NCBI GenBank assembly: GCA_016204975.1
Contig: JACQJP010000045.1
Location: 1 to 52,525 of the forward strand
Origin: Elusimicrobiota bacterium
Lineage (GTDB): Bacteria > Elusimicrobiota > Elusimicrobia > JACQJP01
DNA length: 52,525 bases
Direction of reading: 5' to 3'
In this document: positions 1 through 52,525 of the stretch, one piece after another
Layout of the letters: each line of letters begins with the position of its first letter
How positions within the stretch are numbered: position 1 is the first letter of the stretch
The notes under the pieces: model-generated
The model's input: only the letters and a program-made list of their open reading frames with translations
What the model was told of the DNA's origin: nothing
The model's database searches: none
Position numbers and translations under genes: made by a program

Positions 1-125
1 GCCGAAGATGGGCCTCCCCGAAGGGCCAAGGCACTTTGGGGCTGCGACTGCGTTGTTCGTCGCTCACATAGCCTCCAGCTATGCCACGCTCCTCACGCCT
101 TGTCTCGCTCCCAAATTGACTTGGC
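1..125. repeat. REP-like palindromic sequence upstream of fabG
   Basis: This stretch has no convincing gene. It contains a perfect 6-bp hairpin at 67-83 (CATAGC, loop CTCCA, GCTATG), flanked by CGCTC-rich direct motifs on both sides. That layout recalls the intergenic palindromic elements scattered in many bacterial genomes. It runs up to a few bases before the fabG start. No second copy is visible in this window, so calling it dispersed is an inference from its form. Confidence 0.4.
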
Positions 126-129
126 AAAT

Positions 130-891
130 ATGTCATTAATTTCTTCACGGACCCTAAAAGACCGCGTGGCCATCTTGACCGGAGCCGCCCAAGGAATCGG
201 CGAGGCGACCGCACGCCTCTTCGCCGAGGCCGGGGCGAAACTGGTATTATGTGACCTGGAAGAAGAGAAACTAGAGCTGTCCGCCAAAAAAATTGCGGCC
301 GCCCATGGCACAGAAATCCTAACCCTCAAAACGGATGTGACCCGCCCGCAGGACTGCGAAACCGCCGTCCAGCGCGCGATTGACAGATTCAAAAAAATTG
401 ATATACTCATCAACAACGCGGGAGTCACACGAGACGGCCTCCTGCTGCGGATGTCCGACGAGGACTGGAACTTCGTCATGGACGTCAACCTCAAAGGAGC
501 ATTCTTTTTTATCCGGGCCGTTCTGCGTCCCATGGTGAAGCAAAGGAGCGGCCGCATCGTCAACATCGCCTCCGTAATCGGCCAGATGGGGAACGCCGGC
601 CAGGCCAACTACGCCGCCTCCAAAGGCGGACTGATCGCCCTGACGAAAACCTGCGCAAGAGAACTGGCCAGCCGCAACATCCTCATCAACGCCATCGCCC
701 CTGGATTTATTCGAACGCGCCTCACGGAGGTTCTCCCGGAAGAGGTTAAAAAGCAACATCTCGCTTCCATTCCGCTGGGGCGTTTCGGAGAACCGGAGGA
801 GATCGCCTCCGCGGCCCTGTTTTTGGCGTCGGACGATTCCCCTTACATCACCGGACAAGTCTTAGGGGTCAACGGTGGATCTTACATGTGA
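130..891 (+). CDS. fabG: 3-oxoacyl-[acyl-carrier-protein] reductase FabG
   Basis: This is a short-chain dehydrogenase that reduces 3-oxoacyl-ACP with NADPH in the fatty-acid elongation cycle. The 253-residue product has the Rossmann motif TGAAQGIG at 17-24, NNAG at 95-98, the catalytic Ser at about 148 and the YAASK pair Tyr161/Lys165, all spaced as in E. coli FabG. A TTG at 100 would add ten residues, but that extension reads out of the palindromic sequence upstream, so the ATG at 130 is preferred. acpP follows after 21 bp, the usual fab-cluster order, which supports FabG over other SDR enzymes. Anything upstream in the cluster is outside the window. Confidence 0.93.
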   Translation: MSLISSRTLKDRVAILTGAAQGIGEATARLFAEAGAKLVLCDLEEEKLELSAKKIAAAHGTEILTLKTDVTRPQDCETAVQRAIDRFKKIDILINNAGVTRDGLLLRMSDEDWNFVMDVNLKGAFFFIRAVLRPMVKQRSGRIVNIASVIGQMGNAGQANYAASKGGLIALTKTCARELASRNILINAIAPGFIRTRLTEVLPEEVKKQHLASIPLGRFGEPEEIASAALFLASDDSPYITGQVLGVNGGSYM

Positions 892-912
892 CACAAGGAG
901 GATAGGGCAGCC

Positions 913-1158
913 ATGGCAACAATCAACGTAGAGGAAAAGGTCAAAGGGATCATCGTAGAGCAACTGGGCGTGGATGCGGCGGAGGTCGCTCCCCAAGCCC
1001 ATTTTGTCAACGACCTGGGAGCCGATTCACTAGATACCGTGGAACTGGTGATGGCCCTGGAAGAAGAATTCGACATGGAAATTCCGGACGAAGAGGCGGA
1101 AAAGATACAGACCGTCGGGCAGGCCATCGAATACATCAAAACCCACGCCAAAAAATAG
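913..1158 (+). CDS. acpP: acyl carrier protein
   Basis: This small acidic protein (81 residues) carries growing acyl chains on a 4'-phosphopantetheine arm. The attachment site is Ser39 in [10 protein letters not shown], and the rest of the four-helix ACP fold is recognisable ([16 protein letters not shown]). A strong AAGGAGG ribosome site at 895-901 precedes the ATG. It lies between fabG and rnc, a very common bacterial order, and is almost certainly the housekeeping ACP of fatty-acid synthesis. Confidence 0.96.
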
Positions 1159-1173
1159 CCCCATCCTTTTTTC

Positions 1174-1854
1174 ATGCCCGATGCCTCCCTTTCACGGCTG
1201 GAGAAGAGCCTGGGGTACCATTTCCAAACCCCGGCGCTGCGAGATGAGGCGCTAACCCACAAGTCCCACGCCTCAGGTTCAGGGAACTCCCTCCACAATG
1301 AGCGCTTGGAATTTCTGGGCGACAGCGTGCTCTCCGTGGTGGTGGCCCATTACCTGTTTCAGCGCTTCCCCCGTTGGGATGAGGGGCGGCTGTCGAAGCT
1401 GAAGTCCCTGCTGGTCTCTCGAAGCAGCCTCGCGGAGTGGGCCCGGAAACTGGATCTGGGAACCTATCTGCGCCTCAGCCCCGGTGAATCCTCTTCGGGA
1501 GGCCGCGAAAGGGAGAGCCTGCTGGCCAACGTTTTTGAGGCGGTTTTAGGGGCGATGTTTCTGGAGAAGGGTTTGGAGCCGGTGGAGAAGCTGGTGCGCA
1601 AATATTTAGATCCAAAAAAACGCTTCGTGGAGACAGACCACAAAAGCAAGCTCCAGGAGATGGTGCAAAGCCGATACCAGACGCTGCCGGCCTATACGGT
1701 GCTGGGCGCCATCGGTCCGGACCACGACAAGACCTTTGAGACGGAGGTTCGGCTCAAGAAGAAACGGGTCGGCATAGGATCCGGCAAAAGCAAGAAGGAA
1801 GCGGAGCAGGCTGCCGCTAAAGACGCCTTGCAGAACCTAAAGATTCAAACTTAA
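1174..1854 (+). CDS. rnc: ribonuclease III
   Basis: This double-strand-specific endoribonuclease (226 residues) processes rRNA precursors and structured mRNAs. The signature NERLEFLGDS is at 42-51, and the C-terminal third is a double-stranded-RNA-binding domain ending GSGKSKKEAEQAAAKDAL. The metal-binding helix reads LLANVFEAV, with Asn119 where E. coli has the ligand Asp114; the partner Glu122 is present. The gene follows acpP after 15 bp. Its stop codon lies inside the ribosome site of the next gene (TAAGGAGGA), so translation of the two is probably linked. Confidence 0.95.
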   Translation: MPDASLSRLEKSLGYHFQTPALRDEALTHKSHASGSGNSLHNERLEFLGDSVLSVVVAHYLFQRFPRWDEGRLSKLKSLLVSRSSLAEWARKLDLGTYLRLSPGESSSGGRERESLLANVFEAVLGAMFLEKGLEPVEKLVRKYLDPKKRFVETDHKSKLQEMVQSRYQTLPAYTVLGAIGPDHDKTFETEVRLKKKRVGIGSGKSKKEAEQAAAKDALQNLKIQT

Positions 1855-1863
1855 GGAGGACCG

Positions 1864-3111
1864 ATGGACTATCAACTCACAGAAGATCAACGAACCATTA
1901 TTGAGCTGGCCCGCGAAATCGCCCAGAAGAAAATTGTGAAGGTCCGCGAGGAGTACGACGAAAAGGAGAAATTCCCCTGGGATATCGTGGAGGAGATCCG
2001 CAAGGCGGACCTCTTCGGGGTCTATCTTCCTGAAGAATACGGAGGCACCGGTGGAGGGAACCTCGAACTGGGGCTGGTAGTAGAAGAGCTCTCCCGAGCC
2101 TGCGGAGGCATCTCGCTGTGTGTGGCCACCTCCGCCCTGTGCGCCTTTCCCATCCTTATTTTTGGAAACGAGGCGCAGAAAAAAAAGTGGCTGACAGACC
2201 TGGCCTCCGGAAAGCGCCTGGGGGCCTTTACCATCACGGAACCTGAAGCAGGCTCGGACGCCACCTCCACCAAGACCACGGCGCGCCTGGAGGGAAACCA
2301 CTACGTGATTGACGGAACCAAAAATTTCTGCTCCTCCGGAGAGGCGGCCCAGATCTATACCCTGTTTGCCTCGACCAACCCCCGGCGGGGGCCTCGGGGC
2401 ATCTCGGCGTTTGTGGTGGAGAAGGGAACCCCCGGGTTTTCCTTCGGCAAGAAGGAAAAGAAAATGGGCATCCGAGCCAACTCCACCTATGAGCTCATCT
2501 TCCACAACTGCAAGGTCCCCAAGGAAAATCTGCTGGGCCAGGAAGGCGCGGGACTTCTGGTGGCGCAGGGAACCTTCGACTACTCCCGCCCCGGCGTGGC
2601 CTCCCAGGCCTTGGGGATCGCCCAAGGGGCTCTGGATGAGACCTTAAGCTATATCCGCATACGCAAACAGTTTAACCAAACCATCATCAGTTTTCAGGCC
2701 ATTCAACACATGATGGCCGACTGCGCCACGCAAATCGAGGCGGCCCGAGCCCTTCTCTACAGCGTCTGCCGAGCCATGGACCGGCAGCTTCACGCAGCCG
2801 TCCAAGAGTCTGCGAAAAACAAAAAAACGGTCCATGAGACCCTCCGAGCGATGGGGGCAAGCCGCTGGACCAAGGAGTCGGCCATGGTGAAGCTCTTCTG
2901 CTCGGACATGGCCATGCGGGTCACCACCGATTGCGTCCAGATGTGCGGGGGCATCGGGTTTATGAGAGATTTCCCGGTGGAAAAATACATGCGGGATGCC
3001 AAGATCACCCAGATCTACGAGGGGACCAACCAAATCCAGCGCAATGAAATCGCCATGATGCTGATCAAAGAACTCGCCCAACAGGGCCGCAGAGCCGCAG
3101 CGGCCGCCTAG
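1864..3111 (+). CDS. acyl-CoA dehydrogenase
   Basis: This FAD-dependent enzyme (415 residues) oxidises an acyl-CoA to the trans-2-enoyl-CoA and passes electrons to an electron-transfer flavoprotein. The FAD/substrate motif ITEPEAGSDAT is in the middle domain. The catalytic base is Glu386 in QIYEGTNQIQRNEI, in the position of short- and medium-chain enzymes. The protein is about 30 residues longer than usual because of a segment around residues 305-335 (ESAKNKKTVHETLRAMG) before the last helices. The ribosome site overlaps the rnc stop. Sitting beside fatty-acid synthesis genes, it could act in acyl-chain turnover; the exact substrate is not readable. Confidence 0.9.
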   Translation: MDYQLTEDQRTIIELAREIAQKKIVKVREEYDEKEKFPWDIVEEIRKADLFGVYLPEEYGGTGGGNLELGLVVEELSRACGGISLCVATSALCAFPILIFGNEAQKKKWLTDLASGKRLGAFTITEPEAGSDATSTKTTARLEGNHYVIDGTKNFCSSGEAAQIYTLFASTNPRRGPRGISAFVVEKGTPGFSFGKKEKKMGIRANSTYELIFHNCKVPKENLLGQEGAGLLVAQGTFDYSRPGVASQALGIAQGALDETLSYIRIRKQFNQTIISFQAIQHMMADCATQIEAARALLYSVCRAMDRQLHAAVQESAKNKKTVHETLRAMGASRWTKESAMVKLFCSDMAMRVTTDCVQMCGGIGFMRDFPVEKYMRDAKITQIYEGTNQIQRNEIAMMLIKELAQQGRRAAAAA

Positions 3112-3121
3112 AGGCAGCGGG

Positions 3122-4252
3122 ATGAAACTGGCCGTCTTAAAAGAAACCTCTCCCGGAGAGCGCCGGGTAGCCCTCGTTCCGGAGGGGGTTGCGCGCCTAC
3201 GTCCGCAGGGACTGGAGGTCTGGGTGGAAAGCGGGGCGGGGGAGGCGGCCCATTTCAATGATGCCCTGTACCGGCAGTCCGGAGCCCAGGTGGAGGGCTC
3301 CCGCCAGGCGCTCCTCCAAGGCGCCGACCTGATTCTAAAGATCCACCCACCACAGATACAGGAGATCCAACAGATGCCGGAGGGCGCGACCCTCATCAGC
3401 CTGTTGTATCCGACCCTCTATCCGCAACCGTTGGAGGCGCTGCGCCAAAGAAGGATGAGCGCCTTCGCCGTAGATTGCATTCCCCGGACCACCCTGGCTC
3501 AAACCATGGATGTTTTGAGCTCCCAGGCCTCGATCGCCGGATACGTGGCGGTTCTACTGGCCGCCAGAGCCCTTCCCAGATTTTTTCCGATGATGATGAC
3601 CGCCGCGGGAACCATCCCACCGGCCAAGGTTCTGGTGCTGGGAGCTGGAGTGGCGGGGCTTTGTGCCGTAGCCACCTCTCGAAGGCTGGGAGCCTCGGTG
3701 GAGGTCTTCGACGTCCGTCGGGCCGTCAAGGAGCAGGTGCAGAGCCTGGGGGCCAAATTCGTGGAGGTAGAAAGCGCTGAGGATGCCGAAACCGCAGGGG
3801 GCTACGCCAAGGAGACCTCCCAGGAGTATCAACACCAGCAAGCGGAGTTGATCGGCCGCCACATCATCAAGTCGGATGTCTGCATTACCACAGCCTTGAT
3901 TCCCGACAAAAAGGCCCCGACCCTCATCACCCAAAAGATGGTCCAGGAAATGAAACCGGGATCGGTCGTGGTGGATCTAGCCGCGGAGCAGGGTGGAAAC
4001 TGCGAGCTCACCCAACCCAACTCTGAAACGGTGGCCCACGGCGTCACCCTCATCGGCTGGCTCAACCTTCCCAGCTTTTTGGCCACGGACGCCAGCAGAA
4101 CCTACTCCAAAAATATGGAAAATCTCCTTTTCTACCTCCTGAAGGATCATAGGATCCGTTTCGACACCAACGACGAAATCATCCGGGGCAGCCTGAAAAC
4201 GCACGGCGGCAAAAATCTGGAAGGACACCCGCACGCAGTTGCAAAGCCTTAG
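3122..4252 (+). CDS. pntAA: NAD(P) transhydrogenase, alpha subunit part 1 (NAD-binding domain I)
   Basis: This soluble subunit (376 residues) of the proton-translocating transhydrogenase binds NAD(H) and exchanges hydride with NADP on PntB. It belongs to the alanine-dehydrogenase/PNT family, with N-terminal KETSPGERRVALVPEG and the dinucleotide motif GAGVAGLCAVATSRRLG. The alpha subunit is split into two genes, as in Rhodospirillum-type enzymes, so the membrane part is the next gene. It starts 10 bp after the acyl-CoA dehydrogenase and belongs to the same run. Confidence 0.94.
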   Translation: MKLAVLKETSPGERRVALVPEGVARLRPQGLEVWVESGAGEAAHFNDALYRQSGAQVEGSRQALLQGADLILKIHPPQIQEIQQMPEGATLISLLYPTLYPQPLEALRQRRMSAFAVDCIPRTTLAQTMDVLSSQASIAGYVAVLLAARALPRFFPMMMTAAGTIPPAKVLVLGAGVAGLCAVATSRRLGASVEVFDVRRAVKEQVQSLGAKFVEVESAEDAETAGGYAKETSQEYQHQQAELIGRHIIKSDVCITTALIPDKKAPTLITQKMVQEMKPGSVVVDLAAEQGGNCELTQPNSETVAHGVTLIGWLNLPSFLATDASRTYSKNMENLLFYLLKDHRIRFDTNDEIIRGSLKTHGGKNLEGHPHAVAKP

Positions 4253-4260
4253 CGCTCTCT

Positions 4261-4548
4261 ATGGTTCAAGAACTTCTCTTCGGCGTCTATATCTTCGTCC
4301 TAGCGGTCTTTGTCGGCTTTGAACTGATCTCCAAGATCCCGCCCATCCTGCACACCCCCCTGATGTCCGGATCGAACGCCATCTCCGGCATCACGATCGT
4401 CGGAGCCATGATCGCCACATCCCACGCCTCCTCTTTCATCCTCCAGGCGTTGGCCTTTACGGCCGTGGTCTTTGCCGTCCTCAACGTCGTGGGGGGATAT
4501 TTGATAACCGACCGGATGCTGCGGATGTTTAAGAAAAAGAGTCCTTAG
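4261..4548 (+). CDS. pntAB: NAD(P) transhydrogenase, alpha subunit part 2 (membrane)
   Basis: This 95-residue integral membrane subunit has about three hydrophobic helices (VYIFVLAVFVGFELISKIP; NAISGITIVGAMIA; the ALAFTAVVFAVLNVVGGY region). It forms part of the proton channel with PntB. It begins 8 bp after pntAA, and its TAG stop is immediately followed by the pntB ATG, so the three subunits are clearly one transcription unit. Confidence 0.93.
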   Translation: MVQELLFGVYIFVLAVFVGFELISKIPPILHTPLMSGSNAISGITIVGAMIATSHASSFILQALAFTAVVFAVLNVVGGYLITDRMLRMFKKKSP

Positions 4549-5925
4549 ATGTCCACCCTGATCTCCTTGGCCTACCTGTCCGCTGCGGTCCTGTTCATGC
4601 TCGGCCTTAAACAACTCAGCTCCGTCGAGACGGCCCGGACCGGGAACCTGCTGTCTTTGACCGGCATGGGCCTGGCGATCTGCGCCACCGCCCTGAAGCT
4701 CAGCGGTCAAAACCTTCCCCTGCTGTTGGGCGCAGCCGCCCTGGGAACCCTGCTGGGCACGGTCTCCGCTCTCCGGGCTCCCATGACCGCCATGCCCCAG
4801 ATGGTGGCCCTCTTCAACGGTTTCGGGGGAGGGGCCTCCGCCCTGGTGGCCGTCCTGGAGTTCTACAAGGAATTCGGACGTCTCGCCCCGCTCAGTTGCG
4901 TCACCATCTTTCTCTCCGCCTTCGTGGGATGGATCACCCTGACCGGCAGCCTGGTGGCCTTCGGCAAACTCCAGGGAATACTCTCCGGGAAACCGATCCT
5001 CCTGCCGGGCCGCCACCTGCAGCTGGTGATGATTCTATCGGGCATCCTGGCCCTGGGAGTCTATCAAACCGTCGCCGGCCCCCAACCCCCAGCCTTTCTG
5101 GCCCTATGCGCCCTGTCGATTTTGCTGGGGGTGCTTCTGGTGATCCCCATCGGCGGGGCCGACATGCCGGTGGTGATCTCGCTGTTGAACTCCTATTCCG
5201 GAATTGCAGTGGCTCTGACCGGATTTGTCCTGTTCAATCACGCCCTGATCATCACCGGTTCCTTGGTGGGAGCCTCCGGACTCATCCTGACCCGCATCAT
5301 GTGCAAGGCCATGAACCGCTCCCTGGCCCATGTCCTGTTCGGAGGGTTCGGCACCGAAGCCTCTGGGGCGGCGCCCGGCGCCTCGACGGGGGGGGGCGTC
5401 AAGGAAGCCACCCCGCAGGACGCGGTCACCGTCCTGGAAAACTCACGCCACCTGATCATCGTCCCCGGATACGGCATGGCGGTCGCCCAGGCTCAATACG
5501 CGGTCCGGGACTTAGCCCGCGCCCTGGAGGGAAAAGGGGTCGCCGTCCAATACGCCATCCACCCCGTGGCGGGCAGAATGCCCGGCCACATGAACGTCCT
5601 TTTGGCGGAGGCCAACGTCCCCTACGACCAACTCTTCGACTTGGACCAAATCAACGACCGGTTTGCGCAGACCGATGCCGCCCTCATCGTCGGGGCCAAC
5701 GATGTGGTCAATCCCGCGGCGAAGGAGGAGCCCGCCAGCCCCATCTACGGCATGCCCATCTTAAACGCCCAAGCCGCCCGCACCGTCATCGTGCTCAAGC
5801 GCAGCTTGAACCCGGGATTTGCCGGAATCGAAAACGCGCTTTTTACCCGCCCCAACACCCTGATGGTCTTTGGAGATGCCAAGAAAACCTTGACCCAGAT
5901 GGCCTCCATTTTGAAACAGGAGTAG
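4549..5925 (+). CDS. pntB: NAD(P) transhydrogenase, beta subunit
   Basis: This 458-residue membrane subunit has an N-terminal block of about nine hydrophobic helices (to about residue 260). A Gly/Ala-rich hinge (around GAAPGASTGGG) follows, then the C-terminal NADP-binding domain III with IIVPGYGMAVAQAQ, the HPVAGRMPGHMNVLLAEA segment and VGANDVVNPAA. With PntAA and PntAB it couples proton entry to NADPH formation. NADPH is the reductant used by FabG at the start of the same gene run, a plausible reason for the grouping. Confidence 0.95.
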   Translation: MSTLISLAYLSAAVLFMLGLKQLSSVETARTGNLLSLTGMGLAICATALKLSGQNLPLLLGAAALGTLLGTVSALRAPMTAMPQMVALFNGFGGGASALVAVLEFYKEFGRLAPLSCVTIFLSAFVGWITLTGSLVAFGKLQGILSGKPILLPGRHLQLVMILSGILALGVYQTVAGPQPPAFLALCALSILLGVLLVIPIGGADMPVVISLLNSYSGIAVALTGFVLFNHALIITGSLVGASGLILTRIMCKAMNRSLAHVLFGGFGTEASGAAPGASTGGGVKEATPQDAVTVLENSRHLIIVPGYGMAVAQAQYAVRDLARALEGKGVAVQYAIHPVAGRMPGHMNVLLAEANVPYDQLFDLDQINDRFAQTDAALIVGANDVVNPAAKEEPASPIYGMPILNAQAARTVIVLKRSLNPGFAGIENALFTRPNTLMVFGDAKKTLTQMASILKQE

Positions 5926-5935
5926 CCCGCAAACC

Positions 5936-8356
5936 ATGGAGCTGGAATTTCGCTGCGGCCGGCTTCGAGAGGGGTCCTATGCCGCCAACCTCAGGGCGCA
6001 TCTTCTGGGAAGCGAGCCCCGTTACGCCCCAGACCAAGACTGGGACTCCCTGCATATCCGCCTGGAGCTCCAGATCCACCCACAACACAGAACGGTCCAG
6101 GGAATCTGCACCACCGCCCTCAAGGCCCTGGCGGAAAAGACCAACCGTATTCTGTTTGACGCGGTGGCGATGCGCATCCAGGGCGTTTCCCTGGATTCCG
6201 GGAAAAAATGCGCCTACCGCTACGATGGAAAAAAACTGAGCGTCCGACTCCCCCGCAGCTGGAAGAGATTCGAAATCCTCACTCTCTCCATTCGCTACTC
6301 CTTAAAAAATCCTCCGGCCGGACTCCACTTCATACGCCGGCCCCTCCAGGTCTGGAGCCAAGGACAGCCGGAGGAATCCCGCTTCTGGTTTCCCTGCCAC
6401 GACGCCCCGCACGAGAAGGCCACCTCGGAGGTAGTGGCCACCGTCCCCTCGGGATTTGTAGCCGTCTCCAATGGAATTCTGGCGGAGGACTCCCGAAATC
6501 CCAAAACAAAAAAAGCCACTTTTCACTGGCAGATGAACTCCCCGCACTCGGTCTATCTCATCGCCTTGGCCATCGGACGCTTCGGGACAGTGGAGGAGAA
6601 ATGGGAAAACATTCCCGTCCTCTACTTCTGCGAAAAGGGCCGGGAGGAGGAGGCCAGACGGGGATTTGGCAAAACCCCCAAGGCCATGGAGTTCTTCTCC
6701 CGAAAGATCGGGCTGCGCTACCCCTACGAGAAATACGCGCAGGTCGCCGCCGCCCAGTTTCCGGGCGGAATGGAGAATACCACCTGCACCCTGCAGACCG
6801 ACGCGGCCCTGTTGGACGCGCGCGCCGCGCTGGACGTGGACTTCGACCGCCTGGTGGCCCACGAGCTGGCCCACCAATGGTTCGGGGACCTGTTGACCTG
6901 CCGAGACTGGTCCCACGCCTGGCTCAACGAGGGATTCGCCACCTACTTCGAGGCCCTCTTTACGGAGCACGATAAAGGAAAAGAAGAATTCCAATATGAA
7001 CTCCATGAAAACGCCCAGGCCTACTTCCACGAAACGGAGAAGAGATACCACCGTCCCGTGGTCAGCTCCCTTTATAAACATCCCCATACCCTGTTTGACC
7101 GTCACCTCTACGAAAAAGGCGCCGCAGTCCTGCACATGCTACGCCACCTTTTGGGGGAGGAGTCCTGGTGGGAGGTCATCCGGCATTACGTGAAGCGTTG
7201 CCGAAACCAATCGGTGGAAACCAAAGACTTTCTGGAGGCGATCCGCGCAGTGACCGGAAAAAATGCGGAGCCCTTCTTCGACCAGTGGGTCTTCGCCGCC
7301 GGTTACCCCTCCTTGACCGCCTACTACCATTGGGAGAAATCCAAAAAAACGGTCTCCCTCTGGATCACCCAGAAACAATCCGGCCCCGGCTTCCCCAATT
7401 GTTTCAAATTTCCAATCACCTTCGAGTTCTACGTACAAGGCCGCAGGAAGCGCTTTCAGGAACAGATTGAAAAAAAAGAACACACCTTTTCCTACCGGCT
7501 TGCCGCCGAACCCCGGATGGCGTTTCTGGACCCGGAAAACGTTATCTTAAAGAAGCTGCGGTTTATCAAACCCCTGGCCCTGTTCCAAGAAGAGCTGCTC
7601 CATGCTCCGCACGCGATCTGCCGGTTGCAGGCCGCCCAAGCTCTGGCCTCCTATCCTTCTGCGGAGATCCTGGAACTTTTTGGGCGGGCCTTCCGGAGAG
7701 AAAAGTTCTGGGGGGTGCAAGCCGAAATCGCCCGCTCCGCCGGGGCCATGCGCCTCCCCCAGGCCTTGGAGCTTCTTACGCTCTGGGCCCGCACGCCCCA
7801 CCCCAAGGCCCGCCGGGCAGTCCTGCGCGCCTTAGGGAATTTTTCCGTGCCGAAAGCGCATCGCCTTCTGGAACAAGTCTGCCGGCGCGACCCCAGCTAC
7901 CTGGTGGCGGCCCAAGCCCTGCGCAGCCTGGCCCAGGCCGGAGGGCCGCGAACGGCAAAAATGATTTCGGAAAACCTGCAGAAAAAATCCTGGTGGGAGG
8001 TTCTGCGCGCGGCAGCCGTCTCCGCCCTCGCCGACCAAAAAAAACTCAGGGAGATTCCCCGCCTGATACGCTTCACCCAAGCCCGCCATCCCTACCCCCT
8101 CCGAAGCGCCGCCATTCGTGGCCTCCTGGAGGCCGGGGGACCTCGGGCCAATACCTTCCAAATCCTGCTGGGGCTTCTTTGTGATCCGGATGAACGGATC
8201 CAAATCCTCGCTCTGCGAAGCATCGGGGAGTGGGGAAACAATGAGGCCACCGACGCCATCCAAAAACTCCAGAAAAAAACGGCCAACCAGAGGATCCAGT
8301 CCGCCTGCCAGGAGGCGATCGCCCAAATCCGCGGCCACGTAGACTCCCCGACATAA
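5936..8356 (+). CDS. M1 family zinc aminopeptidase with C-terminal HEAT-like repeats
   Basis: This metallopeptidase (806 residues) removes N-terminal residues from peptides. The gluzincin site is complete: HELAH at 309-313, the third zinc ligand Glu332 in NEGFATYFE, and the exopeptidase motif GGMEN at about 279-283. The C-terminal third (from about 560) is a set of helical repeats of the HEAT/PBS-lyase kind (LPQALELLTLWARTPHPKAR; DERIQILALRSIGEWG), as in aminopeptidase N and leukotriene A4 hydrolase relatives. No signal peptide is seen, so it is probably cytoplasmic. It follows pntB after 10 bp. Confidence 0.9.
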   Translation: MELEFRCGRLREGSYAANLRAHLLGSEPRYAPDQDWDSLHIRLELQIHPQHRTVQGICTTALKALAEKTNRILFDAVAMRIQGVSLDSGKKCAYRYDGKKLSVRLPRSWKRFEILTLSIRYSLKNPPAGLHFIRRPLQVWSQGQPEESRFWFPCHDAPHEKATSEVVATVPSGFVAVSNGILAEDSRNPKTKKATFHWQMNSPHSVYLIALAIGRFGTVEEKWENIPVLYFCEKGREEEARRGFGKTPKAMEFFSRKIGLRYPYEKYAQVAAAQFPGGMENTTCTLQTDAALLDARAALDVDFDRLVAHELAHQWFGDLLTCRDWSHAWLNEGFATYFEALFTEHDKGKEEFQYELHENAQAYFHETEKRYHRPVVSSLYKHPHTLFDRHLYEKGAAVLHMLRHLLGEESWWEVIRHYVKRCRNQSVETKDFLEAIRAVTGKNAEPFFDQWVFAAGYPSLTAYYHWEKSKKTVSLWITQKQSGPGFPNCFKFPITFEFYVQGRRKRFQEQIEKKEHTFSYRLAAEPRMAFLDPENVILKKLRFIKPLALFQEELLHAPHAICRLQAAQALASYPSAEILELFGRAFRREKFWGVQAEIARSAGAMRLPQALELLTLWARTPHPKARRAVLRALGNFSVPKAHRLLEQVCRRDPSYLVAAQALRSLAQAGGPRTAKMISENLQKKSWWEVLRAAAVSALADQKKLREIPRLIRFTQARHPYPLRSAAIRGLLEAGGPRANTFQILLGLLCDPDERIQILALRSIGEWGNNEATDAIQKLQKKTANQRIQSACQEAIAQIRGHVDSPT

Positions 8357-8426
8357 CCATGCCCCCCACGGCAATCCCCCGCAATCCCCTCTCCCCTCAG
8401 AGGAAAGGACCGGGTGAGAACGAGGA

Positions 8427-9833
8427 ATGACAGACTGGAAATTTCTCAGGGGACGGATCAGACGATCCTGGCTCTTTCTAGTCCTGATTTTCTTGATTCT
8501 GGCGATGGGAGCGGGAACCTATGTCGCCTTTGTTCCCAGGCCGGCCGGTTTTCTAAAAATTCCCTTTTCCCTTCTTTTTCCGGAGAAGTTTGAGTCTCCC
8601 GGAGAGGGGGGGCATCCTTCCGGAATTTCTTCCGTAGAGTATGTGGTGGGGGAAAGGGATTTTGCGGTCCCGCCCCCCCGGGAATTCACGCCTGGGCAAG
8701 CCCGGAGCCCTTCCCTGGTTTCGCGCCTCTTGCGGCGTTTGTTTGGGAAAAAGGGAGAAGAATCCCCCGCCGGTCCTCCTCTTGCTTCGAGTTCCCCATT
8801 TCCCAAAAAAACGGGGGAGGTGCCCCTGGAACCTTTTGAGGACGGCCGGCCGGGCTCTGTGGAGCAAGGCTCCGCCGTTGAGCTGCTGGATGCGGAATCT
8901 GAAAAGCCGGGAGCTTCCCCCGCTCTCCCCGCTCCCCGCGCCTACTCCCGATGGAAGGCCTCAAAAAGCCTGCAGAACATCCAGGTTCCCGAGGAGATGA
9001 AAAAGATCGAGCAACGATCCGCAGAGGGAAAATCCCGCGCACTGTCTCGAGGCCGGAAGGAGTCCACCTCACCCGACCAACCATCGAGCAGCGGTTTTGT
9101 GCCCCGCCCTCCCTGCAACAGCCTATGCCCCGGTTATAAATTTCAGACCTACTGCCGCGCCCGGTGCGAATCGCTGGCCTGTCCGGACGATGCCGACCCG
9201 CAGGGATGCGTCACGCAAAATATCGTGGATCCTCGTTGCACCACAGAAGCCAATCGTGGCCTATGCAACGCCGCCAAGCTAGGAGAGTCCGTGAGCAATA
9301 GCGCCTACTGTATAGCCTTGTGTGATCAAAATAGCTGTCTAGGCGCCGCCGATCCTTTCGCTTGCATGGGATTCCTCTATCAAGACCCGCAGTGTTCCGA
9401 CCTTTGTTCGGCCAATCCGACCGGCTGTTGCACGACCTGGTGCAATGCCCAGAACTGCGCGACCCTGGCGTCCAATCCACAGCAATGCATGTCCGGGTAT
9501 CGGGAGGTGAGCTGCAGCCAGGTCTGCGATCCTTCCAACCCAAACTGCTCTAACTGCTGTCAACAAAACTGGCAACAGCTGGACCCAACGCTCCAAAACT
9601 GCCTTTGCACCTCCCACAACCAGTCCTCCTGCGCCTCCAGTTGCCCCCAGCCCCTAGACTGCGGCGGCGCTTGCTCTGGCGCCTGCAACTGCCCCTCCGA
9701 CGATCCCTCTACGCCCGATAACGAAGAGCTGGCTTGTTTGAACAATTGCGTCTCCCCCTGCGAGACTTGCTGTAACGGCAATTGCACCGGCTATCACGCG
9801 ACATCCAACTGTGCGGCAGGCTGCGTGCCCTAG
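8427..9833 (+). CDS. membrane-anchored Cys-repeat protein, function unknown
   Basis: I do not recognise a family. The 468-residue product begins with a short basic stretch and one hydrophobic helix (about 15-36), which looks like an uncleaved signal anchor. A Pro/Ser-rich, low-complexity stalk runs to about residue 220. The rest is very rich in cysteine. At least three 29-residue units follow the pattern C-x3-C-x4-C-x8/9-C-x8/9-C, often with DP or NP before the fourth or fifth Cys. The last 80 residues add closely spaced Cys pairs (CCNGNC, CGGACSGACNC). It is presumably extracytoplasmic and disulfide-bonded. Its TAG stop overlaps the stop of the convergent gene. Confidence 0.75.
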   Translation: MTDWKFLRGRIRRSWLFLVLIFLILAMGAGTYVAFVPRPAGFLKIPFSLLFPEKFESPGEGGHPSGISSVEYVVGERDFAVPPPREFTPGQARSPSLVSRLLRRLFGKKGEESPAGPPLASSSPFPKKTGEVPLEPFEDGRPGSVEQGSAVELLDAESEKPGASPALPAPRAYSRWKASKSLQNIQVPEEMKKIEQRSAEGKSRALSRGRKESTSPDQPSSSGFVPRPPCNSLCPGYKFQTYCRARCESLACPDDADPQGCVTQNIVDPRCTTEANRGLCNAAKLGESVSNSAYCIALCDQNSCLGAADPFACMGFLYQDPQCSDLCSANPTGCCTTWCNAQNCATLASNPQQCMSGYREVSCSQVCDPSNPNCSNCCQQNWQQLDPTLQNCLCTSHNQSSCASSCPQPLDCGGACSGACNCPSDDPSTPDNEELACLNNCVSPCETCCNGNCTGYHATSNCAAGCVP

Positions 9834-11401
9834 GGTTTCTTTAGGGGAACCGAGTTTAAGAAACTTCTGACCTGGGGAAGGTGGGGATAGATCTCCAGGG
9901 CTTCCCGGAGTTGTTGGACGCCTGCCTCTTCGCGGCCGGTCTGAATAAGAAGCTCTCCCAAAGCGACCCTGGAAAAATAAAAACGGGGGTCTATTTCCAG
10001 AGCCCTTTGATATTCCCGAGCAGCCGCCGGAAGGTTTCCGGTTTTCCGGTAGAGGTTGGCGAGGTTGTGGTGGGTTTGGGGATACACGTCGCTGGTGCCG
10101 ATGGCCTTTCTATAAGCCAGGATCGCTTCTCCATGCTTTTCCGCATCCATCAAGGCCATGGCGTAGTTGTTCCAGACTCGGGCCGAGCCACGCTCGTATT
10201 GGAGGATGGTGCGGCCAAAAATCTCCGGATCCTTCCAGATCCCGATTTGGCGGATTGTTTTCGGCCCCAGAAACAGCGCCAGGAAAAGCATCGCCAGCGC
10301 GCATAGCTTTTGCGCCTTCGGTCTCATCCGGGAGGCTCCGGCGAGGAGCGCGAGGACCAGCCCCAGGGAAGGCGCATAGAACCAGTGCTCCCAGAATAGG
10401 GCATTGATCTTGGCCCAAAGATTGCTCATGGGAAGATAGCTGACGAAAAACCAGAGGATGCCGAAAGCAACGAGGGGGTTTCTTTTGGAAAAATAGAGGG
10501 CGGCTCCCAACAGCCCCAAAATGACAATGAGAGGTGTTAGGACCGCAGGAGTCCAAAGGGTTGTAAAGACCGGCCATCCCTTCTCCGGATACAGCCCCGT
10601 AGGCCAGCAAAGCATGCGGAACCCGCCTCCTAAAACGGAGAAAAGAGTATAGAGGCGGTATGAAAAGTTTTCCGTAAACGGGTTGGATGCGGGATAGAAG
10701 TTGAGAGCGCCGGCGAAATTGAAAAGGCTGAGCCTGAGGAGCAGATAGAGTCCCGCCAGAACCCAGAACAGACGGTGTCTTTTAAGGAAGTTCTCTTTTT
10801 GCCCTTGCATGCGATCGTATAGGACCAGTGCCAGCGGGAGGATGACGGCGGATTCTTTGCTGAGCAGCGCCAAGAGGTACCCAAGTCCGGCGGATTTAAA
10901 ACGTCCGCAAAGGAAAAACCAGAAAGAAAGCAGCATGAGGAATAAGGCGAGAGGATCGGCGGTTCCATTGATGTTGGCGACTGCTTCCACATGAATGGGG
11001 TGGAGGGCCCACAGGAGGACTCCGGATAAAGACAGAAGGGGGGAAGCAGGAAGCCATCTTTGGAGCAGCAAAAAGAAAAGCAGGCTGCCTCCGGCATGCA
11101 GAGCGATATTTAAAAGTTGGAAGGCCCAGGGGACCAGACCGGCCGTCTGCACCAGAAGAAAATAGAGAGTCATCTGGGTCGGCCGGTAAAAGTTGGAGGA
11201 GAGTCCGGCACCGGCACGCGTTTGATCGGTCAGAAGTTCCGGCAGGTGTTTCCAGTCTCGCAGATAAGCATTTCGGAGGATGAGCTCCTCATCATCTCCG
11301 TAGAGAAAGGAGTTTTGAAAGGTGGGGATATAGAAAATAAAAGGGATTAGAAAAACAATCAGAGAAACCCAAGGATATGGTTTACGCCCTCCCAAAGCCA
11401 T
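9830..11401 (-). CDS. GT-C-like integral membrane glycosyltransferase with C-terminal TPR repeats
   Basis: The 523-residue product has about ten hydrophobic helices followed by TPR repeats (about 400-515: VWNNYAMALMDAEKHGEAI; THHNLANLYRKTGNLPAAA). The first loop has GDDEELILRN, and a later loop has ALHPIHVEAVANINGTADPLA. Both resemble the TMTC/ArnT-like GT-C families that move sugars from lipid carriers to proteins or lipids. Donor and acceptor cannot be read. It is monocistronic, with a TATAAT at 11430-11435 on this strand, about 30 bp before the ATG. A standalone TPR protein without enzyme activity is the alternative. Confidence 0.72.
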   Translation of the reverse strand: MALGGRKPYPWVSLIVFLIPFIFYIPTFQNSFLYGDDEELILRNAYLRDWKHLPELLTDQTRAGAGLSSNFYRPTQMTLYFLLVQTAGLVPWAFQLLNIALHAGGSLLFFLLLQRWLPASPLLSLSGVLLWALHPIHVEAVANINGTADPLALFLMLLSFWFFLCGRFKSAGLGYLLALLSKESAVILPLALVLYDRMQGQKENFLKRHRLFWVLAGLYLLLRLSLFNFAGALNFYPASNPFTENFSYRLYTLFSVLGGGFRMLCWPTGLYPEKGWPVFTTLWTPAVLTPLIVILGLLGAALYFSKRNPLVAFGILWFFVSYLPMSNLWAKINALFWEHWFYAPSLGLVLALLAGASRMRPKAQKLCALAMLFLALFLGPKTIRQIGIWKDPEIFGRTILQYERGSARVWNNYAMALMDAEKHGEAILAYRKAIGTSDVYPQTHHNLANLYRKTGNLPAAAREYQRALEIDPRFYFSRVALGELLIQTGREEAGVQQLREALEIYPHLPQVRSFLNSVPLKKP

Positions 11402-11425
11402 CGGCTTGCCGCTCCAGATTCAAAG

Positions 11426-11435
11426 TGGTATTATA
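11426..11435. promoter_or_regulatory. overlapping divergent -10 boxes
   Basis: The + strand reads TGGTATTAT (11426-11434), an extended -10 facing the tRNA-His gene about 75 bp away. The complementary strand reads TATAAT across 11430-11435, facing the GT-C/TPR gene. The two boxes interlock, so the two promoters would compete. No clear -35 is seen on either side. Just downstream lies a tandem 9-bp repeat (TCAGGCGGG twice, about 11483-11500). Confidence 0.4.
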
Positions 11436-11508
11436 AGAAATCTCGCCGATCTTGGGTGGCCATAGATTCCACAAAATCCGCCTCAGGCGGGTCAGGCGGG
11501 CAGCAGAT

Positions 11509-11581
11509 GGTGGCCGTAGCTCAATGGCAGAGCGCCAGGTTGTGGCCCTGGAGGCTGCGGGTTCGATCCCCGTCGGTCACC
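11509..11581 (+). tRNA. tRNA-His (GTG)
   Basis: A complete cloverleaf can be folded. The acceptor stem is GTGGCCG with CGGTCAC (one G-U), the D stem GCTC/GAGC, and the anticodon stem CCAGG/CCTGG around the loop TTGTGGC with anticodon GTG at 11542-11544. The T stem is GCGGG/CCCGT around TTCGATC. The extra 5' G typical of tRNA-His is encoded at 11509 opposite C73 at 11581. The 3' CCA is not encoded (CCC follows), so it must be added enzymatically. Confidence 0.95.
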
Positions 11582-11601
11582 CCCGGCTCTTTGAGCGGGC
11601 C

Positions 11602-11787
11602 ATGGTCCGGGCGCTTGAACTCCTGGATTTGTCGATACGGGATGGGCGTTGGAGGCGTCGGCTGAAGGAACTCACGCGGGCGCGGGAACTTCTTTGCGAC
11701 GCCTGGCTGGGAGGTCGGGAGTATCGCACCGAATTAGAAGATCTCAATCGCTATTTCTTTCATTTTGCTCTTGCCGCAAGAAAGTAA
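11602..11787 (+). CDS. small hypothetical protein
   Basis: This 61-residue ORF lies between tRNA-His and the desaturase gene. It is rich in Arg, Leu and Glu and predicted helical (LKELTRARELLCDAWLGGRE), with no membrane segment or known motif. The ATG at 11602 is the first start after the tRNA in this frame, but the ribosome site is weak. It is not an obvious shadow of another gene. I cannot name a function. Confidence 0.4.
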   Translation: MVRALELLDLSIRDGRWRRRLKELTRARELLCDAWLGGREYRTELEDLNRYFFHFALAARK

Positions 11788-11832
11788 TGCGGGGAGCTTT
11801 GTTAAGGAATGGGAAGCAGAGGAGGGCTTCAG

Positions 11833-12834
11833 ATGGTGAATGTGAGAACGAAAGAACTGTCTCTGTTGAACGGCGGCTTTTTGATCGTCACTCCCCTCGT
11901 CGCCGTGCTGGGGACGGGATATTATATTTACTATTCCGGCGTACAGGGCTGCGATATCCTTAATTTCTTCGTATTCTTTGCTTTGGTTCTGTTTTCTATC
12001 AGCATCGGGTATCACCGGTATTTCGCCCATCGGTCTTATCGTTCCGGGCCCTTGCTTCGCTTTCTATGCCTGTTGTTCGGCGCGGGCGCGTTTCAGAATT
12101 CGGCTCTTCGCTGGGCTTCAGATCATCGAAACCACCACCGGTATGTGGACGATCCGGAGAAGGACCCTTACAGCATCATGATGGGAGCATTTTACGCGCA
12201 TATGGGTTGGATTTTCTACAAAGAGACTCCCAATAAGACGTTTGATAATGCTCCCGACCTTTTAAAGGACCCGTTGGTCCTTTGGCAGGACAGGCACTAT
12301 ATTTTGTTGTCGGCCCTGGTCGGTTTCCTGTTGCCTCTCGCGCTGGGGAGTCTTTTCGGAAGGCCCTGGGGAGGGCTTTTATGGGGCGGTTTTTTGAGGA
12401 TTGTGATCGCCCATCATGTGACCTTTTGCGTCAATTCCCTGGCGCATATGTTCGGCTCTCAACCCTACACGAAGAAGAATTCCTCCAGAGACAATTGGGG
12501 CGTTGCTTTCCTGACTTATGGGGAGGGCTTTCACAATTATCACCATCGTTTCCCCGGGGATTACCGGAACGGAATTCGTTGGTATCATTGGGATCCTTCC
12601 AAATGGCTGTTGTATGTGCTGAGCTTGACCCGGATGGCGTCCAAACTGAACCGGATTCCGGATGAACTGATTTTAAAAGCACGCCTGGAAGTGGAGATGC
12701 AGACCGTCCATGAGAGGCTGCAGCGGATTTCTGAAGAGGTGAGGGATGGAATCCGGAAGAGCATGCGGCCGCTATTTCCGGGAGAAGCTCGGAGGAGAGG
12801 ACGCTTGAGCGTCCAGCAAGTGCAGAGCCTTTAG
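11833..12834 (+). CDS. membrane fatty-acid (acyl-CoA delta-9 type) desaturase
   Basis: This di-iron membrane desaturase introduces a cis double bond into an acyl chain. All three histidine boxes are present: HRYFAH at 61-66, HRNHH at 98-102 and HNYHH at 234-238, in the spacing of the stearoyl-CoA desaturase class. Four hydrophobic helices surround them. The ATG at 11833 is preferred because AGGAGGG at 11820-11826 sits 6 bp upstream; an ATG at 11809 would add eight residues. The last 63 bp overlap the 3' end of the convergent RND gene, so the extreme C-terminus may not be ancestral. Confidence 0.9.
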   Translation: MVNVRTKELSLLNGGFLIVTPLVAVLGTGYYIYYSGVQGCDILNFFVFFALVLFSISIGYHRYFAHRSYRSGPLLRFLCLLFGAGAFQNSALRWASDHRNHHRYVDDPEKDPYSIMMGAFYAHMGWIFYKETPNKTFDNAPDLLKDPLVLWQDRHYILLSALVGFLLPLALGSLFGRPWGGLLWGGFLRIVIAHHVTFCVNSLAHMFGSQPYTKKNSSRDNWGVAFLTYGEGFHNYHHRFPGDYRNGIRWYHWDPSKWLLYVLSLTRMASKLNRIPDELILKARLEVEMQTVHERLQRISEEVRDGIRKSMRPLFPGEARRRGRLSVQQVQSL

Positions 12835-15800
12835 TGCCTCGGCGTGCTCCTTGGCGTGCCGCGTGGACTCCAGCCGCGACATGAGGCTGTAGACGCAGGG
12901 CACCACGTAGAGCGTCAAGAGCGTGGAGATCGCGGTGCCCCAGATGATGACCGTGGCCATCGGGGCCCGCTGCTCGGCGCCCGGCCCCAGGTGAAGCAGG
13001 GCGGGCAACACGCCGGCGATGACGGCGAAGGTCGTCATGAGGATGGGCCTTAGGCGCAGGGGGCAGGCCTCCTGGAGCGCCTGACGCACCGGAAGGCCGT
13101 CCTCCCTACGCTGATTGGTGAAGTCCACCAGCAGGATGGAGTTCTTCTTCACGATGCCCATGAGGAGCAACATGCCGATCATGGAGAGGATGTTGAGCGA
13201 ATGGTCCATGACCAAAAGCCCCACGAACGCCCCGGTGGCCGAGAACGGCAGGGCCAGCAAGATCGTGAAGGGGTGGATGAAGCTGTTGAACTGCGCCCCT
13301 AGAATCATGTACGCAATGGTGATCCCAAGCATCAGGGCAAAGATCATCTCCTGAAACGACTCCCGAAACGTCTCGGCGCTGCCGGAAAGCGCCAGTTCGT
13401 ATCCCTCGGGCAAGAGCTCACCTGCGATGCGCTCCGCGGTCCGGAGCGCATCGGACTGGGACTTCCCGGGCGCCACGTTGCCGAAGACGTGCACCGCGCG
13501 CCGTCGGTTCTCGCGGGCGATGACCAGCGGCTGGGGCTCTTCGACGACGTTGGTCACTTCGGACAGCCGGACGAGCTGGCCCCGCTGGTTGCGCACCCAG
13601 ATGCGGGAGATGTCCTCGGGCCGCCGACGGTTCTCATCGGTGAGGCTGACCCGCACGTCGTAACGCCGGCCGCCCTTGGTGAACTTGGCCGCCCGCACCC
13701 CGCCCAAGGTCGCCTGGATGGTCCGGGCGATGGAATCCGTGGTCACGCCCTGCTCGGAGGCCTTCTCGCGATCGGGCACCACGTGGACCTCCGGGATGTC
13801 GGCTGAGAAGTCCGTGTCCAGATCCGTCACCAGGCCCGTGTCCTTGAGGCGCGCCATGAGCGTGTCCGCGAACCCGCCCAGCTTGCTCCACTCCGGCCCG
13901 CGGATGGAAAGGTCCACCGGAAAGTCCCGGGAGCCGGCGCCGGCCGCGCCGGAAAGCTCCTGGATCGTGGCGCGCAGCACGCCGGGGATGGCATTGAACT
14001 CCTTTCGGCACAGGGCCATGAACTCCCGCTGGGTGAGCGGCCGGCCCTTTTCCGGGTCCACGGGCCTTTCACCGGGCTTTTTCAACGTGGTGAACAGGAT
14101 ACCCGTGTTCACGTCCCCGCCGCCGAAGCCGCCGACCGCGGCAAAATAGATATTGAGTTCTGGACGCGCCGACAGAAATGTCTCAGCCTTCTTCATAACC
14201 GCATCGGTAAAATCCAGGGAGGAGCCCGGAGGGGTCTGTATACGCACCAGGAACCGGCTGATGTCTTGGTGCGGGACCATCTCCTTGCGCACTCGGGGCA
14301 AAAGGGATAGGGAACCGACGAAGACCGCCACCGATGCCAGTACCATGATCCACCGGTGGTCAAGCGCCGCGGACAAGCTGCGTTCGTATGTCCGGCGAAG
14401 GCCGTCCATCCAGCGATCCACCGCCCGGCCGATGCGGGTGTCGTGCCCCACCCGCAGCATCTGCCCGCACCGCGACGGCGTGAGGGTGATGGCTTCCAGA
14501 AGCGAAAAGGCTACGGCTGCCGAAACGGTGATGCCGAACTGGAAAAAAAACTTGCCGATGAGCCCCTTCATAAAAGCCACCGGCAGGAAGATGGCGATCA
14601 GCGCAGCGCTGATGACCACGACGGAGAAGGTTATTTCTCTGGCCCCCACAATAGCCGCCAGCACGCGGGGCTTGCCCTCCTCGAAGTGGCGGGCGATGTT
14701 CTCAAGCACCACGATGGCGTCGTCCACCACGATGCCCACCACCATGGACAGGCCCAGGAGCGTGATGAGGTTCAGCGTGAAACCCATGAAATACATCACG
14801 AGGAAGGCCCCACCCAGCGCGGTGGGGATGGCCAGGACCACGTTCACGGTCGACCTCACGGATCCCAGGAAAAGCCAGCACACCAGGCCCGTGAAGAGGA
14901 CGGCGAGGACAATAGTCATTTCCAGTTCGCGGACGTTCGCCTCGATCTGTTCCGTCCCGTCGAAGTTGACCGTGAGCCTTAGGCCCTCGGGCAGCGTCGG
15001 CTCCAACGCCTTGGTCTTTTCCTTGACTCGCTTGGCGACCTCCACGGAATTGGTTCCGCGCTGTTTGCGGATCCCCAGCCCCACGGAGGTCTTGCCCATC
15101 ACGCGCGCCACGCGCCGGATGTCCTCCAGGCCGTCCTCGATCCGGGCCACGTCCTTAAGCCGGATGGTCCGCCACAAGTAGCCCTCGCGCACGCGCGAGG
15201 GGATGGTGATCCGCCCCAGTTCCTCGGCGCTCCTGGCTTCGCCGAGCACCCGTACGTTTCTTTCCTCCTTCGCGGTCCAAAGGCGGCCGGCGGGAAGCTC
15301 CGTGTGCTGGGACTGGATGGCGGCCATGACGTCCTCGGCCGTGATCTGCATGGCGTTGAGCTTGTCCGCGTCCAGCCAGACGCGCACGCTGGGCTCGGCG
15401 TAGCCGCCCAGGAACACGTCGCCTACGCCCGGAACCGTGGAAAACCGGTCTTTCAGCACGTCCCGGACGTATTCGGACATTTCCCGCAACGGCCGGTCGC
15501 CTGACACGCCGATCCAGATGATGGGTTGGTCCTCGGGATTCACCTTGGACACGATGGGCGGATCCATGTCCTTGGGAAGCCGGCGCTGGGCCTGGGCGAT
15601 CTTGGTTTGGATCTCCTGGACCGCCACGTCGATGTCCTTGGACAGCTGAAACTCCGCCGTGATGTTGGCCTGCCCGAACCGGGACGAGGAGGTGACCTTC
15701 TTGATGCCCCCCACGCTCATGAGGGACTCCTCCACAATGTCCACCACCTCGGTCTCCATGACTTCGGGCGCAGCTCCTTCCCAGGTCACCGCGATGTTGG

Positions 15801-15933
15801 TGACGGGAAAATCAATGTCCGGCGTCTGGGAGATGCCCATGCGCAGGAAGCCGATGCCGCCGAAGATCAAAAGGGCGGCCATGAGCATCCACGCGAAAAC
15901 GGGTTTCTTGATGGAAAGGTCGGAAAGGATCAT
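12772..15933 (-). CDS. RND-family (HAE1-type) inner-membrane efflux transporter
   Basis: This proton-driven drug/metabolite pump of the AcrB/MexB/MdtB family has 1053 residues, the normal length. The proton-relay Asp pair Asp404-Asp405 lies in VVGIVVDDAIVV of TM4, and Lys930 (AcrB Lys940) in GIVKKNSILLVDF of TM10. Two large periplasmic loops and twelve TM helices can be followed. The start overlaps the tolC-like gene by 4 bp, so the two are co-transcribed. No periplasmic adaptor gene is adjacent. Base and codon use look somewhat different from flanking genes, and the promoter is of a different style, so acquisition by transfer is possible. Confidence 0.94.
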   Translation of the reverse strand: MILSDLSIKKPVFAWMLMAALLIFGGIGFLRMGISQTPDIDFPVTNIAVTWEGAAPEVMETEVVDIVEESLMSVGGIKKVTSSSRFGQANITAEFQLSKDIDVAVQEIQTKIAQAQRRLPKDMDPPIVSKVNPEDQPIIWIGVSGDRPLREMSEYVRDVLKDRFSTVPGVGDVFLGGYAEPSVRVWLDADKLNAMQITAEDVMAAIQSQHTELPAGRLWTAKEERNVRVLGEARSAEELGRITIPSRVREGYLWRTIRLKDVARIEDGLEDIRRVARVMGKTSVGLGIRKQRGTNSVEVAKRVKEKTKALEPTLPEGLRLTVNFDGTEQIEANVRELEMTIVLAVLFTGLVCWLFLGSVRSTVNVVLAIPTALGGAFLVMYFMGFTLNLITLLGLSMVVGIVVDDAIVVLENIARHFEEGKPRVLAAIVGAREITFSVVVISAALIAIFLPVAFMKGLIGKFFFQFGITVSAAVAFSLLEAITLTPSRCGQMLRVGHDTRIGRAVDRWMDGLRRTYERSLSAALDHRWIMVLASVAVFVGSLSLLPRVRKEMVPHQDISRFLVRIQTPPGSSLDFTDAVMKKAETFLSARPELNIYFAAVGGFGGGDVNTGILFTTLKKPGERPVDPEKGRPLTQREFMALCRKEFNAIPGVLRATIQELSGAAGAGSRDFPVDLSIRGPEWSKLGGFADTLMARLKDTGLVTDLDTDFSADIPEVHVVPDREKASEQGVTTDSIARTIQATLGGVRAAKFTKGGRRYDVRVSLTDENRRRPEDISRIWVRNQRGQLVRLSEVTNVVEEPQPLVIARENRRRAVHVFGNVAPGKSQSDALRTAERIAGELLPEGYELALSGSAETFRESFQEMIFALMLGITIAYMILGAQFNSFIHPFTILLALPFSATGAFVGLLVMDHSLNILSMIGMLLLMGIVKKNSILLVDFTNQRREDGLPVRQALQEACPLRLRPILMTTFAVIAGVLPALLHLGPGAEQRAPMATVIIWGTAISTLLTLYVVPCVYSLMSRLESTRHAKEHAEALKALHLLDAQASSPPSFSRK

Positions 15934-17225
15934 TTCAATGCCTCTCCGGTGGATGCTCCCGCGGCCAGTTCCAGGTTCAGTTCAGCCAGGCGCGCCTGGA
16001 GCCGGATATTGGTCCAAGTGAGTTCGGCCTGGTTGAGCCGGTTGAGCGCCTCAAGCACCTCGAGGCTCGTGACCAGGCCCTTTTTTTCATCTCGGAACTG
16101 GAACTCATAATCCTTCCGGGCCACGGACACACCCTCTTGCGCAAGGGAAAGTTTTTTACGGGCCGTGAGCAGATCCCGATACGCGTTTCGCACTTCCAGC
16201 TCCGCCTCCCGGCGCGCCGCCTTCAGTTCCTCATCGCGCCGGCGCAGCGAAGCCGTTGCCGCTGCGACCGCATGACGCGTAGCTCCCCAGGAGAAGATGG
16301 GGAACTGTACGGTGAGGGAAGCGTCCCAGTCAATGGGGTCGCGAAAGCCCACACGCTCAGTGTAGTAGTTGGCCCCGAGGTCAAGACCGGGAAAATAATG
16401 TGAGCGCGCTACGGTCAGTGCCCCCTGCGCCGTTTCCACAGCTTCGCTCAGGGCCCGGATGTCCGGACGGGACTGCGCCTGTTCCATATAATATTCCAGA
16501 GTTGGAACGCCGGAGACGGGGTCCGTGGACGCGGCCAGGGTATAGTCCGTTCGCTCAGCCATCAGAAATCCCAGCAAGTCCCTGCGTGCGCCGGCCAATC
16601 GCGAAGCTTCCTGTTCCTGGGCCCCCAATAACGTCAGTTGGAACCGCGCGCCCAAGGGGTCCGTTGAGCGGGAACGCCCCACCCGGGCGCGCTCATTTAA
16701 CTCGTTGAGCCGCTCCTGAGCCAACTGGATCAGCCGGCGGGTCGTCGCCAAGTTATCTTCCGCCTCCAAGACGCCGTAGTAGGCGCCTGCAACGTCAGAC
16801 AGCAACAATTGCTCCACCCGTTGTTTCTCATGGCGCCGCTGGTCCACGAATGATTTGCCCGCTCTGATGGCCGCCAGTTCCCTGTATCCGGTCAGGCCGG
16901 TCTTGCGAAGCTGGAACGCCCCTTCCGATTGAGGGCTCCGTGTGAAAGTCCCAAGCCCGCCCGAGGTATCCAGTCCGGATTGGTCCTGCCAAAGAGTGTT
17001 GTACTTATAGGAAAGAGCCGGCAACGAGGAACCCAATGTTTCCCGGTACAAGGCCTCGGCTTGGCGGACCGCCTGCTCGCTCGCGGCGATCCGCTCGCTC
17101 GCGGCCAGGGCCTTTTGAAAGGCCTGCCGGAGGGTTAAAGATTGCGGCGGGGAGGCCGCGTCCCGGGCCGCCGCGCCGGCCGACGACAGGAGAGACAAAG
17201 CAAGAAGAGATGCAAAACGTCTCAT
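15930..17225 (-). CDS. TolC-family outer-membrane efflux factor
   Basis: This outer-membrane channel forms the exit duct for the adjacent RND pump. From the ATG at 17225 it has a signal peptide (MRRFASLLALSLLSSAGAAA) and about 430 residues with the two-fold OEP coiled-coil architecture (LTLRQAFQKALAASERIAA; RREAELEVRNAYRDLLTA). The frame stays open to a TTG at 17273, but that extension coincides with the promoter, so it is rejected. A perfect inverted repeat lies between the -10 and the start codon. It precedes the RND gene with a 4-bp overlap. Confidence 0.92.
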   Translation of the reverse strand: MRRFASLLALSLLSSAGAAARDAASPPQSLTLRQAFQKALAASERIAASEQAVRQAEALYRETLGSSLPALSYKYNTLWQDQSGLDTSGGLGTFTRSPQSEGAFQLRKTGLTGYRELAAIRAGKSFVDQRRHEKQRVEQLLLSDVAGAYYGVLEAEDNLATTRRLIQLAQERLNELNERARVGRSRSTDPLGARFQLTLLGAQEQEASRLAGARRDLLGFLMAERTDYTLAASTDPVSGVPTLEYYMEQAQSRPDIRALSEAVETAQGALTVARSHYFPGLDLGANYYTERVGFRDPIDWDASLTVQFPIFSWGATRHAVAAATASLRRRDEELKAARREAELEVRNAYRDLLTARKKLSLAQEGVSVARKDYEFQFRDEKKGLVTSLEVLEALNRLNQAELTWTNIRLQARLAELNLELAAGASTGEALK

Positions 17226-17227
17226 GA

Positions 17228-17240
17228 GGAACAAAGTTCC
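17228..17240. promoter_or_regulatory. 13-bp palindrome, candidate operator of the efflux operon
   Basis: GGAAC-AAA-GTTCC is a perfect inverted repeat between the -10 (17245-17250) and the tolC start (17225), covering the likely transcription start. A repressor bound here would block the efflux operon. No regulator gene is nearby. Confidence 0.4.
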
Positions 17241-17244
17241 AAAA

Positions 17245-17273
17245 ATCCTACCACCTGAATCCACCGTTGTCAA
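17245..17273 (-). promoter_or_regulatory. sigma-70-type promoter of the tolC-RND operon
   Basis: On the - strand TTGACA (17268-17273) is separated by exactly 17 bp from TAGGAT (17245-17250). This is the only near-consensus -35/-10 pair seen in the window, and it fixes the tolC start at 17225. Confidence 0.65.
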
Positions 17274-17314
17274 TGAGGCCCCCTTGCATTCTCAGACGGG
17301 ATATGTTACGCTGG

Positions 17315-17342
17315 TTGACGCTTAACGACACAGAAAGATAAA
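17315..17342 (+). promoter_or_regulatory. candidate smc promoter
   Basis: TTGACG (17315-17320), a 16-bp spacer and GATAAA (17337-17342) lie about 36 bp before the smc ATG. The match is moderate. Confidence 0.35.
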
Positions 17343-17378
17343 ACAAGCTAAAATCCGGCAAGTGGGGCGGAAAGTCCT

Positions 17379-20300
17379 ATGTATCTGAAAGAGGTGGAGA
17401 TCGTCGGGTTCAAGTCCTTTGTGAACAAGACCCGCATCGAGCTCAAGCCCGGCACCACCGGCATCGTCGGTCCCAATGGAGTGGGCAAGAGCAACATCTT
17501 TGACGCAATCAAGTGGTGCCTGGGGGAGATGTCCTGGAAATCCCTGCGCTCGCCGGCCATGGTGGAGGTGATTTTCAGCGGCACCTCCCGACGTGACCCC
17601 TTAAACCTGGCGGAGGTGACCCTCACCTTCGATAACCCCGATCGCCTGCTGCCCATTGACTACGCCGAGGTCAGCGTCAGCCGCAAAATCTATCGCTCCG
17701 GGGAGTCCGGGTATTTTCTAAACAGGACCCAGTGCCGCCTCCGAGACATCCGGGAACTCTTCCTGGACACCGGCATCGGAGAGGAAGGCTACTCCATCAT
17801 GGACCAGGGCAAGGTGGACTTCATCCTGCTGGCCAAGCCGGAGGATCGCCGCACCCTCTTCGAAGAGGCCGCCGGGGTGGCCAAGTATAAGGCCAAGCGG
17901 GAAGAGGCCCTAAGAAAACTGGAGAGGGTGGACGCCGATGTGCTCCGTCTGCAGGATTCCCTCTCCATGATCCAGGAACAGATCCGCAAGCTGGACCTGG
18001 CCGCCCGCAAAGCCAAGCAGTACCAGAAGCTGCAGCAAGAGCTTCAAAACCTGGAGATCGGCAGGATTCTGAAGGAAGCGGAGGAGCTGAAAAAACAATT
18101 GGATCAGGAAAAGGCTCTGTGGGAATCCATGGCCGAGAGCCTCTCCAAGAATCAAACAGCCCTGGACACAAAGGAAGCCAACCTCTCGGCCCTGAGGATC
18201 GAGTTGCTGAACCAGGAAAAGGAGGCCTTAGGCCTCAATCAAAAACTTTCCGAGATCAAGCTGGAAATCAGCCGTTGCGAAGGGGAGTTGAATTTCTCCG
18301 AAAAGACGGCGGCCCAGCTGCAGGAAAGAATCCAGCAAACCCATCAGGAAAAAGATCAGGAGCAGGCAAGTCTCCAAACCTTGCGCCCCAGGCTGGAGCA
18401 AGCCCGCAGGGAGCTGGCAGATTTTCAGCAGGACTTCTCGCATATCCAGGAGAGCTTCCAGGGCCGCCAAGAGGAGCTGAACCGCCTCCAAAAAGAACTC
18501 TCGGAGACTGAATCGGAACTTCAGGCGCAAGAACGCCAACTCCTGGAACAACAGGAAAAAATCCTCCATCTTCAAAACGCCCTGGCCCAGTCCCATTCAG
18601 AAATCAACCAGAAGCAGTACCACATCCACCAAGCCGACAAGGACCATCGCAAGAGCCTGGACCGTCTTCAGGCCCTCCAGATGGAGGAACAAAGATTCGA
18701 GCAGGAGCTCCAGGCGCAACTCCAACAAAGCTCCCAGAAAGAGTCGGAGATTCAAAAGCTCACTGAGCGCAAACAGGAGCTGGAAGGACAAAAGGAAACC
18801 CTGCACGGCAGCCTCCTCTCCTGCAAGGAAAAGAAGGCACAGGCTCTGGCACAAATTCAAGCTCTCCATGCCAAAAGCGAGGAGGACCCCCAACAATTGG
18901 GAGTTCGAACCCTTCTGGCTCATCGGCAGGAGTTTCCGGGAATCCATGGAATGCTCTCACATCTCCTGGAGGTGCCCTCCGGGGAAAGCCCCGCAGTGGA
19001 GGAGGCCCTGGGCCCGTGGCTCAACAGCCTCATCTGCGACAGCTCCCAAACAGCTCAAGAGGCCATCCGCTTTCTCCAAGATTCCCAGAAAGGCCGCGCG
19101 CAGTTTCTGATTCTAGACCGCATTCCGGCACAGCCTCCCCCCGATCTCCGGATGCTCTACGGAGGCAAAAAACTCCTAAGTCTTCTCCGCTACCCGGCCT
19201 TTCTTGAAAATCTTCTCTCTCACCTTTTGAGAGACGTCTTTCTGAAGGAGGGTTCCCTCTTCGCCCCCTTCTGGATCGCCGGCGGACAGACCCACTCCGC
19301 CGAGGCCCGCCGCAATGCCTTTCAAAAACTCCAGAAACTCGAGCAAGAGGTTTCCCAGCTGAAAAACCAGGAAGAGCTGGAAGACCAGTCCGCGGGCCAA
19401 ATCCAAAGGCTTCTCCTGGAGGTCTCCCGACTTCAGGAACAGGCCCGGATGGATTGGCAAAACGAGTTGGTAACCCAGAAAGCCCTGGAGAACCAACTCC
19501 AACAGAAAAAAGAGGAAAGGGATCCGCTCCGCCAGGAGGTCCAACTGATCGAGCAGGACCTCCAGGCGCAACTAGCGGAGCTTTCCCAGAAAAAAGAATC
19601 GGCTGAGGAAACTCTGCGGGAAAAAGCCCGGCTGGCAGCAACCATGGAAACAGTGAAGAGCCAAAAAGAGGAGCTCCAAAAACTTTTGGGCAGGCTTCGG
19701 GGGGAGCAGGTTCAAAAATCTACGGAGCTGGCCGAATCCAAAGCCCATTTCAGCCACCATCAGGACCGCCTGAAGCTCCTAGAAGATCAATGCCGAAGCC
19801 TGCAGCAAGAAACAGAACGGGCCGGTGGCTCCATCGCGGAAAGGACGGCGCTCCTCCAGGAGCTGGAGGCCAAAAGGAAGCAGGAGATTGGGCGCAGCGA
19901 GGACGCCAAAAAACTCCTTGCAGAACTCCACCAAAAACAAAACCTCCAGGAAGAGGACTCCCGCTCTCTCCTGGGCGGTTTGGAACACAAACGCGAGCAG
20001 ACACAACAGCTGGAGGAACAACTCCGGCAGACCAAAGCCACCTGGCAAAAGCTCCAGCAGGAAACCCACCGGGCGGAGATTCAGGTGCGGCAGATGGAGA
20101 GCCGCCGGGAAAACCTTTCCCAACAACTTCAGAGTCTCTACCAAATGACCTTGGAGGAGGCCCGCTCCCAATATGCCCCCCAGGAGGTGCCCGATGAGGA
20201 GATCCAAAACCGGAAAAAAAGACTGGCCCATATGGGCCCGGTCAACCTGGCCGCTCCGGAAGAATACGACGCCCTTGAGGTCCGGGAGAAGTTTCTCAAT

Positions 20301-20879
20301 GGCCAGATGGAGGATCTAAAAAAAGCCGAGGAAAATCTGAGGCAAGCCATCTCCAAAATCAACGCCACCACCCGAGAAAACTTTCGCCATAGCTTTGAGC
20401 AGGTGCAGGCATACTTTCGCAAGATATATGCCTCTCTCTTTGAAGGAGGGGAGGCAGACCTGGTGCTGACGGAGCCCCACAACATCCTGGAAACCGGGGT
20501 GGAGATCGTGGCCCAGCCTCCCGGAAAGAAACTCCAGTCGATCAGTCTCCTGTCCGGAGGGGAAAGGGCTCTCACCGCCATCGCACTTTTGTTCGCCTTC
20601 TTCAGCGTCCGGCCCTCCCCCTTCTGCCTATTGGATGAGGTGGACGCCGCGCTGGATGAGGCCAACGTCGAAAGATTTGTGGCGTTGCTCAGAGGTTTTG
20701 CGGAAAAAAACCAGTTTGTCATCGTCAGCCACAATAAACGCACCATGGAGGCTGCCGAGATTCTCTACGGCATCAGTATGGAGGAACCCGGCGTCTCCCA
20801 GGTGATTTCCGTGGAGCTCAAAAAGCCGGCCGGCTCCAAAGAGAAGATTCCCGCTTCCAGGTCGCCTTCCCAAGAGTAA
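17379..20879 (+). CDS. smc: chromosome segregation SMC ATPase
   Basis: This is the structural maintenance of chromosomes protein (1166 residues, full length), which compacts and segregates the chromosome as a dimer. The Walker A motif GPNGVGKS is at 31-38, followed by long Gln/Glu/Lys-rich coiled coils. The hinge is at about 500-650 (FPGIHGMLSHLLEVPSGE; GRAQFLILDRIP). The C-terminal head carries the ABC signature LSGGERALTAIALLF at about 1058 and Walker B FCLLDEVDAALDEAN at about 1082. scpA and scpB are not in the window. It is divergent from the efflux operon. Confidence 0.96.
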   Translation: MYLKEVEIVGFKSFVNKTRIELKPGTTGIVGPNGVGKSNIFDAIKWCLGEMSWKSLRSPAMVEVIFSGTSRRDPLNLAEVTLTFDNPDRLLPIDYAEVSVSRKIYRSGESGYFLNRTQCRLRDIRELFLDTGIGEEGYSIMDQGKVDFILLAKPEDRRTLFEEAAGVAKYKAKREEALRKLERVDADVLRLQDSLSMIQEQIRKLDLAARKAKQYQKLQQELQNLEIGRILKEAEELKKQLDQEKALWESMAESLSKNQTALDTKEANLSALRIELLNQEKEALGLNQKLSEIKLEISRCEGELNFSEKTAAQLQERIQQTHQEKDQEQASLQTLRPRLEQARRELADFQQDFSHIQESFQGRQEELNRLQKELSETESELQAQERQLLEQQEKILHLQNALAQSHSEINQKQYHIHQADKDHRKSLDRLQALQMEEQRFEQELQAQLQQSSQKESEIQKLTERKQELEGQKETLHGSLLSCKEKKAQALAQIQALHAKSEEDPQQLGVRTLLAHRQEFPGIHGMLSHLLEVPSGESPAVEEALGPWLNSLICDSSQTAQEAIRFLQDSQKGRAQFLILDRIPAQPPPDLRMLYGGKKLLSLLRYPAFLENLLSHLLRDVFLKEGSLFAPFWIAGGQTHSAEARRNAFQKLQKLEQEVSQLKNQEELEDQSAGQIQRLLLEVSRLQEQARMDWQNELVTQKALENQLQQKKEERDPLRQEVQLIEQDLQAQLAELSQKKESAEETLREKARLAATMETVKSQKEELQKLLGRLRGEQVQKSTELAESKAHFSHHQDRLKLLEDQCRSLQQETERAGGSIAERTALLQELEAKRKQEIGRSEDAKKLLAELHQKQNLQEEDSRSLLGGLEHKREQTQQLEEQLRQTKATWQKLQQETHRAEIQVRQMESRRENLSQQLQSLYQMTLEEARSQYAPQEVPDEEIQNRKKRLAHMGPVNLAAPEEYDALEVREKFLNGQMEDLKKAEENLRQAISKINATTRENFRHSFEQVQAYFRKIYASLFEGGEADLVLTEPHNILETGVEIVAQPPGKKLQSISLLSGGERALTAIALLFAFFSVRPSPFCLLDEVDAALDEANVERFVALLRGFAEKNQFVIVSHNKRTMEAAEILYGISMEEPGVSQVISVELKKPAGSKEKIPASRSPSQE

Positions 20880-20942
20880 AAGTTTTTTCAAACCCCGTCC
20901 GCAACTCCCCCAAGCCAAAAGGTAGGGGAAAGGGACTTTTTT

Positions 20943-20951
20943 TGGTACAAT
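20943..20951 (+). promoter_or_regulatory. extended -10 promoter of the inositol-type operon
   Basis: TGGTACAAT (TGn plus TACAAT at 20946-20951) lies 29 bp before the ATG of the flippase-like gene, in the 101-bp gap after smc. No -35 is seen. It would drive the whole operon that follows. Confidence 0.4.
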
Positions 20952-20980
20952 AGAGGTTTCCAGCTTTTTTCTTCGCGGCG

Positions 20981-21976
20981 ATGAGCAAAACCCTATGGAC
21001 GCTCTGGCTGGCCGGGACGGCCCTGTTTGTTTGGATGGTGCGGGAGATTGGATGGGGCGAGGTGATGGGTCTCGTCCAAACGGCGGGTTTTTGGATCGGT
21101 TTTTTTGCCCTCTTCTATGCCCTGGCCCAGAGCTGCTTTGTCGAGGCGTGGCGCCTGACCATACAGAATCCCACCCCCATCCCCTTTCGTTGGCTGTTTA
21201 GGGTCTATCTCGCCGGAGACGCCCTCAACATCCTAATCCCTTCCGGAAACCTGGCCGGGGAACCGGTCAAGGTCCGGCTTTTGACCCAACGCTTCCCCCA
21301 ATCCCATGCCACCGCCTCGGTCACCATCAACAAGTTTTCCGAGCTGGTGGCCATGACCCTCTTCATCGCCGCCGGGGTAGGCATCGGGATTCTATACTTG
21401 ACCCTGCCCGGCACCTTTCAAATCGCCTCCCTGATCACGCTCTTGGGCCTGGGAGGGCTTCTGGTGGCCGTCTTTCTCCGCCAAAAAAAAGGATTCTATG
21501 CCCCGCTGGCGGCATTTGCTCAGAAACTGGGAATCGGCAGGAAAAGCCTGGAGAAACGACTGCCCAGGATCCGGGAGATAGACCATGCCATCGGCAACTT
21601 CTACCAGAACCATCCCCTTAAATTTCTGGGTTCGCTTCTATTCAACTTCCTGGGCTGGATGGGAGGAGCGGTGGAGGTCTACTGGATCCTGCGCCTGTTG
21701 GACCTTCCCGCCTCTTGGTCCCATGCCCTGGCCATTGAGGCGCTGTCTCTGATCAGTTACAGCCTTCTGTTTTTCCTCCCCGCCCGCATCGGAGGGGGAG
21801 ACGGCAGCCGTGTGCTGATCTTCATCGCACTCGGCTTTTCCTCCGCGACCGGGCTGGCCTTCAGCATCATCCGCAGACTTCGGGAGATGATTTGGATCGG
21901 ACTGGGACTGCTCTCCCTGTTGACGCAGCACCTCAGGCCTACCAGAGCCCTACCCCAACCGGCGCGGCCACAATGA
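20981..21976 (+). CDS. flippase-like membrane protein (UPF0104/LPG synthase TM-domain family)
   Basis: The 331-residue protein has about eight hydrophobic helices and the family hallmarks: PTPIPFRWLFRVYLAGDALN, then LIPSGNLAGEPVKVRLL near the middle and FFLPARIGGGDGSR near the end. The family includes the membrane half of MprF and AglD-like proteins, often inferred to move lipid-linked intermediates across the membrane. No soluble synthase domain is present. Its stop overlaps the start of the triple-fusion gene (ATGA), so a role in exporting that pathway's product is a reasonable inference. Confidence 0.8.
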   Translation: MSKTLWTLWLAGTALFVWMVREIGWGEVMGLVQTAGFWIGFFALFYALAQSCFVEAWRLTIQNPTPIPFRWLFRVYLAGDALNILIPSGNLAGEPVKVRLLTQRFPQSHATASVTINKFSELVAMTLFIAAGVGIGILYLTLPGTFQIASLITLLGLGGLLVAVFLRQKKGFYAPLAAFAQKLGIGRKSLEKRLPRIREIDHAIGNFYQNHPLKFLGSLLFNFLGWMGGAVEVYWILRLLDLPASWSHALAIEALSLISYSLLFFLPARIGGGDGSRVLIFIALGFSSATGLAFSIIRRLREMIWIGLGLLSLLTQHLRPTRALPQPARPQ

Positions 21977-24381
21977 TCGCTAAAGACCGCACCCTCCGCA
22001 AAGCTCCGGGTACCGGCCGGGCCCCCACCGGGGGCCAGCGTGCCAGCACCCTCCGCGCCATCCTATTTGACTTTGGGGGGACCCTGGATGGTCCAGGGGT
22101 GGCGTGGCTGGACCGCTTCCTTCCCATCTACCGATCCCACGGAATCTCCGTGGACGCGGAAAACTTCCGGAAGGCCTTCTTCGAGGCGGATGACTGCCTC
22201 TCTCAACGCTACCCGTTGCGCCAAATGGGCTATCTGGAGACCCTGAAGGCCCAGGTAGAATCCGTGCTGAAAAACCTGGGATGCGAAAACCTTTCGCTGC
22301 AGGACTCCATCGCCGGAGAATTTTACCGGCAGGCCTATCGCACCATCCAGAAAAACATTCCCCTGCTCCAAGAACTCCGACGGAAATATCGCCTGGGAGT
22401 AATCTCCAACTTCTATGGCAATCTGGAAAACGTGCTGAAGGAAACGCAACTGATTTCTCTCTTGGATGTCTGGACCGATTCCTCCCTGGCCGGCTGCGAA
22501 AAGCCGGACCCCAGAATCTTCCAGGCCACTCTGGAGAAGCTCCAGCTTTCCCCCGCAGAAGCTCTCTTTGTGGGAGACTCCGTTTCCCGGGACATGGTGG
22601 GGGCCGCAAGGGCCGGGATGCCCCATGCGTGGCTCAGCCCATCTAAAAACCCCTGTCTGGAAGATATCTCTCCAACGAACTTTCCCTGTTGCCGACACCC
22701 GATCTTGGGCGCTCTGCAAGAGCTGCCCTCCCTCTTGGCCCCCAGCGTGCCGGCGGGAATCATCGCCGCCGGAACAGGGCAAAGGCTGAAGGCCCTCCGA
22801 GGAAACCTCCCCAAGGCCCTCTTTAAAATCCAAGGCAAACCCCTTCTGCACCACACCCTGGGGAACCTCCAAAGCGCCGGCATCCGCCGAGGCGTCTGCA
22901 TCCTGAACACCCAAGGCAAAGGGATGGACTCCGGGTTACAGATGGCATGGATTTTCCAGGACACCGCCTCCTCCTGGGAAAGCTTTCGAATCGTGGCGGA
23001 CCGTCTGGCGCAAATCTCCGAATCCTTCCTGGTGACCACCGTGGATGCCCTCTACCCCCCGCAGAAGTTGAAAGAATTTCTCCAGGCAGCTTCCAAAAAC
23101 TCCCACTGGGACGCCGGATTAGCCATCACCCCTTTTGTGGAGGATGAAAAACCCCTCTGGGCGGAAATCTCAGAAAAAGGTAGAATAGTCCGGCTGGGGT
23201 CCTCGGTTTCCAACTTTCGGTATGCCACCTGCGGCCTCTACTATCTTCGCAGCGCCTTCTGGAGGAGATTCCGGCAGGACCGGACCCCAAAAAAAAGCCT
23301 CCGTGAATTTTGGATCCAGTCCCTGAAACGGAAAGCCAGACTGGGCTCTTTTCTGATCGAAAAGGCGATTGACGTGGATCGGCCGGAGGATGTAAAAACG
23401 GCGGAGGAGTTTTTAAAATCCATGGCACGGCCCCCCAGTGGAATTGAAAAAATAGGAGAGCGGGTCCGATGCCTGGGCATCTATCGAGAACCCCTGCACT
23501 CCCCCAATCGGATTCCAGACGACGCCCTCATCCTGGAGTCGGTTCTCCAACACCTTCAGTCTCATGGCCTTCAAACCGAGGTGCAGCAGCCGCGGGTGCT
23601 GGACTCCCTGCGGGCCCGTGACTACGACCTAATTCTGCCGATGTGCGAGTCTCCGAGGGCCCTGGAAGAGCTCTTCCGCCTGCAAAATGAGGGCGCAAAG
23701 ATTCTCAATTCTCCCCAGTCCGTCTTAGCCTGCTACCGGACACAGATGGTCCCCCGGATGGAGCAGCTTTCCGAGGTTCTTTTTCCTCCCACTCGAATCT
23801 ATCCTGCAGACTCCTCGCAGCAATGCCTGCAGGAGGAACTGGCGGAGAACTCTTCTATCAAGATCGGATCCCTATGGATCAAGCGTGGGGACGTGCACAA
23901 CACCTGCGACCGAGACGTCGTCCGGCCCAGGAACTGGTCCGAGTGGGAGACGATCTCCCAAGATTTTCGCTCCCGGGGAATTGCCCAGGCGGTCTTTCAA
24001 AAGCACATCGAGGGAGACCTCTTGAAATTCTACGGGGTAGGGCCGGGCCGGTGGTTCTGCTGGTTCTACCATGATCCCGCCCGAGTCCGTCGCCATCCCT
24101 TCGCTCTCCCGGAGCTTCAAAAGAGCGTCACCGCCGCCGCGCAGGCCTTGCAGTTGGAAATCTTCGGAGGGGACGCCATCGTCACTCCCCATGGAGAGAT
24201 CTACCTGATTGATTTGAACAGCTGGCCCAGCTTCGCCAAATTCCGCGCCGAGGCTTCGGAAGAGATATCAAAATACATCCTCAGCTGCATCCCCAGACCC
24301 CGCCCCATCCCGACCGGCACCCTTCGCAGAGCTTCGGGTACCCGCCGGGGCCCCAGAGGGGCCCAGCGTGCATGGCGATGA
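21973..24381 (+). CDS. HAD phosphatase - nucleotidyltransferase - ATP-grasp triple fusion
   Basis: Three enzyme domains lie in one 802-residue chain. Residues about 30-240 are a HAD hydrolase (IFDF-type motif FDFGGTLD, motif IV VGDSVSRDMVGAA). Residues about 255-500 are a GlmU/IspD-like nucleotidyltransferase with intact IIAAGTGQRL and PKALFKIQGKPLL. From about 510 to the end is an ATP-grasp-like ligase (LILPMCESPRALEELF; KRGDVHNTCDRDVV; IFGGDAIVTP, EIYLIDLNSWPSF). The ATG at 21973 overlaps the preceding stop. Residues 7-25 or so and the last 21 residues are both encoded by copies of a palindromic repeat read in the same frame. The substrate is unknown; given Ino1 and a CDP-alcohol transferase downstream, CTP:inositol-phosphate cytidylyltransferase activity is a plausible inference for the middle domain. 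Confidence 0.82.
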   Translation: MIAKDRTLRKAPGTGRAPTGGQRASTLRAILFDFGGTLDGPGVAWLDRFLPIYRSHGISVDAENFRKAFFEADDCLSQRYPLRQMGYLETLKAQVESVLKNLGCENLSLQDSIAGEFYRQAYRTIQKNIPLLQELRRKYRLGVISNFYGNLENVLKETQLISLLDVWTDSSLAGCEKPDPRIFQATLEKLQLSPAEALFVGDSVSRDMVGAARAGMPHAWLSPSKNPCLEDISPTNFPCCRHPILGALQELPSLLAPSVPAGIIAAGTGQRLKALRGNLPKALFKIQGKPLLHHTLGNLQSAGIRRGVCILNTQGKGMDSGLQMAWIFQDTASSWESFRIVADRLAQISESFLVTTVDALYPPQKLKEFLQAASKNSHWDAGLAITPFVEDEKPLWAEISEKGRIVRLGSSVSNFRYATCGLYYLRSAFWRRFRQDRTPKKSLREFWIQSLKRKARLGSFLIEKAIDVDRPEDVKTAEEFLKSMARPPSGIEKIGERVRCLGIYREPLHSPNRIPDDALILESVLQHLQSHGLQTEVQQPRVLDSLRARDYDLILPMCESPRALEELFRLQNEGAKILNSPQSVLACYRTQMVPRMEQLSEVLFPPTRIYPADSSQQCLQEELAENSSIKIGSLWIKRGDVHNTCDRDVVRPRNWSEWETISQDFRSRGIAQAVFQKHIEGDLLKFYGVGPGRWFCWFYHDPARVRRHPFALPELQKSVTAAAQALQLEIFGGDAIVTPHGEIYLIDLNSWPSFAKFRAEASEEISKYILSCIPRPRPIPTGTLRRASGTRRGPRGAQRAWR
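21989..22043 (+). repeat. palindromic repeat copy A (translated, N-terminal)
   Basis: This 55-bp element lies inside the 5' end of the triple-fusion gene. It aligns without gaps to copy B with about eight substitutions. It contains a perfect 7-bp hairpin, GGCCCCC/GGGGGCC. It is translated as a peptide of the form TLR-K-APGTGRAPTGGQRA. Confidence 0.75.
24317..24371 (+). repeat. palindromic repeat copy B (translated, C-terminal)
   Basis: This 55-bp element spans the last codons of the triple fusion and ends just before the next start codon. The hairpin is GGGCCCC/GGGGCCC, with arms different from copy A but still perfectly paired. It is read in the same frame as copy A, giving TLRRASGTRRGPRGAQRA. 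Confidence 0.78.
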
Positions 24382-25748
24382 CCTCCCAGAGAACCCCCAT
24401 CTCCGACCCTTCCCGCACCCTCCCGCCCCAATTTCCCGGCCCACAGTCCCGCAGCCTGTTTGAGCAGGAACAAAAATACCTCGCCCCGGGCCTGCAAACA
24501 ATCGCCCTCTACTCGCAGCTCGCCTTGGAACGGGGCCAGGGGTGCCTCCTCTTCGACGCGGACGGACACTCCTACCTGGACTTTACCGCCGGAGTCGCCG
24601 TAGCCAGCCTGGGACACTCCCACCCCAGGTACGTCGCAGCCCTGGAGGAACAACTGGAAAAACTGACGGTCGGAAGCTACACCACGGATGTCCGAGCGCG
24701 GTTCGTCCAAAGACTGGCCACAGTCACCCCGCCGGGCCTGTCCCGAGTCCAACTCTATTCCTCCGGGGCAGAGGCGGTGGAGTCGGCCATTCGCCTGGCA
24801 AAATCCTACACCAAAAAATTTGAACTCATCGGATTCTGGGGAGGGTTTCATGGAAAGACAGGAGGAGTTTTAGGCCTTTTGGGAGACGATTTTAAAAAGG
24901 AGCTCGGACCCTGGGTGCCGGGAACCTATCTGGCTCCCTACCCCAACCCCTTCCGCTGCCCTCTGGGAACCCGAGGAGCGCATGACTGCGCTGGACACTG
25001 CGCGGAGTTTCTGGAGACCATCATTGAGAAAAGCACCTCCGGAAAAGTCGCGGCCATCCTCATCGAACCCATCCAAGGAACGGCCGGAAACGTGATCCCG
25101 GCGCCGGGCTTTCTCAAGCAGGTGCGGGAAATCGCCCGCTCCCACGATGCCCTCCTGATCGCCGATGAAATGATCACCGGCTTCGGACGAACCGGAAGAA
25201 TGTGGGGATGCGAGTGGGAGGGAGTCACCCCCGACATCCTCACCCTGGGGAAAGGCATGGCCAACGGATTTCCCGTCAGCGCCGTCCTCACCACCGAGGA
25301 GATCTCCCAGGCTGCGCCCTGGGCCAATCCCAGCGGCAGTTCCTCCAGCTACGGGGGAAACCCCTTGGCGGCAGCCGCTTGCCGCGTGACCCTGGAAATA
25401 ATCCTGGAGGAAAAGCTCCCTCAAAATGCCCAGGAGATTGGACACCAGCTCCTCCAACGCCTCCGAGGGCTCCAAGAAAAATACAGATTCATCGGGGAGG
25501 TGAGGGGACGCGGCCTTTTGATCGGGGTGGAGTTGGTGGAGGACCCCAAGACCCAAAAGCCCCTGCAAAAAAAAATCACAAGAGAAGTTTTTCAGGAATG
25601 CCTCCGCCGGGGGCTGCTGAGTATGTCCTACTCCCACATCCTCCGCATCAACCCCCCCTTGATCCTGACGCAGGAGGAGGCCGACCGCGGCCTGGAAATC
25701 TTAGACTCCGTCTTTTCAACCGTTGCCCAAAAGTTTCACCTGCAATGA
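24378..25748 (+). CDS. class III PLP-dependent aminotransferase
   Basis: This is a fold-type I aminotransferase of the GABA/ornithine/glutamate-semialdehyde class (456 residues from the ATG at 24378, which overlaps the previous stop as ATGA; an in-frame ATG at 24372 is possible). Landmarks are the ADEMITGFGRTG motif with the PLP-contacting Asp and the Schiff-base Lys at about 292 in LGKGMANGFPVSAV. The usual substrates carry a terminal amino group or aldehyde. Within this operon it may aminate the product of the neighbouring oxidoreductase; the true substrate is not readable. Confidence 0.9.
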   Translation: MTSQRTPISDPSRTLPPQFPGPQSRSLFEQEQKYLAPGLQTIALYSQLALERGQGCLLFDADGHSYLDFTAGVAVASLGHSHPRYVAALEEQLEKLTVGSYTTDVRARFVQRLATVTPPGLSRVQLYSSGAEAVESAIRLAKSYTKKFELIGFWGGFHGKTGGVLGLLGDDFKKELGPWVPGTYLAPYPNPFRCPLGTRGAHDCAGHCAEFLETIIEKSTSGKVAAILIEPIQGTAGNVIPAPGFLKQVREIARSHDALLIADEMITGFGRTGRMWGCEWEGVTPDILTLGKGMANGFPVSAVLTTEEISQAAPWANPSGSSSSYGGNPLAAAACRVTLEIILEEKLPQNAQEIGHQLLQRLRGLQEKYRFIGEVRGRGLLIGVELVEDPKTQKPLQKKITREVFQECLRRGLLSMSYSHILRINPPLILTQEEADRGLEILDSVFSTVAQKFHLQ

Positions 25749-26749
25749 GCACCTCCCTGCCGGCCTTACGGGGAGCCATCCTGGGCTTTGGCCAAGTGGC
25801 CGAGAAGGCTCACGCCGACGCCTGGCTCCAAACATCCCGCGTCCGGATCGTGGCCGTCTCGGATGTTCGTCAAGAACGTCTTCAGAAAGCCAAAAAATAC
25901 TTTTTAGAGGCCTCCCTGTATAACGATCCCCGAAGACTGTTCGAAAAGGAAACCCTGGATTTCGTAGACATCTGTACCCCTCCCCAAAGCCACGGCCCGC
26001 TGATCCTGGAGGCCCTGCGAAAAAAACTCCACGTGCTTTGCGAAAAACCCCTGACCCTGGACCCCAAGGAACTTCAGAAAATCACCCAACTCTGTGAAAA
26101 ACATCAAAAGAGCGTCTTCACCGTCCACAACTGGAAATACGCGCCCATCATCCAAAAGACGCGGGAGATACTGGACAAAAAGAGGATCGGCAAGGTCAAC
26201 TATATCGAGTTCCATACCCTCCGCAGCGCGCCCGCCTTCAGCGATGGACACTCCTCCAAAAATGCCTGGAGAAAACAACCCAGGATCGCCGGCGGAGGAA
26301 TCCTGGTGGACCACGGCTGGCACACCCTCTATCTGATCCAGACGCTGATGGAACAAAAACCCACCCGGATCACCTCCCGCCTGGAATACCTCGCTCCCCG
26401 CCTCGAACACACCGCGCGCTGTTGGTTGACCGGCAAAGGTTGGACCGGAAAGATCTTTTTGACCTGGAAGGCCTCGGAACGAAAAAATTGGGGGTTTCTG
26501 TTGGGAAGCAAGGGAAGCCTGGAGATCTGTGACGACCACCTGATCGTAAAAAACCAAAGCGGCCAGGCAGAGATATTCCGTTTCCCGCAAGCCCTCTCGG
26601 CCGGTTCCGCCCATCCCCAGTGGTTTGCCGCCATGCTTCCCAGTTTTTTTGAGGAGATGCGCGACCGAAAGTTCCGCTTTCAAAATCTCAAAGAGGCGAC
26701 CGCCTGTCTGAAACTCCTCAAAGAGGCCTACCAGAAAGCCAACAACTAG
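25745..26749 (+). CDS. Gfo/Idh/MocA-family NAD(P)-dependent oxidoreductase
   Basis: The 334-residue protein has an N-terminal Rossmann fold (GAILGFGQVAEKAHADAW), the family CEKPLTLD motif and the catalytic-region GGGILVDHGWHT. The family includes inositol 2-dehydrogenase and many sugar dehydrogenases, so oxidation of an inositol or sugar hydroxyl to a ketone fits the neighbourhood. The ATG at 25745 overlaps the aminotransferase stop (ATGA), and the stop overlaps the next GTG by one base. The frame is open far upstream, but that region lies over the aminotransferase and is not used. Confidence 0.88.
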   Translation: MSTSLPALRGAILGFGQVAEKAHADAWLQTSRVRIVAVSDVRQERLQKAKKYFLEASLYNDPRRLFEKETLDFVDICTPPQSHGPLILEALRKKLHVLCEKPLTLDPKELQKITQLCEKHQKSVFTVHNWKYAPIIQKTREILDKKRIGKVNYIEFHTLRSAPAFSDGHSSKNAWRKQPRIAGGGILVDHGWHTLYLIQTLMEQKPTRITSRLEYLAPRLEHTARCWLTGKGWTGKIFLTWKASERKNWGFLLGSKGSLEICDDHLIVKNQSGQAEIFRFPQALSAGSAHPQWFAAMLPSFFEEMRDRKFRFQNLKEATACLKLLKEAYQKANN

Positions 26750-27978
26750 TGCCATCCCCTCAAAAACCCGCCCTGCTGTTTCTGGAAGCCGTTCCGAAGA
26801 AGGCCCAATCTCTGGCCGGTCTGCCCTGGCTGGAGCGCATCCTCTTCCAAAGCTCCCGCGCGGCAATCCCGGAGCTGATTGTGACCGGTGAAGCTCCGGA
26901 GCTGCGCAGGCACCAAAAATCCAACCTCCGCTGCCCCTCCGGGCTCCGGCTCCACTGGATCTCTTCTGAAAACCCGAACGCCCCCAGCCAGATTCTATAC
27001 CTGTTGGGAAAGGAGTTCTGGCTGCTCTGCTCACAGACGCTGATCCGGCCCGCCTGGATGCAAGCTCTTCCCACGCCTGCGACCGCCCCTCTCCTGCAAA
27101 TCCTCACCCCCAGCTCTGTGCCCGCCGCCGCGTACCTCCGACTCAAATCCCCCACGCCGTTTGCCCAAGCCTGGAAAGCCGCCAAGGGAAACTTTAGCGC
27201 CCTGATGCGCCTTTTGCCCTCCTACCTGACGACCCAAAAAATCAGCGCCCCCGCCCAGGCGATTTTCCGGCTGCGCCTGGAATCCGAGACCGGCGCGGCG
27301 CAGCGCTGGCTCTTTCAAACCCTGATCAAAGAAAACGAGGGATTCATGTCCCGGCACCTGGAGCGCAAAATCTCTTTTCAGATCACCCAACAGCTTCTTA
27401 AAACTTCCCTCCGCCCCAATCAGGTGACCTGGGGCAGCATCCTCTTGGGAGCGACGGGGGGGCTCTTGCTGGCCACAGGCACCTTTGGGTGGAGCTTGGG
27501 CGGGGCTCTGCTTTTTTGGATCCACTCCATCGTAGACGGCTGCGACGGCGAGCTGGCCCGCCTGAAATACCTGGAGACCCCCCAGGGAGGGGCTCTGGAT
27601 TTTTGGGGGGACAATGTCGTCCATGCGGCGGTCTTTGCCGGAACGGGAATCGGCCTGTTTCGGCAAACCCAGCAGATGACATTCCTCCTGCTGTCCGCCT
27701 CAGCTTCCCTCTTTGTGATCCTCACCGCCCACTGGGTGTTTCGCAAAGAAGGCCCGCAATTTACAGGAATCCATTGTGCCTCCAAACTTCAAGACCGCTT
27801 GGCCCAAAGGGACTTCATCTATGTTTTTCTCCTTTTGGCGGCTTTGGGACGCCTGCCCTGGTTTCTGTGGGCCGCCGCCATCGGCACGCCTTGTTTCTAT
27901 TTCCTTCTCCGGGTGCCGGCGCCTTGGAAATTTGCTATGCTGAAGGGATGCCGCAAAAGTTTCTCTCTTTTTTTCTAA
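26749..27978 (+). CDS. CDP-alcohol phosphatidyltransferase with degenerate N-terminal nucleotidyltransferase domain
   Basis: The C-terminal half (about 215-409) is a membrane CDP-alcohol phosphotransferase with the complete motif D-x2-DG-x2-AR-x8-G-x3-D-x3-D (from DGCDGELAR to DFWGD), which transfers a phospho-alcohol from a CDP carrier. The N-terminal 200 residues look like a decayed NTP-transferase: AGLPWLERILFQSSRAAIPE and ELIVTGEAPEL fit the fold, but the GxGxR and PK signatures are missing. The same two-domain order is found in the bifunctional inositol-1-phosphate cytidylyltransferase/DIPP synthase of hyperthermophiles. It starts with GTG, overlapping the upstream stop by one base. Confidence 0.85.
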   Translation: MPSPQKPALLFLEAVPKKAQSLAGLPWLERILFQSSRAAIPELIVTGEAPELRRHQKSNLRCPSGLRLHWISSENPNAPSQILYLLGKEFWLLCSQTLIRPAWMQALPTPATAPLLQILTPSSVPAAAYLRLKSPTPFAQAWKAAKGNFSALMRLLPSYLTTQKISAPAQAIFRLRLESETGAAQRWLFQTLIKENEGFMSRHLERKISFQITQQLLKTSLRPNQVTWGSILLGATGGLLLATGTFGWSLGGALLFWIHSIVDGCDGELARLKYLETPQGGALDFWGDNVVHAAVFAGTGIGLFRQTQQMTFLLLSASASLFVILTAHWVFRKEGPQFTGIHCASKLQDRLAQRDFIYVFLLLAALGRLPWFLWAAAIGTPCFYFLLRVPAPWKFAMLKGCRKSFSLFF

Positions 27979-29744
27979 GCCTCATTCTGCTTTGGCCCCA
28001 CCCTGCCTTCGCGAAAACCTCGACCCTCCGGAGAGGCCCAATGGAAGCGGGGCGCCTCTCGGTCCGGCCCCTCGCCGCCCCTTCCTTTTCCTTCGGAATT
28101 GGGGGAAATCCGGTGCTTCTCTTCATGGATTACGTCCTCTCCCTGCAGGACCCGCCCTTGTCCCCTCTACACAGCCAGGCAGAGCGGAAGGGTGCGCCCG
28201 AATCGTTTGCTTCTGAAGAGTTCGAACCTTCCCGGGAAGTTTTAAAGGACTTTCGCCTGCAGCAAGAAAAATCTCCTTCCGCATCGAAACGCCAATCCTC
28301 CGTCCCCGAGCTCCGCGAGGGGGCTGTGGAGGGCGCCAAAATTCCGGAGTCTCCCCAGGAGCTGATCGAGCTGTACCGAACCGCCCAAAAAAAATCCGAG
28401 GAGTCTCCGCGGATTCTCCCCAGGCTCCGCGACTACCCGGCACAGGCTCCCTTCCTTAAGGAGATGGTCCGCCTGGCCGATATCGAGAGGTTGGAGCCGG
28501 CAAACCGCCGCCTCCTGCAACAGACCATCGGGCAAGACCACCCGACCTCCCAGACCCCGCGCGTTCCAACCGCCCACCGCATCCTCCACGCGCGGGATGC
28601 CCTCGCCGCCTCCATTCCCGTTCTAAAACCCCCGCCCCTTTACAATCTTCCCTGGGCTGCTCTCCCAAAGCCGCCATACCTGCGTCAAGAGTTGCGACAA
28701 ACGATCGGCACCATCCTGACCCACACCCTCCTCCAACCTCAGAAGAACCTGACCCGCTCCGTTTCCGAGCCCTCCGCACAAAAGAAGGAGCTGGCGCACC
28801 GCCTGCTCCAGCGTCTCCTCCAGTTCCAACAGACCTCTTCGGAAATGCCTCCCATCACCCTCAATCTACCCATCCTGACCTTTCTAGGCAACCTCTACTC
28901 GACCGTGGAGGAAATCCATCTCACATACGGCGAGCGTCCGGAGACGGACCTGCCCCAGATGGTGCAAAGGTACCAAACCCTGGGGAACAGACTCCTCCAG
29001 GTTGCGCAACGCCTCCCACAAGCTCGACCGGAAGCCGAGACGATCCTGCAGGAACTCCAGAGAGAGATGGCCCGACACATCGTGCCTCCCCGCAAGGAAC
29101 AACTGGCCCAACTCCTCTCTTCCTCTTACCTTCAGACCGTCCTTGGGGCCCTGACCGCCACCATCCTGTTCCTCCTGGCCCCCACCATGCCCAGCGGCGG
29201 CTCAGAGCTTCTGGCCTGGGCCTACGGGCTGGCCGCCTTCCCGCGCGCCCCAGCACAGAGTCCGGAGGTTCCCTTTCCATTTCTCCAGGAACTCAAGAGG
29301 GCCAAGCAGGTCGCCCGGCGGGAACTCTTCACCGATCTTCTGATCCTGACCGAGGCCCAAGCAGAGCTCCTTGGAACCCAGTGGCGCTGGAACTTCTTTA
29401 CCTTTCAGGCTCCCGCAGAAACCAAACAGATTCGAGTGGAGCCCTCCGGCTCCAAGGTTTCCATCGCCCTGGCGCCCGTCCCGACGCCTCGACCGGAGGT
29501 CGAACCCGCTTTCGATGCCCGCGCCATTTTCCAAAACTCCCGGGCCCTCAGCCGGGAACAAAGTTGGGACTTTAGCCCACAATCCCTCACCATTCGGTTG
29601 AACTCCGAGGGTCTCTATGAAATCCGCCTGGAAGAAAGTCCGCTCAACTATCACGTCTTCGCCCTGGAGGGGCAATTCCTAAGAGGAGGACGCGTGGAAA
29701 AAGATCTGCGCTCCGCCCTCAACAGCTTGGAAGCCGCTCCATGA
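27948..29744 (+). CDS. secreted protein of unknown function in the inositol-type operon
   Basis: I do not recognise this family. From the ATG at 27948 (31-bp overlap with the preceding gene) the 598-residue product has a clear signal peptide, MPQKFLSFFLSLILLWPHPAFA. The remainder is Gln-, Leu- and Pro-rich and mostly helical. One further hydrophobic stretch is near residue 400 (VLGALTATILFLLAPTMP), followed by a more beta-like C-terminal region (about 470-598). It may be periplasmic and anchored. Its position between the CDP-alcohol transferase and Ino1 suggests a role in handling the product. An ATG overlapping its stop (29741) opens a ten-codon ORF of doubtful meaning. Confidence 0.65.
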   Translation: MPQKFLSFFLSLILLWPHPAFAKTSTLRRGPMEAGRLSVRPLAAPSFSFGIGGNPVLLFMDYVLSLQDPPLSPLHSQAERKGAPESFASEEFEPSREVLKDFRLQQEKSPSASKRQSSVPELREGAVEGAKIPESPQELIELYRTAQKKSEESPRILPRLRDYPAQAPFLKEMVRLADIERLEPANRRLLQQTIGQDHPTSQTPRVPTAHRILHARDALAASIPVLKPPPLYNLPWAALPKPPYLRQELRQTIGTILTHTLLQPQKNLTRSVSEPSAQKKELAHRLLQRLLQFQQTSSEMPPITLNLPILTFLGNLYSTVEEIHLTYGERPETDLPQMVQRYQTLGNRLLQVAQRLPQARPEAETILQELQREMARHIVPPRKEQLAQLLSSSYLQTVLGALTATILFLLAPTMPSGGSELLAWAYGLAAFPRAPAQSPEVPFPFLQELKRAKQVARRELFTDLLILTEAQAELLGTQWRWNFFTFQAPAETKQIRVEPSGSKVSIALAPVPTPRPEVEPAFDARAIFQNSRALSREQSWDFSPQSLTIRLNSEGLYEIRLEESPLNYHVFALEGQFLRGGRVEKDLRSALNSLEAAP

Positions 29745-29797
29745 CCGAGGGCTTGCCCCGAGGAAATGGTTAAATCAGCATACTGGGAGATTTTACC

Positions 29798-31186
29798 GTG
29801 ACCCAAAGCCTGCGTGACATCCCACCCCCTTCCGGAAAACTGGGAGTTCTCCTTGCGGGTATGGGGGCGGTCACCAGCACCTTTCTGGCCGGCGTGGCCT
29901 TGGTCAAAAAAGGAATTGGACGCCCCTTCGGCTCCTTGAGCCAGCTTCAAACCATCCGCTTGGGAAAGCGCTACGAAGGCCGAAATCCCCTGATCAAGGA
30001 TTTCATCCCTCTGGCGGAGCTTTCGGACCTGGTCTTCGGAGGCTGGGACGCCCTGGGCCGCAACCTCTACGAAACCGCGCTCCAGGCGGGGGTCCTTCCG
30101 GAAAATATGCTCCAGCATGTTCGAGGGGAACTGGAGGGGGTCCTTCCCTGGAAGGCCGTCTTCGACCGGCAGTACGTCCGGAACCTCAATGGGACCTTCG
30201 TCAAAGAGATTCCCAACAAGATGAAGCAGGCGCAAGCCCTGATCCAAGACATCGAGCGCTTCAAAAAAGAACAGGGACTTAAAAGACTGGTGATCCTTTG
30301 GTGCGCCTCCACCGAAATCCACCTGGAGCGCTCCCCGGTCCACGAGAGCTTGGGCGCCTTCGAGAAGGGGCTGGAGGAAAACTCCCCGGAGATCCCGCCC
30401 TCCATGATCTACGCCTACGCCGCCCTTCAGACCAAAACCCCCTATGCCAACGGTGCCCCCAACCTGGGCGCGCACATCCCGGCCCTGTGGGAGCTGGCGG
30501 AGAAAAACAAGGTGCCCATCGCCGGGCGGGATTTTAAAACCGGGCAAACCATGATGAAGACCCTGGTGGCCCCGGGGCTGAAGATGCGGATGCTGGGACT
30601 CCACGGCTGGTACTCCACCAACATCCTGGGCAACTTAGACGGCGAGGTCCTGGCCGACCCCCTCTCCTTCCGCGCCAAGGAGAAATCCAAAATCTCGGTC
30701 CTGGACACCATCCTGGAACCCAAAATGTATCCGGAGCTCTACGGAGAGTACTGCCACAAGGTGCGCATTGACTACTATCCCCCCAGGGGAGACGCCAAGG
30801 AAGGTTGGGACAATATCGATCTGTTCGGCTGGCTGGGGCTGCCCATGCAGATCAAGATCAACTTCCTGTGCCGGGACAGCATCCTGGCCGCCCCCATCGT
30901 CTTGGACCTGGCCCTCTTTTTGGACTTGGCCCGGCGCGCCGGGCTTTCCGGAATCCAGGAATGGCTCTCCTTTTACTTCAAATCCCCCATGTGCCGGCCG
31001 GACCTGGAACCCGAGCACGACCTCTTCATCCAGCATTTAAAACTCAAAAACACCTTGAGGCTACTCATGGGAGAGGAGGTCTTAGACCACTCCGGCCTGG
31101 ACTACTACGAGGAGCTTCCCCCCGGAGCCGGCACCGCCCCACCCGCCCAACTCCTGAACAAAGCCACCCCCTTTCAAACCTCCTAG
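29798..31186 (+). CDS. ino1: myo-inositol-1-phosphate synthase
   Basis: This NAD-dependent enzyme isomerises glucose-6-phosphate to 1L-myo-inositol-1-phosphate, the committed step of inositol synthesis. The 462-residue protein has the family features VLLAGMGAVTSTFLAGV (NAD site), LVILWCASTEIH, PYANGAPN, GRDFKTGQT and the catalytic region GWYSTNILGNLDGEVL. It starts at GTG 29798 with GGGAGA 8 bp upstream and 53 bp after the previous stop. It is the strongest clue that the operon makes an inositol compound. It is convergent with the thioredoxin/TPR gene, 32 bp away. Confidence 0.92.
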   Translation: MTQSLRDIPPPSGKLGVLLAGMGAVTSTFLAGVALVKKGIGRPFGSLSQLQTIRLGKRYEGRNPLIKDFIPLAELSDLVFGGWDALGRNLYETALQAGVLPENMLQHVRGELEGVLPWKAVFDRQYVRNLNGTFVKEIPNKMKQAQALIQDIERFKKEQGLKRLVILWCASTEIHLERSPVHESLGAFEKGLEENSPEIPPSMIYAYAALQTKTPYANGAPNLGAHIPALWELAEKNKVPIAGRDFKTGQTMMKTLVAPGLKMRMLGLHGWYSTNILGNLDGEVLADPLSFRAKEKSKISVLDTILEPKMYPELYGEYCHKVRIDYYPPRGDAKEGWDNIDLFGWLGLPMQIKINFLCRDSILAAPIVLDLALFLDLARRAGLSGIQEWLSFYFKSPMCRPDLEPEHDLFIQHLKLKNTLRLLMGEEVLDHSGLDYYEELPPGAGTAPPAQLLNKATPFQTS

Positions 31187-31218
31187 ACTCTCCACACCGA
31201 ACTCCCCCAGAAGTACCC

Positions 31219-32907
31219 CTAACGCCCATTCTCTGCTGGGCCGGAAGCCTTGTGGAGCTCCGCTTCAAGTTCCCGGAGACCGGCCAAATATCGGTGGGTA
31301 CGCACGGAGGTGGAGCGGGGGAGAAGGGTTTCTTTTAAAGCCTCTTCAACCGTGCGGCTCGCCTTCTGAGGTTGCCCAAGCTTTAATTCAATTTCTGCCT
31401 TCAGACGCACCGCTCTCAAATAGTTGTCCCCATAGGCATGTTCCACAGCGTGTTGGGCGCGCTCATAGGCAACGGGATACTCTTTAAGTTTTGCGAGCAT
31501 GGAGGCATAATAATAATGAAAGGTGAACTCCTTTGAATAGATCCTAGCCAGGGATTCATAGAGAACCTTGGCCTCCTTAAGCCGCCCGGCCCTGTAGAGC
31601 GCATCGGCTCTCTCAAGATTAGCTCCGCGCGCTGTCGCCGGATCCGATTGGGCGGAAAGATCCTTCCAGTACTCTGAGGAGCGCACGAAGGCGGCCCGAG
31701 ACCGCTGCATCTCTCTCGCGAGTTCCAATAAATCCCCCAGGGCATACTCCAACCAGCCCGGGTTGTATGGGGTTTTCTCCAGTTCGGAGGAGGCCTTCCA
31801 AGCCCTGACGTTTTTCTCCGCTCCTCTGAGATGGCGAAGGGCGTAGGCCCGATTGAGGCTGATGAGACCGCTGATCCAGTAGACATATTCCACATCCTCG
31901 GGAAACTCTCTTACCAGAGACTTCAAAGCATCTTCCAAGGCCGCAGGATCCTCCGCCTGCTCGGCCAACTCCATGTGTGCGAGTAACTCATGGCGTCTGG
32001 CCCGGGGATATGGCAGACCCTGAAGAAGGGAGGCCGACTCTTCCCACTCGCCCCGCTCATAACGCCACAACCCTGCGCGCAACCGAGCTTCTTGGGCCGC
32101 GGGGCCTTCCCCCTTGGCAAGTCGAAGCGCCTCTTCCATGGGAAGCCTTTTCATTTCCCGAATTTCCTCAAGCCAAGCCAATAAAGGCCCCAACGGACGG
32201 TAGCTGACGAGCCGCCCGATTTCACGAAGCTGCGCATCCGCCACAATCAGGGTGGGGTATCCACGCACCTTAAAACGGGCCTTCCAGTTCCAGGAAAGCC
32301 CCGAGTCAGCGTCCAGGCTGAGCCGGATCATCCCCGAGGTGGCCTCCTGAAACTCCCGCCGGGGATAGATGAGTTCCTCCAGGAGGTTGCACGGCGGGCA
32401 CCAAACGGCCCCAAAATGGATGAAAATCAACTCCCCTTTTTCCTCAGCCTCTCTCTGAGCCTCCTGCGGCCCACCCCGAAAAAACCCGGGGGGCAACGGT
32501 CTTAAGTGAAGCCGAGGAGATTGCCCCGCTCCTTGTGGCGGCGCTATTTTTTCGGAAACAACATCCTTAGACGAGAAGACCCTCGCAAAAAATCTCTCTG
32601 GCCGGCAGAAGGTCTTGGCGTCATCACACACGCTGGCTACGACCTGGACTCTCCCGGGTTCACTCAATTGACAGCGGAAGCGGCGAGGAGAAAGCTCCAG
32701 GGGAGGAGCTCCCCCACAGCTCTGCGGGGCCTGGGATTCAAAGTGGTGTTTGGGAACCGGCCGAAGCTCCAAAACCTCATGGAGCAAAAACTCCTCCGGA
32801 TGTTCCCCAAGCAAGGAAGGAGGCGCCGCCCCCAGGCTCGATGCCACGTGGAAAGCTGCTAAGAAACAAGCCAAAGACAAAACGGACACGACTCCTCCGG
32901 ATTTCAT
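31219..32907 (-). CDS. periplasmic thioredoxin-like protein with TPR repeats
   Basis: The 562-residue product has an N-terminal signal peptide (to about residue 27, LGAA). A thioredoxin-fold domain at about 145-265 carries the redox pair Cys170/Cys173 in AVWCPPCN and the cis-Pro loop RGYPTLIV. TPR-like helices fill about 270-550 (YASMLAKLKEYPVAYERA; KAEIELKLGQPQKAS). An extra N-terminal domain of about 110 residues is unassigned. It is probably a secreted thiol-disulfide oxidoreductase or chaperone for Cys-containing proteins. Its promoter probably gives a very short leader. Confidence 0.8.
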   Translation of the reverse strand: MKSGGVVSVLSLACFLAAFHVASSLGAAPPSLLGEHPEEFLLHEVLELRPVPKHHFESQAPQSCGGAPPLELSPRRFRCQLSEPGRVQVVASVCDDAKTFCRPERFFARVFSSKDVVSEKIAPPQGAGQSPRLHLRPLPPGFFRGGPQEAQREAEEKGELIFIHFGAVWCPPCNLLEELIYPRREFQEATSGMIRLSLDADSGLSWNWKARFKVRGYPTLIVADAQLREIGRLVSYRPLGPLLAWLEEIREMKRLPMEEALRLAKGEGPAAQEARLRAGLWRYERGEWEESASLLQGLPYPRARRHELLAHMELAEQAEDPAALEDALKSLVREFPEDVEYVYWISGLISLNRAYALRHLRGAEKNVRAWKASSELEKTPYNPGWLEYALGDLLELAREMQRSRAAFVRSSEYWKDLSAQSDPATARGANLERADALYRAGRLKEAKVLYESLARIYSKEFTFHYYYASMLAKLKEYPVAYERAQHAVEHAYGDNYLRAVRLKAEIELKLGQPQKASRTVEEALKETLLPRSTSVRTHRYLAGLRELEAELHKASGPAENGR

Positions 32908-32922
32908 GCCAGAGATGTCCCC

Positions 32923-32952
32923 AGTATATCTTTAACTCCCTCCCCAAGCCAA
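32923..32952 (-). promoter_or_regulatory. candidate promoter of the thioredoxin/TPR gene
   Basis: On the - strand TTGGCT (32947-32952), an 18-bp spacer and TATACT (32923-32928) precede the ATG at 32907 by 15 bp, so the predicted leader is under 10 nt. Confidence 0.4.
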
Positions 32953-32985
32953 GGACGACCTTTCTCTGCAAAGGTCCTAAATCGG

Positions 32986-33027
32986 CCTAGGTCCAAAGAC
33001 CTGGGCCTCCTAGGACCTTGGACCCAT
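32986..33027 (+). repeat. CCTAGG promoter element, copy 1
   Basis: This is an imperfect 35-bp inverted repeat (32990-33024; arms GGTCCAA and TTGGACC, with further pairing inward to a CCT loop). It is followed by CCCAT ending at 33027. The CCCAT is exactly 21 bp before the TACAAT at 33049. It shares CCTAGGTCCAAAGACCT with copy 3. Confidence 0.65.
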
Positions 33028-33045
33028 AGAGAAAAACCGAGGGAT

Positions 33046-33054
33046 TGATACAAT
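33046..33054 (+). promoter_or_regulatory. extended -10 of the secreted 192-residue protein
   Basis: TGATACAAT at 33046-33054. An ATG at 33053 overlaps this box, so it cannot be the start; the gene begins at 33113 behind a GGGAGGGG ribosome site. Confidence 0.5.
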
Positions 33055-33112
33055 GGCAGGCGAGGGACAGCCGGTAAACATTCCGGCATTAAAATCGGGA
33101 GGGGAAAAAAGT

Positions 33113-33691
33113 ATGCGAAAGATAGGTATGGCGATTGTTGTGGTAAGTTGCATGGCGCTTCAAAGCGCAGTCGCGCAAGCCCCGCAGGCGCCGGACTTAA
33201 GCTCCAGCTTCACGAGCGTGCGGATGCTGGCGGCCGGCTTTTGGCCATTCGGAAAATCCAGGGTGGAGAAAGTCCTACAAACCATCGAGGAGACCCGCGA
33301 GGCCGCGGTGCGGTTCACCATTGCCAGCAAGGCCCTAGATGAGTCTTCACCCTGCGGTGATGAGGAGACAGCCGACAAAAGGACTCCGCAATGCGCCCGA
33401 GCAGTTTCGGAGGCCCTCCAAGCGCTTGAGGATTTGACGGAAAAGACCGAGGCGCTGGTGAAAGCCACATTCGCCTTAAATGTCCGGGAGGCCAGTTCCT
33501 TAAAAGCCACCCTAGAAGATATCGGCGAGGTCATTAGGAACGAGGCGTCAGACATCAGCGTTCCCGAAGGAGATTATGATGTCTCCGATGAAGAAGTTTT
33601 CACGGAGGGGGAGAAGATCAAGGCGACGGCCCTGTTCCAAAGATACCTGGCGGCAGTCGTAAAGTTTCCTGAATATCCGGACGAATACTAA
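33113..33691 (+). CDS. small secreted protein of unknown function
   Basis: From the ATG at 33113 (GGGAGGGG about 8 bp upstream) this is a 192-residue protein with the signal peptide MRKIGMAIVVVSCMALQSAVA. The mature part is acidic and helical (KVLQTIEETREAAVRFTIA; ALEDLTEKTEALVKATFA) with two Cys in a short loop (PCGDEETADKRTPQCA). It may form a helical hairpin. I cannot assign a family. It is one of three secreted-protein genes behind the CCTAGG element. A terminator hairpin lies 48 bp after the stop. Confidence 0.65.
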   Translation: MRKIGMAIVVVSCMALQSAVAQAPQAPDLSSSFTSVRMLAAGFWPFGKSRVEKVLQTIEETREAAVRFTIASKALDESSPCGDEETADKRTPQCARAVSEALQALEDLTEKTEALVKATFALNVREASSLKATLEDIGEVIRNEASDISVPEGDYDVSDEEVFTEGEKIKATALFQRYLAAVVKFPEYPDEY

Positions 33692-33738
33692 GACGTATCG
33701 CCTGCGTTAGCCTTTCCGCGGCGTGGACTTGCAATTTC

Positions 33739-33772
33739 AAAAAGCCAAAGCTCCTCCGAGCGTTGGCTTTTT
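33739..33772 (+). terminator. Rho-independent terminator
   Basis: Arms AAAAAGCCAA and TTGGCTTTTT, plus an inner GCTC/GAGC pair around a CTCC loop with one mismatch between the two blocks. The arm ends in a T run. It closes the small secreted-protein gene, and the last T of the run is the first base of the ribD promoter. Confidence 0.8.
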
Positions 33773-33780
33773 GCTATAAT
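33772..33780 (+). promoter_or_regulatory. extended -10 promoter of the riboflavin operon
   Basis: TGCTATAAT is a perfect extended -10, 9 bp before the ribD ATG. Transcription would start within a few bases of the start codon. No FMN riboswitch fits in this 98-bp gap. Confidence 0.6.
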
Positions 33781-33789
33781 AGGATCGTC

Positions 33790-34563
33790 ATGCCCTCCGA
33801 CGTAGAATACCTTCGGCGCGCGATGAGGCTGGCCCGAAAGGGAGTGGGGAAGGTGAGCCCCAATCCCCTGGTGGGGTGCGTCCTGGTCAAAGGGGGAAGG
33901 ATTGTGGGAGAAGGATACCATCCCTATTTCGGAGGTCCCCACGCGGAAATTGGAGCGCTGGAGAAGGCCGGTCCCAAAGCCCGCGAAGCTGCGCTCTACG
34001 TGAATCTGGAACCCTGCAACTGCTGGGGAAAGACCGGCCCCTGCACGGCGGCTATCCTGCAGGCCGGCATTTCCCGAGTCGTCGCCTCCATGGCCGACCC
34101 CGACCCCCGGGTTTCCGGAAAAGGCTTCCAGGTCCTGCGCCAGGCCGGAATCCAGGTTCGGTCGGGCCTCTTGGAGGCGGAGGCGAGGGACCTCAACCGC
34201 CCCTACCTCATCTGGACCACTCAAAAGCGCCCCTATGTCATCTTAAAGTCCGCGGCGACATTGGACGGAAAAATTGCCGCGCGCAACGGAAAATCCCGAT
34301 GGATCAGCTCCAAGGCCTCCCGAAATTATGTCCACCGCTTGCGCTCCCAGGTGGACGCCATTCTAGTGGGAACCCGCACCGTCCTTCAAGACGATCCGGA
34401 ACTGACCAGCCACGGCCAGGGGAAAAACCCGGTCCGAATCATCTTGGATGCCGGGGGGGTTCTCACACCGCAACAAAAGGTTTTCAATGGCTCCGCCCAG
34501 ACTCTGCTGATGACTTCCGGAAAAAACTTTAATCTTCTGGCTAAGCGGTTTGAAAAGGAATAG
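33790..34563 (+). CDS. ribD: riboflavin biosynthesis deaminase/reductase RibD, interrupted by in-frame TAG
   Basis: RibD deaminates and then reduces the pyrimidine intermediate of riboflavin synthesis. The N-terminal deaminase domain is intact, with zinc ligands in PHAEIGALEKAG and LEPCNCWGKTGPC. The reductase domain begins normally (PYVILKSAATLDGKIAA; DAILVGTRTVLQDDPELT) but stops at a TAG (34561-34563) after 257 residues. The same frame continues without another stop to 34914 with the rest of the reductase, so the full-length protein would be about 374 residues, the family norm. The ATG at 33790 is preferred over an upstream TTG because the promoter -10 lies between them. Confidence 0.85.
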   Translation: MPSDVEYLRRAMRLARKGVGKVSPNPLVGCVLVKGGRIVGEGYHPYFGGPHAEIGALEKAGPKAREAALYVNLEPCNCWGKTGPCTAAILQAGISRVVASMADPDPRVSGKGFQVLRQAGIQVRSGLLEAEARDLNRPYLIWTTQKRPYVILKSAATLDGKIAARNGKSRWISSKASRNYVHRLRSQVDAILVGTRTVLQDDPELTSHGQGKNPVRIILDAGGVLTPQQKVFNGSAQTLLMTSGKNFNLLAKRFEKE

Positions 34564-34914
34564 GTTGCCATCCTCGCCCTGAGTAAGAGCGGGTCCATCT
34601 CCGGATCGAACGGCCGAATCCACTTAAAGGAGCTTCTCAAGATTTTGGCTCAGATGAACGTTGGGCGGCTCCTCGTGGAGGGCGGGGGGGAACTCCACGC
34701 CTCCCTGATCCAAGAAGGCTTGGCGGATGAACTCCAATTTTTCATAGCCCCCAAGATCCTGGGAGGCAAAGAGGCCAAAACCTCCGTGGAGGGAAAGGGA
34801 TTTTCCTCGCCGGGTCAGGCGGTCCCGGTTTCCCGCTGGAGCTGGAGGCCCATCGGATCCGATCTCCTGATCTGTGGTTTTCTAAAATGTTTACCGGAAT
34901 CATCCAAAAACTAG
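34564..34914 (+). pseudogene. C-terminal remainder of RibD reductase domain, in frame after the TAG
   Basis: This is the continuation of ribD in the same frame. It includes VGRLLVEGGGELHASLIQ (NADPH/substrate-binding region of RibD reductases) and PKILGGKEAK. It could be made by readthrough of the TAG, by restart at TTG 34645 or ATG 34654, or not at all. Its 3' end overlaps ribE by 28 bp, exactly as expected for an intact ribD-ribE junction, so the break is recent or is a sequence error. Confidence 0.75.
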
Positions 34915-35513
34915 GCAGGGTACAGAGAAGAACCGCCCGGCAGCTTTTCATAGAAGCTTCCTTTAAGAACATCCGCAGGGGAGAAAGTCTGGCCGTCAAC
35001 GGGGTCTGCCTGACGGTCGTTCGAAGATGCGGAAAAATCCTGATTTTTGATCTAAGCCCTGAAACCCTGCAGACCACAAACCTAGGGCTCTTAAACTCCG
35101 AAGAGAGGGTCAACCTGGAAAAGTCCTTAAGGGTCGGAGACCCGTTGGGAGGACACTGGGTGACCGGCCACGTAGAAGCGGTCAGTAGAATTCTACTGAA
35201 GGAGCCCCTGTCGGACGGCTGCCAACTTCTGCGCTGCGAGCTGCCGGAATCTTTAAGGCCTCGGGTAGTCCTCAAGGGTTCCATCGCGGCAGACGGCGTC
35301 AGCCTGACCGTCCAATCACCCCCTCGCCATTTTTTTGAAACCATCCTCATTCCCCACACCCTCCGGCACACCGTCCTGGGAAGGAAAAAGGAAGGGGAGC
35401 GGGTCAACCTGGAAACGGATATTCTGGCCAAATATGCCCAAAACGAGGAAGTACTCGCAGCGCGGCAGCGCGAAGGGGCGCAATCTCCGCGGCCCTTGCG
35501 CAGAGCGTTTTAG
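34887..35513 (+). CDS. ribE: riboflavin synthase (alpha subunit)
   Basis: Riboflavin synthase dismutates two 6,7-dimethyl-8-ribityllumazine molecules. The 208-residue protein begins [13 protein letters not shown] and has the two homologous lumazine-binding barrels (VNGVCLTVV in the first; GHVEAVSRI and AADGVSLTV in the second). The C-terminal 15 residues extend beyond the usual end and overlap the start of ribBA. Translation is probably coupled on both sides. Confidence 0.94.
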
Positions 35514-36732
35514 CTCCATTCCGGAAGCCTTAGAGGACATCCGAAAAGGCCGACCGGTCATCGTGGTGGACGACCCCGACCGGGAAAACGAGGGGGACCT
35601 GGTGGCGGCGGCTGAAAAAGCCACCCCCCGGATATTGAACTTCATGATCCGCCATGGACGGGGCCTGGTATGCGTGCCGCTTCCCCCGGAAAGGTTGAAC
35701 GCCCTGCATCTCTATCCCATGGTGGACCCGCAACTCAACGGAAACGTTCTGAAGGCCGGAAAAGACACCGCCTTCTCTATCTCAGTGGACGCCGGACGCC
35801 ACACCACGACCGGCATCTCCGCCCAGGACCGGGCTCAAACAGTGAAGGTCTTGATTGACTCCCAGGCCCGCCCCGAGGACCTGGTGCGCCCCGGGCATCT
35901 GTTCCCCCTGCGGGCCAGCGAGGGGGGGGTTCTGGTGCGCGCCGGCCACACCGAGGCCGCGGTGGACCTAGCCAAGCTGGCCGGGCTCTACCCCGCAGGG
36001 GTCATCTGCGAGATTCTGAAGGAAGACGGCAGCATGGCCAGGCTCCCGCAGTTATTTCCTCTGGCCAAAAGGCACCGCCTAAAAATCATCACCATCTCGG
36101 ACCTCATCCGGTACCGGCGCCAAACGGAGCAACTGGTGAAAAAGCTGGCCGACGCCAAGCTGCCGACTCGATTTGGGGAGTTCAGCCTCCGCCTCTACCA
36201 GGAGATTTTGACCGGCAAACAGCATCTGGCCATCGTGAGGGGGGAGGTCTCCGGAAAGAAAGGGGTGTTGGTACGCGTGCACTCCTCCTGCATCACCGGC
36301 GACACCTTATTCTCCCTGCGCTGCGATTGCGGAGGGCAACTGGCGAAAGCCTTGGAAAGGATCGCCAAAGAAAAGGAGGGGGTGCTCCTGTACCTCAACC
36401 AAGAAGGGCGGGGCATCGGTCTAATCAATAAAATCAAATCCTACGCCCTGCAGGATACGGGACTGGATACCGTCCAGGCCAACGAGGCGCTGGGTTTCCA
36501 GGCGGACCTTCGGGAATACGGCATCGGGGCGCAGATTCTTTCGGACCTGGGGCTTTCCACCCTGAAGCTTCTGACCAACAACCCCAGAAAGATCGTAGGT
36601 CTGAAGGGATACGGTCTTCGGGTTCTCCGGCGCGTCCCCCTGGAAATTCCCCCCAACCCTCACAATGAAAAGTATTTCCGCACCAAAAAAGACAAGCTGG
36701 GCCATCTGTTCCAGTTTTTCTCCAGGGCTTAA
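35434..36732 (+). CDS. ribBA: bifunctional DHBP synthase / GTP cyclohydrolase II
   Basis: This fusion supplies both precursors of riboflavin: 3,4-dihydroxybutanone phosphate from ribulose-5-phosphate, and the pyrimidine from GTP. The RibB half has [16 protein letters not shown] and [11 protein letters not shown]; the RibA half has the zinc site [15 protein letters not shown] and [20 protein letters not shown]. The ATG at 35434 is the last in-frame ATG before the conserved [14 protein letters not shown] region and gives 432 residues, with an 80-bp overlap with ribE. An unusual start codon nearer position 35500 is also possible. Confidence 0.92.
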
Positions 36733-36748
36733 GTCTCCTCTCCGACTC

Positions 36749-37192
36749 ATGCGGGCATCCAAAATCGCCGTCGTGGTCTCGGAGTTCAACTCCCGGATCA
36801 CGGAACGCCTCTTAAAAAGCTGCCTCCACACCCTCTTCAAACACCGCTTTCCAAAAAGCCGGCTCCTCATCCTTCGCGTTCCGGGAGCCTTTGAGATTCC
36901 CTGGGCCGCCAAGCGCCTGGCCTTAAGCCGAAAATTCAAAGCGGTGATCTGCCTGGGCGCGATCCTGCGCGGAGAAACGCCTCAAAATACCTACATCGCC
37001 CAGGCCTGCGCCCTGGGTCTCACCCGGGTGGCTCAAGATACCGGGGTGCCTTGCATTTTCGGAGTCCTAACCGTCAATACCGCAAGACAGGCTTGGCAGA
37101 GAACGCGTGGAAAACTAGACCGCGGAAGGGAAGCCGCCGAGGTGGCTTTGCGGCTGCTGGAACGCCTGGGCCCCACAGAGGCGGCCGGATGA
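36749..37192 (+). CDS. ribH: 6,7-dimethyl-8-ribityllumazine synthase
   Basis: This enzyme condenses the RibBA and RibD products into the lumazine. From the ATG at 36749 it has 147 residues, normal length, with VVVSEFNSRITERLL, VPGAFEIPWAAKRLA, LGAILRGETPQNTYI and TGVPCIFGVLTVNT. The segment GETPQNTYI is unusual: most homologues have GETPHFDYV or similar, and the His there acts in catalysis. Here Gln replaces it. The stop overlaps the nusB start (ATGA). Confidence 0.9.
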   Translation: MRASKIAVVVSEFNSRITERLLKSCLHTLFKHRFPKSRLLILRVPGAFEIPWAAKRLALSRKFKAVICLGAILRGETPQNTYIAQACALGLTRVAQDTGVPCIFGVLTVNTARQAWQRTRGKLDRGREAAEVALRLLERLGPTEAAG

Positions 37193-37617
37193 GGCGGCGC
37201 CTGGCCCGCGAATCGGCCCTCCAAATGCTCTACCTCATGGACTGCTCCAAAATCTCGCTGGAGGCCTGTCTGCGGGCCGTCTTGGAAAATTCCGTCGATT
37301 TAGATGAGACGGGCAAGGCCTTTGCCAAAGAACTGCTGGAGGGCGTCCGACAAAACCGTTCCACCATCGATTCCATCATCCGCAAGCACTCCGAAAACTG
37401 GGAGTTCCACCGCATCGCCATGGTAGACCGCAACATCCTGCGCCTGGCCTCCTTCGAACTCCTGCACCAGCTTCAGACGCCGGTGAACGTGGCCATCGAT
37501 GAAGCTCTGGAAATCGCCAAGAAGTATTCCTCGCAGGATTCCAGCCGCTTCATCAACGGGCTTCTGGACAAAATAAAGGACTACCGACCGTGCGACCCGC
37601 CCCCAAAAACCCCGTAA
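37189..37617 (+). CDS. nusB: transcription antitermination factor NusB
   Basis: This 142-residue RNA-binding protein works with NusE in rRNA antitermination. It has the typical MRRRLARESALQMLYLMD start, DRNILRLASFELL in the middle and the FINGLLDKI end. ribH-nusB coupling is widespread in bacteria. The ATG at 37189 overlaps the ribH stop; a longer upstream extension reads out of ribH in another frame and is rejected. Confidence 0.94.
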   Translation: MRRRLARESALQMLYLMDCSKISLEACLRAVLENSVDLDETGKAFAKELLEGVRQNRSTIDSIIRKHSENWEFHRIAMVDRNILRLASFELLHQLQTPVNVAIDEALEIAKKYSSQDSSRFINGLLDKIKDYRPCDPPPKTP

Positions 37618-39638
37618 ACCTCCAGCAGGCGCAAAGGGAAGCCGAAAGACTGCGCGAAGAGATCCGCCGCCACGACCACCTCTACTATGTCCTCAATGCC
37701 CCGGTCCTATCCGATGCGGAGTACGACCGGCTCCTGCGTCAACTCATCCAAATCGAAAAACGCTGGCCGCACCTCATTGCCCCCGACTCACCCACCCAAA
37801 GGGTGGCGGGCCAGGTCTCCGGTGAATTTGAACCGGTCCGCCACAACCCTCCCATGCTCTCCCTGGACAATGCCACCGGCGCCGAGGAAATCCGGGAATG
37901 GACGCAGCGCGTTCAGAAAGGGTTGGGGCGCAAAGCGCAGAATCCGGAGTACCTCATAGACGCCAAAATCGACGGACTCTCCCTGACGCTGGTCTATGAA
38001 AGGGGAATCTTGGCGATAGCCGCCACCCGAGGCACCGGGGAGGAGGGGGAAAACGTCACCCTCAACGCCCGCACCATCCCCTCCATCCCATTGAAGCTCA
38101 GGGCCCCGCAGCCTCCCAGGCTCCTGGAGATCCGAGGAGAGGTCTACATGAATAAGCAAGACTTCAAGGGCCTCAATGCCGCCAAAGCTAAAAAGGGGGA
38201 GACCACCTTCGCCAACCCCCGTAACGCCGCGGCAGGCTCCCTGCGGCAAAAGGACCCCCGCATCACCGCCCAGCGAAGGCTCCGCTTCCTGGCCCACTCC
38301 CTTGGGAAAATCGATGGGACATCCACCCCACTTTCCGAACCCCGGACGCAACGAGAGTTTCTCAAACTTTGCCGCGAGATGGGGCTGGCCACCAGCCCCG
38401 TGGAAATCCTCTGTCGGGAGCTTTCGGAAATTTTGAGGCATTACGAGAAATGGCGGCAGAGGCTATCTACCCTGCCCTACGAGGCCGACGGGCTGGTGAT
38501 CAAGATCAATTCTCTGGAACACCAGAAGGTCTTGGGGACCACCGCCAAAAGTCCCCGCTGGGCCATGGCCCTCAAGTACCCTTCCCAACAGGCCATGACC
38601 CGGGTTCGCGACGTTCTCTTCTCGGTGGGACGCACCGGCGTGGTCACGCCGGTGGCGCAGCTGGCGCCTGTTGTGTGCGGGGGGGTGAGGATCTGCTCCG
38701 CCTCCCTGCACAACTTCGATGAGATCGAACGCCTGCAGGTCAAAATTGGGGACCCAGTCCTCATCGAAAGAGCCGGGGAGGTGATCCCCAAGGTCCTGCG
38801 GGTCCAAAAAGAGGCCCGCACCGGAAAAGAAAAGGCCATCCCCAAACCCTCCACCTGCCCCATCTGCGCAGCCCGCCTAACCGAGATTCCGGAGGAGGTC
38901 GCCATCCGGTGTCTGAACCCCTCCTGCCCCGCACAGATCAAAGGCCTCATCCTCCATTTTGCTTCGCGGAACGCGATGGATATCGAAGGCTTCGGAGAAG
39001 CGGTTGCGGACCAGCTCCTGGAGAAAAAAAAGCTCCGCGACTTAGGCGACATTTACCTCTTGACCAAAAAGGACCTGTTGGCCCTGGATCTCTTCAAGGA
39101 CAAAAAGGCGGAGAATCTCCTCGGCGCCATTGAAAACAGCAAAAAAAGACCGCTCTCTAAGCTCCTCTACGGATTGGGAATCCGCCGTGTGGGGGAAAAG
39201 ATGGCCCGCGTTTTAGCGCAGCGCTTTGGGACCCTGGACCGAATCCAGAAGGCCTCCCGGAAGGAAATGCTCCGGGTCCCGGAGGTGGGCGAGACCGTGG
39301 CCCAGTCCATCCGGGGTTTTTTTGACCAACCTCAGGTGGAAAAACTGTTATGGAAGCTCAAGTCCCTGGGACTAGCCCCGCAGCAGCCTGCGGCTGCTGC
39401 GGGAACCTCGGCCTCCCTATCCGGGAAAACATTCGTCTTTACCGGTGAGCTGGAAAGCCTCACCCGTGGCCAGGCCCAGGAGGAGGTGCGCCGGCGAGGA
39501 GGGGAGGCGAGCTCCTCAGTTTCCCAAAAAACGGATTTCGTCGTCACCGGGAAAAATCCAGGGAGCAAGTTCCACAAGGCCAAGCAACTGGGGGTAAAAA
39601 ACCTTACGGAAAAAGGATTCCTCGAATTGTTAAAATGA
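37590..39638 (+). CDS. ligA: NAD-dependent DNA ligase
   Basis: This replicative DNA ligase (682 residues) has all its domains: Ia and the adenylation domain with Lys126 in DAKIDGLSL, the OB fold, a four-Cys zinc finger (CPICAARL to CLNPSCPAQ), helix-hairpin-helix repeats (about 490-580) and a C-terminal BRCT domain (LSGKTFVFTGELESLTRGQA). The GTG start overlaps nusB by 28 bp. The linker before the BRCT domain is encoded by a perfect 12-bp hairpin. Confidence 0.95.
   Translation: MRPAPKNPVNLQQAQREAERLREEIRRHDHLYYVLNAPVLSDAEYDRLLRQLIQIEKRWPHLIAPDSPTQRVAGQVSGEFEPVRHNPPMLSLDNATGAEEIREWTQRVQKGLGRKAQNPEYLIDAKIDGLSLTLVYERGILAIAATRGTGEEGENVTLNARTIPSIPLKLRAPQPPRLLEIRGEVYMNKQDFKGLNAAKAKKGETTFANPRNAAAGSLRQKDPRITAQRRLRFLAHSLGKIDGTSTPLSEPRTQREFLKLCREMGLATSPVEILCRELSEILRHYEKWRQRLSTLPYEADGLVIKINSLEHQKVLGTTAKSPRWAMALKYPSQQAMTRVRDVLFSVGRTGVVTPVAQLAPVVCGGVRICSASLHNFDEIERLQVKIGDPVLIERAGEVIPKVLRVQKEARTGKEKAIPKPSTCPICAARLTEIPEEVAIRCLNPSCPAQIKGLILHFASRNAMDIEGFGEAVADQLLEKKKLRDLGDIYLLTKKDLLALDLFKDKKAENLLGAIENSKKRPLSKLLYGLGIRRVGEKMARVLAQRFGTLDRIQKASRKEMLRVPEVGETVAQSIRGFFDQPQVEKLLWKLKSLGLAPQQPAAAAGTSASLSGKTFVFTGELESLTRGQAQEEVRRRGGEASSSVSQKTDFVVTGKNPGSKFHKAKQLGVKNLTEKGFLELLK
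39377..39403. repeat. perfect 12-bp hairpin inside ligA
   Basis: Arms at 39377-39388 and 39392-39403 flank a TGC loop (CCGCAGCAGCC against GGCTGCTGCGG plus one further pair). It encodes PQQPAAAA in the linker between the HhH and BRCT domains. Confidence 0.55.
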
Positions 39639-39648
39639 ATCCCGCCAC

Positions 39649-41202
39649 ATGACCCACATTAAACGCGCGCTCTTGACTACCGCCGATAAATCCAAAATTG
39701 CGGAGCTGGCCCATGCCTTAAGCGCCCTGGGGGTGGAGATCATCTCCACCGGGGGCACCGCCAAAATCCTGAAACAGTCCGAAATCCAGATTCGAGAAGT
39801 GGAGGAGCTGACCGGATTTCCAGAAATCCTGGAGGGCCGGGTCAAAACCCTCCACCCAAAAATCTTCGGAGGCATCCTGGCCATCAAAGACCGCGCGGAG
39901 CACTCCCGGGACCTCAAGGCCCACGAAATCGAATCCATTGATCTGGTGGCCGTCAACCTCTATCCCTTCACCCAGGCCTTGGAAGAGGGAGATCTGACGG
40001 AGGAGGATCTGCTGGAGTATATCGACATCGGAGGGGTCTCCTTGATCCGAGCCGCAGCCAAAAATTACAAGCACGTCATCGTCTTGTGCGATGCGCAGGA
40101 CTATGGCTGGGTCGCGGAGGAACTGAAGGGCACGGAGGATCTCTCCTTGAAGACCCGCCGAATGCTGGCCGCCAAGGCTTATTACCACACCGCCTATTAC
40201 GACTCCTCCATCGCCCATTACCTTAAAGATGTGTGGGAACAACTCCCCAATGAGCTCACCCTGGGCCTGAAAAAGGACAGGAACCTTCGTTACGGGGAAA
40301 ACCCGCAGCAAAAAGCCGCCCTCTACCGCCTGACCGGCGGACGCCCGTGGGGGCTGGCCTCCGGGACGGTGCTACATGGAAAGCCCCTCTCCTTCAATAA
40401 CTACTTAGATCTCGAGGCGGCCTGGAATGCGGTGAGCGATTTCAGCGAACCGGCCTGCATCATCATCAAGCACGCCACCCCCTGTGGAGCCGCCCTCGCC
40501 GAAAAATTGAGCGACGCCTTGGAGCTTGCCTTCGCCGCCGATCCCTTAAGCGCCTTCGGGGGAGTCATCGCCTTCAACCGCGAGGTGGACCCGGAAACCG
40601 CCGGGCAAATCATCCAGCGCTTTATCGAATGCGTGGCGGCCCCGGAGTTCTCCCAAAAGGCTTTGGACATCCTGCGCATGAAAAAGGACCTGCGCCTGGT
40701 CAGCCTGCCCTCCCAGCTGGTCTCGCCATACGAACTGGACTGCCGCCCACTCTCGGGGGGCTTCCTGGTGCAGGAGAAGGACCTGGCAACCCTGCCCAAA
40801 GAATTGCGGGTGGTCACCCAGAAAAAACCTTCGGAGCTGGATTGGCTGGGGCTGAAATTCGCCTGGCGGATCGTCAAGCACGCAAAATCCAACGCCATCG
40901 TGATCGCCCGCGGCGGGCAGACCCTGGGGATCGGCTCGGGCCAAACCTCCCGGATCGACGCCTTAAAATCCGCCGTCGCAAAAATCAACGAGCGCCACCC
41001 CATCCTGGAACCGGGACGCCCCCTGGGGATGGCCTCCGACGGCTTCTTTCCCTTCAAGGACTGCGTGGAGGAAGCCGCCAAGGCGGGGGTTTCGGCAATC
41101 ATCCAGCCCGGGGGATCCATCCGGGACGGTGAATCCATCGAGGCCTGCGACCAGCTCGGCCTAGCCATGGTCTTTACCGGCCTGCGGCACTTCAAACACT
41201 AG
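39649..41202 (+). CDS. purH: bifunctional AICAR transformylase / IMP cyclohydrolase
   Basis: PurH catalyses the last two steps of IMP synthesis. The 517-residue protein has the N-terminal cyclohydrolase domain (LTTADKSKIAELAHALSAL; ISTGGTAKIL; TLHPKIFGGI) and the C-terminal transformylase (RYGENPQQKAALYR; IIIKHATPCGAAL; SDGFFPFKDCVEEAA). A TGTTAAAAT extended-10-like sequence at 39628-39636, inside the ligA end, lies 12 bp before its ATG and may give an internal promoter. It ends just before a repeat-rich intergenic region. Confidence 0.95.
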   Translation: MTHIKRALLTTADKSKIAELAHALSALGVEIISTGGTAKILKQSEIQIREVEELTGFPEILEGRVKTLHPKIFGGILAIKDRAEHSRDLKAHEIESIDLVAVNLYPFTQALEEGDLTEEDLLEYIDIGGVSLIRAAAKNYKHVIVLCDAQDYGWVAEELKGTEDLSLKTRRMLAAKAYYHTAYYDSSIAHYLKDVWEQLPNELTLGLKKDRNLRYGENPQQKAALYRLTGGRPWGLASGTVLHGKPLSFNNYLDLEAAWNAVSDFSEPACIIIKHATPCGAALAEKLSDALELAFAADPLSAFGGVIAFNREVDPETAGQIIQRFIECVAAPEFSQKALDILRMKKDLRLVSLPSQLVSPYELDCRPLSGGFLVQEKDLATLPKELRVVTQKKPSELDWLGLKFAWRIVKHAKSNAIVIARGGQTLGIGSGQTSRIDALKSAVAKINERHPILEPGRPLGMASDGFFPFKDCVEEAAKAGVSAIIQPGGSIRDGESIEACDQLGLAMVFTGLRHFKH

Positions 41203-41219
41203 CACGATAGTGCCCCTCA

Positions 41220-41313
41220 GCACGCTGGGAGCCTCTGGCTCCCCGCCTGATACTCGTAGCTCTGCGGAGAGTGCTGGGCACCCGGCGGGTACCCGAAGCT
41301 CTGCGAAGGGTGC
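41220..41313 (-). repeat. palindromic repeat, copies C1 and C2
   Basis: Two head-to-tail copies of the 55-bp element lie in the opposite orientation to A and B. C1 (41220-41274) is full length; its hairpin arms read GGGAGCC/GGCTCCC on the - strand, again altered yet paired. C2 (41281-41313) is a 33-bp partial copy identical to the first 33 bp of copy B. Confidence 0.75.
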
Positions 41314-41377
41314 TAGGTCCAAAGTCCTATTCCCCTCTAGGCCTTTTATTTGCCTTTCTATGGGCCTTCCGTCCCAT
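41313..41377 (+). repeat. CCTAGG promoter element, copy 2
   Basis: It starts at the edge of C2 with CTAGGTCCAAAG. It contains CTAGGCC and TATGGGCCTTCCGT and ends in CCCAT at 41377, exactly 21 bp before TAAAAT (41399-41404). It is the most diverged of the three copies. Confidence 0.55.
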
Positions 41378-41398
41378 GCCGATCTCATCGTAAAGGCT

Positions 41399-41404
41399 TA
41401 AAAT
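41399..41404 (+). promoter_or_regulatory. -10 box directly before a GTG start
   Basis: TAAAAT ends 6 bp before the GTG at 41411, so transcription would begin at or next to the start codon. Confidence 0.45.
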
Positions 41405-41410
41405 AAAGCC

Positions 41411-42409
41411 GTGGGTATTTTTACGGTCCTTCTATTAACCTTCACTGGCGTGGGGGCAGGGCAAACCCCAGCTTCCTCCCAAGAGAGCTCTCCTGCCCTT
41501 GCTCTGGTGAGCAACTATCAGCTTCGCATCCGAAGCGCCGCGACAAAAGATCCGGACGACGTTCGGCTTTTTGTTTACCGGGATTTACAAAACCAAAAAG
41601 TGATTCGATGGAAGCTCCAGATAGTTCCAGAGGGAAAATACGTCCCCGCTCTTGGGGGAGTTCCTGAACACCCGCCAAAAGAATATATTTTCCGACCCGG
41701 AGACCTGGAAGGGCTCAACTGCCGGCTCTCCCGCCCCGACTCCGGCTCTGCCGGAGGATTCTACGCCCCTCCCTGCGGAGAGCTGGGACAGCGCGCCGCG
41801 GGAGGATTCTACGGCCTGCGCCTGGAGGCGGAAGGCCTTCAGGAAATGGAAAGAGATCCCGACCTTCAGCTTGCCCACCGCACCGCCTTCTACCCCTTCG
41901 CGTGGGAACAGGCCAAGGAGATCTGTCCACAAGACCCCGCCCAATGCAACGGCCTCCTCATCCTGTATAACCTTTTTCGCTTCCCTCACCTCTACGCCGT
42001 CCGAGCCGGAACCACAAATAATTATTATCTGATCGCGGTGCACCTCTCCTATAATCCGGAGGAAAGCTACCTGGAAATTTCTGAGATCCAACGCGCCTCA
42101 GAAGGCTTCAGCATAGAGCTTCCCACGCCGGGACTCCCCTCTTCGAAAATTTTAGAGCAATCGGTCCGCTTCGGTTTCGGGGATTTGAGTGCGATGGGAT
42201 ACGAGCTGAGGCCGACGGGACTCTACAGCGAGGAAAATTTTCCGGTCCGGAAATTTTGCCCCTTCAACCACCCCTCCCACTGCGGGATCTTTCCGCTCCT
42301 GCAACGCCACCTGGAAAGAAAAAAAGAACCTCCCGCCGGCACGCCGGCCCCCTCCCACAACCTTACCTCGCCAACCCTTCGGGCATTCCAGGAATATCTA
42401 GGCAATTAA
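41411..42409 (+). CDS. secreted protein of unknown function
   Basis: The 332-residue product starts at GTG with no ribosome site and carries a short signal peptide (MGIFTVLLLTFTGVGAGQ). The mature part is a mixed, probably beta-rich protein (LVSNYQLRIRSAATKDPDDV; NNYYLIAVHLSYNPEESYLEI) with Cys pairs (CRLSRPDS...PPCGE; CPQDPAQC; CPFNHPSHC), suggesting disulfides. No family is recognised. It is preceded by the CCTAGG element and a -10 placed for a leaderless transcript. Its last 12 bp overlap the 3' end of kbl on the other strand. Confidence 0.65.
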   Translation: MGIFTVLLLTFTGVGAGQTPASSQESSPALALVSNYQLRIRSAATKDPDDVRLFVYRDLQNQKVIRWKLQIVPEGKYVPALGGVPEHPPKEYIFRPGDLEGLNCRLSRPDSGSAGGFYAPPCGELGQRAAGGFYGLRLEAEGLQEMERDPDLQLAHRTAFYPFAWEQAKEICPQDPAQCNGLLILYNLFRFPHLYAVRAGTTNNYYLIAVHLSYNPEESYLEISEIQRASEGFSIELPTPGLPSSKILEQSVRFGFGDLSAMGYELRPTGLYSEENFPVRKFCPFNHPSHCGIFPLLQRHLERKKEPPAGTPAPSHNLTSPTLRAFQEYLGN

Positions 42410-43600
42410 ACCCAAGGCCCTTCCAGCCTTCTTTAACTTCTCCAAAGCAAACCTTAAATCCTCCATAGTATGCGCCGCGGTGACGATGGTGCGGAGCCTC
42501 TCCTTGCCCTTGGCCACGGTCGGATAGCCGATCCATAAGGCAAAAACCCCCTCCTCAAAAAGCATCTCGCTTAAGCGCCTGGCCACATCGGTGTCCTTTA
42601 CGATCACCGGGGTGATCGGGGTAGCGCTCTCCCCGGTATCCCACCCCATCTTCCGAAGCTCCTCCTTGAAAAAGCGGGTATTCTCCCATAGCCTCTCTAA
42701 AAGCTCCGGCTCCGTCTCCAAAATCTCGATGGCCGCGATGCAGGCGGCGGCCACCGAAGGCGGGTGGGAGCTGGAAAAAAGAAAGGGCCGGGCCCAGTGC
42801 TCCAGATACTCCCGCAGCACCCTCCGGGAAGCCACATAGCCTCCGAGGGAAGCGATGGCCTTGGAAAGGGTCCCGATCTGAATGGGTACCCGTCCCGAAA
42901 GCCGAAAGTGATCCACCGTCCCCCTCCCGTTTTCCCCCAAGACTCCGCTGGCATGGGCGTCATCCACCATGACGATCGCCTCGTATTTCTCCGCCAGCTC
43001 CACAATCTCCGGCAGGGGCGCTATATCCCCATCCATGCTGAAGACCCCATCGGTGACCAAAAGCCTCCTGCGGGCCCCCCGCGCCTGGGGAGACTCCAAA
43101 ATAGAGCGCAAGGCTTTCATATCCTTGTGCGGGTACACCTTTCGGGAAGACTTCGCCAATCGGGCTCCGTCAACGATGGAGGCGTGGTTGAGCTCATCCG
43201 AAATCAAAAGGTCCTCCTCGCTGGTCATCAAGGATTGACAAACCGCCACATTGGTTGTAAACCCGGATTGGAAGACCAGGGCGGACTCCGTCCCTTTAAA
43301 GCGCGCCAGACGCCTCTCCAACTCTTCATGCAAGGTCATGGTCCCGATGATGGTGCGCACCGCCGCCGAACCTACCCCGTAGCGATCGATCGCTTCCCGA
43401 GCGGCTCCCTTGAGCTTGGGATGGGTGGTCAAACCCAGATAATTGTTGGAGGTCAGGTTGACGACGCGCTTGCCGTCCACCACGGCCACCGCCTCCTGAG
43501 CCGTCTCTAAAATCCGAAGCCTGGAATACCTTCCCTGATCCTTCAGCGTCTGGATCTCCTCCTGCAAAAATCCAAGCGCATCCCTCTGGGCTCCCCGCAT
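42398..43600 (-). CDS. kbl: 2-amino-3-ketobutyrate CoA ligase (glycine C-acetyltransferase)
   Basis: This PLP-dependent alpha-oxoamine synthase splits 2-amino-3-ketobutyrate with CoA into glycine and acetyl-CoA. The protein of about 400 residues has NLTSNNYLGLTTHP, the SDELNHASIVDG motif, DDAHASGVLG and the Schiff-base Lys247 in GTLSKAIASLGG. The ATG at 43600 follows GGGAGGCGGG at a good distance. It is 11 bp downstream of tdh, whose product it consumes. Related synthases (BioF, HemA, SPT) share the fold, but the tdh partner makes Kbl the best call. Confidence 0.9.
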   Translation of the reverse strand: MRGAQRDALGFLQEEIQTLKDQGRYSRLRILETAQEAVAVVDGKRVVNLTSNNYLGLTTHPKLKGAAREAIDRYGVGSAAVRTIIGTMTLHEELERRLARFKGTESALVFQSGFTTNVAVCQSLMTSEEDLLISDELNHASIVDGARLAKSSRKVYPHKDMKALRSILESPQARGARRRLLVTDGVFSMDGDIAPLPEIVELAEKYEAIVMVDDAHASGVLGENGRGTVDHFRLSGRVPIQIGTLSKAIASLGGYVASRRVLREYLEHWARPFLFSSSHPPSVAAACIAAIEILETEPELLERLWENTRFFKEELRKMGWDTGESATPITPVIVKDTDVARRLSEMLFEEGVFALWIGYPTVAKGKERLRTIVTAAHTMEDLRFALEKLKKAGRALGLIA

Positions 43601-43611
43601 ACCCGCCTCCC

Positions 43612-44646
43612 TCAAGGAACGAGCATCACCTTGCCGCATCTCTTTTCTTTTGAGGACAAAACCGCGAAGGCCTTCCGGAAGTCCTTCATGCGAAACTGAT
43701 GGGTGATGACCGGCCGGATGTCCACACGCTTGAGCAAGCTCTCCACCCGGTACCAGGTATTGAAAATCTCCCGTCCCGCAATGCCATAGATCCGGATTCC
43801 CTTAAACACAATATCCTCCGCGTAATCCAGGCGGACCCGATCCTCAGGAATCCCAAAAGCGGTAAAACGCCCGCCGCTGCGAACGGATTTGAGTCCCGCC
43901 TCAATCGCCCGCGGGTTTCCGGACATCTCCAAAACCGCATCCGCCCCATCCCCGCCGCAGGCCTGACGAACCCCCTGCACGAGATTTTCCTGCCGGGGAT
44001 CCAATACCAGATCCGCCCCCATCCTTTTGGCCAGCCTTTTGCGAAAGGGAACCGACTCCACCCCGATCACCCTTTCCGCCCCCGAGGCCCGAGCCACCCC
44101 TACCGCAAAAAGCCCTTGAGGCCCCAATCCAAAAACCGCCACCCTCTTGCCGCCCACCTCCTCGGCTAAGGTGGCGTAGACCGCATTTCCGAAAGGCTCC
44201 CACAAAGAACCCAACTCCCGATGGCGGGGATGGGCGTGCTTCCAGGCGCAACGCGCTGGAATGGCCGTAAACTCCGCAAAACCTCCGGGGACATCCACCC
44301 CCAGGATTTTGAGGTTGCGGCAGACATGCCGCATGCCGTTTTGGCACTGGTAGCAGAGCCCGCAGTAGATATGGGACTCCGCCGAAACAAAATCGCCCGG
44401 CGAAAGCCCCCGCGTGGCGGAGCCCGCCTCCACCACCGTTCCGCACACCTCGTGCCCAAAAATCAAGGGCAACCGCAGCCTTCCGGGAGCCCAGCTTCGC
44501 CAGCCGTAGATGGCCAGATCCGAACCGCAGATGGAGGCCCGCTCCACGCGGATCAAGATCTCATCTCTCTGGATGCGCGGGACCGGCACCGGACGCCACT
44601 CGGCCCCCGGACCTCTTTTGACCTTACAGATAGACCACATCACCAT
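43612..44646 (-). CDS. tdh: L-threonine 3-dehydrogenase (zinc MDR family)
   Basis: This zinc-dependent medium-chain dehydrogenase (344 residues from the ATG at 44646; ATG 44640 also possible) oxidises L-threonine to 2-amino-3-ketobutyrate with NAD. It has the catalytic zinc residues in SICGSDLAIYGW and FGHEVCG, the structural four-Cys lobe CGLCYQCQNGMRHVC, GSLWEPFGNAVYA typical of TDH, and the NAD motif GLGPQGLFAVG. It lies 36 bp after the proline dehydrogenase gene and directly before kbl. Sorbitol dehydrogenase-like specificity is the main alternative. Confidence 0.88.
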   Translation of the reverse strand: MVMWSICKVKRGPGAEWRPVPVPRIQRDEILIRVERASICGSDLAIYGWRSWAPGRLRLPLIFGHEVCGTVVEAGSATRGLSPGDFVSAESHIYCGLCYQCQNGMRHVCRNLKILGVDVPGGFAEFTAIPARCAWKHAHPRHRELGSLWEPFGNAVYATLAEEVGGKRVAVFGLGPQGLFAVGVARASGAERVIGVESVPFRKRLAKRMGADLVLDPRQENLVQGVRQACGGDGADAVLEMSGNPRAIEAGLKSVRSGGRFTAFGIPEDRVRLDYAEDIVFKGIRIYGIAGREIFNTWYRVESLLKRVDIRPVITHQFRMKDFRKAFAVLSSKEKRCGKVMLVP

Positions 44647-44682
44647 CCGCAACCAGCAATTCGCGATCTGCAATCACCGATT

Positions 44683-45588
44683 TTATTCTCTCAGTAAACT
44701 CCTGAAAACAAAAGCGACGTTCTCTTTCCGCTCTCGGAGGCGGCGGTAAAAATAGGAAAACCAGTGCGTCCCATAAGGGACATACATCCGGAAGCGGTAT
44801 CCCCGCCGCACCAACTCCTTTCCCAAACTCACCCTAAGGCCATAGAGCATCTGCAACTCAAAAGACGCCTTGGCAATGGAGCGCTGCCGAGCAAAGTCAA
44901 TTGCGTTCCAGATGCGCTCCTCATCGTGGGTGGCCAGGGCCGACTGGTTGCCCTGCTCCAGGAGCCTCCGAGCTAATAGATCGAAATTCCGGCTCACCTC
45001 CTCCCGGCTCTGGCAGGCAATCTCCGGAGATTCCCGGTAAGCCCCCTTGCACAAGCGGACCCGGGCCCCCAGCCGGTTGAGCCTCTCGATATCCTCCTGG
45101 CTGCGATGGAGATAGGCTTGGATTACCGCCCCTACGTTCTTGTAGCGCTCAAACAAGCGATAAAAAATATCCAGAGTCTTCTGGGTGTAGGCGGAGCCCT
45201 CCATGTCGATGCGTACGAAGTTGTCGGTGGCTTGGGCTTCTCTGACGATTTCCTCCAGATTCTGCCGGCAAAAATCCTCCTCAACGGATAAACCCAACTG
45301 GGTGAGCTTCAGTGAGATATTGGCATCCACCTCCGCCTCCGCGATCTTATGCAGCAGCCGTTTATACTCCTGTGTCGCCTGCGTGGCCTGACGCCTTTCC
45401 CGAACCTCCTCCCCCAAAAAATCCAGGGTGGCGGCGATTCCTTCCCCATTGAGTCTCCGACAGACCTTCACCGCCTCCTGGCAGGTCTTCCCGGCCACAA
45501 AACGCCTGGCCAAAAAGGTAAAAAAAGACATATTTACCGAGTCACGCGAGATAAAATGTACCACTTTCCGCAAAGCTCGGTCTAGCAC
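44683..45588 (-). CDS. proline dehydrogenase (monofunctional)
   Basis: This FAD-dependent TIM-barrel enzyme oxidises proline to pyrroline-5-carboxylate. The 301-residue protein has ISLKLTQLGLS, FVRIDMEGSAYT, AVIQAYLHRSQEDI, RLCKGAYRE and MLYGLR, all family landmarks. P5C dehydrogenase is not adjacent. The GTG at 45588 lies in a palindromic repeat and gives the helical N-terminus usual in the family; an ATG at 45531 would give 282 residues. It begins the - strand amino-acid catabolic operon with tdh and kbl. Confidence 0.9.
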   Translation of the reverse strand: MLDRALRKVVHFISRDSVNMSFFTFLARRFVAGKTCQEAVKVCRRLNGEGIAATLDFLGEEVRERRQATQATQEYKRLLHKIAEAEVDANISLKLTQLGLSVEEDFCRQNLEEIVREAQATDNFVRIDMEGSAYTQKTLDIFYRLFERYKNVGAVIQAYLHRSQEDIERLNRLGARVRLCKGAYRESPEIACQSREEVSRNFDLLARRLLEQGNQSALATHDEERIWNAIDFARQRSIAKASFELQMLYGLRVSLGKELVRRGYRFRMYVPYGTHWFSYFYRRLRERKENVAFVFRSLLRE

Positions 45589-45684
45589 CCTACGCAGAGC
45601 TCGTCACGCCCCACTGGGGCTTCCTACGCCCCTGGCCTCTGGCCGGGGGTCGGGTACCAGCCGGGCGCCCAGAGGGCACCAACG
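45567..45684 (+). repeat. palindromic repeat, copy D (rearranged)
   Basis: It contains a partial copy (CCGCAAAGCTCGG), then GCACCCTACGCAGAGCTCG and, after an unrelated insert with its own short hairpin (CCCCACTGGGG), the distal part (CGGGTACCAGCCGGGCGCCCAGAGG). It overlaps the start of the proline dehydrogenase gene. Confidence 0.6.
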
Positions 45685-45734
45685 TTCTAGAATAGGACCG
45701 GGGATTCCCGCAAGATGATTTTACGGGGAAATTC

Positions 45735-45743
45735 TGTTATACT
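45735..45743 (+). promoter_or_regulatory. extended -10 directly before an ATG
   Basis: TGTTATACT ends 7 bp before the ATG at 45751, predicting a leaderless or nearly leaderless mRNA. Confidence 0.55.
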
Positions 45744-45750
45744 TCAAGAA

Positions 45751-46032
45751 ATGGATGAAAAAAACTGGCAGGACCTTCCGGCAGGCGACTGGATCGCTCA
45801 AGGTTTGAAGGACCTGGTTCAGGGGCTGAAAACCGTGCCCTCCCTCTTAGTCTCGATTGGAGCCCCGAAACTCAAACGCAAAGGCATCTCGGTTGCCCAT
45901 ACGATCTCCCAACCCGAACTGGAGCTTTACGCACTCCTCAAGAAGCAAAACCCTGACGCCGCCCACTCCCGCTACAACGCTCTCCTGGGCAGGTTGGTCA
46001 GCTTCGAACATTCCATAAAATGCGAGAAGTAG
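45751..46032 (+). CDS. small protein paired with a nucleotidyltransferase (possible antitoxin)
   Basis: The 93-residue product is helical, with a basic central segment (APKLKRKGISVAHT) and a C-terminal helical part (LELYALLKKQNPDAAHSRY). No DNA-binding motif is certain. It overlaps the next gene by 13 bp, an arrangement usual for toxin-antitoxin pairs. A longer version starting at 45715 would begin before the -10 box and is rejected. The antitoxin role is inferred only from context. Confidence 0.6.
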   Translation: MDEKNWQDLPAGDWIAQGLKDLVQGLKTVPSLLVSIGAPKLKRKGISVAHTISQPELELYALLKKQNPDAAHSRYNALLGRLVSFEHSIKCEK

Positions 46033-46547
46033 CCGATGCCACGCGCATTCGCGAGTTTATGCGCGCCCTGGGCCGATGCGGCGCCGAACCAACCAAGATC
46101 TACTTGACGGGAGGCGCCACCGCCGTCTTGATCGGCTGGAGGTCCACCACGATTGACGTGGATCTCAAAATCGTACCCGAAAGAGAATCGCTCCTGCGTA
46201 CTATCCCGGCTCTGAAAGAATCCCTGCAGATCAACGTAGAGTTCGCCGCTCCGGACCAGTTCGTTCCTCCGCTGGCCGGATGGGAGAGCCGCAGCCCGTT
46301 CATTGCCCAGGAGGAGCGTCTTTCATTCTTTCATTACGATCTTTACTCCCAAGCCTTGGCCAAGTTGGAACGCAGCCACCAACAGGACCTGGTAGATGTA
46401 CAGGCCATGCTCAAACGCCAATTGATTGATCCGGGGCGACTGCGGACCTACTACGAAGAGATGGAGCCCCAACTCTACCGCTATCCGGCGGTGGATGTTC
46501 CGACATTCCGCAAATCGCTGGAAGAACTCCTAGGTCCAAAGACCTAG
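46020..46547 (+). CDS. DUF6036/AbiEii-like nucleotidyltransferase
   Basis: The 175-residue product has a minimal nucleotidyltransferase core: KIYLTGGATAVLIGWRSTTIDVDLKIV, where GGA and the DVD acid pair match the pol-beta-type active site of AbiEii/DUF6036 proteins. Members are often the toxin half of two-gene defence or addiction modules. The stop codon lies inside the CCTAGG element, so the last residues (GPKT) are encoded by the repeat. Confidence 0.72.
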   Translation: MREVADATRIREFMRALGRCGAEPTKIYLTGGATAVLIGWRSTTIDVDLKIVPERESLLRTIPALKESLQINVEFAAPDQFVPPLAGWESRSPFIAQEERLSFFHYDLYSQALAKLERSHQQDLVDVQAMLKRQLIDPGRLRTYYEEMEPQLYRYPAVDVPTFRKSLEELLGPKT

Positions 46548-46594
46548 ATGGGCCTAGGACCTATTTCTACCCTCTCCTAGGACCTTCGGCCCAT
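46529..46594 (+). repeat. CCTAGG promoter element, copy 3
   Basis: It begins CCTAGGTCCAAAGACCTAG and contains three CCTAGG blocks. It ends in CCTAGGACCTTCGGCCCAT, with CCCAT exactly 21 bp before TACAAT at 46616. The first 17 bp are identical to copy 1. Confidence 0.65.
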
Positions 46595-46615
46595 GTCCCG
46601 TCCTAAAAAACTCCT

Positions 46616-46621
46616 TACAAT
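46616..46621 (+). promoter_or_regulatory. -10 box before the leader peptide
   Basis: TACAAT ends 6 bp before the ATG of the 14-codon leader ORF at 46628. Confidence 0.5.
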
Positions 46622-46627
46622 AGGTTT

Positions 46628-46672
46628 ATGACCGAGGAAATGGCGATACCCCTATGGGAGGGTGAACCGTGA
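46628..46672 (+). CDS. 14-residue leader peptide coupled to the HEXXH protein gene
   Basis: This short ORF starts at the first ATG after the -10 and encodes MTEEMAIPLWEGEP. Its TGA overlaps the GTG start of the next gene (GTGA), and GGGAGGGTG within its end is the ribosome site of that gene. Both the position of the -10 and the overlap suggest it is translated and coupled; no regulatory amino-acid run is seen. Confidence 0.4.
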   Translation: MTEEMAIPLWEGEP

Positions 46673-47370
46673 ATCTCCGGGTGATTTTAGCGTTTCTGGT
46701 GGGAATTGCCCTCCCGTCCGCCCTCTTTGCCGGCTCCTATACCATCTATTCGGACTTACTGGGACCCGCAGAATACTCCGCCGAAACCACCAGACACTTC
46801 CTCCAGTTGCACGAGCTGGGCCACATTCCGGAGGAAACCCTCCACGACGTCGCCCAGCAAACCTTCTCGGACCTGCCCCGTCCCTCCGGGGTGGACAACT
46901 CTGTTTCCATGGAAGCGCTGGCGGCATTCTCCCGCAACGCCGTTCCAAATACCCAGCCCTCCGACTATCAAAACATCGCCCACGCAGGCCGATGGGTCCT
47001 CTCCCAGGACCCCGAGGGGCAATCCCTCTGGGAAAACCGCCTGGCCCCGGTGCTGGAAGAGCTTGTAAAGTTAGGTCCCTCCCACATTCAGCTCGCAGTC
47101 CCTCTTCCCGCCGGCCGCTACGGCCAATTCGACTTCTACGAAGGGCAAACCGGAACGGAACACCTAAGGCTGAACCAGGTTCTCTATGGGGCCTTTCGGC
47201 AAGGGAAGGCCACCCTGGAAGAGATCGCGGCGGTCTTTGTCCATGAACTCGCGCACGGACGCTGCCGCTTCGACCCCGCCCAGGGCTGCTCCGAGCCCGA
47301 GGAATCCGAAGCCTACGCCCGGCAGGCGGAAGGAATCTACCTCCGCGCCCTTTCCTCACATAATCCCTGA
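46669..47370 (+). CDS. secreted protein with HEXXH zinc-protease motif
   Basis: The 233-residue product begins at GTG 46669 with a signal peptide (MNLRVILAFLVGIALPSALFA). A single VFVHELAHGRC places His192, Glu193 and His196 as zinc ligands and general base. A downstream acid-rich helix (EPEESEAYARQAEGIYL) could supply the third ligand, as in gluzincin-type proteases. Cys residues flank the site. It may be a secreted or periplasmic metallopeptidase, but the fold is otherwise unrecognised. It is the third secreted gene behind a CCTAGG element. Confidence 0.65.
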   Translation: MNLRVILAFLVGIALPSALFAGSYTIYSDLLGPAEYSAETTRHFLQLHELGHIPEETLHDVAQQTFSDLPRPSGVDNSVSMEALAAFSRNAVPNTQPSDYQNIAHAGRWVLSQDPEGQSLWENRLAPVLEELVKLGPSHIQLAVPLPAGRYGQFDFYEGQTGTEHLRLNQVLYGAFRQGKATLEEIAAVFVHELAHGRCRFDPAQGCSEPEESEAYARQAEGIYLRALSSHNP

Positions 47371-47408
47371 GCCCACCCTTTCCCACCCTAGTCAGCTCCC
47401 AAAAATTC

Positions 47409-47417
47409 TGGTATCCT
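47409..47417 (+). promoter_or_regulatory. possible extended -10 of alaS
   Basis: TGGTATCCT lies about 40 bp before the alaS TTG start, in the 85-bp gap after the HEXXH gene. The match to consensus is weak. Confidence 0.3.
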
Positions 47418-47455
47418 AGGACAGAAAACGTCTGAGGCCCTGAGAGGGAAAAATC

Positions 47456-50182
47456 TTGACAGGCAAAGAACTCCGTACCTCTTTTTTAAACTATTTCCGA
47501 TCCTTCCAGCATACCCTCTGTCCTTCCGCCCCCCTCATTCCTCCCGAGGATCCCACGCTCCTTTTTAACTCCGCGGGGATGGTTCCTTTCAAGCCCTACT
47601 TTCTGGGCCTCAAAAAAGATTTAAAGCGCGCCGCCTCATGCCAAAAGTGCCTTCGGACCACCGACATTGAGGAAGTGGGCCATACACCCAGACACCTGAC
47701 CTTCTTCGAGATGCTGGGCAATTTCTCTTTCGGAGACTACTTTAAGGAGGAGGCCATCGAGCGGGCTTGGCATTTCTTAACCCAAGAGCTGAAGATTCCA
47801 AAAGAAAAACTCCATATCTCTATCTTCCGGGAAGACGGGGAGTCCGAAAAACTTTGGGAAAAATTGGTCCCGGCGTCCAGAATTCTCAGAAAGGGAACGG
47901 ATACCAACTTCTGGAACATGGGCGCGACAGGCCCCTGCGGCCCCTGTTCCGAAATCCTTTACGATCCCACTGGAGAAGGCAAAGGCTATGACAGCTACCT
48001 CGAGCTCTGGAACCTGGTATTTACCCAGTTTGACCGCCAAGAGGATGCCAGCCTTAGGCCGCTTCCCCGCAAAAACATCGACACCGGTCTGGGCCTGGAA
48101 CGGCTGGCCCTGGTCCTGCAAGGAAAAACGGAGGTTTTTGAAACAGATCTCCTTTTTCCCATCCTCCAAAAGGCCTCCGAAATCCTGAAAATCCGGTGGA
48201 AAAAAGACGATCCATCCACCTGGGCCTTGCGCATCCTCGCAGACCATGCCCGGGCCTCCTCCTTCCTGCTCCTGGAGGGACTTTTTCCCTCCAACGAAAG
48301 CCGGGGATACGTTCTCAGACGCCTGATCCGGCGAGCCCTGCGATTCGGAAAAGTCCTGGGATGCTCGGAACCCTTCGTCTATCAACTCCTTCCCTCCATC
48401 GCCGGCGTCTTTGGAGAAACCTACCCGGAACTCCGGTCCCGGCACAAAGAGATAGCCGACGTGCTGCGAACGGAGGAAGAAAGATTTTTGGAAACCCTGG
48501 AATCCGGTGAAGCCTTGCTTCAGGACATGCTCTCCGGTCCCGGTCCCACCCTGTCCGGAGAAGAGGCCTTCAAACTCTATGACACCTATGGATATCCCCT
48601 GGAGCTCACCCTGGAAGCGGCCGCCTCCGCAGGCAAAGCCGTTGACCTTCCGGCCTATGAACGCGCAAAAAACAAAGCCCAGGAAACCGCACGATCCGGA
48701 TGGAAAGGCAGCGGCGCCAAAGAGGTCCAACGCTACGCCTCCCTCGCCGGCGCCCGGACCCGCTTTGTGGGTTACGAACAGTTGGAGGCCACAGCCGTCG
48801 TTCAGGAAATTCTGGATATCGAAGCCCGACCCGTTCCCGAGCTTGCGGCCGACCAAGAAGGAGAGATTCTTTTAGATTCCACCCCCTTCTACGCAGAGGG
48901 AGGCGGCCAGGTCGGGGACCGAGGCTGGTTGCTGGAGCCCCAAAGCCGGAAAAAAATCGCCCAGGTCCTGGATACCCGGCGACCCACGCCCCGCTGCCAC
49001 CTCCACCGGATTCGGGCCCTGGACCGCCTCAGTCGTAGCCAGGCGGTCCTAGCCACGGTGGAACCAACCCACCGCATTCCCACCATGTGCCACCACACAG
49101 CCACCCACCTTTTAAACGAGGGCCTCAGGCATATTCTGGGGTCGCAAGTGCGCCAGGCGGGCTCCCTGGTGGCGCCCGACCGGCTGCGCTTCGATTTCAC
49201 CTGGCCCAAGGCCCTGAGTCCGGAGCAGATTCAAAAAATTGAGGATTGGGTCAACGAAGTCATCCGGAAAGATTGTGAGGTCCACAAAAAAGAGTGGCCG
49301 GCCTCCAAAGCCAAGGAATGGGGGGCGGCCATCCTGCTGGGGGAAGAGTATGGAGAAAAGCCGCGCTTCGTCCTGATCAACGAAGGAGGGTGGAATGCGC
49401 CCCATCGACGCGATTCCCTGGAACTTTGCGGCGGAACCCATGTGAACCATACCGGGGAGATCCGGTACTTTAAAATCCTCAAAGACTCCTCCATCTCCGC
49501 GGGCATCCGTCGCATGGAAGCGGTGGCGGCAGAAGCGGTCCCAAAGCATTACCAAAGCGAAATCCAGAAATTGCAGGAAAGCTGTGGGCGGGTTCTGGAA
49601 AAAATCAAACTCCAGAGGGAAGAGATTCAAAGCTTGGGGGGAAGCGCCCCTCCGGCTGTCCCCTCCCCCCCGACGGCACACCGGACCTCTCCGGGCGAGG
49701 GGGGGGGAATCACCCTGGACTCACTCCTTCCCAGGCATGCCGGTTGGGAAAAATATGCCTCGCAATTGCGGGATCAGGAAAAGCTCCTGCGGCAAACCCT
49801 GGGAAACCTGCGCCACAAACAACTCGCCGAAAGGGTGTCCGGAGAGCAGGTCCTCAGGGAAATCGCTCCGGGCATACAGATCCTCTGTCAAAATCTGGAG
49901 GACGCCGACTTAAAACAGCTGCGCAGCTTGTGCGATCAATTGAAAAATCAAAACCCTTCCGCCCTCATCGTTTTAGCCTCCGGCAAAGATGATAAAATGT
50001 CCTTCGCGGTCGCCATAGGAAGCTCCTTGAAAAACTGGGACGCCGCCCAAATCGCCAAAGAACTGGCCTCGAAAATCTTAGGAAAGGCCGGGGGGCGCTC
50101 CGATTTCGCCCAGGGGGGAGGAAATCAACCCGCCGATTGGCAACAAATGGTCGAGGAAACGATTAGAAAATTCGCGCCATAG
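47456..50182 (+). CDS. alaS: alanyl-tRNA synthetase
   Basis: AlaRS (908 residues) charges tRNA-Ala and edits mischarged Ser and Gly. The catalytic core starts NYFRSFQHTLCPSAPLIP and continues with FEMLGNFSFGDYFKEEA. The editing domain has HHTATHLLNEGLRHIL and LCGGTHVNHTGEI, the zinc-like ligand set, and a C-Ala domain follows. A Pro/Gly-rich insert at about 735-755 (APPAVPSPPTAHRTSPGEGG) separates the coiled coil from the C-terminal part. The TTG start has GAGAGGG 8 bp upstream. The tRNA-Arg gene begins at the next base after its stop. Confidence 0.95.
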   Translation: MTGKELRTSFLNYFRSFQHTLCPSAPLIPPEDPTLLFNSAGMVPFKPYFLGLKKDLKRAASCQKCLRTTDIEEVGHTPRHLTFFEMLGNFSFGDYFKEEAIERAWHFLTQELKIPKEKLHISIFREDGESEKLWEKLVPASRILRKGTDTNFWNMGATGPCGPCSEILYDPTGEGKGYDSYLELWNLVFTQFDRQEDASLRPLPRKNIDTGLGLERLALVLQGKTEVFETDLLFPILQKASEILKIRWKKDDPSTWALRILADHARASSFLLLEGLFPSNESRGYVLRRLIRRALRFGKVLGCSEPFVYQLLPSIAGVFGETYPELRSRHKEIADVLRTEEERFLETLESGEALLQDMLSGPGPTLSGEEAFKLYDTYGYPLELTLEAAASAGKAVDLPAYERAKNKAQETARSGWKGSGAKEVQRYASLAGARTRFVGYEQLEATAVVQEILDIEARPVPELAADQEGEILLDSTPFYAEGGGQVGDRGWLLEPQSRKKIAQVLDTRRPTPRCHLHRIRALDRLSRSQAVLATVEPTHRIPTMCHHTATHLLNEGLRHILGSQVRQAGSLVAPDRLRFDFTWPKALSPEQIQKIEDWVNEVIRKDCEVHKKEWPASKAKEWGAAILLGEEYGEKPRFVLINEGGWNAPHRRDSLELCGGTHVNHTGEIRYFKILKDSSISAGIRRMEAVAAEAVPKHYQSEIQKLQESCGRVLEKIKLQREEIQSLGGSAPPAVPSPPTAHRTSPGEGGGITLDSLLPRHAGWEKYASQLRDQEKLLRQTLGNLRHKQLAERVSGEQVLREIAPGIQILCQNLEDADLKQLRSLCDQLKNQNPSALIVLASGKDDKMSFAVAIGSSLKNWDAAQIAKELASKILGKAGGRSDFAQGGGNQPADWQQMVEETIRKFAP

Positions 50183-50254
50183 GCGCCCGTAGTGAAACGG
50201 ACATCACGACAGCCTCCGGAGCTGTAAGTACAGGTTCGATTCCTGTCGGGCGCA
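50183..50254 (+). tRNA. tRNA-Arg (CCG)
   Basis: Complete cloverleaf: acceptor GCGCCCG/CGGGCGC, D stem GTGA/TCAC, and anticodon stem ACAGC/GCTGT around CTCCGGA with anticodon CCG at 50216-50218. The T stem is ACAGG/CCTGT around TTCGATT, and the discriminator base is A. CCA is not encoded. The gene starts at the base after the alaS stop codon, so it must be cut out of the alaS transcript or have a promoter inside alaS. Confidence 0.94.
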
Positions 50255-50260
50255 CTCCCC

Positions 50261-52525
50261 CTACTTCACCACGGCAAACTTAACGGTCCTTCGGATGCTG
50301 CTTCCCCCGGAAGAAGCCCGGATCAAAGCGGCATAGCCGCCCGCCGCAACATTTTGCGTATCCCACACATGTTCATAGGCCAGTTTTCCGTTGATGCCCA
50401 CCCGGGGGCCTCCTCTTAGCTCAATTCGGTCAACGGCCGTCCCTGCCAGATCATAAATTTGTATCTCGACTTCCTCTACCGTTCCCACCTCAATGTGGAG
50501 GGTGGGTTGTTGGGGATGCGCCGCGGGATTGGGATAGACAAAGACCTCTCCGAATTCCAGAGAGGCCGCGGCAGGAACGGCGACCTCAAAAACCCCGAAG
50601 GTCGTAAAATGATCCACGGTGCAGGCAATGGTAGAGCTGCCCGGATCCACCCGGCAGTTTCCAGGAGCAATCGGTTGCCACTGACCTTGGCCGGTATCCC
50701 ACCAGGCGATGGTCAAGGCACTGGTGTTCTGGACGACATTCGGATCGTAGCGTAAGGTCACCGTCACGTTCCGGGAAAAATGGTAGCCGCTTTCAAAACC
50801 TACGGCATATAGATTTACCGTAGGGCTCGCCGAAGTGAAGCCCTGACTCTGCATCGCCTGGCTCTGGGTGCCGTCTGGGGTGGCCGGAGCGATCGAGATG
50901 GTCAACGATTGAGAAAGGGTCCCCTCCGAAATGACGACGGAGGCCCCATGGGTCTGGAGATCTCCCAAGACTCCTCCGGAGGTTCCCACCACAACGCTGG
51001 TGCTTGTGGTGACAACAATGTCTCCCCCTCCTCCTGTGTCGCCGGTGAACGTCAAATTCATATAGGAGGTCCAGGTGGCGTGGGCCGGGCGAGGCGAGCC
51101 GTCATAAGTCCTCAGGGCCATGTTGCCGAACATACGCAGCACCAGCTCTCCCAGATTGCCTCCCAGCGTGTAAAAATCGGCAGTGAACGTGCAGGTGGCG
51201 CTATCGCCGGAGCAGGGACAGGTGGCGGCGGTGGCGGCATCCAGGGTATCGCGGTTCAGCCACCACACCACGGCCTCAAATTGGCGGGACTGGGCTTGGC
51301 CTAAAAGCCAGCTCATGTACTCATTCTGCTTGGCCTCGTTGGCGACGGAAGCCGGTATCCAGTCCGTCCCACAGGTTGGGGCGTATTGGCTGAGTATCCG
51401 CACCGTGTTCCAACCGGTTTCGCCGATCCAGATGGTTTTGGAGGTCAGGGATTGGACGGTACTGAAAGGATCCAAGTCGGCGATGGATGGTCCCAGATTT
51501 CCCCAAAGGTGGGGATACATGGAGAAGGCGATCCGGTCGGAAGGAACGCCCAGGGCTTCCTGGAGCCTTTGCCGGAAGCAGTCCGCGTAGCTAGTGCCGG
51601 CGGAGCAGGCAGCGGCAGGGTCCACCACGCCGTACATAAACTCCATCTGAAAAGTGGGGAAGATAATCAGATTGGGGTTGGCCGCCTTCAGGGCGTTGTG
51701 CACGTCCGCGTACCACTGCATGAAGGCCTGTTTCTGGGCGGGGCACTTGGCAAACTGCAGGCTCAGCTCCAAGGCCGGGCTGAGGAAGCGCGGATGAACC
51801 AAGTCCACTAGGTACTGGACGTAGCGGATGTAAGCGGCCTTGTAGTTGGCGGCGTTGGGATCGCTGGAGAATAGGTAGCAACCTTCGGAGTCCGCCGGGG
51901 CCCAGTTGTCTGTGGTGCTGCCGTCGGGATTCACCCTGCGGGTCAGGGTTTTTCTATCGCTGAGCGGGGAGAGGGCCAGATACAGGGTCTTTCCTGAGGC
52001 TGTGGCGGAGCTGGCGACAGCCTGCCACCGGCTGGCCCAGGGGGTGGGAAGAGGAGTGTCGTTGAGAAAACTGTCCCAGGGAACTCCCCAAAAATCGTCG
52101 GCATGAAGGGAAAGAAGGTCTTTGTCGGAGGGGTTCTCGAACCTCGCCTCGATGAAAGTCCCGGGCTGGAAAGTGAAGGGAGTGGTGCCCATCCAGAAAG
52201 TCCGGCTTCCGGAAACGGTTTGGTTTTGAACCGTGACTGAAATCAAGACGGGTCCGCCCACGTTGCCGGCCGCATCCTTGGCGCGGGCCATCAGGGTGTA
52301 GGTTCCGTTGGGAACCTGGGTGGTATCTAAGGAGGCGCTGAAGGAGGGATAGGCCCAGGCGAGGAGGTTTCCAGCTCCGACTCCCCAAACGGCGGGGGCG
52401 AAGGAATTTCCGCCGTTTGTAGAAACCTCAACGCTCGCCAGATCGCCGTCCGCGTCGGCCACCGTGCCCGTGATCTGGATGAGCCCGGAAAGGGTGGCTC
52501 CCGCCGTGGGGGTAGTGATGGCGAC
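50261..52525 (-). CDS. large secreted Ig-like / glycosidase-like protein (5' end beyond window)
   Basis: The frame is open to the window edge, so the N-terminus is missing. The visible 754 residues begin with a bacterial Ig-like domain (AITTPTAGATLSGLIQITG; NGTYTLMARAKDAAGN). A region resembling a TIM-barrel glycoside hydrolase follows, with SMYPHLWGN and the strand-end motif IWIGETGWNTV, whose Glu could be catalytic. Then come beta domains (TSTSVVVGTSGGVLGD; TVTLRYDPNVV). The C-terminus resembles the FlgD-like/type IX-type sorting tail (VFVYPNPAAHPQQPTLHIEV; IYDLAGTAVDRIELRG). It is probably an exported surface protein acting on carbohydrate. It is convergent with tRNA-Arg, 6 bp apart. Confidence 0.7.
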   Translation of the reverse strand, partial: VAITTPTAGATLSGLIQITGTVADADGDLASVEVSTNGGNSFAPAVWGVGAGNLLAWAYPSFSASLDTTQVPNGTYTLMARAKDAAGNVGGPVLISVTVQNQTVSGSRTFWMGTTPFTFQPGTFIEARFENPSDKDLLSLHADDFWGVPWDSFLNDTPLPTPWASRWQAVASSATASGKTLYLALSPLSDRKTLTRRVNPDGSTTDNWAPADSEGCYLFSSDPNAANYKAAYIRYVQYLVDLVHPRFLSPALELSLQFAKCPAQKQAFMQWYADVHNALKAANPNLIIFPTFQMEFMYGVVDPAAACSAGTSYADCFRQRLQEALGVPSDRIAFSMYPHLWGNLGPSIADLDPFSTVQSLTSKTIWIGETGWNTVRILSQYAPTCGTDWIPASVANEAKQNEYMSWLLGQAQSRQFEAVVWWLNRDTLDAATAATCPCSGDSATCTFTADFYTLGGNLGELVLRMFGNMALRTYDGSPRPAHATWTSYMNLTFTGDTGGGGDIVVTTSTSVVVGTSGGVLGDLQTHGASVVISEGTLSQSLTISIAPATPDGTQSQAMQSQGFTSASPTVNLYAVGFESGYHFSRNVTVTLRYDPNVVQNTSALTIAWWDTGQGQWQPIAPGNCRVDPGSSTIACTVDHFTTFGVFEVAVPAAASLEFGEVFVYPNPAAHPQQPTLHIEVGTVEEVEIQIYDLAGTAVDRIELRGGPRVGINGKLAYEHVWDTQNVAAGGYAALIRASSGGSSIRRTVKFAVVK

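Follow-up and report, generated by a model that had tools for sequence, protein, structure and literature searches.

A conserved gene set for a putative inositol-derived head group, linked to hopanoid genes in several bacterial phyla

The route to di-myo-inositol phosphate (DIP) in hyperthermophiles consists of Ino1, IPCT, DIPP synthase and a phosphatase. In both DIPP synthase and AF2299 of Archaeoglobus fulgidus, the donor pocket is small and hydrophilic and the protein has a six-helix architecture of the kind that goes with soluble acceptors; the donor site of AF2299 has been shown to hold CDP-glycerol (PMC4634129). For Bacteroidetes, Heaver et al. 2022 (PMC9246714, which cites Jorge et al. 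2015 for the CDP-inositol lipid route) proposed that inositol lipids arise via CDP-inositol through a cluster encoding MIPS, a nucleotidyltransferase (NTase), a CDP-alcohol phosphotransferase (CDP-AP), a HAD protein and a lysylphosphatidylglycerol (LPG)-synthase-like membrane protein. On the part of that paper used here, the core idea of inositol lipids made via CDP-inositol is thus already known. Hopanoids, the sterol-like membrane lipids of bacteria, rank among the key biomarkers in geology. Enzymes or roles have yet to be assigned for several steps in how they are decorated and handled, HpnL among them; hpnL is described as a gene whose function is not established (PMC12583986). Our searches of the open-access literature yielded no description of inositol-bearing hopanoids, and nothing relevant that connects hopanoids with CDP-alcohol phosphatidyltransferases, with inositol phosphate synthases or with Elusimicrobiota.

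The stretch of DNA analyzed here (the window; 52,525 nucleotides) comes from an Elusimicrobiota metagenome-assembled genome of 1.50 Mb (55 contigs, 87% complete). Between positions 20981 and 31186 it carries seven tightly packed genes on the plus strand (Table 1). The initial annotation had listed seven genes with overlaps or short gaps; the coordinates of these ORFs were confirmed, with junctions of -4, -10, -4, -1, -31 and +53 bp. Its domain assignments also agree with Pfam and NCBIfam (LPG_synthase_TM/HpnL-like, HAD, NTP transferase, Aminotran_3, GFO_IDH_MocA, CDP-OH_P_transf and Inos-1-P_synth). The ATP-grasp domain falls below the Pfam threshold, and its AlphaFold model has a clear ATP-grasp fold (pLDDT 92.9). 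HAD, NTase and ATP-grasp form a single fused ORF in the window and three genes in most relatives. A short GC-rich palindromic repeat is present in several copies in the window (21987-22055, 24317-24373, 41219-41314 on the minus strand and 45650-45692), two of which lie at either end of the fusion gene, where they are translated in frame as part of it.

Table 1. Genes of the operon in the window
Feature	Position	Strand	Evidence
HpnL-like flippase-family membrane protein (LPG_synthase_TM)	20981..21976	+	PF03706 3.5e-33; TIGR03476 HpnL 156.9 bits, under 195.65 cut-off
Fused HAD (22048-22752) / nucleotidyltransferase (22753-23430) / ATP-grasp (23452-24330)	21973..24381	+	Pfam HAD, NTP_transf; AlphaFold models
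Class III aminotransferase (PLP)	24372..25748	+	PF00202 1.3e-107; invariant PLP lysine and Asp
Gfo/Idh/MocA NAD(P)-dependent dehydrogenase	25745..26749	+	PF01408 4.3e-24; Lys/Asp/His triad
CDP-alcohol phosphotransferase (CDP-AP), degenerate NTase-like N-terminal domain, AF2299 architecture	26749..27978	+	PF01066 1.6e-9; profile vs PDB
Secreted protein, signal peptide, orphan	27948..29744	+	no Pfam match; no relative in any fetched locus
Ino1, inositol-3-phosphate (myo-inositol-1-phosphate) synthase	29798..31186	+	PF07994 8.3e-94; 7nwr 9.2e-153

One gene of the seven does not belong with the others. Relatives of the secreted protein (598 amino acids) were sought in all fetched loci and none was found, so the protein was placed outside the conserved system and ruled out as a pathway member; it is apparently a lineage-specific insertion.

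The enzymes of the core point to inositol as the starting material. By sequence, the Ino1 of the window is a clear ortholog of solved inositol-3-phosphate synthases. The NTase domain has an intact signature (G-x-G-x-R plus K), and its model (pLDDT 94.8) matches 4jd0, the inositol-1-phosphate CTP transferase of Thermotoga maritima, best among PDB folds (TM 0.83), followed by sugar-1-phosphate enzymes; 4jd0 is also its top full-length sequence match. No unrelated sugar enzyme ranks ahead of it, and the earlier suggestion that the domain could make CDP-inositol gains from this kinship with a known inositol-1-phosphate cytidylyltransferase, the activity itself being predicted. Because of this kinship, CDP-inositol or a derivative is most likely the activated form.

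The CDP-AP had been credited with a complete catalytic motif, and all eight residues of the signature are indeed intact (D263, D266, G267, A270, R271, G280, D284 and D288). Its N-terminal ~180 residues form a degenerate NTase-like domain that lacks the glycine loop. The protein thus has the makeup of the AF2299 type, a degenerate cytidylyltransferase-like domain joined to a CDP-AP domain in which all eight signature residues are conserved. A profile search against the PDB agreed, ranking AF2299 (7.7e-41) ahead of DIPP synthase (1.1e-25) and PIP synthase (6.9e-18). The degenerate N-terminal domain and a score of 70 bits against a cut-off of 580 (NF041135) speak against a DIPP synthase; its third-ranking match to PIP synthase and 42 bits against 170 (NF045883) set it apart from the bacterial enzyme PgsA1. 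It appears to be of the 6-TM type. By analogy with the solved structures, a small hydrophilic pocket would fit a CDP-inositol-like donor, and the six-helix architecture would count against a lipid acceptor. Several Elusimicrobia genomes encode a second AF2299-like CDP-AP elsewhere, without Ino1 or the remaining operon (L052, L055-L060), and a second CDP-AP is paired with an HpnL-like gene at L121:3716-5457 and L147:9361-11057.

The aminotransferase (D265 and the PLP-lysine K294) and the Gfo/Idh dehydrogenase (K101/D189/H193) have intact catalytic residues in the window, and the PLP lysine and Asp of the former and the Lys/Asp/His triad of the latter are invariant across their families. The best NCBIfam relative of the dehydrogenase is inositol 2-dehydrogenase (1.6e-21, far under the cut-off of that family). 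The activity of the HAD domain is less certain because every family member has Gly in motif I (DFGGTLD) where a second Asp is usual. Judging from its sequence and model, the ATP-grasp protein may act as a ligase or as an inositol-phosphate-kinase-like enzyme. In the fold search, ArgX/LysX, Ddl, RimK and PsnB lead (TM 0.71 to ArgX), Vip1 ranks 19th, and no ITPK is among the top 50. The sequence profile has ITPK as its top natural match, a weak one over the C-terminal ~55 to 70 residues (E of 0.003 to 0.02). An invariant D-x-N marks the family, which we take to resemble ITPK, ligases presumably carrying E-x-N. An ITPK-like kinase was not accepted as established, given the weak profile match and a de novo designed protein that scores as well as ITPK in the same search.

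To follow the operon across genomes, we queried 60 relatives from the class with the CDP-AP and then fetched wider stretches. The order HAD-NTase-ATP-grasp-aminotransferase-dehydrogenase-CDP-AP-Ino1 is the same in several families of the host class. A GTDB scan with the ATP-grasp alignment gave 155 relatives, and the best 80 of these 155 came from Elusimicrobiota, Methylomirabilota, Rokubacteria, Nitrospirota, Nitrospinota, Desulfobacterota, Myxococcota and Hydrogenedentota; the gene set is common to bacteria of at least seven phyla. The full order is kept in Elusimicrobiota, Methylomirabilota and Nitrospirota and partly in further phyla, and nearly all loci that are not interrupted by a contig end have the gene order of the window. 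This conservation across phyla is far above chance, and the genome survey that the initial annotation had called for has borne out conserved co-occurrence. In many of these uninterrupted loci an HpnL-like gene precedes the core genes, and most operon loci outside Elusimicrobiota include such a gene in the stretch that was fetched. In the ATP-grasp tree, the proteins of one Elusimicrobiota group (L116, L118 and L132) branch with other phyla and not with the remaining Elusimicrobiota, which suggests transfer or an old duplication.

The link to inositol extends beyond the window. Ino1 adjoins the operon in 38 of the 80 fetched loci and was found somewhere in the genome in all 31 operon genomes tested (reached through the GTDB scan). 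Our co-occurrence sample comprised 217 genomes of the class Elusimicrobia and 24 genomes from other phyla. Within the class, 61 genomes have both the operon and Ino1, 5 the operon only, 12 Ino1 only and 139 neither (Fisher P = 2e-35, with related genomes not being independent). The homologs thus keep company with Ino1 rather than lying apart from it, and the inositol origin proposed earlier holds. Further Rokubacteria (L163, L164, L166 and L173) have a different, shorter Ino1 subtype inside an SHC-HpnM-(HpnL)-HpnN cluster, which suggests that hopanoid synthesis recruited Ino1 independently there.

Outside Elusimicrobiota, the operon is physically linked to hopanoid genes. In Hydrogenedentota locus L120, the genes for squalene-hopene cyclase (SHC), HpnH (531 bits; cut-off, 225), an HpnG-like protein, one further protein, HpnN (875 bits; cut-off, 752) and an HpnL-like protein are followed in one direction by HAD, ATP-grasp, aminotransferase, dehydrogenase and CDP-AP, with the HpnL-like gene immediately before the HAD gene. 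In Methylomirabilis, L124/L168 runs from HpnM, HpnN, SHC and HpnL(-like) through HAD to Ino1. In Rokubacteria (L161 plus L121), a single cluster holds HpnH, SHC, HpnM, a second CDP-AP, HpnL-like, Ino1, CDP-AP, HAD, NTase, ATP-grasp, aminotransferase, dehydrogenase and HpnN; L162/L125 and L167 have a similar arrangement. Nitrospirota locus L129 has HpnM upstream and HpnH downstream of the operon. We thus count physical linkage to SHC/HpnH in L120, L124, L161, L162, L167 and L129. SHC, HpnH, HpnG, HpnM or HpnN occurs in the fetched flank of 10 of the 24 non-Elusimicrobiota loci, and SHC is present in 22 of the 24 genomes. In the Elusimicrobiota loci, including the window, the operon does not adjoin SHC/HpnH, and the link there consists of co-occurrence and the HpnL-like gene in the window. 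SHC and HpnH adjoin each other in Elusimicrobia, and the host genome has an intact adjacent pair on a contig (C36) separate from that of the window. Among the 217 genomes of the class, 50 have both the operon and SHC, 16 the operon only, 13 SHC only and 138 neither (Fisher P = 5e-23, again over related, nonindependent genomes).

The CDP-AP behaves differently from the rest of the operon. In two families of the class (f10 and f14), CDP-AP and SHC are both missing in 8/8 genomes (P = 2e-6 among operon genomes), and Ino1 and the core genes are retained despite this absence. The aminotransferase is kept in 7/7 loci examined from this clade and the dehydrogenase in 6/7. The six CDP-AP-less loci placed in the ATP-grasp tree form one branch, and the joint loss looks like one event in a single clade. 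No operon genome lacks CDP-AP and has SHC except three fragmented assemblies (G104, G159 and G175), which show a partial match or an operon truncated by the end of a contig. Conversely, SHC was undetected in eight operon genomes with CDP-AP, seven of them 73 to 85% complete MAGs and one (G057) 93% complete. These eight genomes, like the 13 that have SHC and no operon, count against the hopanoid reading. Because Ino1, NTase, dehydrogenase, aminotransferase and ATP-grasp persist without hopanoids, we assign them to a head-group branch. The CDP-AP is the step whose occurrence follows the hopanoid, which argues that the head group is probably transferred to a hopanoid as a phosphodiester where hopanoids are made.

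From the gene content, its conservation and the linkage to hopanoid genes, we see an even chance that the operon produces a head group derived from inositol, in activated form, and that a phosphodiester joins this head group to a hopanoid. Ino1 would convert glucose-6-phosphate to inositol-1-phosphate, which the NTase would activate with CTP, either as such or in a modified form. The dehydrogenase and the aminotransferase together would turn a ring hydroxyl into an amine, the ATP-grasp enzyme would append another group, either acyl or phosphate, and a phosphate would be removed by the HAD enzyme. The AF2299-type CDP-AP would move the phospho-head group onto a bacteriohopanepolyol at its hydroxylated side chain, and the lipid would be moved by HpnL/HpnN/HpnM-type proteins. 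The head group is probably inositol derived and aminated. The initial annotation had proposed an inositol-derived phosphodiester; inositol and the CDP-AP step are supported, and the association with hopanoid biosynthesis, which it had overlooked, shifts the likely product from a stand-alone phosphodiester to a hopanoid head group. Its suggestion that the product is perhaps amino-acylated gained no clear support from the analyses of the ATP-grasp enzyme. More tentatively, the product may be an undescribed class of hopanoid phospholipids, bacteriohopanepolyols with a phosphodiester-linked (amino)inositol, made by an operon conserved in at least seven phyla and with HpnL in the same system, a possibility that we hold with more doubt than confidence.

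The acceptor could instead be an ordinary diradylglycerol. The operon would then make an aminated inositol phospholipid, much as in the CDP-inositol routes proposed for Bacteroidetes/Rhodothermus, and the hopanoid genes would be linked to it through a shared membrane only. The Bacteroidetes cluster, as far as the consulted part of PMC9246714 describes it, lends this some weight, and so does the persistence of the core operon and Ino1 in the clade without SHC. We nevertheless consider it rather unlikely, in view of the one-direction clusters with SHC, HpnH, HpnG and HpnN and of the loss of CDP-AP together with SHC. A soluble compatible solute related to DIP has only a slim chance: AF2299 and not DIPP synthase is the closest solved relative of the CDP-AP, the operon is linked to genes of lipid synthesis and transport, and the recovered carriers are not hyperthermophile lineages. 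In its favor, CDP-AP and NTase are each related to one half of the IPCT/DIPPS enzyme, and soluble acceptors are used by the 6-TM CDP-APs whose structures are known (PMC4634129).

The persistence of the aminotransferase and the dehydrogenase in the clade without SHC and CDP-AP also bears on whether they act on the hopanoid side chain, by reduction and by an HpnO-like step that aminates ribosylhopane to give aminobacteriohopanetriol, with Ino1, NTase and CDP-AP adding phosphoinositol separately. The operon enzyme is of class III, and class III aminotransferases prefer terminal aldehydes. HpnO is itself an aminotransferase that is hard to separate from other "aspartate aminotransferase family" proteins (PMC12583986). 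A hopanoid substrate is unnecessary in that clade, however, and we find this division of labor improbable; an assignment of the aminotransferase simply as HpnO is disfavored because the gene is kept in genomes without SHC.

If the hopanoid-linked head group is real, it would add a new lipid class, provide a pathway for AF2299-like enzymes and furnish a set of marker genes for lineages such as Methylomirabilota, Rokubacteria and Elusimicrobiota. Compared with known systems, the operon shares with the DIP route an inositol-1-phosphate synthase, an IPCT-like NTase of predicted activity, a CDP-AP with an intact motif and a phosphatase-family protein. However, its NTase and CDP-AP are separate proteins, the latter retaining only a degenerate NTase domain, and it adds an aminotransferase, a dehydrogenase and an ATP-grasp enzyme and is linked to hopanoid genes. 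The plain DIP pathway was rejected because the CDP-AP is AF2299-like, and bacterial PIP synthesis because PIP synthase ranks clearly lower, in line with the initial view that the operon differs from both. AF2299, the best-scoring solved relative, has the same fusion of a degenerate cytidylyltransferase-like domain to a CDP-AP domain; its site holds CDP-glycerol, whereas a CDP-inositol-like donor is proposed here. The hpn clusters and composite bacteriohopanepolyols (BHT cyclitol ether and aminotriol) have SHC, HpnH, HpnG, HpnL, HpnM, HpnN and side-chain decoration in common with our system. In the pathway of PMC12583986, in contrast, the cyclitol ether comes from N-acetylglucosamine via HpnI/K/J, with no inositol phosphate synthase or CDP-AP. 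The Bacteroidetes cluster, compared by its description only, resembles the operon in all the members named above and in its CDP-inositol donor; the part of PMC9246714 used for the comparison does not mention an aminotransferase, Gfo/Idh, ATP-grasp or hopanoid genes. This extension and the hopanoid linkage give the operon a realistic chance of making a new lipid class.

Follow-up and report, generated by a model that had tools for sequence, protein, structure and literature searches.

A three-domain fusion protein of an Elusimicrobiota bacterium joins genes from a conserved cluster that probably makes an inositol-type headgroup

An alternative inositol lipid cluster has been described in Bacteroides vulgatus and Prevotella, for which the authors propose a Kennedy-like route from CDP-inositol and diacylglycerol, and phosphoinositol dihydroceramide was observed in B. 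vulgatus and P. veroralis (PMC9246714). The B. vulgatus genes named there include BVU_RS13095 (nucleotidyltransferase), RS13105 (phosphotransferase) and RS13115 (HAD protein). The main text of that paper holds no match for 'ATP-grasp' or for locus tag RS13100; from the order of the tags, and from Bacteroidales relatives in which an ATP-grasp gene adjoins the nucleotidyltransferase gene, we infer that RS13100 is this ATP-grasp gene, apparently a hypothetical protein that carries no assigned role in that text.

Three further systems are close in part. The Thermococcales enzyme IPCT/DIPPS serves CDP-inositol and di-myo-inositol phosphate synthesis. Plant ITPK4 is a fusion in which an N-terminal HAD-like domain, capless and devoid of catalytic motifs, precedes an ATP-grasp domain (PMC7614388), and known ITPKs take inositol 3-phosphate and not free inositol (PMC8024741). 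In hygromycin A biosynthesis, Hyg18, Hyg25, Hyg17 and Hyg8 constitute the aminocyclitol front end, where MIPS, a phosphatase, a PF01408 dehydrogenase and an aminotransferase lead from glucose 6-phosphate to an inosamine (PMC10949010).

We analysed a stretch of 52,525 nucleotides from an Elusimicrobiota bacterium (contig JACQJP010000045.1), here called the window. It contains the following genes and domains:

20981–21976, + strand: FLIP, flippase-like membrane protein (LPG_synthase_TM / HpnL-like; PF03706, 3.5e-33)
21973–24381, + strand: fusion ORF, HAD – nucleotidyltransferase – ATP-grasp (802 aa, stop-free translation)
22054–22638, + strand: HAD-IA domain of the fusion (aa 28–222; DxGGT(L/I)D, SNFYGN, KP, GD....D)
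22750–23427, + strand: nucleotidyltransferase (NTP) domain of the fusion (aa 260–485; GxGxR...K)
23464–24288, + strand: ATP-grasp domain of the fusion (aa 498–772; KRGDxH....DV, GDL(V/L)KFYG, GGDAI, (I)DxNxWPSF)
24372–25748, + strand: AMT, class III aminotransferase (PF00202, 1.3e-107)
25745–26749, + strand: GFO, Gfo/Idh/MocA dehydrogenase, inositol-dehydrogenase-like (PF01408, 1.8e-24)
26749–27978, + strand: CDPPT, CDP-alcohol phosphotransferase with a degenerate N-terminal nucleotidyltransferase-like domain (PF01066, 1.6e-9)
27948–29744, + strand: 598-aa protein with a signal-peptide-like start, in the window only
29798–31186, + strand: MIPS, myo-inositol-phosphate synthase (PF07994, 8.3e-94; PF01658, 1.9e-30)

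The initial annotation had read the fusion ORF as HAD, nucleotidyltransferase and ATP-grasp in this order, and Pfam together with an AlphaFold2 model bears this out; the diagnostic motifs that it quoted are present. The HAD domain matches PF00702 (E 4.4e-16, aa 28–215; 60.3 bits against a cut-off of 26.4) and NCBIfam TIGR01549 (43.5 bits against 23.3), which places it in HAD family IA. In its motif I, DFGGTLD, the second Asp of DxD that is present in most HAD phosphatases is replaced by Gly, and this Gly is invariant across the 71-row family alignment. Phosphatases with Gly at this position exist. The NTP domain matches PF12804 (4.9e-8) and PF00483 (2e-6), both above the Pfam cut-off and from aa 263, and its top nucleotidyltransferase match in the PDB is 4jd0. 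Its best curated nucleotidyltransferase-containing NCBIfam match, and nearest inositol-type model, is IPCT/DIPPS (NF041135, 2.7e-10, far below the cut-off of that model); this similarity suggests an inositol-1-phosphate cytidylyltransferase that may be specific for CTP and inositol phosphate.

The stop codon of FLIP and the start codon of the fusion ORF share bases (ATGA), and AMT starts at ATG 24372 or 24378, overlapping the fusion stop. FLIP matches NCBIfam HpnL at 7.2e-46, below the cut-off. In AMT, K294 is invariant in 71 rows, and the nearest solved relatives are amino-acid racemases (archaeal alanine/serine racemase) and GABA-type aminotransferases; most of the inosose aminotransferases that are known belong to a different fold class. 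GFO has iolG (inositol 2-dehydrogenase) as its best NCBIfam match (5e-22, below cut-off), with K101, D189 and H193 invariant in 61 rows. CDPPT belongs to its family by score (PF01066, 38.7 bits against a cut-off of 22) and has DxxDGxxAR..GxxxDxxxD conserved in 62 rows; its best NCBIfam match is again IPCT/DIPPS (1.8e-19, below cut-off), and hhalign relates its N-terminal part to the NTP profile at 89.9%, as against 0.1% for a MIPS control. The 598-aa protein matched no family in Pfam or NCBIfam and had no tblastn match across the 67 other loci searched.

The locus shares with the alternative inositol lipid cluster the joint presence of nucleotidyltransferase, HAD, CDP-alcohol phosphotransferase and MIPS genes and a lysylphosphatidylglycerol-synthase-like membrane protein; unlike that cluster, the window adds a class III aminotransferase and a Gfo/Idh dehydrogenase, and three of its genes are fused (PMC9246714). 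Compared with Thermococcales IPCT/DIPPS, the window proteins score far below the curated cut-offs; moreover, the active nucleotidyltransferase of the window is fused to HAD and ATP-grasp, whereas the nucleotidyltransferase-like part of the phosphotransferase is degenerate. ITPK4 differs in having no nucleotidyltransferase, and the window HAD keeps the catalytic motifs that the plant domain lacks (PMC7614388). All gene types of the aminocyclitol set (MIPS, phosphatase, inositol dehydrogenase, aminotransferase) are present in the window, the aminotransferase being of class III; the likeness to hygromycin A is one of gene types, and CTP activation and a CDP-alcohol phosphotransferase are absent from the steps quoted for that pathway (PMC10949010).

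The order HAD-NTP-ATPgrasp-AMT-GFO-CDPPT-MIPS is conserved in the class, and also in a second phylum, there usually without MIPS. The ATP-grasp gene was found in 66 of 235 class genomes and in 15 of 247 genomes of the second phylum, which was sampled starting from the record Deltaproteobacteria bacterium BP6.bin67. Among 43 class loci with at least 10 kb fetched, AMT lies nearby in 43, GFO in 42, NTP in 41, HAD in 39, CDPPT in 36 and MIPS in 34; MIPS accompanied by NTP, CDP-alcohol phosphotransferase and HAD is seen in class loci as it is in the window. MIPS is seldom nearby in the second phylum (3/16 loci, weak); GFO is missing in 5/16, although these loci do have AMT. HAD, NTP, ATP-grasp and CDP-alcohol phosphotransferase genes also occur together in four Bacteroidales records, three of them with MIPS and none with an aminotransferase or a dehydrogenase, and these loci match the alternative inositol lipid cluster of B. 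vulgatus and Prevotella (PMC9246714). FLIP homologues are adjacent in 8/16 second-phylum loci and 2/4 Bacteroidales loci, and in only 1/66 other class loci. The probable product of this conserved and uncharacterised cluster is a headgroup of inositol or amino-inositol linked through phosphate. Among the papers listed by our literature search, no title or abstract described the cluster, an inosamine phospholipid or the three-domain fusion.

The C-terminal third of the fusion has no Pfam match over the cut-off, and a match to LMWPc (0.03–0.09) was taken as chance. That this part is an ATP-grasp, as initially annotated, is upheld by its AlphaFold2 model (59 sequences; pLDDT 93.8, pTM 0.90). Its whole-length fold matches are ArgX (Z 22.1, 252 residues), RimK (21.6) and ITPK1 (19.9), and Z is about 20 to many other ATP-grasp enzymes, which makes it a member of the superfamily; RimK, LysX and ArgX rank slightly above ITPK. 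Since ligases and kinases score within about 3 Z units of each other, function is not readable from the fold alone.

Profile comparisons point both ways. With a class-only profile, inositol kinases from plants and humans head the PDB matches (ITPK4 0.0013, ITPK1 0.012), and with a broader one the ligase PsnB (3.7e-5) and ITPK4 (4.3e-5) do so; ITPK4 is thus the best or second-best sequence match, with a common DLNxxPSF end, but the similarity is limited to the C-terminal third of the domain. Beta-lactamase rows among these matches were taken as chance. Across the family, Pfam matches comprise RimK in 20/59 members (best 6e-4), YheC/D in 14/59 (best 9e-5) and the ITPK family PF05770 in 26/59 (best 8.4e-4, short of the gathering score), so that the three families score at a similar level; PF05770 had no match listed for the ATP-grasp domain of the window, and none in its genome. 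In NCBIfam the RimK family matches 26/39 members (best 1.1e-9) and MptN 29/39 (best 5.3e-8), while the window domain itself scores 10.6 bits for MptN against a cut-off of 350, with no RimK match listed, and is not placed among RimK-type ligases by this score.

Conserved residues were read from alignments of the family. Alignment A1 holds 58 of 64 ATP-grasp stretches plus the window (L093, L100, L102, L106, L112 and L118 left out), and A3 omits L139, which lies at the position of L031, the partial stretch L148 and, for size, 39 further class rows of A1; A2, which combined all fragments with the full protein, was misaligned (HAD/NTP rows about 10–25% identity) and was discarded. At two positions the family agrees with ITPK4, namely in the invariant K of the GDLVKFY motif and in the D of DxN; the corresponding residues of E. 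coli RimK are R and E. The Gly-rich loop of E. coli RimK is missing from the family, and its DIR arginine, HRGG loop and EVN are replaced. In ITPKs a His and a Lys bind the substrate and DxN forms a metal site; the aligned K and D may have these roles here.

We propose, tentatively and with a likelihood that we place just short of even, that the fusion unites three genes of a conserved cluster for a phosphodiester headgroup derived from inositol, which would be built along a Kennedy-type route with the ATP-grasp domain as its kinase. Domains, gene order and conserved catalytic residues are read directly from the sequence, and from these we infer every reaction. MIPS would convert glucose 6-phosphate to inositol 3-phosphate, the HAD domain would remove the phosphate, the Gfo/Idh enzyme would produce an inosose by ring oxidation, and from this the class III aminotransferase would form an inosamine. 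The ATP-grasp domain would then phosphorylate a different position, and the NTP domain would activate the phosphorylated (amino)inositol with CTP. The CDP-alcohol phosphotransferase would transfer phospho-(amino)inositol to an acceptor, either a lipid or some other alcohol, and the flippase-like protein may carry the product across the membrane. The HAD domain and the kinase, in either order, would jointly shift the phosphate from one ring position to another, and in Bacteroidales the same core would give plain inositol lipids.

This proposal is favoured by the recurrence of the unit in class loci, the second phylum and Bacteroidales records, by the Kennedy-like route and the phosphoinositol product reported for the matching Bacteroidales cluster (PMC9246714), by the inositol enzyme IPCT/DIPPS as best curated match of both the NTP domain and the phosphotransferase, by the hygromycin A front end with its like set of gene types (PMC10949010), by the inositol kinases at the head of the class-only PDB matches, and by the ITPK4-like K and D together with the lack of the RimK loop. 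Against it stand the lean of the curated NCBIfam matches towards RimK/MptN ligases, the comparable Pfam scores of RimK and YheC/D, the PsnB match of the broader profile, the slightly higher fold ranks of RimK, LysX and ArgX, the HAD motif without its usual second Asp, the solved relatives of AMT and its fold class, the scarcity of MIPS and the gaps in GFO in the second phylum, and the absence of PF05770 from the genome, with known ITPKs refusing free inositol (PMC8024741). A further-reaching version, which is possible but which we would not expect to hold, is a previously unrecognised bacterial Kennedy pathway that carries amino-inositol through a CDP-derivative into membrane lipid, with a new bacterial family of ITPK-like ATP-grasp kinases that re-positions the MIPS-made phosphate and also fills the gap in the inositol lipid cluster of Bacteroidales.

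The ATP-dependent ligation originally suggested is a serious alternative, though the less likely one in our view, in which the ATP-grasp domain attaches an amino acid or other acid to the aminocyclitol or the finished headgroup while HAD, NTP and phosphotransferase act as above. RimK/MptN alpha-L-glutamate ligases are its strongest curated sequence similarity, ArgX, RimK and LysX its top fold matches, and the aminotransferase would supply an amine acceptor; the RimK signature residues, however, are not conserved. A kinase is at least as likely, and we consider it likelier because the gene is kept in Bacteroidales clusters that have no aminotransferase and whose reported product, phosphoinositol dihydroceramide, bears no amino-acid group (PMC9246714).

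Still less probable is a pathway without an aminocyclitol, in which AMT, as racemase or aminotransferase, acts on another amine or amino acid that becomes a second headgroup part, such as an amino alcohol, and the inositol phosphate stays unchanged. The racemase and GABA aminotransferase relatives of AMT, and its occurrence apart from GFO in the second phylum, speak for this; yet the two genes lie together in nearly all long class loci, GFO keeps its invariant K/D/H, and its best curated match is an inositol dehydrogenase.

Should the ATP-grasp prove to phosphorylate inositol, as in the proposal we prefer, the range of kinases of this fold with inositol compounds as substrates would extend beyond eukaryotes and archaea. 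The proposal leads one to expect a phospholipid or phosphodiester of amino-inositol in bacteria of at least two phyla, and offers a testable role for an unassigned gene beside the inositol-lipid genes of gut Bacteroidales.

The triple fusion itself was seen in none of 55 related class loci with both junctions readable and in none of 13 second-phylum loci, which rules it out as a conserved architecture. Three adjacent separate genes are the usual state among related class loci; pairwise fusions occur for HAD-NTP (4/55) and NTP-ATPgrasp (1/60). The three-way merger is peculiar to this genome, a local event, and by itself says little about channelling. The initial annotation had taken it to imply consecutive steps on one substrate. 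The three enzymes do belong to one pathway, as the separate genes adjoin in relatives, but consecutive dephosphorylation, activation and ligation are supported only in part: the fusion is not shared by the relatives, and the aminotransferase and dehydrogenase would act between the steps. That two stop codons were lost by sequencing error, joining three normal genes, is very improbable: the fusion is confined to one genome, a 55-contig draft of 86.9% completeness, and in-frame starts remain at both junctions (GTG 22747, ATG 23422), but two independent errors would be needed and the pairwise fusions exist elsewhere in the class. Although genome-specific, the fusion exposes a kinase-like or ligase-like enzyme common to Bacteroidales inositol-lipid clusters.

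Both tails of the fused protein are supplied by a structured, covarying dispersed repeat, for which Rfam holds no family (2,551 bases searched):

21989–22043, + strand: repeat copy 1, in frame and translated as the N-terminal tail
24317–24371, + strand: repeat copy 2, 85% identical, in frame and translated as the C-terminal tail

The repeat alignment A6 mixed strands and was set aside in favour of oriented copies. Residues of about 1–24 and 783–802 are not part of the enzyme; they are largely translated repeat copies and are predicted to be disordered.

The forward-strand open reading frame at 21973-24381 is stop-free in translation and encodes 802 residues. The HAD hydrolase (PF00702, 4.4e-16) and nucleotidyltransferase (NTP; PF12804, 4.9e-8, and PF00483, 2e-6) proposed for it in the initial annotation were both detected by Pfam, while its last third had no Pfam match above cut-off. 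A model of this last third, built on 59 sequences (pLDDT 93.8, pTM 0.90), matched ArgX best among solved structures (Z 22.1, 252 residues, 2.8 A), followed by RimK (21.6), LysX (21.3) and ITPK1 (19.9). The predicted structure is thus that of an ATP-grasp, bearing out the C-terminal fold that the initial annotation had left to structure prediction. In a full-length model the HAD and ATP-grasp domains were confident, the NTP domain moderately so (few alignment rows), and the tails disordered.

The ATP-grasp gene lies in a conserved cluster. In the class its order is HAD, NTP, ATP-grasp, AMT (class III aminotransferase), GFO (Gfo/Idh/MocA dehydrogenase), CDPPT (CDP-alcohol phosphotransferase) and MIPS (myo-inositol-phosphate synthase). 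Among 43 class loci of at least 10 kb we found AMT in 43, GFO in 42, NTP in 41, HAD in 39, CDPPT in 36, MIPS in 34 and FLIP, a flippase-like membrane protein, in 1; the 16 second-phylum loci held AMT (15), HAD, NTP and CDPPT (13 each), GFO (11), FLIP (8) and MIPS (3, with weak matches). In one fetched locus (L136), the genes from FLIP through CDPPT are ordered as in the window. Within the window, the stop codon of one gene overlaps the start of the next at FLIP/fusion, fusion/AMT and AMT/GFO. Between CDPPT and MIPS, the window also encodes a 598-aa protein with a signal-like start (27948-29744), which has no family match and no counterpart found in the 67 other loci searched. A second ATP-grasp copy, at 3436-6441 of L133 (G348 C220), adjoins a Gfo/Idh gene and a distant MIPS-like gene and is separate from the more complete cluster that this genome has in L144.

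The gene occurs in 66 of 235 genomes of the class, the window's own included; comparison loci were the 66 besides the window's, from 65 genomes, one of which gave two. The domain order, which the initial annotation had called non-standard, indeed recurred as a triple fusion in none of the 55 readable class loci besides the window. Pairwise fusions joined HAD to NTP in 4 of 55 class loci with a readable junction (L033, L072, L076, L078) and NTP to ATP-grasp in 1 of 60 (L087); none of the three fusions occurred in 13 readable second-phylum loci, L139 being the same place as L031. In-frame start codons survive at both junctions. The triple fusion is local to the window's genome. Genome searches listed no further genome of its family; the fusion is known from one genome and is a new architecture of modest weight.

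A tblastn search of 72,556 plasmid records with the ATP-grasp gave 4 matches, all in Bacteroidales (30-33% identity over 96-98%); a Pfam scan of three of these proteins gave nothing above cut-off. In the three annotated records the gene, labelled 'hypothetical protein', has an NDP-sugar synthase gene on one side and a CDP-alcohol phosphatidyltransferase gene on the other; each record also has a HAD hydrolase, and two carry an annotated inositol-3-phosphate synthase. With window proteins as tblastn queries, HAD and NTP each matched all four records, MIPS three, and CDPPT all four weakly at E 1e-3 and one at 1e-6; AMT and GFO matched none. This arrangement is that of the 'alternative inositol lipid cluster' of PMC9246714, for which the authors proposed CDP-inositol and a Kennedy-like route; by HPLC-MS they observed PI-DHC in both B. 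vulgatus and P. veroralis. Neither 'ATP-grasp' nor 'BVU_RS13100' appears in the main text of that paper. The published cluster is only partly assigned, and the window's cluster is a variant of it with an added aminotransferase and dehydrogenase.

Across 71 alignment rows drawn from the class, Bacteroidales and the second phylum, the HAD motifs DxGGTxD, SNFYGN, KP and GD....D show little or no variation and therefore define a single HAD family, with Gly where a second Asp is usual. Archaeal IPCT/DIPPS is the best inositol-type curated model for NTP and likewise the best curated match of CDPPT, whose PDB matches are AF2299 and an IPCT/DIPPS enzyme. In CDPPT the phosphotransferase is fused to an N-terminal part (26749-27333) that resembles a degenerate nucleotidyltransferase, a makeup reminiscent of an IPCT/DIPPS-type enzyme whose first activity is gone. 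GFO has inositol 2-dehydrogenase as its best curated match, below cut-off, and keeps K101, D189 and H193 invariant; AMT keeps K294 invariant, and among solved structures alanine/serine racemase and GABA-type enzymes are closest to it.

From protein family and gene context we infer every reaction of the following route, in which each of the cluster's enzymes has a place. MIPS would convert glucose 6-phosphate to inositol 3-phosphate, HAD would take off the phosphate, GFO would oxidise and AMT aminate the product, the ATP-grasp would add a new phosphate, NTP would CDP-activate it, and CDPPT would transfer it onto an alcohol or lipid, with FLIP perhaps exporting the product. The last three steps resemble choline kinase, cytidylyltransferase and cholinephosphotransferase. 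The first four mirror the hygromycin A aminocyclitol pathway as proposed in PMC10949010. The three consecutive steps read from the fusion in the initial annotation do not fit this route, which would place steps 2, 5 and 6 in one protein.

We rate a kinase as somewhat under twice as likely as the ligase of the initial annotation, most of all because the gene is kept in Bacteroidales clusters that lack the aminotransferase and whose reported product is free of amino acid. A class-only profile searched against solved structures ranked ITPK4 (0.0013) and ITPK1 (0.012) first, although in a wider-profile search the ligase PsnB tied with ITPK4, and the fold ranking puts RimK, LysX and ArgX slightly above ITPK. 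The alignment of the wider profile matches the invariant Lys of GDLVKFY and the Asp of DxN to ITPK4, and ITPK1 shares the Asp. At these two positions E. coli RimK carries Arg and Glu; its Gly-rich and HRGG loops are absent from the aligned family. A ligase is in turn favoured by NCBIfam, where RimK matches 26 of 39 members, at best with 1.1e-9, and MptN 29 of 39, at best with 5.3e-8. Pfam is undecided, with ITPK in 26, RimK in 20 and YheC/D in 14 of 59 members and the best single E-value for YheC/D. Since the ITPKs so far known accept inositol 3-phosphate and not free inositol, as reported in PMC8024741, the ATP-grasp, if a kinase, may act ahead of HAD.

Both tails of the fusion protein carry a copy of a dispersed repeat of about 55-60 bases, which occurs at these places in the genome:
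21989-22043, repeat copy before the fusion's domains, read in frame
24317-24371, repeat copy after the fusion's domains, read in frame
41281-41313, reverse strand, repeat copy
45585-45676, repeat copy
L149-L208, loci of the repeat in the window's own genome

The two tail copies are 85% identical, and either as query gave 41 matches, itself included, in the 1.5 Mb genome. No Rfam family covers the repeat in the stretch searched. An RNAalifold consensus of 49 distinct extracted copies had standard pairs in 497 of 536 pair cells, against a mean of 428 and a maximum of 445 in 500 shuffles uncorrected for relatedness among copies. At least two Watson-Crick types occur at 7 of 11 consensus pairs, and the hairpin shows compensatory base changes between copies.

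What the first reader, a model, noticed from the sequence alone, without database searches (positions are those of the whole stretch)
32986..33054. Shared promoter element at exactly 21 bp from the -10 in front of three secreted-protein genes
CCTAGG-rich, partly palindromic elements end in CCCAT at 33027, 41377 and 46594. In each case 21 bp separate CCCAT from a -10-like hexamer (TACAAT, TAAAAT, TACAAT). All three downstream genes encode signal-peptide proteins (33113, 41411, 46669). The fixed phasing and common product type suggest an activator site or alternative-promoter element defining a secretome regulon, rather than a random repeat.
Basis: partly seen in the sequence, partly recalled or inferred. 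Interest (0 to 1): 0.8.

Follow-up and report, generated by a model that had tools for sequence, protein, structure and literature searches.

The report
Class-wide promoter switch for secreted proteins
The three promoter elements are real members of a previously undescribed gene-control network in Elusimicrobia, in which tandem palindromes sit at a fixed distance from the promoter of dozens of secreted-protein genes and are most likely bound by one highly conserved two-component response regulator.

Summary
At all three places CCCAT is exactly 21 bp from a -10-like hexamer, and each copy closes an 18-bp dyad (consensus CTAGGTC-YAAA-GACCTAG). The window's genome (an Elusimicrobia MAG, 1.50 Mb) has about 37 such places. 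Dyads are phased at 23-24 or 47 bp, and the -10 lies exactly 21 bp from the gene-proximal dyad (17 strand-dyads at offset 21; shuffles reach at most 6). None lies inside a gene or between convergent genes. Most precede signal-peptide genes: 26/37 automatically, about 33/37 by eye, against 26/64 control intergenics. In a 98%-complete relative, 17 of 20 sampled elements do. The proximal dyad is centred near -42.5 with no -35 hexamer, which is class II activator geometry. CRP- and OmpR-type regulators are absent from two motif-rich genomes. One very conserved NarL/LuxR-type response regulator (recognition helix KT[VI]KNHLN, DevR/DosR-like) tracks the motif. Of 150 phylum genomes, 61 have both, 5 the regulator only, 0 the motif only, 84 neither. 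It is encoded beside a dCACHE histidine kinase, a REC-kinase and pilin-like genes. The regulator-site pairing is inferred, not shown. Kind of mechanism: known. Regulon, operator and regulator: apparently undescribed.

The parts
32987..33004 (+). Site 1, distal 18-bp dyad CTAGGTCCAAAGACCTGG (centre about -65.5 from the predicted start)
33010..33027 (+). Site 1, proximal dyad CTAGGACCTTGGACCCAT (contains the reported CCCAT; 23 bp from the distal dyad; centre about -42.5)
   Evidence: profile R1 match 32987-33055, E 9.4e-14
33049..33054 (+). Site 1, -10-like hexamer TACAAT, 21 bp after the dyad; no -35-like hexamer at 17 bp spacing (ATAGAG)
   Evidence: offset statistics
33113..33691 (+). Secreted protein of unknown family, 192 aa, signal peptide
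31219..32907 (-). Divergent signal-peptide protein with thioredoxin-like and TPR domains; shares the intergenic region with site 1 (its control by the element is not shown)
41313..41330 (+). Site 2, distal dyad CTAGGTCCAAAGTCCTAT
41360..41377 (+). Site 2, weak proximal dyad ATGGGCCTTCCGTCCCAT, 47 bp (two periods) from the distal dyad
41399..41404 (+). Site 2, -10-like hexamer TAAAAT, 21 bp after the dyad
41411..42409 (+). Probable secreted protein, 332 aa; GTG start about 7 nt after the -10, so the mRNA may be leaderless
46530..46547 (+). Site 3, distal dyad CTAGGTCCAAAGACCTAG (exact consensus; overlaps the end of the upstream gene 46020-46547)
46547..46564 (+). Site 3, middle dyad-like copy (GATGGGCCTAGGACCTAT register; CTAGGACC at 46554)
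46577..46594 (+). Site 3, proximal dyad CTAGGACCTTCGGCCCAT, 47 bp from the distal dyad
46616..46621 (+). Site 3, -10-like hexamer TACAAT, 21 bp after the dyad
46669..47370 (+). Secreted protein, 233 aa, signal peptide, HELAHG (zinc-protease-like) motif; no Pfam family

Best explanation
The elements are operators of an activator-dependent promoter class that controls part of the secretome of most families of this Elusimicrobia class. Dimers of one regulator bind a tandem array of 18-bp dyads (TAGGTC-N4-GACCTA) phased at 23-24 or 47 bp. The dimer on the gene-proximal dyad (centre about -42.5) overlaps the missing -35 element and recruits RNA polymerase at an ordinary -10, which explains the invariant 21 bp; the distal dimers add cooperative affinity. 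The regulator is most likely the conserved NarL/LuxR-type response regulator at G000:C30:67011-67664. It would be phosphorylated by the dCACHE-HAMP sensor kinase and/or the REC-histidine kinase encoded just upstream, so an extracellular signal would switch on a set of secreted proteins together. Shown by sequence: motif, phasing, fixed -10 distance, location, enrichment for signal peptides, co-occurrence with the regulator. Inferred: binding by this regulator, activation rather than repression, phosphorelay order, the signal.
For: Phasing: dyad-dyad spacings in the own genome cluster at 22-25 (21 pairs) and 46-48 (13 pairs); shuffles give none at 22-25. Fixed 21 bp to the -10 in two genomes. 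Hits anchored on the distal dyad only, chosen without regard to a -10, also peak at offsets 44-45, weakly. Intergenic and upstream only. Signal-peptide enrichment. Class-wide conservation: about 85 pattern hits against about 7 control hits; G033 77, G038 46, G029 34, G058 32 matches; five genomes of families f4, f5, f7, f12 none. Elusimicrobia identity. CRP family absent in G038 and G058, OmpR family absent there. NarL-type regulator; 64-75% identical across families, with KT[VI]KNHLN invariant among the nine aligned. Co-occurrence: 60 class genomes 35 both, 4 regulator only, 0 motif only; 150 phylum genomes 61 both, 5 regulator only, 0 motif only, 84 neither. Two of the five exceptions carry an altered DNA-binding end: G143 lacks the HTH, and G160 reads SINTVKNHI, the K179-equivalent changed. 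Operon with dCACHE kinase and REC-kinase. DosR's three core DNA-binding residues are K179, K182, N183 (PMC5999986), all conserved here. DevR promoters have closely packed cooperative sites with the proximal one overlapping the -35 (PMC3029386).
Against: No binding, expression or transcription-start data. Co-occurrence counts are inflated by common descent; genomes are not independent, and the contrast is essentially between families. Another conserved regulator with the same distribution cannot be excluded; only the CRP, OmpR, NarL and HTH_3 families were surveyed. Three genomes (G037, G049, G156) have an intact regulator but no strong motif match, though G037 has two weak pattern hits. The signal-peptide caller is crude, and the automated own-genome test is only p = 0.004. 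The signal peptide at 41411 is atypical.
Confidence: 0.78

Rival explanations
1. The same promoter architecture, but the dyads are bound by a different conserved regulator (for example a cI-like XRE protein or the second NarL-type regulator); the response regulator merely shares its distribution.
For: The spacing of about 23.5 bp with a site at -42 is also that of lambda OR1/OR2 (own knowledge). HTH_3 proteins exist in all 13 genomes tested, and G038 and G058 carry a second GerE protein.
Against: HTH_3 proteins are present in motif-negative genomes too, often in greater number, and only one is found in G038. The second GerE protein of G038/G058 has another helix (SLNTVHVHRNN), and those of motif-negative genomes differ again. 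The proposed regulator matches the motif's distribution without exception on the motif side.
Confidence: 0.15
2. The dyads are repressor operators rather than activator sites.
For: A site at -42 next to a -10 could also block polymerase; sequence alone does not give the sign.
Against: No -35-like hexamer at 17 bp spacing in the three window promoters. Conservation of an exact distance upstream of the -10, and of phased upstream copies, is typical of activators; repressor sites usually vary in position (own knowledge).
Confidence: 0.08
3. The dyads act as RNA hairpins (attenuator, riboswitch or terminator) or are a mobile REP-like repeat.
For: The arms CTAGGTC/GACCTAG are perfectly complementary, and variants often keep complementarity (one search list).
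Against: They lie upstream of the -10 at a fixed distance, so they would not be transcribed from this promoter. No Rfam match. Never between convergent genes. Copies diverge except for the dyads and the spacing.
Confidence: 0.03
4. Recognition by an alternative sigma factor (extracytoplasmic-function sigma or sigma-54) instead of an activator.
For: Fixed spacing between two blocks.
Against: The -10 is of the ordinary TAnAAT type, the upstream block is a repeated palindrome, and 21 bp between blocks is too long for a -35/-10 pair; no -24/-12 GG/GC pattern.
Confidence: 0.03

Closest known systems
DevR/DosR regulon of Mycobacterium tuberculosis (NarL-family response regulator)
   Same: NarL-type response regulator with K-T-V/I-K-N recognition helix; GG-A/T-C N4 G-A/T-C-C type palindromes (DosR consensus from own knowledge); closely packed sites with the proximal one overlapping the -35 and cooperative binding (PMC3029386)
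   Different: Different phylum and different operator sequence; the genes here are mostly secreted proteins, not the hypoxia set; phasing here is 23-24/47 bp; kinases are a dCACHE sensor and a REC-kinase
LiaR / VraR envelope-stress response regulators (Gram-positive bacteria)
   Same: Closest sequences of known structure (5hev E 1.3e-37, VraR 7ve6 E 1.1e-36); inverted-repeat operator in S. mutans LiaR (PMC4447274); regulons concerned with the cell surface
   Different: No LiaF-like gene noticed beside it (not searched specifically); the sensor kinase has a dCACHE domain; the regulon is secreted proteins, and the operator is a phased array fixed to the -10
Class II activation as at CRP/FNR- and LuxR-dependent promoters, and lambda PRM (OR1/OR2)
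   Same: Dimer site centred near -42, second site about 24 bp upstream, no -35 hexamer (own knowledge)
   Different: CRP family is absent from two genomes with the strongest motif sets; no phage context

Membership tests
NarL/LuxR-type two-component response regulator (the proposed regulator) | Receiver domain followed by a GerE/LuxR helix-turn-helix | tested here: met
   Response_reg E 1.1e-29 and GerE E 3.6e-15 in the same 219-aa protein
NarL/LuxR-type two-component response regulator (the proposed regulator) | Partner histidine kinase encoded nearby | tested here: met
   dCACHE-HAMP-HisKA-HATPase and REC-HisKA-HATPase genes directly upstream in G000 and G051; similar order in G038, G058, G016
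NarL/LuxR-type two-component response regulator (the proposed regulator) | Binds the dyads described here | not testable with these tools
   Only co-occurrence and helix residues
Class II activator-dependent promoter | Activator site overlapping the -35 at a fixed distance from the -10 | tested here: met
   Offset 21 bp in 17 own-genome strand-dyads and 15 in G038
Class II activator-dependent promoter | Transcription start 6-8 nt after the -10 and activation by the regulator | not testable with these tools
   No transcription data
CRP/FNR regulon | CRP-family protein in every genome that has the motif | tested here: not met
   PF13545 absent from G038 and G058, which have 46 and 32 motif matches
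OmpR/PhoB regulon | Winged-helix (PF00486) regulator in every genome that has the motif | tested here: not met
   Absent from G038 and G058
DevR/DosR regulon | DosR core DNA-contact residues K179, K182, N183 | tested here: met
   KT[VI]KN invariant in the nine aligned regulators; residues from PMC5999986
DevR/DosR regulon | Heme-sensing DosS/DosT kinases and hypoxia gene set | tested here: not met
   Kinase has a dCACHE domain; targets are secreted proteins

The most novel reading that the evidence does not exclude
A single phosphorelay acts as a master switch for a large part of the secretome in most families of an Elusimicrobia class, through an operator and regulator conserved since their common ancestor, while the secreted proteins themselves are fast-changing and mostly of unknown family.
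Probability: 0.5. Interest if true: 0.75.

Novelty: new member of a known kind. Interest (0 to 1): 0.62.

Why it matters
Elusimicrobia are mostly uncultured, and my literature searches found no described regulon for them. This one comes with its operator, promoter geometry, candidate regulator and kinases, so it is directly testable. It also gives a handle on dozens of secreted proteins of unknown function (several protease-like), which can now be grouped by shared control.

Tried and rejected
The hexamer CCTAGG as the unit: not enriched in the window. RNA element: no Rfam hit, and position argues against it. CRP and OmpR families as binder: absent from motif-rich genomes. XRE/HTH_3: no fit with the distribution. 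Motif outside Elusimicrobia: 19 stretches in 84,980 genomes, about half of them Elusimicrobia, the rest scattered in unrelated taxa at about the number expected by chance (two viral contigs). A first -10 profile anchored on the distal dyad gave only a weak peak; anchoring on the dyad nearest the gene resolved it. A script with a mis-centred matrix gave nothing and was redone. Literature searches for an Elusimicrobia regulon found none.

Full report
OBSERVATION. The three elements are present as described. CCCAT occupies 33023-33027, 41373-41377 and 46590-46594 and is followed after exactly 21 bp by TACAAT, TAAAAT and TACAAT. CCTAGG as such is not enriched in the window (8 against 11.4 expected). 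What repeats is an 18-bp dyad, CTAGGTC-YAAA-GACCTAG, in tandem copies; the CCCAT is the end of the copy nearest the gene.

GENOME AND TAXON. The window is contig 25 of a 1.50-Mb, 87%-complete draft genome. An exact search of 84,980 species genomes for CTAGGTCYAAAGACCTAG returns Elusimicrobia records, including two motif-rich relatives used below (JAHFCF, G033; RUG11046, G038), plus scattered hits in unrelated taxa at about the chance level.

MOTIF. Aligning 16 elements from several families gives distal dyad - 5 to 8 bases - CTAGGNCCTTTGACCC - N22-24 - TATAMT. A structure-free profile of this (R1) finds 64 matches at about 37 distinct places in the own genome at E <= 5. In 12 relatives it finds 77, 46, 34, 32, 16, 8 and 5 matches (E <= 0.01) in seven genomes and none in five.

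FIXED GEOMETRY, TESTED WITHOUT CIRCULARITY. Because R1 contains the -10, geometry was tested with a dyad-only matrix. Pairs of dyads in own-genome elements are spaced 22-25 bp (21 pairs) or 46-48 bp (13 pairs); shuffled sequence gives none at 22-25. Downstream of the dyad nearest the gene, a -10-like hexamer occurs at offset 21 in 17 own-genome strand-dyads (next highest offset 4; maximum 6 in 1000 shuffles) and in 15 in G038 (maximum 10). The proximal dyad is therefore centred about 30 bp upstream of the -10, i.e. near -42.5 if the -10 is at -12 to -7. The three window promoters have no -35-like hexamer at 17 bp spacing.

LOCATION AND TARGETS. None of 37 own-genome places and none of 20 places in 400 kb of G038 is inside a gene or between convergent genes. 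In the own genome 26 of 37 have a signal-peptide gene within 330 bp by an automatic caller, and about 33 by eye; 26 of 64 control intergenic regions do by the same caller (p = 0.004). In G038, 17 of 20 do, against 32 of 141 other promoter-bearing genes (p about 1e-7). The G038 stretches were chosen partly where profile matches were known, which affects the density of elements but not what lies beside them. Exceptions in the own genome include mutS, rpsF and a receiver-domain gene. Most target proteins have no Pfam family. Those recognised include M48, M20 and reprolysin-like peptidases, VWA, YfiO, HEAT, PHP and (weakly) ChaN/Tiki-like domains.

REGULATOR. CRP-type and OmpR-type regulators are absent from G038 and G058 (98% and 96% complete), which speaks against them as a class-wide binder. 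A NarL-type response regulator is the only GerE-domain protein found in the own genome. Its orthologues are 64-75% identical to it across families, and the recognition helix KT[VI]KNHLN is invariant in the nine aligned. In 60 genomes of the class, all 35 with the motif (E <= 0.001) have this regulator (E <= 1e-100); four have the regulator only. In 150 genomes of the phylum: 61 both, 5 regulator only, 0 motif only, 84 neither. The two genome sets overlap, and the counts are not independent because of shared ancestry, but the direction is one-sided. Two of the five exceptions have an altered DNA-binding end: G143 has no helix-turn-helix, and G160 reads SINTVKNHI. Nearest known structures are LiaR/VraR and DevR. 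The three core DNA-binding residues of DosR (PMC5999986) are all conserved. DevR promoters share the close packing, the overlap of the proximal site with the -35 and cooperative binding (PMC3029386). The gene lies in an operon-like cluster: dCACHE-HAMP histidine kinase, REC-histidine kinase, regulator, then pilin-like genes.

INTERPRETATION. The best reading is a class II activator promoter, with the response regulator binding phased dyads cooperatively and switching on a set of secreted proteins in response to an extracellular signal. The geometry, location and enrichment are shown computationally. The identity of the binder, the sign of regulation, the phosphorelay and the signal are inferred.

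NOVELTY. The kind of mechanism is well known. No described regulon for Elusimicrobia turned up in the literature available here; subscription papers are largely missing from that library. I file it as a new member of a known kind: a NarL-type response-regulator regulon with a new operator and regulator.

Noticed in passing
window 21989-22043, 24317-24371, 41220-41313, 45633-45687; also L009, L011, L015: A second, G+C-rich interspersed repeat (GCACCCTTCGCAGAGCTTCGGGTACCCGCCGGG...), in both orientations, near gene ends and sometimes beside the dyad elements; REP-like.
   Followed up: no
window 41399-41413: The GTG start of the 41411 gene lies about 7 nt after the -10, which would make the mRNA leaderless.
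   Followed up: no
window 33763-34563: ribD-like gene of 266 aa matches only positions 2-240 of the 343-position RibD model; the reductase domain appears truncated.
   Followed up: no
L222 (G000:C30:62000-72549), L215, L216, L266: The kinase/REC-kinase/regulator cluster is followed by Flp/TadE-like small membrane genes in several families, suggesting a link to a pilus-like apparatus.
   Followed up: partly
G003:C18:619104-619238 (relative, family f4): A reported open frame of 10,906 aa, a giant gene in a motif-negative relative.
   Followed up: no
G000:C8:60694, C50:23465, C10:45853, C53:10614, C48:31341: Several large secreted proteins share a signal-peptide ending of the type SPGPxxYxAxA, possibly one divergent family.
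   Followed up: no
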